Assembly (NCBI GenBank): GCA_017405765.1
Contig: JAFQZS010000022.1
Coordinates: forward strand, 1 to 32,487
Length of the DNA stretch: 32,487 nt
Source of the DNA: Clostridia bacterium
GTDB lineage: Bacteria > Bacillota > Clostridia > Oscillospirales > RGIG577
Direction: 5' to 3'
The notes below the pieces were generated by a model. The model searched no databases. It was given only the letters and a program-made list of their open reading frames with translations, and was not told the origin of the DNA. This document shows, one piece after another, positions 1 to 32,487 of this stretch. How positions within the stretch are numbered: position 1 is the first letter of the stretch; each line of letters opens with the position of its first letter. Position numbers and translations under genes: made by a program.

Positions 1-206
1 ACCATGCAGACGGCTCGTATGAGGTGATACATCCCTATATAGACAGAGAAAAAAGAACGGCAACCTTTGTGCTGCGACATTTTTCCGACTTCTCTTTTGC
101 GGAGTGCGAGGACGCGGAGGCGGATATTTCTCTTGCGGGAACGACGCTTTCGTATAAGATCGCTTTGCCGGACGGCGTTTCGTCAAGCATTATCGTAGGG
201 CTTTAA
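1..206 (+). CDS. C-terminal fragment of a large, probably surface-exposed protein (5' end outside window)
   Basis: An open frame runs from the left edge to a TAA at 204-206 with no start of its own; the GTG at 24 has no ribosome site, so this is the tail of a longer gene. The visible residues are rich in Asp, Ser and aromatic residues and alternate in a beta-strand pattern, as in repeat or beta-sandwich modules of clostridial secreted proteins. No catalytic motif is visible. The same frame stays open after the TAA for 51 more codons (next entry), and the junction reads as a Tyr codon changed to stop. The product is therefore probably shortened. The function cannot be named from this fragment. 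Confidence 0.6.
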   Translation, partial: HADGSYEVIHPYIDREKRTATFVLRHFSDFSFAECEDAEADISLAGTTLSYKIALPDGVSSSIIVGL

Positions 207-362
207 GATGAAAACGGCGTTATGACCGAAAGCAGAGTGATCGATGTTCCCATATCATCTGAAGGAAAGCTCGTGCTGCCCGAATCTCATGAATACAGGG
301 TATTCCTTCTTGATTCCGAAAGCGGCGTTCCGCTTTTGGAAGCGTGGAACAGCCTGTCTTGA
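207..362 (+). pseudogene. In-frame continuation of the upstream gene beyond a TAA stop
   Basis: Directly after the TAA at 204-206 the same frame reads DENGVMTESRVIDVP and continues to LLEAWNSLS before TGA at 360-362. Secreted clostridial proteins often end in a module with a 'YDENGxM' strand followed by a strand ending near 'PL.EA'. Here the Y position is TAA, one base from TAT or TAC. I infer that 1-362 was a single gene with a nonsense change. The alternative is a separate 46-codon gene from ATG 222, but that ATG has no convincing ribosome site. A sequencing error is also possible. Confidence 0.5.
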
Positions 363-378
363 GACGAACGATAAAAAA

Positions 379-421
379 AGCCTGCGTATGAGCACGTACC
401 TCATACGCAGGCTGCTGTTTT
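379..421 (-). terminator. Rho-independent terminator of the leftward metallo-hydrolase operon, probably bidirectional
   Basis: A 14-bp perfect stem (AGCCTGCGTATGAG, 379-392, with its complement at 400-413) encloses a 7-nt loop. Read leftward it is followed by a run of seven T, so it should stop the 429-1884 operon efficiently. Read rightward the tail is only TGCTGTTTTA, giving weaker termination for the gene ending at 206/362. Confidence 0.85.
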
Positions 422-428
422 AGCAAAT

Positions 429-1334
429 TTACTTTGCCGCATCTTCGGGCCTAAAATCGCGGACGACCGTCTTTACCGTGTTCGTCATATTGAGCGCAAA
501 CGCCTCTCTCGTCTGGTTGTTTTTAAGAAGGATAGGCTGCACCTCATCGACGATCGCATCGGTTATGGCGTCGTTGTCCATGCCGCTGTCGTGATATCTG
601 AGTATCTTGTCTTTAAGCTCGTCGGCCACTCTTACCGCCGTATCAAAAAATCCGGGCATTTCGGTGAGGTCCATTATATCGGTAGAATGGGGAACAACGA
701 AATAGCGCGCATTTAATTTTCTGAACTTTTCTATTGTATCTATCGCGTCGCTGTAACTCGTAACGTAAGAGGGGAAGTGATCTCCGCTCTTTAAAACTAC
801 GCCTACAGACTCGCTCATGAAGTTTATATCGAGCTCCTCAAGATAAAACGCAACGGAGCAGCGCGTATGTCCGGGGGCATCAAGTACGCGCACGGTAATG
901 TCTCCCAAAGATACTCTGTCGCCCTCTTTTAAGGGGATATCGCATACGAGAAGGTCGTTGTCGTAATCAACGGGCGGGAACTCTCCCTTGGGGTCGAAAA
1001 GCTGCTTTGCGCCTTCGGCAAGCTGTCTTATAAGCTTTCTTGCATTGGGGCGCGAAAGTATGTTTGCGGCGTGAGTACCGCCGAGCACTTTGACGCCCGG
1101 CCAGTGGGCTTTTAAGCTTGCCACTGCGCCGACGTGGTCAAAGTGGGAATGAGTTATAAATATATAGTCGAGAGTGCGACCGCCGAGCTCGCGCTCGATA
1201 TTTTCAATAAGAGCAGACGCGCAGTATGCGGCTCCCGTGTCGATAACGGCAGTTTTTTCGCTGCCCAAAATAAGGAAAGATTCTCCGCCCTTTCCTCCGG
1301 TGACCCGCTTTATTACCTTGTCGAAATCCTTCAT
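429..1334 (-). CDS. MBL-fold metallo-hydrolase
   Basis: This 301-residue protein has the metallo-beta-lactamase fold signature. The metal-binding motif THSHFDHVG is at residues 61-69 (H62, H64, D66, H67), an APGHT segment gives H156, and a late VPHS segment gives H216. The acidic ligand usually found between the last two motifs is not in a standard context (SES around 174-176). Substrate is not predictable: family members include glyoxalase II-like hydrolases and lactonases. A strong ribosome site (AGGAGG) precedes the ATG. It lies 22 bp downstream of the DUF4364 gene and is probably cotranscribed with it from the promoter at 1959-1987. The terminator at 379-421 ends the operon. Confidence 0.88.
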   Translation of the reverse strand: MKDFDKVIKRVTGGKGGESFLILGSEKTAVIDTGAAYCASALIENIERELGGRTLDYIFITHSHFDHVGAVASLKAHWPGVKVLGGTHAANILSRPNARKLIRQLAEGAKQLFDPKGEFPPVDYDNDLLVCDIPLKEGDRVSLGDITVRVLDAPGHTRCSVAFYLEELDINFMSESVGVVLKSGDHFPSYVTSYSDAIDTIEKFRKLNARYFVVPHSTDIMDLTEMPGFFDTAVRVADELKDKILRYHDSGMDNDAITDAIVDEVQPILLKNNQTREAFALNMTNTVKTVVRDFRPEDAAK

Positions 1335-1356
1335 TTTGTCCTCCTGTATTTATTTT

Positions 1357-1884
1357 TTAATTTGCAACCATTTTTAATAATTCCTTAAAAATGCCGATGG
1401 GATCTTTTTTGAAGTTCGTCGTTATTATATCGCACTGCATCTTATTGGGAAGCCAGAGCCTTAGATCAAAGAGAGTTTCCGTTTCTCCGATTATCTTGAG
1501 TACGGCCGTATACGAGCCTGCCTCATCGTTGTTTGGCGTGTATTCGGCTATGATATGCTCGCCCTCGCTTAAACGCGCAAGAACAAGCGTTGACTCCTTT
1601 ATCGCGCGTTCGCGTATCGAAAAAGGTATGTTCTTTGTAAACATGCTTATAGCCTCTTCGCCGTCGGCATTTATGTCATATACATCCTTGTCAGATACCT
1701 TAAAAACGTGTCCCGACTCCACAAGCTGCGAAAAAGCCTCGCAATAAGTAAAATGCTCGATAAGCTCATCGCTTTTAACAATATCGTCAAGCGCCGTTTT
1801 GGGAAGCGCAGTACCGCAGTATTTAAAAATATAAAGGATAAGAAGCTTTGCTTCGGTAATATCCGTAATAACGCCGAAAGGCAT
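1357..1884 (-). CDS. DUF4364 family protein
   Basis: The 175-residue protein matches my recollection of DUF4364, a family found in Clostridia. The N-terminal part (about 1-75) looks like a winged-helix segment (EAKLLILYIFKYCG, then LVESGHVF..YDINADGEEAI). The C-terminal half is a beta-rich domain with an LRLWLPNKMQCD segment. The family function is unknown; the winged-helix-like N-terminus suggests a regulatory role, which is inference. A GGAGGT ribosome site precedes the ATG. It is the first gene of a two-gene leftward operon with the MBL-fold hydrolase. Confidence 0.85.
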   Translation of the reverse strand: MPFGVITDITEAKLLILYIFKYCGTALPKTALDDIVKSDELIEHFTYCEAFSQLVESGHVFKVSDKDVYDINADGEEAISMFTKNIPFSIRERAIKESTLVLARLSEGEHIIAEYTPNNDEAGSYTAVLKIIGETETLFDLRLWLPNKMQCDIITTNFKKDPIGIFKELLKMVAN

Positions 1885-1958
1885 AACGCACCTCCAAAGT
1901 TTTAAAAAAAAGAGCCTGACAAAACAGCTGTAAAATGCAAAAAGTTTTTTACAAAAAT

Positions 1959-1987
1959 ATTATAGCATACGATCGTTGAAATATCAA
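1959..1987 (-). promoter_or_regulatory. Sigma-A promoter for the DUF4364/MBL operon
   Basis: On the minus strand TTGATA (1982-1987) is followed after exactly 17 bp by TATAAT (1959-1964). The predicted start is near 1951, about 65 nt upstream of the DUF4364 start codon. Confidence 0.8.
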
Positions 1988-2207
1988 TGAAAATAAGAAC
2001 AAATAGAAAAAAATCCCATACAAGCTCACTTTTATTAAAAATATCGAATTTCGTCTGTTCTTTCAATGTGTTTTATGATAAAATATATAAGAATATGTTT
2101 GTTAAAAGCGCAATTTAATATTATCTGCAATCCGTGATCTGACAGGAAAGCAATTGCTTCGGATAAGGTAAAGATAAACATTACGCTTTTATAAAGGAAG
2201 TGAGAAA
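1988..2207 (+). other. Upstream region and possibly structured leader of the c-di-GMP gene
   Basis: Together with 1885-1987 this is a 323-bp gene-free stretch. A weak extended -10 (TG-A-TAAAAT, -10 at 2079-2084) lacks a good -35. The candidate leader of about 115 nt can close an outer helix: TAAAAGCG (2103-2110) pairs with CGCTTTTA (2184-2191), immediately before the ribosome site AAAGGAAG. Inside, ATCCG (2130-2134) pairs with CGGAT (2160-2164) around the palindrome AAGCAATTGCTT (2148-2159). I recognise no known riboswitch; conserved cyclic-di-GMP riboswitch motifs are absent. Confidence 0.4.
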
Positions 2208-5200
2208 ATGCTTAAAAGTCACGAGAGGTTTCATTACGCAAACGGAAAAAGGCTTATACTTGTTGTTGACGATGAAATTATAAACCGTGAACTTCTAAGA
2301 GAAATACTTGAGTCGGATTATGAAATAATCTATGCCGAAGACGGCGAGCAGGCTATGAAGCAGTGCCGCGAGCATAAGAATATGCTGTCGCTTGTGGTGC
2401 TCGACCTTATGATGCCCGTCATGTCGGGCATTGAGGTGTTAAAGCAAATAAAAGACGACCCTGATCTTAAGTCGCTGCCGGTAATTGTGGCGACGTCTGA
2501 TAAACAGGCGGAAGTGGAGAGCTTAAGTCTTGGAGCCGTGGACTTTATCCCTAAACCGTATCCGTCGCACGACGTTATACTTGCGCGTGTGTACCGCACC
2601 ATAGAGCTTTATGAGGATCGTGAGATAATAAGCCATACAGAACGCGATCCGCTCACGGGACTTTATAACCGCGAGTATTTTTATCGTTATGCGGAGCAAT
2701 TTGACCAGCATCATAAGAATACCGATATGGACGCCATGATCGTGGACGTAAATCATTTTCATATGATCAACGAGCGCTTCGGAACATCATACGGCGATGA
2801 TATACTGCGGCGCATCGGTGAAAGACTGCGTGAAATGGTCAATGACATAGACGGCATAGTATGCCGCAGAGAGGCGGATACTTTTTTGGTATATTGCCCT
2901 CACGGTAAGAATTACGAAACGATTTTGGAAAACGCTTCAGTGGGACTTACGGGTGACGATTCGGCAAACAACCGAGTCCGTCTCAGAATGGGAGTATATC
3001 CTAACGTTGATAAATCGCTTGAAGTTGAACGACGCTTTGACAGGGCTAAAATTGCGGCGGACATGGTGCGCGGCAGTTTTATGAAAACGATAGGCATATA
3101 TAACAGTACAATGCATAAAAAGGAGCTGTATGACGAACAGCTCATTGAGGACTTTAAAAAGGCCATAGCTCAAAAGCAGTTTAAAGTATACTTCCAGCCG
3201 AAATTCGATGTGCGTCCGAACGAGCCCGCGCTTTCAAGCTGCGAGGCGCTTGTGCGCTGGCAGCATCCCGATCTGGGTATGATAAGCCCCGGCGTTTTTA
3301 TTCCTCTTTTTGAGAATAACGGGCTTATACAGGAGCTTGATATGTATGTCTGGAGAGAATCGGCAAAGTATCAGCGCGAATGGAAAGAAAGACTCGGTTA
3401 TTCAGTGCCGATCTCGGTAAATGTATCGCGCATAGACATGTACGATTCAAATCTCGTGCCTGCTATGCAAAGCATAATCCGTGATAACGGTATTTCTTAT
3501 GACGATATTATTTTGGAAATAACCGAATCGGCCTACACACAGGATTCGGAACAGATAGTACAGACGGTAAACAGACTCAGAAAACTGGGCTTTCGTATCG
3601 AAATGGACGATTTCGGTACAGGATATTCGTCTCTTAATATGATCTCAAGCCTGCCGATAGACGCTTTAAAGCTTGACATGCAGTTTATACGCAGCGCATT
3701 TTCCGAAAACGGCGATACGCGTATGCTTGAGGTGATAATAGATATTGCCGATTATCTAAAGGTACCGGTTATTGCTGAAGGCGTTGAAACGGAACATCAG
3801 CTAAAGGCGCTCAAAGATATGGGATGCGACATCGTTCAGGGATACTATTTTTCAAAACCGCTTCCCGCCGAAGAGTTTGAATCGTTCATAATAGATGCAA
3901 AAAGAGCAAAAGAAATCGAGCAGGAGAATGATCGTTTAGAAGATAACAAGGAGGCTTTGATCGCGCCGGCCGAAAAAGAGACTTCGCAGGATACAGAGGA
4001 CAAAAATGAGCCGAAAACCAAAAACGAAAAGGTTCGCCACGGCTGGCAGCTTAGAACGACCAGCTACTTTTTCGTTATACTTGCATTTCTTGCGGCGGTA
4101 GCGCTCTTTGTTGCCGACATATCGGTAACGCGCGGATATGAGCGAATGGAGCAGGCAAGCAACAGATACATAATGGCGCAGCTGGCCGCATCGAATATGG
4201 AGTCGGGCTCCGATTATCTTACAGACAGAGTGCGCTGCTTCGTTGTAACGGGTGAGATGGAATACCTTGATGATTTCTTTGAGGAGGTTGAGATAACCAA
4301 GCGGCGTGACCTTGCGCTGTCTGACCTTGAAACGCTGCTCAAAGGAAACGACAGCGGCGCGTATTCAAGTCTGGCGCTGGCGCTTGATCTTTCCAATGAG
4401 CTTGTAGGCAGAGAATATCTTGCGATGCGTCTTGTGCTTGAGGCGGGCGATTATAATATGGCCGATATTCCAAAGGAGATATCAAGCGTAGTGTTGAGCG
4501 AGGAGGACATGGCGCTTAGCGCACAGCAGCAGAGGGAAAAGGCTCAAAAGCTCGTTTTTGACAATACATATATGCATTATAAGGACCGAATACGTGAGAA
4601 CGTAAGTCTTTGCACACAGGAGCTTATACGAACTTCGAGCCTTGAACTTGAGCAGGCTTCTGCACAGATGATGCTGTATACCAATATACAGACCGTGCTT
4701 ACGATACTGTTTCTTCTTATAGTGCTTCTCATCGTGCTCTTTGTAAGTATTCAGGTACGCATACCGCTTACGCGCATGGTAGAGCTTATGAGAAAGCAGG
4801 AGGAAGTGCCGCCTACAGGAGCGGAGGAGCTTCAATTTGTAACGAGGACATATAATGCTATACTCAAAGAGAATTTATTGGCGCGTGAAGAGCTCAGTCA
4901 TGAGGCGTCGCACGACAGACTGACGGGACTCTTTAACCGCGGCGCATATGAAATGATGCTTGAAAGCGTAGATGTAGATCATATGGCGCTCATACTCGTT
5001 GATGTGGATTACTTTAAATCGGTGAACGACACATACGGACACGACATAGGCGACAAGGTGTTAAAGCGTGTTGCCGAAGTATTGAAGCATAGTTTCCGTT
5101 CGGTCGATATTATCTGTCGTATCGGCGGAGATGAGTTTGTTGTTATCATGACGCGTGCCGACAGCACCATGAGGGAGCTTGTTCGTTCCAAGATAGCGCG

Positions 5201-5369
5201 TGCAAACGAGCTTTTAAGAAATCCGACCGACGATTTACCGCCCGTATCTTTGAGCGTGGGCGTTGCTTTCTCCGACAGAGAGAACCCGAAAGGCGATATC
5301 TTTAAGGACGCCGATACGGCGCTGTACCGCGTGAAAGAGGCAGGCAGAAACGGCTGCGAAATATTCTGA
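2208..5369 (+). CDS. REC-GGDEF-EAL-membrane sensor-GGDEF cyclic-di-GMP turnover protein
   Basis: This 1053-residue protein has five parts. The receiver domain (about 15-130) has acidic pair D21/D22, phospho-acceptor D66 (VVLDLMMP) and K116. The first GGDEF domain (about 145-300) has its signature degraded to RREADTF (220-226), so it is probably non-catalytic. The EAL domain (about 310-565) keeps EALVRW (346-351), LEITES, DDFGTGYSS (467-475), KLD, EGVE and QGYYFSKP and should hydrolyse c-di-GMP. A charged linker leads to TM1 (about 618-638), an extracytoplasmic helical region (640-820) and TM2 (about 826-850). The second GGDEF is intact (RIGGDEF, 971-977) with an inhibitory RxxD site at R964-D967. 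The protein can therefore in principle make and degrade c-di-GMP, with one cytoplasmic and one external input. An N-terminal receiver ahead of a membrane sensor suggests fusion of a response regulator with a membrane diguanylate cyclase. No histidine kinase is adjacent. Confidence 0.92.
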   Translation: MLKSHERFHYANGKRLILVVDDEIINRELLREILESDYEIIYAEDGEQAMKQCREHKNMLSLVVLDLMMPVMSGIEVLKQIKDDPDLKSLPVIVATSDKQAEVESLSLGAVDFIPKPYPSHDVILARVYRTIELYEDREIISHTERDPLTGLYNREYFYRYAEQFDQHHKNTDMDAMIVDVNHFHMINERFGTSYGDDILRRIGERLREMVNDIDGIVCRREADTFLVYCPHGKNYETILENASVGLTGDDSANNRVRLRMGVYPNVDKSLEVERRFDRAKIAADMVRGSFMKTIGIYNSTMHKKELYDEQLIEDFKKAIAQKQFKVYFQPKFDVRPNEPALSSCEALVRWQHPDLGMISPGVFIPLFENNGLIQELDMYVWRESAKYQREWKERLGYSVPISVNVSRIDMYDSNLVPAMQSIIRDNGISYDDIILEITESAYTQDSEQIVQTVNRLRKLGFRIEMDDFGTGYSSLNMISSLPIDALKLDMQFIRSAFSENGDTRMLEVIIDIADYLKVPVIAEGVETEHQLKALKDMGCDIVQGYYFSKPLPAEEFESFIIDAKRAKEIEQENDRLEDNKEALIAPAEKETSQDTEDKNEPKTKNEKVRHGWQLRTTSYFFVILAFLAAVALFVADISVTRGYERMEQASNRYIMAQLAASNMESGSDYLTDRVRCFVVTGEMEYLDDFFEEVEITKRRDLALSDLETLLKGNDSGAYSSLALALDLSNELVGREYLAMRLVLEAGDYNMADIPKEISSVVLSEEDMALSAQQQREKAQKLVFDNTYMHYKDRIRENVSLCTQELIRTSSLELEQASAQMMLYTNIQTVLTILFLLIVLLIVLFVSIQVRIPLTRMVELMRKQEEVPPTGAEELQFVTRTYNAILKENLLAREELSHEASHDRLTGLFNRGAYEMMLESVDVDHMALILVDVDYFKSVNDTYGHDIGDKVLKRVAEVLKHSFRSVDIICRIGGDEFVVIMTRADSTMRELVRSKIARANELLRNPTDDLPPVSLSVGVAFSDRENPKGDIFKDADTALYRVKEAGRNGCEIF

Positions 5370-5386
5370 TAAAAAAACTTTTTGAA

Positions 5387-5450
5387 ATGATATGCCCCCG
5401 CTTTAAGGACGGTTTGTTCTTCGCCGTCTCTAAAAGAGGGGGCATATCAT
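5387..5450. terminator. Two-tier hairpin between convergent genes
   Basis: The outer stem ATGATATGCCCCC (5387-5399) pairs with its complement at 5438-5450. Inside it GACGG (5408-5412) pairs with CCGTC (5424-5428). Read leftward it is followed by a T-rich tail (TTTCAAAAAGTTTTTTT), so it fits termination of the PAP2-like gene. Read rightward there is no good U tract. Confidence 0.7.
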
Positions 5451-5466
5451 GCATTTAGTCGATTTT

Positions 5467-6066
5467 TCAATTCACATAAAGCGTTTCTATCAAGATCGAG
5501 ATACCGAAGGCTGCGAAAAAGGAGCAAAGTCCCGCCGCAATATCCGCAATCTTATGACGCTTTAAGAAAAGCGAAGCCCATACGCTTAAAAGAAACAAAG
5601 CGGCAAAAAAGACAAATGCGCCGACGTAAGAATACATAAGGCTAAAGATACACGGGGATACCGCGCTTGCACTGTGGCCGCTTGCGCGTATATGAAGAAG
5701 CTTATTGACCAGCGTAAGAATGACAGCCGTTGCAAAGTATACTCCGAACAGGAATTTGATATTTGGATCTGATGAAAAGAAGCTGTAAACAAAGCATCCG
5801 CTGTAGCCGATAAGACTGAATATAAAGGCAAGCTTTCGCTGGCCGTTTCGTCCTGTTTTATAGAGAGCAGGTATGATCCTGTGTATGGGATACGAAAGGA
5901 TAGGCAGGACAACAAGCCCTGACCATGCTGCGGCGGAGTCTTTCGGCGACATGAAAAAGTCGTTTGCGCCGATAAAAGCCAAAAGAAGAGCTATCATAAA
6001 CGGAGGCACGGTTATCACGCGTATAAGCTTTGCAATACTTTCGGCAACGCTCTTTCCCTTTGCCAT
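5467..6066 (-). CDS. PAP2-superfamily membrane protein with degenerate motifs
   Basis: A 199-residue integral membrane protein with about five or six hydrophobic helices. The order of motifs resembles membrane phosphatidic-acid phosphatase/undecaprenyl-diphosphatase (PAP2): a basic segment RNGQRK (73-78), ASGHSAS (128-134) in place of PSGH, and KRHKIADIAAG (169-179) providing H171 and D175 of the third motif. The first motif (K-x6-RP) is poorly conserved, so activity is uncertain. If active it would dephosphorylate lipid phosphates at the membrane. Ribosome site AAGGAG lies before the ATG. It is divergent from the TetR-family gene, whose product could regulate it; that is inference from position only. 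Confidence 0.72.
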   Translation of the reverse strand: MAKGKSVAESIAKLIRVITVPPFMIALLLAFIGANDFFMSPKDSAAAWSGLVVLPILSYPIHRIIPALYKTGRNGQRKLAFIFSLIGYSGCFVYSFFSSDPNIKFLFGVYFATAVILTLVNKLLHIRASGHSASAVSPCIFSLMYSYVGAFVFFAALFLLSVWASLFLKRHKIADIAAGLCSFFAAFGISILIETLYVN

Positions 6067-6081
6067 TTAAAAACTCCTTTC

Positions 6082-6110
6082 TTGACACGGCTTTCGCGTT
6101 TTAATATAAT
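6082..6110 (+). promoter_or_regulatory. Consensus promoter for the TetR-family regulator
   Basis: TTGACA (6082-6087), a 17-bp spacer, TATAAT (6105-6110). The start point would be near 6117, leaving an ~88-nt leader. That leader contains an 8-bp direct repeat TGTAACAG at 6158-6165 and 6178-6185, two helical turns apart, and a small palindrome GGTA-N5-TACC at 6114-6126. Either could be an operator for the regulator itself, but this is unproven. Confidence 0.82.
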
Positions 6111-6204
6111 ACAGGTAAATCGTACCACCTTTGTTTTTGAGCGGCAATATGCTTATGTGTAACAGTATTTCGGTTTTTGTAACAGATAAGAAGGGCTTTT
6201 TTAT

Positions 6205-6735
6205 ATGGATAAAAGAAAAGAAGCAAATCTCCGCGTAAAAAAAGCAATAACGGACAGCGTTTTTGAGCTGATGAAAAAGGCAGATCTCAGCAAAATATCA
6301 GTGACTGAGATCATAAAGCGGGCGGGAGTTGCGCGCGTTTCGTTCTACAGGAATTATTGCTCAAAGGAGGATGTGCTCGTAAGGCTCGTAAGGGATATTT
6401 TAGATGATTTCAGGGATACCGCCGACTATGACCTTTCAGACGTTTATACTCTGAAGCATATAAGAAGATGTCTTGCATATTTTAAAAAATACGGCTCATA
6501 CGTCATAAACCTTCACAGATCGGGATACGGCGCCATGCTCCTTTGCGAATTAAATCAATTTCACGAATCCATAGCGGGGAACATGCCGTTCAACTCAGCC
6601 GATCGCTACAAGCTTTATACGTTCATAGGCGCTTTGTATAATTCCGCCATCGTATGGCTGACAGAGGAAAAGCCGGCGCCGATAGAGAGCGTATCAGATA
6701 CTGTTTTCGACGCGCTCTCTGCCAAAAGAGCATAA
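6205..6735 (+). CDS. TetR/AcrR family transcriptional regulator
   Basis: This 176-residue protein has an N-terminal helix-turn-helix at about residues 32-51 (ISVTEIIKRAGVARVSFYRN) followed by the family-typical YCSKEDVL segment. The C-terminal ligand-binding half is short, with hydrophobic helices and no recognisable ligand signature. Family members normally repress adjacent genes and are released by a small molecule. The PAP2-like gene is divergent and the aldo-keto reductase is convergent across a terminator, so the PAP2-like gene is the nearest candidate target besides autoregulation. The ATG is preceded by AAGGG. It is expressed from its own consensus promoter. Confidence 0.88.
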   Translation: MDKRKEANLRVKKAITDSVFELMKKADLSKISVTEIIKRAGVARVSFYRNYCSKEDVLVRLVRDILDDFRDTADYDLSDVYTLKHIRRCLAYFKKYGSYVINLHRSGYGAMLLCELNQFHESIAGNMPFNSADRYKLYTFIGALYNSAIVWLTEEKPAPIESVSDTVFDALSAKRA

Positions 6736-6745
6736 TAAATACAAA

Positions 6746-6780
6746 AAGGCTTCTCATGGATTAAAACCATGAGAAGCCTT
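6746..6780. terminator. Bidirectional terminator, stronger leftward
   Basis: A 14-bp perfect stem AAGGCTTCTCATGG (6746-6759) and its complement (6767-6780) around a 7-nt loop. Leftward it continues into a T run (CCTTTTTGT), ending the aldo-keto reductase gene; the rightward tail is only moderately T-rich. Confidence 0.85.
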
Positions 6781-6804
6781 AATATTTACCATGTAAAAAG
6801 CATC

Positions 6805-7929
6805 TTACCCGAAAGTTTGGGTCACACGGACAAGTTCGTCTCTTATTTTTATGTGCTGAGGACACACATCTTCACATTTTCCGCATTTTACGCACTCTTT
6901 GGCCTTCTTTTTGCCGTGACCGGGCACAAGCCACCCTTCCTGCATCTTCGCGGTTTCAAGGTTTTTGTACAGCGTGTACATATTGAGCGCGGTGAACGAG
7001 CCGGATATGCCTATGTTTTTAGGGCAGACCTTAGCGCAGTAATTGCAGGTAGTGCAGGGGATAAGCGGTATTTTCGCAAGTTCCTCGCGCGCTCTCTCTA
7101 TCGTGCGCCGCTCCGTATCGGACAGGCCGCAAAAGCCCTTCATCATATTTATGTTGTCCTCCATCTGCTCCATATTGCTCATGCCCGACAGAACGGTAAT
7201 AACGCCCGGAAGGTCGGCGGCAAATCGGAGCGCCCACGAAGCGGGCGATGCATTTGGGTCTGCGGCGTTAAGGACGTCTATGACGGACTGCGGCGGCTTT
7301 GCAAGCAGACCGCCCTTTACGGGCTCCATTATTACAACGGGCTTGTCAAACTCTCGCGCCACCTCGTATACGCCTCTCGACTGTATCGCAGGGTTCTCCC
7401 AGTCGCCGTAATTTATCTGAAGCTGAACGAACTCAGCCTCGGGGTGCGCCGTAAGTATCTCTCTTAACTCCTCAGGCGTAGAGTGGAAGGAAAAGCCTAT
7501 ATGCTTTATAACCCCTTCCGCCTTTTTCTCCTTAATGAACGTCCACATGTCGAAGTCGTCGAAGAAATGGGTGCGCCCCTCGCCGAGATTATGTAGCAGA
7601 TAAAAATCGAAATATCCCGCGCCCGTTTGCTTTAAGGACGTTTCGAACTGAGCGATAGCGTCCTCTCTCGTTTTGCAGTTTATCCACGCCGCGTTTTTCG
7701 TCGCTATCGTATAGCTTTCTCTCGGATATCTTTCTACAACGGCCTGTCGGAAAGCGTCTTCGCTTCCGGGATATGCCCATGCGGTGTCAAAGTAAGTAAA
7801 GCCCGCTTCCAAAAAAGCGTCGGCCATCTTTTTCGTAAGCTCGACGTCGATCTCCTTGCTGCCTTCTTTTACGGGCAGCCTCATAAGCCCAAAGCCAAGC
7901 TTTTTTATATTTTCGCCCAAGTATGCCAT
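6805..7929 (-). CDS. Aldo-keto reductase with C-terminal 2x[4Fe-4S] ferredoxin domain
   Basis: This 374-residue protein combines an aldo/keto reductase barrel with a ferredoxin-like tail. The barrel carries the expected catalytic tetrad: D48 and Y53 (FDTAWAYPGSE), K78 (ATKN) and H113 (LLHN). The tail has two clusters: CTTCNYCAKVCP (C292, C295, C298, C302) and CVKCGKCEDVCP (C346, C349, C352, C356). This domain combination is common in anaerobes and is thought to couple carbonyl reduction to FeS electron transfer; the substrate is unknown. A strong AGGAGG ribosome site precedes the ATG. It is a single-gene unit with its own promoter (7986-8014), divergent from a nitroreductase-family gene. Confidence 0.93.
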   Translation of the reverse strand: MAYLGENIKKLGFGLMRLPVKEGSKEIDVELTKKMADAFLEAGFTYFDTAWAYPGSEDAFRQAVVERYPRESYTIATKNAAWINCKTREDAIAQFETSLKQTGAGYFDFYLLHNLGEGRTHFFDDFDMWTFIKEKKAEGVIKHIGFSFHSTPEELREILTAHPEAEFVQLQINYGDWENPAIQSRGVYEVAREFDKPVVIMEPVKGGLLAKPPQSVIDVLNAADPNASPASWALRFAADLPGVITVLSGMSNMEQMEDNINMMKGFCGLSDTERRTIERAREELAKIPLIPCTTCNYCAKVCPKNIGISGSFTALNMYTLYKNLETAKMQEGWLVPGHGKKKAKECVKCGKCEDVCPQHIKIRDELVRVTQTFG

Positions 7930-7985
7930 GTTTTTTCGCCTCCTAAAGCAAATATAGTTTTCCCTAAACTGTATTTATATTATAA

Positions 7986-8014
7986 ATTATAAAGCATTTT
8001 TTGGAAAGGCGCAA
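7986..8014 (-). promoter_or_regulatory. Promoter for the aldo-keto reductase
   Basis: On the minus strand TTGCGC (8009-8014), 17-bp spacer, TATAAT (7986-7991), about 57 nt upstream of the start codon. Confidence 0.7.
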
Positions 8015-8050
8015 GACTGATTCTATACAGACATTTTTAAGTTTTTTCGC

Positions 8051-8079
8051 TTGCGGGAACGCAGTATATAAAGTATAAT
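8051..8079 (+). promoter_or_regulatory. Promoter for the nitroreductase-family gene
   Basis: TTGCGG (8051-8056), 17-bp spacer, TATAAT (8074-8079), about 38 nt before the ATG. It has the same -35 variant (TTGCGS) as the divergent aldo-keto reductase promoter, and only 36 bp separate the two -35 boxes. Confidence 0.7.
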
Positions 8080-8117
8080 AATATAACAATAAGAAATATT
8101 ACTGACAGAGGTGCTAT

Positions 8118-8660
8118 ATGGAAATAATCAAAGGGATAACGAAAAGAAGCTCCGTAAGAAAGTTCACATCAGAGCCCGTATCGGACGAAGAGCTTAAAAC
8201 TATACTGCTTGCGGGCGACTGCGCTCCCGTGAGCATGGGACGCTATGAGACGATGCAGCTTACCGTTGTAAGAGACGCGGGCGTTTTGAAGCGCATCGGC
8301 GCGGGCGCGAGCATTGTAATGTCGAAGGTGTTCGGAAAAGAGATGAAGTCTCCGTTTAATTTTTACGGTGCAAAGACTCTCGTTGTTATATCGTCCAAGG
8401 AATCGGCTATAAAGGGCATAAACTTTGCAAACGGCGGTACGATAGCCGAGAACATGATGCTTCAGGCAGCCGAGGGCGGCATAGGAAGCTGCGTGATATG
8501 GTTCGCGGCAGCTGCGATAAACGCTGACGCAGAGCTTAAAAAGTCTCTCGGCATATCCGAGGATATGAACGCCTTGTTCGCCGTTGCTCTCGGTCACAGC
8601 GCCATACCCGTACCCGAAAAGACGCCCGATTCGATGAAGATAAAGTGCAATTACGTATAA
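8118..8660 (+). CDS. Nitroreductase family protein
   Basis: This 180-residue protein is a short member of the FMN-dependent nitroreductase family. It begins with the typical RSSVRKF (residues 11-17, FMN phosphate contacts) and contains GGTIAENMMLQAAEGGIGSC in the second half and an ALGH segment near the end. Family members reduce nitroaromatics, quinones or flavins with NAD(P)H. The substrate is not predictable. Ribosome site GAGGTG precedes the ATG. It is monocistronic between its own promoter and the terminator at 8681. Its divergent arrangement with an FeS aldo-keto reductase hints at a shared redox role. Confidence 0.88.
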   Translation: MEIIKGITKRSSVRKFTSEPVSDEELKTILLAGDCAPVSMGRYETMQLTVVRDAGVLKRIGAGASIVMSKVFGKEMKSPFNFYGAKTLVVISSKESAIKGINFANGGTIAENMMLQAAEGGIGSCVIWFAAAAINADAELKKSLGISEDMNALFAVALGHSAIPVPEKTPDSMKIKCNYV

Positions 8661-8680
8661 TTCGTCACAATATGCGAAAA

Positions 8681-8715
8681 AACGCTTTCGATTTTCCGTA
8701 TCGAAGGCGTTTTTA
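8681..8715 (+). terminator. Terminator after the nitroreductase gene
   Basis: ACGCTTTCGAT pairs with ATCGAAGGCGT (one G-T wobble) around a TTTCCGT loop, followed by TTTTT. Confidence 0.85.
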
Positions 8716-8727
8716 TATTATTAAAAG

Positions 8728-8756
8728 TTGCAATAATATGAACTTCGTGATAAGAT
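8728..8756 (+). promoter_or_regulatory. Promoter for valS
   Basis: TTGCAA (8728-8733), 17-bp spacer, TAAGAT (8751-8756). The resulting leader is only about 50 nt and lacks the T-box antiterminator motif, so this valS copy is not T-box controlled. Confidence 0.6.
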
Positions 8757-8815
8757 AAAATATAATGACTTTTCAAAAAAATCGGCAGTCTGCTTAAAAA
8801 TACAGGGAGGCATTT

Positions 8816-11458
8816 ATGAGAAAAGAATTGTCAAAATCATATGATCCGAGTGCGATAGAAGACAAAATATTCGATATGTGGCTTAAAGGCGGGTATTTTT
8901 CACAGGAACCTGACACGTCAAAAAAGCCGTTTTCGATAGTTATACCGCCTCCGAACGTCACGGGACAGCTCCATATGGGACACGCGCTTGACGAAACGAT
9001 GCAGGATATTCTGACGCGATATAAGCGCATGAGCGGATATGCCGCGCTCTGGATACTCGGCACCGACCACGCCGGTATCGCAACTCAGATAAAGGTTGAG
9101 GAATCATTAAGAGTGAACGAGCATATAACGCGCTACGACCTCGGACGCGAGAAGTTCCTCACGCGAGTATGGGAATGGAAGAACTTATACGGCAGCCGCA
9201 TCATAAGCCAGCTTAAAAAGCTCGGCTCCTCGTGCGATTATGAAAACGAACGCTTCACGATGGACGAGGGCTGTTCGAGGGCAGTAAAAGAGGTATTTGT
9301 AAACCTTTATAACAAGGGTCTTATATATCAGGGCAACCGCATAATAAACTGGTGCCCCAGATGCACGACTGCGCTTTCCGACGCGGAGGTCGAGCACAAG
9401 GAGCAGGACGGCTTCTTCTGGCACATCAAGTATCCCATTGAGGGCAGCGACGATTTTATCGAGATCGCAACAACGCGCCCCGAAACGATGCTTGGCGATA
9501 CGGCTATAGCTGTAAATCCCGAGGACGAGCGCTACACCGACCTTGTCGGCAAATACGCCATACTGCCTCTCGTTGGCAGAAGGATACCTATTATAGCCGA
9601 CGAATACGTTGACCGCGAATTCGGTACGGGCTGCGTAAAGATAACGCCCTGCCACGACCCGAACGACTTTGAAGTGGGACTTAGACACGACCTTGAACAG
9701 ATACTCGTTATGGACGAGAACGGCTGCATAAATAAGAACGGCGGCAAATACGAGGGTCAGGACAGATTTACGGCGCGTGAAAATATAGTAAACGATCTGA
9801 AGGCAGAGGGGCTTCTCGTAGATATAAGACCTCATTCGCATAACGTAGGCACATGCTATCGCTGCGGCACCGTTGTGGAGCCGATGACCTCGAAGCAGTG
9901 GTTCGTTAAAATGGAGCCGCTAGCGCGCGACGCGATAAAGGTCGTAAAAGACGGCGAAGTAAAATTCGTGCCCGACCGATTTACAAAGACGTATATAAAC
10001 TGGATGGAGAACGTACACGACTGGTGCATTTCGCGTCAGCTCTGGTGGGGACACCGCATACCGGCGTACCACTGCAAGGAATGCGGTCACGTCACCGTAT
10101 CAAAGACAGACGTTGATAAATGTGAGAAGTGCGGCGGCACGGTCGTACAGGACCCCGACGTACTCGATACGTGGTTCTCGTCGGCGCTCTGGCCGTTTTC
10201 GACATTGGGCTGGCCGGACGATACCGAAAGGCTTAAATACTTCTACCCCACGAGCGTGCTCGTAACGGGATACGATATAATTTTCTTCTGGGTAGCGAGA
10301 ATGATATTCTCCGGCCTTGAGCATACGGGAAAACCGCCGTTCTCAACTGTTCTCATACATGGTCTTGTACGCGACCAGTACGGCAAAAAGATGTCCAAGT
10401 CTGCAGGCAACGGCATAGATCCGCTGGAGATAATAGCAAAATACGGCGCAGACGCATTGAGACTTACGCTTATAACAGGCAATGCGCCGGGAAACGACCA
10501 GAGATTTTATATGGACAGGGTAGAGGCAAGCTCGAACTTCAATAATAAGCTTTGGAACGCGGCGCGCTTCGTGCTTATGAACCTGAAGGTAGACGAGTGC
10601 AGGCTGCCCGAAACGCTTCAGCTTGAGGACAAGTGGATACTTTCAAGATTAAATACGGTCGTAAAAGAAGTGACCGAAAATATGGACAAGTTCGAGCTGG
10701 GCGTAGCCGTGCAGAAGGTATACGACTTTACATGGGACTGCTTCTGCGACTGGTATATAGAGCTTGTAAAGCCGCGCCTTTACGATTCTAATGAGAATAA
10801 GGAAACAAAGGAGTCGGCGCAGTATGTGCTTTTATATGTGCTTACGAACATATTAAAGCTTTTGCATCCGTTCATGCCGTTTATTACCGAGGAAATATTC
10901 TCAGCGCTGCCGCGTGATGAAGAGGTAATAATAACTTCGAAATTCCCTGTATATGACGAAGGCCTTTGCTTCCCTGAAGATGAGCGCAATATGCAGGATG
11001 TTATGGATGCAATAAGCGCGGTAAGAAATATCCGCGCCGAGATGAACGTTGTGCCCTCGCGCAAAGCCAAGATGACGATACTCACAAAGAATACGGCACA
11101 TTACGAAAGCGGCAAGCCTTATCTTCAGAGGCTGGCCTTTGCGTCAGATATAACCGTTATTGACGAGAATGCGGGATATTCCGACGACGACGCCGTAAAT
11201 GTGGTAACGGGCGACGCCAAGATCTTCATTCCGCTCGGAGATCTTATAGACTTTAAAAAGGAGCTTGAGAGATTAACAGGAGAAAAGCAGAAGCTTTTGT
11301 CGGAACTCAAGCGCGTTGACGGGAAGCTTTCAAATGAGAAATTCGTTTCCAAAGCTCCGCCGGCTGTAGTTGAGGAAGAACGCGCAAAGAAAGAAAAGTA
11401 TCAGGCTATGCTTGATTCAGTTATGCAGTCCATTGCAAAAATCGAGGGAAAAGTATAA
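8816..11458 (+). CDS. valS: Valyl-tRNA synthetase
   Basis: The 880-residue protein has the usual length for bacterial ValRS. Class I signatures are present: HMGH at residues 53-56 inside [12 protein letters not shown], and KMSKS at 525-529. The editing (CP1) domain contains the expected [12 protein letters not shown] segment. Cysteine pairs CPRC, CYRC, CKEC and CEKC suggest zinc-binding modules. The C-terminal coiled-coil arm (about 810-880, [20 protein letters not shown]) is intact. It charges tRNA-Val in the cytoplasm and should be essential. Ribosome site GGGAGG precedes the ATG. It is followed at once by a terminator, and folC, a frequent neighbour in Firmicutes, is absent here. Confidence 0.98.
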
Positions 11459-11465
11459 CAGTAAG

Positions 11466-11508
11466 TTAAGAAACATGACCGCCGATCTTCGGCGGTCATG
11501 TTTCTTAA
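11466..11508. terminator. Bidirectional terminator between valS and the cupin gene
   Basis: An 18-bp perfect stem (AAGAAACATGACCGCCGA at 11468-11485 with 11489-11506) has a 3-nt loop; TTAAG/CTTAA extends the base. It serves the convergent valS and cupin genes. Confidence 0.85.
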
Positions 11509-11519
11509 ACAGATAAGTA

Positions 11520-11861
11520 TTATTCCGGTTTAAAATCTTCTCTTTCGGGAGTGAAGAATTCAAGCCATTTCGTTTCCTCAAAGACTTCTTTCCACGTATG
11601 CGCGACATTCGGCCCTATCTGCAGTATGTCACCGCTTTCCATAGGTATTTCTTCGCCTCCGCAAAAGAAAACGCCGCTTCCGCTCAAAATATATACCGCC
11701 TGAAGATGCGGATGGCTGTGCGGCGGAGCCGACGCGCCTTTTTTTGCCTGCATGAAGTTTATAGTATAGCCGTTTTCTCCCGACTGGTAAGCAATAAGCT
11801 TACGGCTTACTTCGGGGGACATGTTTATTGCGGCAAGACCGCTATAGGTGTTTTTTTTCAT
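11520..11861 (-). CDS. Small single-domain cupin protein
   Basis: This 113-residue protein is one cupin barrel. Motif 1 PPHSHPHLQAVYILSGSG supplies H48/H50/H52 and Q54 as metal ligand candidates; motif 2 PNVAHTW supplies H88. Such proteins bind a divalent metal and can act as sensors, isomerases or dioxygenases; the specific role is unknown. A GGAGG-type ribosome site precedes the ATG on the minus strand. It stands alone, divergent from the ABC transporter operon, and ends at the shared terminator with valS. Confidence 0.85.
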   Translation of the reverse strand: MKKNTYSGLAAINMSPEVSRKLIAYQSGENGYTINFMQAKKGASAPPHSHPHLQAVYILSGSGVFFCGGEEIPMESGDILQIGPNVAHTWKEVFEETKWLEFFTPEREDFKPE

Positions 11862-11937
11862 TTTAATGCGCCTCCATATGTTTAATTATACACTATATTA
11901 TCAAATCTGTACATAAAAAAATAAGGGAAAAACAAGC

Positions 11938-11966
11938 TTGACTTTTATGTAAAAAAATGCAATACT
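11938..11966 (+). promoter_or_regulatory. Candidate promoter of the ABC transporter operon
   Basis: TTGACT (11938-11943), 17-bp spacer, AATACT (11961-11966). The -10 is imperfect. The start codon is 50 nt downstream, with a TTGGAGG ribosome site. Confidence 0.5.
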
Positions 11967-12016
11967 TAATATTATGCAAACGCATAGTATAAAAATAAAA
12001 AACTTGGAGGCAAACA

Positions 12017-13075
12017 ATGAAAAAACTTATTGCATTGCTCTGCGTTTTGGCAATGGCTTTCGGTTTGGCCGCTTGTTCTTCATCGAACAACGGTAATTCG
12101 GAAGATACCTCTGCTGAAACATCGAGCGAAACCACCGCTGAAGCTACAGGCACCGTCAATACAAAAGACGTTATTACAGTAGGCTTTGTACAGCTTGTTG
12201 ATATGGCTGACGCGCAGCAGATGCACGACTCTTTCTTAAAGACGATCGACGACGCCGGTCTTTCCGACAAGATAATCGTTGATTTCCAGAGCGCATCGGG
12301 CGATACCGGTACGATGAGCACCATAATCCAGGGCTTCGTTGACAATCAGTATGACGTAGTAGTACCTATGCTTACTCCGCCTACTCAGGCAGCCGTAAGT
12401 ATCTGCGGCGGCGAGACTCCGATAATCTTCATGTCGGTAGTTGATCCCGTTTACTCAAAGATAATGCCCGATCTTAACACCGTTGATCCGGCTATCCTTG
12501 CGACCGGTACGTCGAATACCATCCCCGCTGACCTTATAATCAGCACTGCAAACGACATCACCCCCATAGAAGAGGGCAAGAAGATAGTTATAATGTACAA
12601 TACTTCCCAGAACAATGCAGAGTGCACGATGAACGCCGCAAAGGCTTTCTGTGAAGAAAACGGCTTCCCGTATGAGGTTATCGGCTATGCGGACGTTACC
12701 GACGCTATTACCCAGGCACAGTCGATTGATCCCGCAGAGACCGCATATGTATACGTAACGCTCGACTCGATAATCGCGTCGAACTTCAATCAGTTAGGTC
12801 AGACTCTTACCGACGCAGGTATTCCCGTTTACGGCGCGGCTGACGCTATGACGACGGGCGGCGCATTCTGCTCGTACGGCGTTGATTACGGCACCGTAGG
12901 CGAAATGACCGCAGAGATGGTCATAGAGTGGTATAACGGCACTCCGCTTGAGAGTATGCCCTGCCGCCAGTACAGCGACTTTACTCTCGTTATCAACGAG
13001 GGCGTTATGAACGCTTTGAATATTACTCTGCCGGAGTCTTATGCTGAAGTTGCAACTTACGTAACTACCAACTAA
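12017..13075 (+). CDS. ABC transporter substrate-binding lipoprotein (PF04392 type)
   Basis: The 352-residue protein has a lipoprotein signal peptide (MKKLIALLCVLAMAFGLAAC) with lipobox LAAC and lipidated C20. A Ser/Thr/Glu-rich linker (about 21-48) follows, then a periplasmic-binding fold starting ITVGFVQLVDMADAQQMHDS. The fold and gene order (binding protein, permease, ATPase) match the PF04392 group. Known members such as pneumococcal TrpX and Clostridioides difficile CD0873 bind aromatic amino acids; the ligand here is inference. Codons are biased to GTT, GCT and ACC, suggesting high expression. A hairpin terminator after this gene would lower expression of the permease and ATPase relative to the binding protein. 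Confidence 0.9.
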   Translation: MKKLIALLCVLAMAFGLAACSSSNNGNSEDTSAETSSETTAEATGTVNTKDVITVGFVQLVDMADAQQMHDSFLKTIDDAGLSDKIIVDFQSASGDTGTMSTIIQGFVDNQYDVVVPMLTPPTQAAVSICGGETPIIFMSVVDPVYSKIMPDLNTVDPAILATGTSNTIPADLIISTANDITPIEEGKKIVIMYNTSQNNAECTMNAAKAFCEENGFPYEVIGYADVTDAITQAQSIDPAETAYVYVTLDSIIASNFNQLGQTLTDAGIPVYGAADAMTTGGAFCSYGVDYGTVGEMTAEMVIEWYNGTPLESMPCRQYSDFTLVINEGVMNALNITLPESYAEVATYVTTN

Positions 13076-13165
13076 GGTGATCCAAGGCGATTGGCTTATA
13101 TCATGCCGTCTAAAATGCGCGGACGGCACAGAACGTATTTTAATAATCAATTAAGTTAAAAAACG

Positions 13166-13196
13166 GCGAAAATGGCGCATTCTGCGCCATTTTCGC
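13166..13196 (+). terminator. Intra-operon hairpin after the binding-protein gene
   Basis: GCGAAAATGGCGCA (13166-13179) pairs perfectly with 13183-13196 around TTC. The following tail TCGTTATTTG is a poor U tract, so partial termination or mRNA 3'-end protection is likely. A second smaller hairpin, TGCCGTC/GACGGCA, lies at 13104-13128. Confidence 0.7.
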
Positions 13197-13251
13197 TCGT
13201 TATTTGTATTTAAATCGTAATTTTGCGATAAACAGGAAAGAGGAAGTAAGC

Positions 13252-14172
13252 ATGTTAAATCAGCTGCTGGGCGCGATTGAGCTTGGTCTTGTTTACGGGC
13301 TTATGGTGCTGGGCGTTTACATAACCTTCAGAATACTGAAAATACCCGATCTTACCGTTGACGGCAGCATAACGCTGGGCATGGCGGTATGCGCTATGAT
13401 AACGAATGCGGGGCATCCGTTTCTGGCGCTGATAATATCCGTTCTTGCCGGAGCAGCAGCCGGTTCAGTGACGGCGTTTTTTCAGACGAAATGTAAGATC
13501 GCGCCAATTCTTGCCGGTATCATGACGATGTCGGGATTGTATTCGATAAATCTGCTCATAATGAATAACGGAAGTCCGAATATTTCGATATTGGGCTCGC
13601 AGACGCTGTTTACGCTTTTTCAGGGCGCGACCGCCCTTTCAAAGCATACCTCGATAATATCGGTAGCCGTCGTTATCTGCGCCATAGTAGTTATGCTCGT
13701 TGAGTTTTTCTTCTCAACGCCGACGGGACTTTCCATCTGCGCTACGGGCGACAACGAGGATATGGTGCGCGCGACGTCCATATCCACCGACAAAATGAAA
13801 TGGATAGCTCTTGCTATCGCAAACGCCTGCGTTTCGCTTTCGGGCGCCATGTACACTCAGTATATGGGCTATGCCGACGTTACAGCAGGCAGCGGCACGA
13901 TAGTCGTGGGATTTGCGTCTGTTATAATAGGCGAAACGATATGCATTAAGAAGAACATAAGGATAGGCTTTATATCTGCGATAGCGGGCAGCGTGGCGTA
14001 CCGTATAATCATCGCCGTCGCCATAAAAACAAATCTGTTCCCGACGTATTTCTTAAAGCTTATCTCCGTTGTAATAATCGTCATAGCGCTGAGCATCAGG
14101 CCTATACGTGAGTCGATAGCCGCAAGCAACAGCAAGGCAAGGAGAGTGAAGAAAAGTGCTCAAAATCAATAA
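13252..14172 (+). CDS. ABC transporter permease
   Basis: The frame is open from a TTG at 13204, but the ATG at 13252 has a good GAGGAAG ribosome site, giving a 306-residue protein. It has about eight hydrophobic segments with the family-typical start LGAIELGLVYGLMVLGVYIT and an internal IPDLTVDGSITLG segment seen in permeases that partner with PF04392 binding proteins. It forms the membrane channel of the importer encoded with 12017-13075 and 14156-14953. Its 3' end overlaps the ATPase gene by 17 nt, implying translational coupling. No permease motif is missing as far as can be seen. Confidence 0.9.
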   Translation: MLNQLLGAIELGLVYGLMVLGVYITFRILKIPDLTVDGSITLGMAVCAMITNAGHPFLALIISVLAGAAAGSVTAFFQTKCKIAPILAGIMTMSGLYSINLLIMNNGSPNISILGSQTLFTLFQGATALSKHTSIISVAVVICAIVVMLVEFFFSTPTGLSICATGDNEDMVRATSISTDKMKWIALAIANACVSLSGAMYTQYMGYADVTAGSGTIVVGFASVIIGETICIKKNIRIGFISAIAGSVAYRIIIAVAIKTNLFPTYFLKLISVVIIVIALSIRPIRESIAASNSKARRVKKSAQNQ

Positions 14173-14953
14173 TCTTTACAAGACCTTCGAACGCGGCACG
14201 GTAAACGAAAAGGCCGCGCTGAAAGGGCTCTCGCTTGAGCTTCGTCCCGACGATTTCGCAACGATAATCGGCTCGAACGGAGCGGGAAAAACAACTCTTT
14301 TCAACGCCATTGCCGGAGTCTTTATAAGCGACGAAGGAGAAATATATATAGACGGCGAGGATATGACGTTCAAGCCCGAGACTTACCGCGCGCGCGTCGT
14401 GGGGCGCATATTCCAAAATCCGCTTATGGGCACCGCGCCGAGCCTTACGATAGAGCAGAATCTTGCGATCGCTTATTCCTCAAGCAAAAAAGGTTTTTTA
14501 CGCCCTGCAATATCGAAAAAAGACCGCGAAGTTTTTCGTGAGACGCTTTCGCGCCTAAACATGGGCCTTGAAGACCGCATGAAAACGAGCATGGGACTGC
14601 TTTCCGGCGGACAGCGTCAGGCGGTCACGCTTCTTATGGCCGTTATCGTTACGCCGAAGATACTGCTGCTTGACGAGCATACGGCGGCGCTCGACCCGCT
14701 TACTGCCGAAAAGGTGCTTGAGATAACTAAAGAAGTCGTTAAAGAGAAGCATATAACTACGCTGATGATAACGCATAACATTGCATCCGCTCTTCATCTC
14801 GGCAACAGGACGCTTATGATGGACGACGGCAATATCGTGCTCGACCTTACAGGCGAGGAACGCGATAATCTGACCGTTGAAGGACTTTTGGAAAAGTACA
14901 GGCAGGTCAAGGGTCAGATACTCGACAACGACCGCATGCTCCTTTCGGAGTAG
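14156..14953 (+). CDS. ABC transporter ATP-binding protein
   Basis: The start is a GTG at 14156 preceded by AAGGAG and overlapping the permease by 17 nt. The 265-residue protein has Walker A GSNGAGKT (39-46), Q-loop Q87, signature LSGGQ (149-153), Walker B ILLLDE (169-174) with the D-loop ALDP, and switch H207. It is a complete nucleotide-binding domain that energises the importer. In the Walker B region the sequence reads DEHTAALDP, a substitution common in this subfamily. It is the last gene of the operon and is followed by a strong terminator. Confidence 0.95.
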   Translation: MLKINNLYKTFERGTVNEKAALKGLSLELRPDDFATIIGSNGAGKTTLFNAIAGVFISDEGEIYIDGEDMTFKPETYRARVVGRIFQNPLMGTAPSLTIEQNLAIAYSSSKKGFLRPAISKKDREVFRETLSRLNMGLEDRMKTSMGLLSGGQRQAVTLLMAVIVTPKILLLDEHTAALDPLTAEKVLEITKEVVKEKHITTLMITHNIASALHLGNRTLMMDDGNIVLDLTGEERDNLTVEGLLEKYRQVKGQILDNDRMLLSE

Positions 14954-14971
14954 CATTATTTTGAAAAGCGA

Positions 14972-14999
14972 ACGGCGCCTGATTTGGCGCCGTTTTTTA
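14972..14999 (+). terminator. Strong terminator of the ABC operon
   Basis: ACGGCGCC (14972-14979) and GGCGCCGT (14986-14993) around TGATTT, followed by a T run. Confidence 0.92.
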
Positions 15000-15083
15000 T
15001 ATTCAATTTGAGGCTGCGTCTGTAAAATGCCGCGCAGCCGTGGTAAAATAAATATAATAAACTGTATTTAAGGAGAAAGTCTC

Positions 15084-15683
15084 ATGCATATCCTGTTTGC
15101 GGACGCATGCGTAAGAGAAGAGTCGAGAACGAGGCGGCTTGCGCTGCACCTTATAAAACAGCTCGGGGGGAGCGTAGATCACGTAAGGCTTGCGGACGAA
15201 AGCATCGCGCCGCTTGACGAAAAAAGGCTTAGGGAGCGTGAGAACGCTCTTTTAAGGAAAGACTTCGGGCATTGTGTATTGAAATATGCCGTCGAATTTG
15301 CGGCGGCGGATGTGATCGTTATGGCAGCGCCGTATTGGGATTTGTCGTTTCCCGCGATCATGAAAACGTATATCGAGAACATCTGCGCGGCGGGCGTTAC
15401 GTTCGATTACGAAGATGACGGAGCTTTGCGCGGGCTATGCCGCGCAAGGCGGCTCGTATACGTTACGACTGCGGGAGGCAGAGGGCTTCCCGATGCGTTC
15501 GGCTTCGGATATATAGACGCGCTTTGCAGATCGTATTTCGGAATAAACGAGACTAAGTGCATATGCGCCGAGGGGCTTGATATAACGGGTGCGAACATCG
15601 ATGCGATACTTGAGACGGCGAAGGCGGATATCGACGAATACGTAAAGATTTTTGAGGCTGAGACGGCGGGTGAGAAAAAGTGA
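15084..15683 (+). CDS. Flavodoxin-fold NAD(P)H-dependent oxidoreductase
   Basis: The 199-residue protein has the flavodoxin-like fold of the azoreductase/NQO group. An N-terminal strand (MHILFADACVREESRT) begins the fold. The conserved APYWDLSFPAIMKTYIENI segment (about 93-111) makes FMN/dimer contacts in AzoR-type enzymes, and a VTTAGG segment follows. It should transfer hydride from NAD(P)H to quinone- or azo-type acceptors; the substrate is unknown. Ribosome site AAGGAG precedes the ATG. It overlaps the next gene by 4 nt (GTGA), so the two are translationally coupled. Confidence 0.85.
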   Translation: MHILFADACVREESRTRRLALHLIKQLGGSVDHVRLADESIAPLDEKRLRERENALLRKDFGHCVLKYAVEFAAADVIVMAAPYWDLSFPAIMKTYIENICAAGVTFDYEDDGALRGLCRARRLVYVTTAGGRGLPDAFGFGYIDALCRSYFGINETKCICAEGLDITGANIDAILETAKADIDEYVKIFEAETAGEKK

Positions 15684-16780
15684 GTACGGAAAACGACAAC
15701 GCTTATAATACGAGCGTTGAGAACGAAGTCTTTAATAAGCGGCGGGCCGATTTTGATAAGCTTGTTTCATACGGCTTTACGAAGGATGGGGACGTATATA
15801 CTTACAGCACGGATATAATGGACGGCGAGTTCCGCGCCGATGTTTTCGTAGATATTGAGGGCAATATAACGGGCAGAGTATTTGACTTGGCTCTTAATGA
15901 AGAATATCTGCCCATTCGCGCGCCGCTTCATACGGGAGCGTTCGTCGGAGCGGTGCGTCTGGCTTACGCAGATGCGCTTGAAAGGATAGCCGACGCGTGT
16001 TTTGAAAAAAAGCCGTTTATATCCGAGCAGGCTAACCGAATTACGGGACTTATATATGAAAAGTACGCGGAAAGTCCCGATTATCCATTCAAGACGGCAG
16101 AGGATTACGGCGTATTTCGCTGTCCCGAGAACCGCAAATGGTATGCGCTTATAATGACAGTGGAAAAGAATAAGCTGAAAAAAGACGGCGGGGACGACGG
16201 CGGCGAAACGGTGGAAATAATGAATGTAAAGACAGACCCAGCCATGAGCAGTGAGCTTCTGAACACGGAGGGCATATATCCGGCATATCATATGAACCAC
16301 AAAAGCTGGGTAAGCGTATTGCTCGACGGAACGCTTTCGGACGAGCGGATCATGACGCTCGTTGATATAAGCAGACAGTTTGCCATGAGCGCGAAGAACA
16401 AGCGCCGCATATCGGAAGGGACGGCAAATTGGATAATCCCCGCAAATCCGCGTTTTTATGATGTAGACTCCGCATTTGAGTCAAGCCGGGAGATAATATG
16501 GAAACAGGGGAAGGGCATACAGAAAGGCGACGTCGTATATATGTACGTCGGAGCGCCCGCTTGTGCAGTAAGATACAAATGCGTCGTGACAAAGACGCAG
16601 ATACCGTATGAGTACAGCGACAAGAACGTAAAAATGAGATACGTGATGAAAATAAAGCTTCTTAAAAAGTACCCGCCCGATAAATTCAGCTTCCGATGGC
16701 TTAAAAGCATCGGGATAAACACGGTAAGAGGGCCGAGGGGTACGACCGACAAGTTTTTGGAGGCAATAGAAAAGCTTTGA
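15680..16780 (+). CDS. MmcQ/YjbR-type protein fused to an EVE/PUA-like domain
   Basis: The 366-residue protein has three parts. An N-terminal region (about 20-110) includes YTYSTDIMDGEFRADVFVD and LHTGAFVGAVR. An MmcQ/YjbR domain (about 115-235) has DYPFKTAEDYGVFRCPENRK and NHKSWVSVLLDGTLSDE. A C-terminal EVE/PUA-like domain (about 250-366) starts WIIPANPRFYDV and contains QKGDVVYMYVGAPACAVRY. MmcQ/YjbR proteins are annotated as DNA-binding (CyaY-like fold), and EVE/PUA domains often recognise modified bases, so a nucleic-acid sensing role is plausible but unproven. The GTG start overlaps the stop of the upstream oxidoreductase. A bidirectional terminator follows. Confidence 0.82.
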   Translation: MSTENDNAYNTSVENEVFNKRRADFDKLVSYGFTKDGDVYTYSTDIMDGEFRADVFVDIEGNITGRVFDLALNEEYLPIRAPLHTGAFVGAVRLAYADALERIADACFEKKPFISEQANRITGLIYEKYAESPDYPFKTAEDYGVFRCPENRKWYALIMTVEKNKLKKDGGDDGGETVEIMNVKTDPAMSSELLNTEGIYPAYHMNHKSWVSVLLDGTLSDERIMTLVDISRQFAMSAKNKRRISEGTANWIIPANPRFYDVDSAFESSREIIWKQGKGIQKGDVVYMYVGAPACAVRYKCVVTKTQIPYEYSDKNVKMRYVMKIKLLKKYPPDKFSFRWLKSIGINTVRGPRGTTDKFLEAIEKL

Positions 16781-16783
16781 TAA

Positions 16784-16818
16784 AAACGGACGGCGTCGAA
16801 ATGATGCCGTCCGTTTAT
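16784..16818. terminator. Bidirectional terminator
   Basis: AAACGGACGGCGTC (16784-16797) pairs with 16803-16816 (one G-T wobble) with T-rich tails on both strands. It separates the convergent MmcQ-EVE and EF-G-like genes. Confidence 0.87.
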
Positions 16819-16841
16819 TAGTTTATTATTAAAAGGGAGGA

Positions 16842-18923
16842 TTATTCTTCTTCGTCCTCGAATTTTGCATCTGCGATTATCTTCTGAGCTGCCGAATCCG
16901 GAACCTGCTCATAGCGGTCGAATTCGATGGTAAAGTCGCCCTGGCCGCGAGTCATAGAACGAAGGTCTATAGCGTAAGTGTGCATCTCGCTCATTGGAAC
17001 ATACGCGCTTACAACGCTCATGCCGTCGGCATCCTTATCCATGCCGAGTATCTGGCCGCGGCGCTTGTTCATGTCGCCGATAACGTCGCCCATATAATCG
17101 TCGGGGATATGTACCTCGACCTTGCCTATGGGCTCTAAGAGCACGGGGCTTGCCTGTGCGCAGGCTGCCTTGTACGAAAGCCTTGCAGCTGACTTGAATG
17201 CAACTTCCTTACTGTCAACGGGGTGGTACTTACCGTCGAACAGAGTAGCCTTTACGCCTACCATCGGATATCCGGCAAGAACGCCGTGCTGCATGCTCTC
17301 GCGCAGACCCTTTTCAACAGCGGGGATAAATTCCTTCGGAACAACGCCGCCGACTATGGCGTTTACAAACTCGAAATCAGACGAACCGTCGGTGATAGGC
17401 TCAAAGCGTATCTGAACTACGCCGAACTGGCCTGCGCCGCCCGACTGCTTCTTATGTTTGCCTTCAGCTTCTGCGGACTTGCGGATGGTTTCGCGGTACG
17501 CAACTCTGGGCTCTATAAGCTCGGCCTCAACGCCGAATTTGCTCTTTAACTTGGATATGATAACGTCAAGCTGAACGTCGCCGACGCCGGAGATAACGAG
17601 CTGGCGCGTTTCGGGGTTGTTGTACGTTGAGAAGGTGGAATCTTCTTCCGAAAGTCTTGTAAGACCGGACGCTATCTTTTCCTCGTCGCCCTTTGCCTTG
17701 GGAACGATCGCAAGCGAAAGCGACGGCTTCGGGAAGTTGATGCCCTTGAACTTTATCTGGCGCGACGAAGCGCAGAGCGTATCGCCGGTCACCGTCTTAC
17801 CGAGCTTCGTAACGGCGCCGATGTCGCCTAAGCCTACCTCGGTAGTCTCTACCTGCTTTTTGCCGCGTACAAAGAATATGCGGCCTATCTTTTCGCTTGC
17901 GCCGGCTCTCGTATTATAAAGCTCGGAGTTTGCCTTTACAGAGCCGCTCATTACCTTGAAGTAGGAAAGCTTGCCTACGAACGGGTCGGCAACCGTCTTG
18001 AAAACGAGCGCGCTTGCCGGGTCGGATGCTACGGCGGGCACTTCTACTTCTTCGTCCTTCATATTGAGAGCGATTTCCGCCTTGCCCTCTGCGGGGGAGG
18101 GGAAGTAACTCTTTATGTTTGCAAGGAGACTGGGGATACCGCCACCGGTCACTGCGGAAGAGCAGAGCACGGGAAGTATGGAAGCGTCTTTTACGCCGTT
18201 CTTTAAAGCATTGTCTATTTCATCTGCGGTAAACTCTTCGCCGTCGAAGAATTTTTCCATAAGTTCGTCGCTCGATTCGGCAACGGACTCCATGAGCATA
18301 TTGCGTACGGGCTCGATGCGCTCCTGCATGAAATCGGGGATATCTATGTCGATGACTTTGCCGCCCTCGAAACGTCTTGCCTTTAAGCGAATGCAGTCAA
18401 CGACGCCGACGAACTTTTCGTTCTCTATTATCGGAATGGATATGGGGCATACTTTAACGCCGAAGTTTTCTCTGAGACTGTCAAGCGAAGCGTAGAAGTC
18501 TGCGTTTTCCTCGTCCATTTTGTTTATGATGAACATAGTGGGCAGATTATTTTTAACGGCGAGCTTGTACGCCTTGCGGGTGCCGACTTCAACGCCGGAT
18601 TTTGCGCTGAGCACGATAAGAGCGGCATCGGATACGCGAACGCCCTCTTCAACTTCGCCTACAAAGTCAAAATAGCCGGGAGTGTCAAGAAAATTTATTT
18701 TATATCCGTCATGCTCAACGGGAAGTATCGAGGTCGATATTGAAATAGTTCTCTTTATTTCCTCGGGGTCAAAGTCTGAAGTCGTGTTGCCGTCGGCAAT
18801 CTTTCCCAGTCTGTCTATCGCCTTCGTATGAAAAAGGATATGTTCGATAAGTGACGACTTTCCGTCGCCGCCGTGTCCCAAAACGGCTACGTTTCTAAGC
18901 TTTTCGACCGGGTATTGTTTCAT
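16842..18923 (-). CDS. Elongation factor G-like translational GTPase (paralogue class)
   Basis: The 693-residue protein has the full EF-G domain order: GTPase, domain II, then III-V. G1 reads GHGGDGKS (16-23) instead of the canonical AHIDAGKT. Switch II reads DTPGYFDF (80-87) with Tyr84 where canonical EF-G has the catalytic-loop His. NKMDE supplies the guanine-specificity motif. Domain IV is recognisable (GKHKKQSGGAGQFG) and the C-terminus is acidic (FEDEEE). These changes mark a widespread paralogue, not the main fusA, which normally sits in the str operon. Its role could be specialised translocation, ribosome recycling or stress. A GGAGAG ribosome site follows an ~85-nt leader containing a GGCCGC/GCGGCC hairpin. 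Confidence 0.9.
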   Translation of the reverse strand: MKQYPVEKLRNVAVLGHGGDGKSSLIEHILFHTKAIDRLGKIADGNTTSDFDPEEIKRTISISTSILPVEHDGYKINFLDTPGYFDFVGEVEEGVRVSDAALIVLSAKSGVEVGTRKAYKLAVKNNLPTMFIINKMDEENADFYASLDSLRENFGVKVCPISIPIIENEKFVGVVDCIRLKARRFEGGKVIDIDIPDFMQERIEPVRNMLMESVAESSDELMEKFFDGEEFTADEIDNALKNGVKDASILPVLCSSAVTGGGIPSLLANIKSYFPSPAEGKAEIALNMKDEEVEVPAVASDPASALVFKTVADPFVGKLSYFKVMSGSVKANSELYNTRAGASEKIGRIFFVRGKKQVETTEVGLGDIGAVTKLGKTVTGDTLCASSRQIKFKGINFPKPSLSLAIVPKAKGDEEKIASGLTRLSEEDSTFSTYNNPETRQLVISGVGDVQLDVIISKLKSKFGVEAELIEPRVAYRETIRKSAEAEGKHKKQSGGAGQFGVVQIRFEPITDGSSDFEFVNAIVGGVVPKEFIPAVEKGLRESMQHGVLAGYPMVGVKATLFDGKYHPVDSKEVAFKSAARLSYKAACAQASPVLLEPIGKVEVHIPDDYMGDVIGDMNKRRGQILGMDKDADGMSVVSAYVPMSEMHTYAIDLRSMTRGQGDFTIEFDRYEQVPDSAAQKIIADAKFEDEEE

Positions 18924-19016
18924 TATAAATTACTCTCCTTTCAATTATGGCCGCATGGTTAGATGATTTTGCGGCCGAATGCGCCGTCAGCATCGATTTC
19001 ATAACAGCACTTAAAT

Positions 19017-19045
19017 ATTATAATATAATCTTTACCATATTTCAA
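19017..19045 (-). promoter_or_regulatory. Promoter for the EF-G-like gene
   Basis: On the minus strand TTGAAA (19040-19045), 17-bp spacer, TATAAT (19017-19022). Confidence 0.8.
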
Positions 19046-19187
19046 TAAAAAAAGAGAATATTTTTGTATATATTAAATACATGCAGAAAATCGGGCTTTT
19101 TTAAGCATGATCATAAAACTTTTCGCATCTTATGACAGTTTTGAGCAGTATGCCGCAATAGTTAGGTGCATATGTGCGCTTTGCTAT

Positions 19188-19216
19188 TTGACAAAGCCTG
19201 CGGCGTTTTGTATAAT
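19188..19216 (+). promoter_or_regulatory. Consensus promoter of the ApbE operon
   Basis: TTGACA (19188-19193), 17-bp spacer, TATAAT (19211-19216). The start is about 24 nt before the ribosome-site/ATG region of the ApbE gene. Confidence 0.88.
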
Positions 19217-19246
19217 TCGTATTAGTAAACAGGAAGGAATTTCAAA

Positions 19247-20311
19247 ATGAAGCGTGCTTTAAGTTTTATTCTGGTCATTTTTACGATGCTTTTGTTTTTT
19301 TCGGGATGCTCAGGTACCAAGGCGGACGAAAAGGAGTTTCGGCGCGAATTCTACTCAATGGATACAGTAGTCGTGATAAGAATACTCGATACGAGCGGCA
19401 TATCCGACGAGGAGGGAGAGGCTATACTCGATGCTGCGGAAGGCGCATTTGAAGCCGTCGCCGCCCGTGTTACGCGCTTTCCGAAAACGGACTCCGAGAA
19501 GGCCGAAAGCGAAATCTGGGCGATAAATGAAAACGCGGGAGTCGCGCCCGTTCACGTTTCGGATGAGGTATGGTATCTTATAACGACGGCGCTTCATTAC
19601 GGAGAGATCACAGGCGGCAGGTTGAATATAGTAATGGGAGCAATGTCTGATCTGTGGGGCTTTTCCACGCAGGATTATCGCGTTCCGTCCGATGAGGAGA
19701 TAGAAGAAACTCTCGATATTTGCCGCCTTTCCGATGTTGTAATAAACGAAGCGGAGCATACCGTATACTTAAAAAAAGCCGGTATGAAAATGGACCTCGG
19801 CGCCGTATCAAAGGGATATGCGACAGACGTTATGGTTTCGGTTCTTGAGAGCATGGGAGTCAAGTCCGCGATAATAGACGCGGGCGGCAACATAGGCGCG
19901 CTGGGCGCTAAGCCCGACGGATCGAAATGGGTAGTAGGCATACAGCATCCTCGAAATACATCCGACATAGCGGGAAAAGTATCCGTAAGCTCGCAATACG
20001 TAGTATCCTCGGGCGATTATCAGCGTTATTTTGAAGAGAACGGCGTAAGATACTGTCATATATTCGATCCCGATACGGGATGCCCGATAAACGGCGCGTC
20101 AGCGTCAGCCATTGTATGCAATGATGGCATGACAGCAGATATTTTGTCAACTTCATTCATAATAATGGGCGGGGACGATGCTTTAAGATTTACACAGGAG
20201 AATCCCGAATTTTCCGACATTTGCTGGCTTCTCATGTACGAGGATGAGGACGGCGGCATATATTTTGAGGAAAGCGAAACGATGAAGGAGTTATTCGAGG
20301 AGAATCAATAA
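19247..20311 (+). CDS. apbE: ApbE-family FAD:protein FMN transferase lipoprotein
   Basis: The 354-residue protein starts with a lipoprotein signal (MKRALSFILVIFTMLLFFSGC, lipidated C21). ApbE signatures follow: FYSMDTVVVIRI near the N-terminus, MDLGAVSKGYATD (about 182-195), DAGGNIG (about 211-217), and FDPDTGCP with a following DGMTADILSTS segment that normally supplies a metal ligand. ApbE proteins attach FMN covalently to Thr/Ser of flavoproteins such as Rnf/Nqr subunits or extracellular electron-transfer proteins. No obvious flavinylated partner is in the window, so the target is elsewhere. First of three genes in a probable operon with a consensus promoter and AGGAAGG ribosome site. Confidence 0.93.
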   Translation: MKRALSFILVIFTMLLFFSGCSGTKADEKEFRREFYSMDTVVVIRILDTSGISDEEGEAILDAAEGAFEAVAARVTRFPKTDSEKAESEIWAINENAGVAPVHVSDEVWYLITTALHYGEITGGRLNIVMGAMSDLWGFSTQDYRVPSDEEIEETLDICRLSDVVINEAEHTVYLKKAGMKMDLGAVSKGYATDVMVSVLESMGVKSAIIDAGGNIGALGAKPDGSKWVVGIQHPRNTSDIAGKVSVSSQYVVSSGDYQRYFEENGVRYCHIFDPDTGCPINGASASAIVCNDGMTADILSTSFIIMGGDDALRFTQENPEFSDICWLLMYEDEDGGIYFEESETMKELFEENQ

Positions 20312-20332
20312 ACTTTTAAGGAGGGCGATCAT

Positions 20333-21001
20333 ATGCAGACGCCGCACGATTTTTTGCTTTATCAAGGTTATGAACAATGCCACAAGGAGGCGTATCCTTC
20401 AAGACATAATGAGATCTATATGGCGTGCGCGCTCAATCCGGACTGCATGCTTATAGAATATATGCTTAAAACGACCCCCGATATTGATTTTGAGGCGAAG
20501 ATGCTTTCGTTCCTTTATGAAAAAGGTGTGAAGGTGCCGAAAATCATGGCAAAAGACGAGCATACGCTGATGATAGAATATCTGCGCGGCGGCACGCTTT
20601 CGGAAAAGCTTTCGGAAAGCGAGAAAAAGGGCGAGGATTTTTCCTTATGCGCGGCCGCTTTAAAGGATTGGCTCGTAAGCTTTCACAAGGTCTGCAGAGA
20701 CTTTCAAGGCGGCGGGATCTCGTCTGCGGGCGATCTGTCTCTTACCAATTTCACGCTTGCGCCCTCAGGCGCTGTATACAAATACGACTTTGATAAAGGT
20801 GATTATACGGGCAGCTTTAAGGACGATCTTCATACGCTTGCGGCCGAGATAATTATGTGCGAGCCGTTTGATACGGAGTATAAGAGAAAAGCCGCGAAGG
20901 AGCTTCTCGGAGACGATTATAATAAAGAAGCGCTCGCCGACGCGCTTATAAGAGTATGCGGGGCGGCAGGAAAAGCGAGTATTCCCGACGCCGCGCTTTG
21001 A
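20333..21001 (+). CDS. Protein-kinase/aminoglycoside-phosphotransferase-like protein
   Basis: A 222-residue protein with a small kinase-like fold. The N-lobe segment EAKMLSFLYEKGVKVPKI (54-71) resembles the C-helix region of APH/Bud32-type kinases, and a hinge-like MIEYLRGG (80-87) follows. The catalytic loop reads GDLSLTNF (133-140; D134 and N139) and the metal-binding motif YDFDKGD (151-157; D152/D154). No clear glycine-rich loop or ATP-anchoring Lys is seen, so activity is uncertain. Its AAGGAGGG ribosome site lies in the 21-nt gap after the ApbE gene. Substrate unknown. Confidence 0.65.
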   Translation: MQTPHDFLLYQGYEQCHKEAYPSRHNEIYMACALNPDCMLIEYMLKTTPDIDFEAKMLSFLYEKGVKVPKIMAKDEHTLMIEYLRGGTLSEKLSESEKKGEDFSLCAAALKDWLVSFHKVCRDFQGGGISSAGDLSLTNFTLAPSGAVYKYDFDKGDYTGSFKDDLHTLAAEIIMCEPFDTEYKRKAAKELLGDDYNKEALADALIRVCGAAGKASIPDAAL

Positions 21002-21036
21002 ACGCGCCATTACGATGATTTGCGGGGCATGATATT

Positions 21037-21711
21037 ATGAATGAGCTAAAAATAAATTACGACCTTCTTATGATAAAAGATATGTGGGGGAACGCCCGCT
21101 TTTTCGGCGGAAATCAGGAATGGTATACTACGCGTCTTCAAAGGCTTGCCGGCTGCGGTGCAACTACGGGTTCATGCATCGTGATGTACGAAATGAGAAA
21201 ACATGGCTGCGGCGTTTACAGCGTAAAAGACTTCAGGCAGCTTATGAACGAAATGTGGGGATTTATCACTCCGGGGCAGCGAGGCGTAGACTCCGTTGAA
21301 ATGTTCGCAACGGGATTTGAGCGATATATGAGCGAAAACGCCATATCGCACGATGACAGAAAAAGCCTCGAGGTTCCTCAGTGCAAGCACAAAAGGCCGC
21401 CTAAGGCCGTAGTATTTGCCTTTTTAAAGGATGCTTTGCAAAACGATACTCCGATAGCTTTTCTTAATCTCGGCTGCGGAATGGAAACACGGCTTGATTC
21501 ATGGCACTGGGTAACGATAACCGGAGCAAAATATATTTCAAATCTCGATATGCTTACGGTGGAAATTGCCGACGAGGGCGTTTTAAAGAAAATAGATCTT
21601 GGACTCTGGCTTGAAACTACCAATATGGGCGGTGGTTTTGTATATTACAATAATATGGCAATAAAGGATTCGGAAACGACAGAGAATAATAACGACGCCA
21701 GGGCAGGCTGA
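21037..21711 (+). CDS. Papain-like (C39-type) cysteine-peptidase-fold protein, candidate
   Basis: The 224-residue protein is not assigned to a named family. Q35-x4-C40 in LQRLAGCGATTGSC resembles the oxyanion Gln/nucleophile Cys pair of C39-like peptidases. DSWHWVTITGA (154-164) supplies a candidate catalytic H157, and an Asp-bearing strand follows (VEIADEG, around 175-181). No signal peptide is visible, so it should act in the cytoplasm. It could be a peptidase, an amide-forming acyltransferase or an inactive relative. Third gene of the ApbE operon, 35 nt after the kinase-like gene, with a weak GGGG ribosome site. Confidence 0.5.
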   Translation: MNELKINYDLLMIKDMWGNARFFGGNQEWYTTRLQRLAGCGATTGSCIVMYEMRKHGCGVYSVKDFRQLMNEMWGFITPGQRGVDSVEMFATGFERYMSENAISHDDRKSLEVPQCKHKRPPKAVVFAFLKDALQNDTPIAFLNLGCGMETRLDSWHWVTITGAKYISNLDMLTVEIADEGVLKKIDLGLWLETTNMGGGFVYYNNMAIKDSETTENNNDARAG

Positions 21712-21721
21712 TAAGAGAATA

Positions 21722-21777
21722 AAACGGCGCGCAGAAAAAGTGAGATAAAGCTTTTCAATGCGCGCCGTTTAATTTTA
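21722..21777. terminator. Bidirectional terminator
   Basis: AAACGGCGCGC (21722-21732) pairs with GCGCGCCGTTT (21760-21770). An inner GAAAA/TTTTC pairing sits within the 27-nt loop. It ends the ApbE operon and the convergent pyrB gene. Confidence 0.82.
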
Positions 21778-21782
21778 ATGAT

Positions 21783-22868
21783 CTACTTAGTTTTATATTG
21801 CTTTTCACAGTACAGGCAGTAACGTATGTCCGGATGGCTTTTTACGCGCGCGAACATGGGCGGAAGATAATGCTCGTGATTCGTTATGCAGCGAGGGTTG
21901 TCGCAGCGCGCGTCTGTATCTATAAGCGCGGGCAGACGTACGTTTTCTGTCGGAGAGTTGAGCATGTGATATATAAGCGCCATGCGTATATACATGCCGT
22001 AGCGCGCCTGCTTGAAATATACGGCGCGTTCGTCGTCGTCAACGTCGTGAGATATCTCGTCCACCCGCGGAAGCGGGTGCATAACAAGCATGTCCGACTT
22101 GGCAGAGGCAAGCTTTTCGCGGTTCAATATGTAAACGCCTTTTGATTTATTGTATTCATCCTCGCTTGTGAACCTTTCACGCTGTATGCGCGTCATATAA
22201 AGGATATCAAGATGAGGTATGGCGTCTTCCAGGCTTTCCGTCTCCGTGTACTCATAGCCTTTCCTTGCAAGCATTGAGAGCAGGCGGGGAGGGACCTTAA
22301 GATTTGAGGGTGAAATAAAGTAGAACTTGATATTCTTGAAATGAGACATCGCTTTTATAAGCGAATGTACGGTGCGCCCGTTTATAAGGTCGCCGCACAT
22401 GCCTATCGTGAGGTCGTTTGTGCGTCCCTTTTCCATGCGTATGGTAGTAAGGTCTGTCAAAGTCTGAGTGGGGTGAAGATGACCGCCGTCGCCTGCATTT
22501 ATGAGCGCGGTGTTTTCGCATTCCATAGCTGCCGCAAAGGCTGCGCCTTCGAGCGGATGGCGTATCGTTATTATATCGGCGTAGCCCGATATGACCTTTA
22601 TCGTGTCCTTTAATACTTCGCCCTTGGAAACGGAGGAGTTTTTCGGCTCGGAAAAGCCTATGATCTGTCCGCCGAGACGAAGCATGGCCGACTGAAAGGA
22701 AAACATCGTCCTTGTGGAGGGCTCAAAAAAAAGCGTGGCCATTATGCGCCCCTCACAGCTTTTCATGTATTTAGAGGGGTTTTCCATAATGTCGCGCGCC
22801 GTGTCGAAAAGAATATCCCATTCTGCAAGGCTTAAATCATTGAAATCAACAAGATGACGTATGAACAT
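21783..22868 (-). CDS. pyrB: Aspartate carbamoyltransferase fused to a PyrI-type zinc domain
   Basis: The 361-residue protein contains a complete catalytic chain: carbamoyl-phosphate motif FFEPSTRTMFS (47-57), the 80s-loop SVSKGE (79-84), HPTQTLTDL (132-140) and HPLPRVDEI (264-272). About 50 extra residues follow, with C322-x4-C327-x23-C351-x2-C354. This is exactly the cysteine spacing I recall for the zinc domain of the E. coli regulatory chain PyrI (C109, C114, C138, C141), including the CITNHE context. The nucleotide-binding half of PyrI is missing. It catalyses the first committed step of pyrimidine synthesis. The gene is alone, with its own promoter; no PyrR-type leader was seen. Ribosome site CAGGTG is modest. 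Confidence 0.93.
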   Translation of the reverse strand: MFIRHLVDFNDLSLAEWDILFDTARDIMENPSKYMKSCEGRIMATLFFEPSTRTMFSFQSAMLRLGGQIIGFSEPKNSSVSKGEVLKDTIKVISGYADIITIRHPLEGAAFAAAMECENTALINAGDGGHLHPTQTLTDLTTIRMEKGRTNDLTIGMCGDLINGRTVHSLIKAMSHFKNIKFYFISPSNLKVPPRLLSMLARKGYEYTETESLEDAIPHLDILYMTRIQRERFTSEDEYNKSKGVYILNREKLASAKSDMLVMHPLPRVDEISHDVDDDERAVYFKQARYGMYIRMALIYHMLNSPTENVRLPALIDTDARCDNPRCITNHEHYLPPMFARVKSHPDIRYCLYCEKQYKTK

Positions 22869-22922
22869 TTGTTTTGCACCTGCCTTTGTTTTAACCGATC
22901 GACTGTATTTCCTTTAACAAAC

Positions 22923-22951
22923 ATGATATCATAATTAAAAAGACGTTTCAA
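22923..22951 (-). promoter_or_regulatory. Promoter for pyrB
   Basis: On the minus strand TTGAAA (22946-22951), 17-bp spacer, TATCAT (22923-22928); the leader is about 45 nt. Confidence 0.65.
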
Positions 22952-23009
22952 TTCATAAGAGCATATTTTAAAGCATATTTTATTGTTTTTTGCCGAAGGT
23001 GGTGTTTTT

Positions 23010-23510
23010 ATGAGATGTTTTGTACTATTCGGATCGCCGCACAAAAACGGAAATACGGTGCGACTTTTGAACGATTTTCTTAAAAAAGAACGCATAAGCG
23101 AATACGATATTGTTTTCGCATACGATATCTCTTTGTCGCCGTGTACGGACTGCGGCGGATGCAGAAAAGACGGATCCTGCGTTAAAACGGATTTTAATAT
23201 TGTAAAAAGCATATATGAAAAAATCGTTTCAGCTGACATATTTGTTTTGGCCTCGCCGGTATATTTCAACTCTGCACCTGCGCCGCTCAAATGCGCAATA
23301 GACAGAATGCAGCCGTTTTATATAAAAAAATTCGTGCTTGGCGATAGGACGAAAAAAAAGCCGCGCGGCGTGCTTATCCTCAGCGGCGGAGAAAAGGAGC
23401 GCGAAGGCAAAAGGGAGATGCTTAAAGAACAGTTCAAATATGTGTTCGATGTATTCGGATTTGAAATATCGGAGTATATTTACGCCGCGGGCGCCGACGC
23501 GGAAGAATAA
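23010..23510 (+). CDS. Flavodoxin-family / iron-sulfur flavoprotein-like NAD(P)H oxidoreductase
   Basis: The frame is open from a TTG at 22983, but ATG 23010 follows an AAGGTGGTG ribosome site and begins the fold directly (MRCFVLFGSPHKNGNTVRLL). The 166-residue protein has the FMN phosphate loop SPHKNGNT (9-16), then a cysteine cluster CTDCGGCRKDGSC typical of iron-sulfur flavoproteins and related NADPH-dependent FMN reductases, and ASPVYFNSAPAPLKC (FMN ring region). The last cysteine spacing is looser than a classic cluster, so FeS binding is uncertain. It is divergent from pyrB and starts a run of rightward small genes. Confidence 0.82.
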   Translation: MRCFVLFGSPHKNGNTVRLLNDFLKKERISEYDIVFAYDISLSPCTDCGGCRKDGSCVKTDFNIVKSIYEKIVSADIFVLASPVYFNSAPAPLKCAIDRMQPFYIKKFVLGDRTKKKPRGVLILSGGEKEREGKREMLKEQFKYVFDVFGFEISEYIYAAGADAEE

Positions 23511-23561
23511 AACTATCGTTATGGATATTTAACACAAAATTTGCCGATAGGAGGCTTGCAA

Positions 23562-23771
23562 ATGAATAATGTGAGTCCGTTTTGTACGTGCAGAGACTTA
23601 AAGTGCCCCTTTCACCCGTCGAACCACGATCGCGGCTGTGATCCATGCATCGCAAAGAATCTTAAACAGAGGGAGGTCCCTTCCTGCTTTTTCAATTTGG
23701 TGGAGACCGAACGCAAAGGTAAAGGATACAAGTTTGAGGATTTTGCAAACAGAGTGTTGGATCGGCAGTAA
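23562..23771 (+). CDS. Small cysteine-rich protein, DUF6485-like
   Basis: The ATG at 23562 with AGGAGG ribosome site gives 69 residues; the frame extends to a TTG at 23541 that lacks support. The pattern C-x-C-x4-CPFHP-x2-H-x3-GCDPCIAKN and PSCFF resembles small zinc-finger-like proteins of unknown function in Clostridia (DUF6485-like, from memory). The cysteines and histidines could bind one or two zinc ions. It lies 51 nt after the flavodoxin-family gene without a terminator, so the two may be cotranscribed. Confidence 0.65.
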   Translation: MNNVSPFCTCRDLKCPFHPSNHDRGCDPCIAKNLKQREVPSCFFNLVETERKGKGYKFEDFANRVLDRQ

Positions 23772-23867
23772 ATACCGGTCTGTCGAAAAAAACAAGCGAA
23801 GCTTATATGGCAGCATACTTTTTTACAGGAGAGACACGCAATACGAAGAACGATGAGGATATAAGAT

Positions 23868-24641
23868 ATGTACAGTGAACAGGATCTAAAACATGCGGCG
23901 GAATTTCGGGAAGAGATCCACAGGGAAGCTTTGGCGAAGGTCAGAGCTGTCTATCCGGACGCCGATCATGTCATTGACAGATATCCGGCGGACGCCTATT
24001 TTCAGGAGGTCTGGGACTATCCCGGAAAATGGTATACGATGGTCGCTACGCCGCCGGGGGCCGGCAGCCGGAAGGATCTGGTCGGCGCCATTGTGCGCGA
24101 AACGCTGGAGTGTTACAGGACATCAGGAAAAACTTATACCGACGATGCGTTTTATCGGCTGATCGAAGAATATCCGGATGTCGTCTGCGATTACTGCCTA
24201 ATAAATGCTGCAGATCGGTATGCGCAAACAGACGGCGTTTTCCCGTATCGCGGCGTCGATTCGCACCGCCTTGCATTGGGCTGCGCCGTACGCCGGCTTT
24301 TTGACGACGGCAGGGAATGGTCTTACGATCTTAGGCGCGCAAGGTGCAGAAAGCTCAAAAGCAAAGCGCTGTTTGCTTCGGCCAACGCTGACGAGTGGCT
24401 GAATTATAGAAAAGCGTTTCTTTGTCCGACGTACGGAAATCCCTATACGGACGACGATTTCGAGCGTATCAACGCCGTCTTATTTCCCGCAGGAGCGGAT
24501 GGACTTGAAGTTTACAGATGGACGACGGACTGGTCGGAATACTTTGAAGAAGGTAACGAACATGGGGGCGCGCTCTGCCTGACCGTTTACGACAGATCGC
24601 TTGACCGTTTTGTCGTCATCATGGCGTCGCCGGCGGATTGA
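23868..24641 (+). CDS. Protein of unknown function
   Basis: I do not recognise this 257-residue protein. It is soluble, rich in Tyr, Asp and Arg, with no signal peptide or membrane helix. Features seen are a segment YPDADHVIDRYPADAYFQEV (29-48), a PGAGSRKDLVG loop, and an aromatic C-terminal part (VYRWTTDWSEYFEEGNEHGG) ending in a beta-strand-like YDRSLDRFVVIMASP. Ile codons are mainly ATC and ATT, unlike the ATA preference of neighbours, and GC is higher, suggesting transfer. The ribosome site (GAGGAT) is modest. It sits between the DUF6485-like and YunG-like genes. Confidence 0.6.
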   Translation: MYSEQDLKHAAEFREEIHREALAKVRAVYPDADHVIDRYPADAYFQEVWDYPGKWYTMVATPPGAGSRKDLVGAIVRETLECYRTSGKTYTDDAFYRLIEEYPDVVCDYCLINAADRYAQTDGVFPYRGVDSHRLALGCAVRRLFDDGREWSYDLRRARCRKLKSKALFASANADEWLNYRKAFLCPTYGNPYTDDDFERINAVLFPAGADGLEVYRWTTDWSEYFEEGNEHGGALCLTVYDRSLDRFVVIMASPAD

Positions 24642-24697
24642 CGTATTCAAATTTATGAAGATAGGATCCCGTCGAATCGGGATGGAGGAGAGGTTTT

Positions 24698-25126
24698 ATG
24701 AGTGTTAAGAAAGAGTATCGTTTTTACGGCCAAAATACAGCCGACCTGAAAGACAAGCGCGGCTTAACGCCGCGCGATTATTACGATCTGCTCTCGGACG
24801 TATGGTGCGCCGAAACGTGTGCCCCGAGAATGCGCGGCAGCTGGTCGCCGGAGAATAAAACGCTCGGACAATGCTCTATTACGGCGTTCCTTATGCAGGA
24901 TATCTACGGCGGCAAGGTTTACGGTGTTCAGCTGGACGACGGGAGTTTTCACTGCTTTAACGAGGTTTGCGGCCGTGTGTTCGACTTAACGAGCGAACAG
25001 TTCGGCGACGTTGTATTGAATTATGACGATTGCTGTGAACAGTTCCGTGAGACTCATTTTGCCAATGAGGAAAAACTGCGGAGATATGAAGTTTTGAAAG
25101 AACGTCTTTTTTCCAAGCTGGCCTAG
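24698..25126 (+). CDS. YunG-like protein with papain/transglutaminase-like signature
   Basis: This 142-residue protein resembles small YunG-type proteins. Conserved blocks are DVWCAETCAPRMRGSWSPEN (34-53), LGQCSITAFLMQDIYGG (56-72; Q58/C59), GSFHCFNEV (82-90; H85) and VFDLTSEQFG (94-103; D96). A Gln-Cys, His, Asp order fits a papain-like fold, but enzymatic activity is not established for the family. A GGAGGAGAGG ribosome site precedes the ATG, and a small hairpin ATCCCG/CGGGAT (24666-24683) lies just before it. It may be cotranscribed with 23868-24641. Only a weak AAGC/GCTT hairpin with a T run follows near 25155-25180. Confidence 0.65.
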   Translation: MSVKKEYRFYGQNTADLKDKRGLTPRDYYDLLSDVWCAETCAPRMRGSWSPENKTLGQCSITAFLMQDIYGGKVYGVQLDDGSFHCFNEVCGRVFDLTSEQFGDVVLNYDDCCEQFRETHFANEEKLRRYEVLKERLFSKLA

Positions 25127-25293
25127 GCGGTAAGGCAAAAAATGATTTGTAAAATCGCTTAAGCACAGCTTTTTTAGCGTTGACGAAGCTCGATCCGGAA
25201 TACAACCGATCCGACGTTTCGGCTTCTTGGGCGCATACCCTCTGCCATCGTTGAAAAAATTTATCGTTATAAATATTTATCACAAAAAAGTAT

Positions 25294-25321
25294 TTGACAT
25301 ACCACAAAAATGTGGTATATT
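25294..25321 (+). promoter_or_regulatory. Promoter of the dehydrogenase array (copy 1)
   Basis: TTGACA (25294-25299), 16-bp spacer, TATATT (25316-25321). A second TTGACA at 25322-25327 is part of an 11-bp direct repeat (TATTTGACATA at 25291-25301 and 25318-25328). A further TATAAAAT (25337-25344) is an alternative -10. Confidence 0.6.
25300..25317. promoter_or_regulatory. Palindromic operator candidate in the spacer
   Basis: TACCACA-AAAA-TGTGGTA is a perfect 7-bp inverted repeat located exactly between the -35 and -10 of the array promoter. A bound dimeric repressor would block polymerase. The regulator is unknown and not encoded next to the array. Confidence 0.55.
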
Positions 25322-25374
25322 TGACATATAAGGCTGTATAAAATAACAGCAAACGAAAGGAGCGAAAAAATATC

Positions 25375-26205
25375 ATGGGAAACATTACTTGGAATTTTAA
25401 AGGCAAGGTAGTTGTTATCACCGGTTCGGCAACCGGTATAGGCCGCGGGACCGCATTGCAGTTTGCAAAGGCCGGCGCAGACATTGCGCTTTGCGACTTC
25501 AATTTTGATGAAGTATCTAAAACTGCCGAGAAGTGCCAGGCTCTGTCGTCCGGCAAGGTCAAGGCGTACAAGATGAACGTTACGAACGTTGACGAGATCG
25601 CCGCCGCTAAGGAAGCCATCTTAAAGGACTTCGGCACCGTTGACATTCTCTTCTCAAACGCAGGCATAGCGTCCAAGGTAATGGGCCCGCCGCTTGAAAA
25701 CATACCGGATTCCGACTGGGAGTCTACGTTCGCCGTTAATACTCTCGGTATGGTAAAGGTTTGCCGCGCGTTCGCGCCGATATTCAGAGAGAAGAAGGCC
25801 GGCAAGGTAATACTTACGTCCTCGATAGCATCCTGGACCTCGACTCCGCGCACCATGCCTTACAGCGCATCGAAGATCGCTACGGTAAGCTTCGCACAGG
25901 CATTCTCCATCGAGATGGGCGCATACAACGTAAACGTAAATACGATATGCCCCGGCTTCGTATATACCAACATCTATTCCGACGGTACGGCTCTCAAGTA
26001 CAGAGAAGCTATCGGCGGTCCCTTAAAGCAGTTCAACGACAACGAATCCGTAATGAACTACATGGCTTCGGCAGGCAGCTCGCTGCACCGTCCGCAGACG
26101 GTAGACGATATGGCGTACACCGTTATGTTCCTGTCGTCCGATGAGGCAAGCGAGATCACCGGCAGCGTTATCAACGTTGACTCCGGCTTCGTTAAGAGAG
26201 TTTAA
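25375..26205 (+). CDS. Short-chain dehydrogenase/reductase, array copy 1
   Basis: The 276-residue classical SDR has the cofactor loop TGSATGIG (16-23) and an acidic D41 at the end of beta-2 (ALCDFN), which predicts NAD(H) preference. It also has NAG (95-97) and the full catalytic tetrad N122, S150, Y163 (YSASK) and K167. The C-terminal substrate lid (GFVYTNIYSDGTALKYREA) is family-conserved within this array but the substrate is not evident; related SDRs oxidise alcohols on sugars, steroids or acyl chains. Ribosome site AAAGGAG precedes the ATG. It is transcribed from the palindrome-containing promoter at 25294 and is followed by a large-loop terminator. Confidence 0.95.
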   Translation: MGNITWNFKGKVVVITGSATGIGRGTALQFAKAGADIALCDFNFDEVSKTAEKCQALSSGKVKAYKMNVTNVDEIAAAKEAILKDFGTVDILFSNAGIASKVMGPPLENIPDSDWESTFAVNTLGMVKVCRAFAPIFREKKAGKVILTSSIASWTSTPRTMPYSASKIATVSFAQAFSIEMGAYNVNVNTICPGFVYTNIYSDGTALKYREAIGGPLKQFNDNESVMNYMASAGSSLHRPQTVDDMAYTVMFLSSDEASEITGSVINVDSGFVKRV

Positions 26206-26227
26206 TTACATATCGTTTTAAGCATTG

Positions 26228-26276
26228 CGGGCGGAATGCACGATAAGAGAACACGGCCTTCCGCCCGTTTTCTTTT
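26228..26276 (+). terminator. Terminator between array copies 1 and 2
   Basis: CGGGCGGAA (26228-26236) and TTCCGCCCG (26259-26267) with a 22-nt loop, then TTTTCTTTT. Only 36 bp remain before copy 2, with no visible promoter, so readthrough is needed to express it. Confidence 0.8.
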
Positions 26277-26303
26277 ATTTGCTTTACGAAAGGAGAGAAA
26301 AGC

Positions 26304-27134
26304 ATGAGCAACATAACGTGGAATTTTGAAGGAAAGGTAGTCGTAATAACGGGCTCGGCAACGGGCATAGGCCGCGGCACCGCATTGCAGTTCGCAAAGG
26401 CGGGCGCGAGCCTCGCGCTCTGCGACCTTAACTTCGAGGAAGTATCGAGAACGGCCGAAAAGTGTCAGGCGCTCACATCGGGCAAGGTAAAGGCGTACAG
26501 GATGGACGTAACGAACGTTGACGAGATCGCCGCCGCAAAGGAAGCCATCTTAAAGGATTTCGGCACGGTAGACGTTCTCTTCTCCAACGCGGGCGTATCT
26601 CCCAAGGTAATGGGCCCGCCGATCTCGAAGATACCGATCTCCGACTGGGAGAGAACGTATCAGATAAACACGCTTGGCATGGTAAAGGTATGCAACGCCT
26701 TCTGCGAAATATTCAAGGAGAAAAAGGCGGGCAAGATCATCATCACCTCATCGGCGGCCGCATATAAAATCAGCCCGCTCGTAGCTCCCTACGGCGCGTC
26801 GAAGATAGCCGTGCTCAATTTTGCGCAGTCTCTCTCCATGGAGATGGGAGAATACAATACTAACGTAAACGTAATCTGCCCCGGATTCGTTTATACGAAT
26901 ATTTATTCGGACGGCACGGCAATGAAATACAAGGACATTCTTGGCGGAGCGCTCAATCAGCTCAACGACGGCGAATCCGTTATGAATGCCGTGGCGTCCG
27001 CGACAAGCTCGCTGCACAGGCCTCAGACGGTAGACGACATGGCGTATACCGTTATGTTCCTCGCATCGGAGGAGGCAAGCGAGATCACCGGCAGCGCGTT
27101 CAACGTTGACTCTGGCTACATAAAGAAGATTTAA
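26304..27134 (+). CDS. Short-chain dehydrogenase/reductase, array copy 2
   Basis: This 276-residue SDR is nearly the same as copy 1 over the first 35 residues (TGSATGIG loop, D41 in CDLN). It diverges around the active site: the strand reads IITSSAAAYKISPL and the catalytic motif YGASK. Tetrad residues N, S, Y and K are all present. The changes between Ser and Tyr (KISPLVAP against TSTPRTMP in copy 1) line the substrate pocket in classical SDRs, so a different substrate range is plausible. Synonymous codons differ from copy 1 (more CTC, GCG, GTA), arguing that the duplication is not recent. Ribosome site AAAGGAG. No own promoter seen. Confidence 0.94.
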   Translation: MSNITWNFEGKVVVITGSATGIGRGTALQFAKAGASLALCDLNFEEVSRTAEKCQALTSGKVKAYRMDVTNVDEIAAAKEAILKDFGTVDVLFSNAGVSPKVMGPPISKIPISDWERTYQINTLGMVKVCNAFCEIFKEKKAGKIIITSSAAAYKISPLVAPYGASKIAVLNFAQSLSMEMGEYNTNVNVICPGFVYTNIYSDGTAMKYKDILGGALNQLNDGESVMNAVASATSSLHRPQTVDDMAYTVMFLASEEASEITGSAFNVDSGYIKKI

Positions 27135-27144
27135 TCACTTGATT

Positions 27145-27182
27145 AAGATACGGCTACGTTTTTCGCAGCCGTATCTTTTTTA
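27145..27182 (+). terminator. Terminator between array copies 2 and 3
   Basis: AAGATACGGCT (27145-27155) pairs with AGCCGTATCTT (27167-27177), followed by a T run. No promoter is visible in the 30 bp before copy 3. Confidence 0.88.
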
Positions 27183-27212
27183 TATTAAACAAAATAATAA
27201 GGAGGGCGAAAC

Positions 27213-28043
27213 ATGGGCAGTGTGGCTTATAATTACAAGGGCGACGTAGTCGTTATCACGGGCGCGGGCTCGGGCATAGGCAAGGGAACGGCGCTTGAGT
27301 TCGCAAAGGCGGGCGCAAGCATTGCGATCTGCGACGTAAATCTTGAAGCGGCCGAAAAAACGGCGGAGGAGTGCCGTGCGCTGACGTCGGGAAAGGTCAT
27401 CGCGGTAAAAATGGACGTTACCAACGACGAAGAGATAAGCGCGGCAAAGGATGCGATACTTAAAGAGATGGGCACCGTTGATATTCTCTTTTCGAACGCG
27501 GGCGTCTCGTCAAAGGTCATGGGGCCTCCGCTTGAAAGCATTCCGAACAGCGACTGGGAGCTCGTGCTTCAGGTAAACACACTCGGCATGGTCAAGGTGT
27601 GCCGCACGTTCGCTCCGATCTTTAAGGAAAAGAGAGCCGGCAAAATAGTTATGACGTCATCCATCGCGGCATACACTTCCACGCCGCGCTCAATGCAATA
27701 CAGCGTTTCAAAGCTTGCGACGATCGGCTTCGCGCACGCCTTCTCAATCGAAATGGGCGAGTATAACGTAAACGTGAACACGATCTGCCCGGGATTCGTT
27801 TATACGAACATCTACGCGGACGGCACGGGCATGAAATTCAGAAACGCAATAGGCGGGCCGCTCTTAAAATTCACCGACAACGAGTCCGTAATGAACGCGA
27901 TGGCTGCCGCGGGCAGCTCCCTCAGGCGCGCTCAGAAGGTGGAGGATATGGCGTACGCCGTCTTGTTCCTCTGCTCCGATCAGGCGAAAGAGATAACGGG
28001 ACAGGTATTGAACGTTGATTCCGGTTACGTGAACAGGATCTAA
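27213..28043 (+). CDS. Short-chain dehydrogenase/reductase, array copy 3
   Basis: This 276-residue SDR has cofactor loop TGAGSGIG (16-23), D41 in CDVN predicting NAD(H), SNAG, a VN active-site Asn, and the catalytic motif YSVSK with Ser in TSSIAAYTSTPRS. In the pocket-lining stretch it is closer to copy 1 (STPRSM) than to copy 2, while its N-terminus (AYNYKGDVVVITG) is closer to copy 4. It therefore looks intermediate, or mosaic between the two subgroups. Ribosome site AAGGAGGG. It probably depends on readthrough from copy 1's promoter. Confidence 0.94.
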   Translation: MGSVAYNYKGDVVVITGAGSGIGKGTALEFAKAGASIAICDVNLEAAEKTAEECRALTSGKVIAVKMDVTNDEEISAAKDAILKEMGTVDILFSNAGVSSKVMGPPLESIPNSDWELVLQVNTLGMVKVCRTFAPIFKEKRAGKIVMTSSIAAYTSTPRSMQYSVSKLATIGFAHAFSIEMGEYNVNVNTICPGFVYTNIYADGTGMKFRNAIGGPLLKFTDNESVMNAMAAAGSSLRRAQKVEDMAYAVLFLCSDQAKEITGQVLNVDSGYVNRI

Positions 28044-28067
28044 TATTGCAGCAGAGTTATCTCGGTG

Positions 28068-28105
28068 AAATACGGCTCCGCAAAAGCGGGGCCGTATTTT
28101 TTTAT
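28068..28105 (+). terminator. Terminator between array copies 3 and 4
   Basis: AAATACGGCTCCGC (28068-28081), AAAA loop, complement 28086-28099 (one wobble), then a long T run. Confidence 0.93.
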
Positions 28106-28115
28106 GCAAAATTGT
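28068..28115 (+). repeat. 48-nt duplicated terminator module, copy A
   Basis: This stretch differs at only three positions from 29077-29124. The repeat includes the whole hairpin, the T tract and a following TGCAAAAYTGT, so the duplication of the SDR gene carried its terminator. Confidence 0.9.
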
Positions 28116-28135
28116 TTCAAATTAACATTATTCAT

Positions 28136-28164
28136 TTGACAAATATAATGAAAAAACATATTAT
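28136..28164 (+). promoter_or_regulatory. Promoter of array copy 4
   Basis: TTGACA (28136-28141), 17-bp spacer, TATTAT (28159-28164). Confidence 0.82.
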
Positions 28165-28175
28165 TAAATCAAGAA

Positions 28176-28192
28176 TTAGTTAATATTTAACT
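28176..28192 (+). promoter_or_regulatory. Shared element TTAGTT-N5-TTAACT (copy 4)
   Basis: TTAGTT-AATAT-TTAACT, containing the inverted repeat AGTTAA-TAT-TTAACT, lies 12 bp after the -10, over the predicted start of transcription. A matching element lies at the same place in front of copy 5. Candidate operator. Confidence 0.5.
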
Positions 28193-28235
28193 ATATACGG
28201 GTAAAATTACAAAATAATTTTAAGGAGGACAAAAC

Positions 28236-29057
28236 ATGGGAAGCATTGCTTATAACTTTAAGGGCGACGTAGTTGTGATCACGGGCGCGGCTTCGGGCAT
28301 AGGAAAGGGAACGGCGCTCCAGTTTGCTAAGGCGGGCGCAGATTTGGCGCTTTGTGACTTCAACGCCGATGGCGGCGAAGCTGTCGCAAAGGAATGCCGC
28401 GATTTGGGCGTTAAGGCAAAGTTTTATCAGATGGACACGACAAATACCGAGAGAGTAAACGCCGTTCGCGACGAGGTCTTAAAGGACTTCGGCAAGGTTA
28501 CGTGCCTATTTGCCAACGCGGGCGTATCTCAGGACGTTATGGGCCCGCCTCTTGAGAGCGTGCCCGACGAAACGTGGGAAAAGACGATAGCCGTAAATAC
28601 TATGGGCTGCATCAAGGTTTGCCGCGCGTTCGCTATCCCCATGAAGGAAGCAAACTACGGCAAAATAGTTATGACCTCGTCCATAGCCGTTTATTCGTTA
28701 AGCCCGATAATGGCGGCTTACAATGTATCGAAGATGGGCGTTCTTGCTTTCATGGGAACGCTTTGCTCCGAGCTCGGCAACTACAACATAAACGTAAACG
28801 CAGTATGCCCCGGCTTCGTATACACCCCGATGTACTCCGAGGGCGGCGCGCTTCGCATCCGCGATAAGTCGAAGGTGCTGGGAAAGATTCAGGACCCGAA
28901 GACGGTAGTAGAGACCATGGCTTCGACGTCGGCGCTCCACCGAATGCAGACGGTAGACGACCTTGCGAACGGCGTTATGTTCCTTTGTGCAGAGAACTCG
29001 AAGGAGATAACGGGACAGGTGCTCAACGTAGACTCCGGCGCGGCACGCAGAATTTAA
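28236..29057 (+). CDS. Short-chain dehydrogenase/reductase, array copy 4
   Basis: This 273-residue SDR has loop TGAASGIG (16-23), D41 in CDFN, ANAG in place of SNAG, a VN active-site Asn, Ser in TSSIAVYSLSPIM and the motif YNVSK. It shares with copy 5 the shorter GVKAKFY segment, the FGKVTCL strand, LCSELGNYNINVNA and an SGGA/EGGA lid (VYTPMYSEGGALRIRDK). It therefore defines a second subgroup with a different lid from copies 1-3. Ribosome site AAGGAGGA. It has its own promoter (28136) and candidate operator (28176), so it can be expressed separately from copies 1-3. Confidence 0.94.
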   Translation: MGSIAYNFKGDVVVITGAASGIGKGTALQFAKAGADLALCDFNADGGEAVAKECRDLGVKAKFYQMDTTNTERVNAVRDEVLKDFGKVTCLFANAGVSQDVMGPPLESVPDETWEKTIAVNTMGCIKVCRAFAIPMKEANYGKIVMTSSIAVYSLSPIMAAYNVSKMGVLAFMGTLCSELGNYNINVNAVCPGFVYTPMYSEGGALRIRDKSKVLGKIQDPKTVVETMASTSALHRMQTVDDLANGVMFLCAENSKEITGQVLNVDSGAARRI

Positions 29058-29076
29058 AGAAACAACCTTATTTAAA

Positions 29077-29112
29077 AAATACGGCTCCGCAAAAGCGGGG
29101 CCGTGTTTTTTA
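29077..29112 (+). terminator. Terminator between array copies 4 and 5
   Basis: Same hairpin as after copy 3 (AAATACGGCTCCGC, AAAA loop, complement at 29095-29108) with a T run. Confidence 0.92.
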
Positions 29113-29124
29113 ATGCAAAACTGT
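29077..29124 (+). repeat. 48-nt duplicated terminator module, copy B
   Basis: Three substitutions relative to 28068-28115. Its last 11 nt (TGCAAAACTGT, 29114-29124) recur as an exact inverse complement at 30057-30067, right after copy 5. Confidence 0.9.
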
Positions 29125-29143
29125 ATATTTTCCCATATATGGT

Positions 29144-29172
29144 TTGACAAAATGCATAAATAGTTATATTAT
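29144..29172 (+). promoter_or_regulatory. Promoter of array copy 5
   Basis: TTGACA (29144-29149), 17-bp spacer, TATTAT (29167-29172): the same hexamers and spacing as copy 4. Confidence 0.83.
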
Positions 29173-29185
29173 ATTTGTTAGAAGT

Positions 29186-29203
29186 TTAGTTCAAAGCTTA
29201 ACT
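29186..29203 (+). promoter_or_regulatory. Shared element TTAGTT-N6-TTAACT (copy 5)
   Basis: TTAGTT-CAAAGC-TTAACT begins 14 bp after the -10, matching the element of copy 4 in arms, order and position with one extra spacer base. Candidate operator for co-regulation. Confidence 0.5.
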
Positions 29204-29233
29204 GAATTATAAATTTTAAGGAGGCAGATTATC

Positions 29234-30052
29234 ATGGGTGTTACTAAGTATGATTTCAAAGGCGACGTAGCCGTTGTTACCGGTGCAGCTTCCGGTATAG
29301 GCCGTTGCGTAGCTCTTTCTTTTGCTGAGGCAGGAGCAGACGTAGCAGTTTGCGACTTCAGCGAAAAGGGCGAAGAGACTGCAGCGCTTTGCCGCGAGAA
29401 GGGCGTTAAGGCAAAGTTCTACAAGATGGACGTTACCAACAACGAGAACGTTATCGCTGTTCGTGACGAAGTAGTTAAGGATTTCGGCAAAGTTACTTGC
29501 TTACATTCCAACGCAGGTATTTCTCAGACCGTTATGGGTCCTCCGCTTGATGCTATCCCGGACGACGTTTGGGAGAAGGTATTCGCAGTAAACCTTTTCG
29601 GTACCGTTAAGGTTTGCCGTGCATTTGCTGAGCCGATGAAGGCAGCTAACTTCGGTAAGATCGTTATTACGGCTTCCGTTGCTGCATTCCAGCAGAGCCC
29701 GCTTATGCCTGTTTACAACTGCTCCAAGATCGCAGCTCTCAGCTTCATGTCCACTCTCTGCAAGGAGCTTGGCAACTACAACATCAACGTAAACGCTATC
29801 AACCCCGGTTACGTTAATACTCCTATATACTCCGGCGGCGGCGCTATGCTCGTTAAGGAGAAGGTTCCGGCTCTCCAGAAGCTCGAAACCTCTGAGCAGG
29901 TAGTTAAGGCTATCGCATCCGGCAGCGCGCTCCATCGTCCGCAGACCGTTGAAGATATGGCTAACGGCGTTCTCTTCCTTTGCTCCGACACTTCGAAGGA
30001 AATCAGCGGCGTTTACCTCAACATCGACTCCGGCGCGATCTGCAGAATCTAA
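29234..30052 (+). CDS. Short-chain dehydrogenase/reductase, array copy 5 (probably highly expressed)
   Basis: This 272-residue SDR has loop TGAASGIG (16-23), D41 in CDFS (NAD(H) predicted), N93 of SNAG, and tetrad N120, S148 (TASVAAF), Y161 (YNCSK) and K165. The first Ser of the usual TSS is Ala, which leaves the catalytic Ser intact. Codon choice is unlike copies 2 and 3: Ala GCT/GCA, Thr ACC/ACT, Val GTT/GTA, Gly GGT/GGC and Phe TTC dominate, the pattern also seen in the ABC binding lipoprotein. That points to strong expression. Ribosome site AAGGAGG. It has its own consensus promoter and an 18-bp terminator stem. Confidence 0.95.
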   Translation: MGVTKYDFKGDVAVVTGAASGIGRCVALSFAEAGADVAVCDFSEKGEETAALCREKGVKAKFYKMDVTNNENVIAVRDEVVKDFGKVTCLHSNAGISQTVMGPPLDAIPDDVWEKVFAVNLFGTVKVCRAFAEPMKAANFGKIVITASVAAFQQSPLMPVYNCSKIAALSFMSTLCKELGNYNINVNAINPGYVNTPIYSGGGAMLVKEKVPALQKLETSEQVVKAIASGSALHRPQTVEDMANGVLFLCSDTSKEISGVYLNIDSGAICRI

Positions 30053-30073
30053 GTTTACAGTTTTGCATAACAA

Positions 30074-30124
30074 AAAGAGAGGCCGCAGCATATAAAAAAT
30101 GCTGCGGCCTCTCTTTGTTTGTTT
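30074..30124 (+). terminator. Terminator at the end of the array
   Basis: An 18-bp perfect stem AAAGAGAGGCCGCAGCAT (30074-30091) with 30099-30116 and a 7-nt loop, then GTTTGTTTT. Confidence 0.93.
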
Positions 30125-30349
30125 TAATCCAGATTATAAATGGACTACTCAAAGTAAGTTATTGAGTAGCCCATTTGCCGTTTTGTTCCTTTGAGTTGGC
30201 TTCGATTTACATGATCCTTTAAACTAAGTAAGAATAACTGACCACCAGGTTCGACACAATCATTTTACACTAATCCTGTCAAAGAATTTCAATGGGTGTA
30301 TTCTAAATTCTTTACTAATTTCATACTTTTTTTAACATATGATGTTATC
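30125..30349. other. AT-rich junction region with a long hairpin and a possible gene remnant
   Basis: Base composition shifts to AT-rich here. The 15-nt arms AAATGGACTACTCAA (30138-30152) and TTGAGTAGCCCATTT (30162-30176) pair with one mismatch. On the minus strand an open stretch between stops (about 30149-30265) reads NDCVEPGGQLFLLSLKDHVN and ends MGYSITYFE; it looks like a protein C-terminus, but I cannot name it. No complete gene is seen. This may mark the left edge of an acquired segment. Confidence 0.4.
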
Positions 30350-30613
30350 TTATTGCTCTTTTGTCATATAAGAAGCTGGTAGTTCAATTTGAACATCTTT
30401 CTTGGAAATCGATCCATTATACTTAAAAAAGAAACGAACAGAATACGATTTCTTTTCCACGAGAGGCTCCCGAAATAGAATACTATGATCTTTAGTATAA
30501 TCAAAGTGCTTTTCTATTACTTCGCCTCCTCTAAGTAAATAGAAGGCAGATTCTCCTTCCGCTAACAACGATTTAGGCCATTCTAAGGAAAAGAACAAAT
30601 GGCCGCCATCTCC
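30350..30613 (-). pseudogene. Frameshifted C-terminal part of the adjacent glycan-locus-like gene
   Basis: After a single-base shift near 30608-30614 the frame of the upstream gene would continue as DGGHLFFSLEWPKSLLAEGE and run to residue ...ELPASYMTKEQ at 30350. This 80-residue tail looks like a second beta-sandwich module of the same type as the C-terminal part of the 387-residue protein. No ribosome site or ATG supports independent translation; only a TTG at 30596-30598 is available. Adding one A (AGG GAA GAT instead of AGG GAG ATG) would restore one reading frame. True mutation or sequencing error cannot be told apart here. Confidence 0.6.
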
Positions 30614-31746
30614 CTAAGTTCATAACTATACTTTATCATCTCTATAGACGTTTTCACAGGTAATTCATACTGTTTTGTGATTCCTTTATACCTCACATTG
30701 CAGATAAGCTTTGTGTTTTTGTGGTCAAACTCCGTAAAATCAAACTCTCGTTCCAATTCTTTTGCAAATGGACTATATGCAAAAGTCTCGCCAAATCTAA
30801 CAAAAGCAAACGAGAATTCCAAGTCATTCGGAGCATCATTTGAGAGCTTTAGTATTAATTTCAGTCTGTCATTTACGAAAAAAGCGTCTGCTTTCATATT
30901 CAGACCATAAAAAAAATCAATCTTAAAAACACTTGTTCTCAAATCTTTGATCATCATATTAATGGTCTGTTCCTTACTCATCAACCCATTATGTTCCAAA
31001 ACATTAGAGTACAACGTAATTTTTAAAGCTGATCCTTGATCCAAAAGGTCATATTCCTCCACCAGTCTAAGATAGGGGCTCAACATTTTGGCGGAATCAA
31101 AGCTAGCGTTTATGCCAGTTTTTTTATAGATATTCTGCACATAATGTATTTGAGGACAATACTGTTCCTTACGAATAAATGCTACAACATTTACCCGTTC
31201 TTCAATTAAGCTTTCACCTGACTTGAGAACACATTCCTTAAATTGTTTAACTCTTGAAGGATAAAAACTTTCTACAAAAATCTGCGGGTTAAATACAGTG
31301 GCTCTGCTTCTAAGCATGCATGCTAACATAATAGACATAAATCCGCCACCCGCTGAGCCAAAGAATAACGTATCTTCAATTGTTATTTGCAAATCATTCA
31401 GTATTATCTTGCAGATATCTCCGATTTCCTGCAGATACCACCTATCATTATTGCCATAACCCCAGCAAAGATTTGCATCCCCGTCATAAATTGTCGGGTC
31501 AAAATAATATATTGTCGTTGCCGGAATATCTTCTGCCCAAGTGGATCTTGAGAAGATCGGCAGAGGAACATTAGCAGTTATGGCGCCGGTTCCCAAAATG
31601 ATAGCTCCCTTATATTCCGGTCTATACTTTACCAAAAATTCAAACTTGACCCCGTCTTTCATTATTTCAAAGAGGGTTTGCGTCTTTGTAGCGAAGGAAG
31701 TCTTATTGATTTGCTCAAAAGATATTCTTTCCATCGGATATCCCAC
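30583..31746 (-). CDS. Alpha/beta-hydrolase-fold protein with beta-sandwich C-terminus, probable surface-glycan accessory protein (frameshifted)
   Basis: The GTG start at 31746 has AGGAGG 10 nt upstream; the ATG at 31734 is an alternative. In the 387 residues, the N-terminal part (about 40-170) looks like an alpha/beta-hydrolase core with elbow FFGSAGGGFMS (128-138) and FNPQIFVESFY. The elbow departs from canonical GxSxG, so the nucleophile may be lost. Residues about 280-370 form a beta-rich module. Similar proteins sit in surface-polysaccharide loci; that role is inference. The frame ends prematurely (MAAICSFP) where a one-base shift would continue for about 80 residues. AT-rich composition contrasts with the SDR array and suggests transfer. 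Confidence 0.6.
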   Translation of the reverse strand: MGYPMERISFEQINKTSFATKTQTLFEIMKDGVKFEFLVKYRPEYKGAIILGTGAITANVPLPIFSRSTWAEDIPATTIYYFDPTIYDGDANLCWGYGNNDRWYLQEIGDICKIILNDLQITIEDTLFFGSAGGGFMSIMLACMLRSRATVFNPQIFVESFYPSRVKQFKECVLKSGESLIEERVNVVAFIRKEQYCPQIHYVQNIYKKTGINASFDSAKMLSPYLRLVEEYDLLDQGSALKITLYSNVLEHNGLMSKEQTINMMIKDLRTSVFKIDFFYGLNMKADAFFVNDRLKLILKLSNDAPNDLEFSFAFVRFGETFAYSPFAKELEREFDFTEFDHKNTKLICNVRYKGITKQYELPVKTSIEMIKYSYELREMAAICSFP

Positions 31747-31784
31747 TATTATTCATCCTCCTATCTCTCGTCTGTTAATGCTGC

Positions 31785-32240
31785 CTATTTATCCATCCTA
31801 GCTTGAGATTTTTTCTTATCAATTGAAAGATCGCCAGTTGGAGAAACATAAAAGAACAAAGTATCCTGGGACACCTTTCTGCCCAGTCCATCTCGCAATA
31901 TTCCACGTACTTTATAGGAACCGGAGTTCAAAGTTGAGCAGTCGATCTGGAAACAGTTGTTAGACTGATAGTCTTGAGAAGCGATAGCATGGTCATTTTT
32001 ACTATCCTTCAATACTATCCATGCATACTGATTACCTTTGGAAACAACGCTAAGGTTAGTCAGCTTGATCACAGCCCCCTCACAGCTATATGTTACTTCA
32101 AGAAAATCTCTTTCTCTTCTTGGACAAATGACATGACGCGCCATAGTACGTTCACTATCAACAATAATCGTATGATTATTTGAAACTTCAAAAAACAGGA
32201 CATCACAAGACTGCTTATTCTTCTTTTCATTGGCGGGTTG
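31785..32240 (-). pseudogene. 5'-truncated beta-sandwich protein gene interrupted by IS30-type element
   Basis: The frame is open from the transposase stop (TGA at 32241-32243) through NKQSCDVLFFEVSNN and on to the stop at 31785, without a start codon until ATG 32144 (MARHVICPRR). Conserved-looking residues upstream of that ATG show that the real N-terminus has been cut off. The remaining part has one beta-sandwich-like module (IKLTNLSVVSKG ... GSYKVRGILRDGLGRKVS ... LFFYV), similar in style to the modules of the downstream gene. It lies 38 nt upstream of that gene, so both probably belonged to one operon. Function unknown. Confidence 0.6.
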
Positions 32241-32265
32241 TCAAGTCAAGTGCAACAGTTGGTCT
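32231..32265. repeat. Probable terminal inverted repeat end of the IS30-family element
   Basis: The stretch GGCGGGTTGTCAAGTCAAGT at 32232-32251 overlaps the transposase stop codon and resembles IS30-type ends, in which the repeat lies immediately after the transposase. The partner end is outside the window, so the exact boundary and target duplication cannot be set. Confidence 0.4.
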
Positions 32266-32487
32266 GAAAAGACCTCATAGGGAGTTGACCAATTAAGGCA
32301 TTTGCGGGGTCTTAGGTTTATCAGTGCAACAAATCGGGATAATTCATCATCAGTCATGTCGCCTAAGTCTCTGTGTTTAGGTATGAATTGACGCAGCAAT
32401 CCATTGGTATTCTCATTTGACGGTCTTTCCCACGGCGAATGCGGATGTGCGAAGTAAACCTTTGTATTAAGATCACTTTCCATACCG
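32241..32487 (-). mobile_element. IS30-family transposase, C-terminal part (gene runs off the right edge)
   Basis: The visible 81 residues carry the end of the DDE integrase core: KVYFAHPHSPWERPSNENTN followed by GLLRQFIPK, with the catalytic Glu in SNENTNG. The C-terminal block ALINLRPRKCLNWSTPYEVF is diagnostic for IS30 transposases. It ends at TGA 32241 inside the presumed terminal repeat. The gene is read leftward, and the interrupted beta-sandwich gene lies just downstream in the same frame. Nothing visible is broken, so the element may be active; the N-terminal helix-turn-helix lies outside the window. Confidence 0.93.

Follow-up and report, generated by a model that had tools for sequence, protein, structure and literature searches.

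Five tandem NAD-type short-chain dehydrogenase genes with predicted separate control form part of a genus-specific subfamily in a gut Clostridia lineage

Classical short-chain dehydrogenases (SDRs; PF00106/PF13561) and their duplications are already well known. The five-gene locus analyzed here, which we call array A, has in common with them the Rossmann fold, the TGxxxGIG, NAG and Asn-Ser-Tyr-Lys motifs and a length of about 275 aa, but it falls in a genus-specific subclade with [ML]GPP after the NAG strand, and it reaches no curated subfamily cut-off. Among described enzymes, xylitol dehydrogenase 1zem and the sugar-alcohol SDRs are of the NAD type and provide the best structural match for A1 and the best PDB sequence match for A5, although 1zem and A1 are only 26% identical across the structural alignment. 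Acetoin(diacetyl) reductase/BudC (4weo, 1geg), likewise NAD-type classical SDRs, supply the second-ranked fold match to A1. As in acetoin/2,3-butanediol systems, AcoAB/PDH-type E1 subunits precede array B, a related array of the same genome; unlike in those systems, the genus lacks acetolactate decarboxylase. The 7-alpha-hydroxysteroid dehydrogenases (7-alpha-HSDHs; 1fmc, 7eny) share the overall architecture and, judged by sequence, belong to the nearest solved structures, but array A scores far below their family cut-off and has no bai genes nearby. Array B itself (contigs C9/C27) shows the same clade membership, [ML]GPP motif and tandem layout as array A; it differs in its identity to A (42-51%), in an insertion after NAGV, in its position downstream of an E1alpha-E1beta pair and in its presence in all three species of the genus. 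Searches of the open-licence literature for tandem SDR arrays of the array A kind, and for RGIG577, returned nothing relevant. As far as that literature was searched, the genus-specific [ML]GPP subfamily and the separately controlled five-gene array are new, while the fold of array A is ordinary and its chemistry probably so.

The window analyzed is one whole contig (C22) of 32,487 bp, from a genome (G000) of 2.17 Mb in 54 contigs that is 99% complete and 2.5% contaminated. Its genus, the sole genus of its family within the sample, comprises three sampled species: our own, a second (G002), which is the sister MAG 'Clostridia bacterium RGIG577' from dairy-cattle duodenum, and a third (G001). 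A first-pass annotation, made from the letters of the window, had described five full-length tandem SDR genes at 25375-30052, and we found them at exactly these positions with intact reading frames. They lie head to tail, encode proteins of 272-276 aa and contain no internal stops:

25375..26205, + strand: SDR A1, 276 aa; codon adaptation index (CAI) in the 91st percentile of sampled genes
26304..27134, + strand: SDR A2, 276 aa; no consensus promoter of its own found
27213..28043, + strand: SDR A3, 276 aa; no consensus promoter of its own found; codon adaptation lowest in the array
28236..29057, + strand: SDR A4, 273 aa
29234..30052, + strand: SDR A5, 272 aa; codon adaptation highest in the array (96th percentile)

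All five match Pfam adh_short/adh_short_C2 (PF00106/PF13561) with 170-183 bits against a gathering cut-off of 27, which identifies them as classical SDRs. In A1 numbering, TGxxxGIG (16-23), Asn122, Ser150, Tyr163 and Lys167 are invariant in 19/19 aligned family members, and so is Asp41 ('CD'), the NAD-subtype residue that ends beta-2. The intact tetrad and beta-2 Asp reported for every copy are thus borne out by the alignment: A1-A5 are classical SDRs with an intact Asn-Ser-Tyr-Lys tetrad, and their preference for NAD is predicted from Asp41. Between the catalytic Ser and Tyr the copies read IASWTSTPRTMP (A1), AAAYKISPLVAP (A2), IAAYTSTPRSMQ (A3), IAVYSLSPIMAA (A4) and VAAFQQSPLMPV (A5). The lid is of two types, 'TNIYxDG' with one extra residue in A1-A3 and 'TPxYxxG', shorter by one residue, in A4-A5. 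Both the loop differences and the two lids, also noted in the first-pass annotation, are evident in the alignment. Species-conserved positions with at least three residues among the five paralogs amount to 15/43 in loop plus lid versus 35/233 elsewhere (one-sided Fisher p=0.003), the segment limits having been set by the analyst from the annotation's description. This enrichment supports a specialization of the pocket; it does not name the substrates.

In a maximum-likelihood tree of the paralogues, their orthologues and outside SDR matches, arrays A and B formed one clade (support 100/100), within which A1-A3 and A4-A5 were separate clades with 100% support. Protein identity is 63-76% among A1-A3, 63% between A4 and A5 and 49-55% across the groups. 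The proposed tandem paralogous array with subgroups 1-3 and 4-5 was therefore recovered, and since the copies belong to one recent family, an origin as five unrelated SDRs was rejected. Array A as a whole sits on a weakly supported branch (67/40); B0 may branch within it or next to it. Because each A gene pairs with its namesake from the second species (the A1 pair at 80/64), the duplications predate the split of the two species. In the second species all five genes recur in unchanged order, with orthologue identities of 96, 93, 86, 97 and 96% for A1 to A5, and purifying selection is strong on every copy (dN/dS 0.03-0.06 by NG86 for all five; YN00 similarly low for A1-A4). An assembly artefact, the other doubt attached to the first-pass annotation, was rejected because a separate MAG of another species has this gene order. 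Two contigs of the second species, C59 and C10, overlap across A3-A4 yet conflict in sequence (A3 tail 82% identical in DNA, intergenic region unrelated, A4 96%), as would result from a mixture of strains or from a longer array.

The neighbours of array A in the window are pyrBI-like, FMN reductase and YunG-like genes, which are unrelated, and nothing in the window names a substrate. In the second species, the same pyrBI-like and FMN-reductase genes precede the array and ligA follows it. The pyrBI-like gene (window positions 21783-22868) encodes an aspartate carbamoyltransferase fused to a C-terminal PyrI-like metal-binding domain; this gene and array A are both missing from the third species. 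We searched 394 genomes of the order, 391 of the class and 398 of the phylum, about 1,160 in the phylum altogether. Relatives of the A/B type outside the genus were found neither at E<=1e-45 in the order genomes nor at E<=1e-38 in the class genomes; the best match outside the genus among the phylum genomes was 38% identical, and tblastn against plasmids gave matches of only 31-37% identity. Among the sampled phylum genomes, the A + B clade, marked by a conserved [ML]GPP that follows the NAG strand, is thus confined to the host genus. Horizontal spread or membership in a wide family was rejected, since only distant SDRs, 31-40% identical, occurred outside the genus at the thresholds used.

Separate termination of the genes and partly separate promoters had not been noted in the first-pass annotation. 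The elements predicted in and around the array are as follows:

25294..25321, + strand: promoter P1, TTGACA-16-TATATT, before A1; overlaps an operator-like palindrome
26225..26278, + strand: terminator-like hairpin A1/A2, z -4.1; counterpart in the second species z -2.5
27145..27182, + strand: terminator hairpin A2/A3, z -6.2; in the second species z -8.0, of the same kind but with a different stem sequence
28067..28104, + strand: terminator hairpin A3/A4, z -5.3; in the second species on contig C10, absent from C59
28136..28164, + strand: promoter P4, TTGACA-17-TATTAT, before A4
28177..28193, unstranded: operator-like palindrome TAGTTAA-TAT-TTAACTA (TAGTTAANNNTTAACTA), downstream of P4 and before A4
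29072..29113, + strand: terminator hairpin A4/A5, z -6.4
29144..29172, + strand: promoter P5, TTGACA-17-TATTAT, before A5
30074..30116, + strand: 18-bp intrinsic terminator ending the array, z -7.6; hairpin readable in both directions

The hairpin after every gene in the window folds more stably than almost all of its shuffled versions (z -4.1 to -7.6), and in the second species hairpins with altered stems occupy matching places, apart from the one missing between A3 and A4 on C59. In both species, A1, A4 and A5 each have a near-consensus sigma-70 promoter upstream. As the scan of the region returned 14 promoter-like sites versus 7.3 expected, this conservation weighs more than the scan itself. 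The spacer of P1 contains the operator-like palindrome ATACCACA-AAAA-TGTGGTAT, and the -35/-10 elements and the CCACAAAAATGTG core are kept in the second species. With up to one mismatch, TAGTTAANNNTTAACTA occurs only before A4 in our genome, only at the two A4 copies in the second species and nowhere in the third. The scan showed no consensus promoter upstream of A2 or A3, so these genes are probably transcribed by read-through from P1. No repressor gene adjoins the array. The earlier description of an enzyme-only cassette is correct in that no transporter or regulator is embedded; as a single operon the cassette does not stand, since the predicted terminators and separate promoters indicate that array A is not a simple operon.

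Codon usage was compared with ribosomal, EF and GroEL genes as the CAI reference, against a background of 220 sampled genes of the genome. A5 (96th percentile, about the level of GroEL/EF-Tu) and A1 (91st) are predicted to be highly expressed; A3 lies at the 65th percentile. Separate promoters and terminators, different operators and differing codon adaptation would all fit a subfunctionalization by dosage or regulation, in which the five enzymes share one reaction and differ mainly in the timing and strength of expression. We nevertheless regard this as unlikely, because the paralogue-specific, species-conserved residues cluster in loop and lid and identity across the 1-3 and 4-5 groups is 49-55%.

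For none of the NCBIfam models listed for A1-A5 was a curated cut-off reached. BudC meso-2,3-butanediol dehydrogenase (NF052558) gave 137-154 bits (A1 149) versus a cut-off of 270; 3-hydroxybutyrate dehydrogenase (NF009093/TIGR01963) at most 179 versus 258/307; FabG (NF009466 and relatives) 187 for A3 versus 222; and the mycofactocin-coupled SDR model (TIGR03971) at most 175 versus 300. The 7-alpha-HSDH model (NF004773) gave 146.5 bits for A3 versus 367 and was outside the 25 best families for the other copies. At 37.5 kb of contig C3, the fatty-acid synthesis genes include a separate SDR of fabG-like type. A mycofactocin system was rejected, as no MftC maturase scores above the cut-off in the genome. 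The predicted structure of A1 has the standard SDR fold (pLDDT 86, pTM 0.86), and its top Foldseek match was NAD+-bound xylitol dehydrogenase, followed by a putative acetoin reductase, with very many SDRs nearly equal. Structures of 7-alpha-HSDH, xylitol dehydrogenase, acetoin reductase, 3-hydroxybutyrate dehydrogenase and FabG match about equally well, and fold or sequence matches at 26-38% identity do not discriminate substrates. The steroid, sugar or polyol specificity suggested in the first-pass annotation thus finds no backing in curated subfamily cut-offs, nor in matches that several SDR types share about equally.

The five enzymes might instead be bile-acid/hydroxysteroid dehydrogenases that oxidize and epimerize bile-acid hydroxyls at various positions and share a pathway with BaiCD-like flavoenzymes. 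Such a role would suit the 7-alpha-HSDHs among the nearest solved structures and the cattle duodenum from which the sister MAG derives, where bile acids are present. The genome also encodes eight Oxidored_FMN (OYE family) proteins, 6/8 of them about 650-940 aa long, and the best models for two long ones that were tested include BaiCD, mycofactocin OYE and bilirubin reductase, all below cut-off. However, the BaiCD models score only about 427 bits against 825 and tie with the other two, A3 obtains only 146 of 367 bits from the 7-alpha-HSDH model, no bai-like gene lies near array A, and the [ML]GPP motif is conserved in a family limited to one genus. We consider this role distinctly improbable.

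A function as 3-hydroxyacyl(-CoA)/3-hydroxybutyrate-type dehydrogenases in the fermentation of amino acids or organic acids to butyrate also seems unlikely to us. In favour of it, the NCBIfam model that scores highest for A4 is 3-hydroxybutyrate dehydrogenase (179 bits), the top structures include 4trr and 2et6, and the genome contains highly codon-adapted acyl-CoA dehydrogenase-type and EtfAB-type genes, as well as proteins that resemble 4-hydroxybutyryl-CoA dehydratase in sequence. Yet cut-offs of 215-340 are unreached, a single substrate needs no five copies with divergent pockets, and beta-oxidation genes do not adjoin the array.

Further SDR arrays in the genome were invisible to the first-pass annotation, which covered the window. 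With 25 PF13561 matches in the genome, array A is one of several dehydrogenase arrays, the others being array B on C9, the four-gene array C on C13 and D on C5, a pair of nearly identical genes. Array B begins on C27 behind a TPP-dependent E1alpha-E1beta pair without E2 (C27:65.2-67.4 kb), and the same arrangement is found in the third (contig C15) and second (contig C324) species, the join being inferred across a contig break inside B0 in each genome. The THRGHG motif of the E2-associated copy (C47) is missing from the E1alpha linked to array B and from that of another pair without E2, which suggests a carboligase- or lyase-type reaction for the E2-less pairs rather than a dehydrogenase complex. 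The position of array B downstream of such a pair points to hydroxyketone/diketone chemistry. Ordinary acetoin production is not the source, because acetolactate decarboxylase (AlsD) is absent from all three genomes, and the acetolactate-derived route was accordingly rejected. Three tandem zinc-type MDR dehydrogenases lie at C3:96.6-100.0 kb, with another SDR following them and a GldA-like gene near; the first MDR gene is closest to scyllo-inosose 3-dehydrogenase, below cut-off (150 of 450 bits). The genome has GldA-like genes in the plural.

Our preferred explanation, held tentatively and with somewhat less than even confidence, is that array A encodes NAD-linked dehydrogenases of small secondary alcohols and hydroxyketones (polyol- or acyloin-like), with substrates and regulation divided among the copies. 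Counted in its favour were the intact catalytic and cofactor motifs, the xylitol dehydrogenase fold match, the pocket enrichment, the one-to-one orthologues in the second species, dN/dS, the conserved promoters and terminators, the CAI of A1 and A5, the link of array B to the E1 pair, and the groups of MDR and GldA-like polyol-type dehydrogenases. Counted against it were that the E1 link belongs to array B, which is only 42-51% identical to A, the unrelated neighbours of array A, the absence of AlsD and the non-discriminating SDR matches.

Under this polyol/acyloin reading, a genus-restricted NAD-type SDR would have been duplicated stepwise in tandem before the two species split, the ancestor giving rise to a 1-3 branch and a 4-5 branch, with full catalysis predicted to be kept in each copy while the substrate-facing loop (Ser150-Tyr163) and the lid drifted apart. 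Expression would be subdivided, A1 (and perhaps A2 and A3 by read-through) being transcribed from P1 with its operator-like palindrome, and A4 and A5 from their own promoters. The enzymes may catalyze the reversible NAD+/NADH-linked oxidation or reduction of related small secondary alcohols and ketones of the polyol, diol or hydroxyketone type, different copies serving different stereoisomers or congeners within a fermentative redox pathway. Substrate class and reaction direction of A1-A5 are what we infer from the evidence above. A bolder proposal, which we think quite unlikely, is that arrays A and B form an undescribed SDR subfamily that, together with the E2-less TPP enzyme, carries out acyloin/polyol catabolism by a new anaerobic pathway in this ruminant-gut genus, the five paralogues being under separate regulation and stereo- or congener-specific.

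With five recent copies, orthologues in two species, purifying selection and a fixed catalytic frame around a varying loop and lid, array A is a natural series and a good test bed for the evolution of SDR substrate range. It also hints that this uncultured lineage of the ruminant gut has a fermentative pathway yet to be characterised.

Two other regions of the genome with SDR genes were also noted. At C5:10.1-15.3 kb we observed duplicated pairs of an HpaB-type (4-hydroxybutyryl-CoA dehydratase-like) gene and an SDR gene; the two SDRs are 98% identical, and the genes of these pairs have the top codon adaptation among all sampled genes. Array C on C13 has a TetR-type regulator on one side and, on the other, a radical SAM/SPASM gene whose product stays below curated cut-offs, and this SDR/radical SAM neighbourhood is kept in both the second and the third species.
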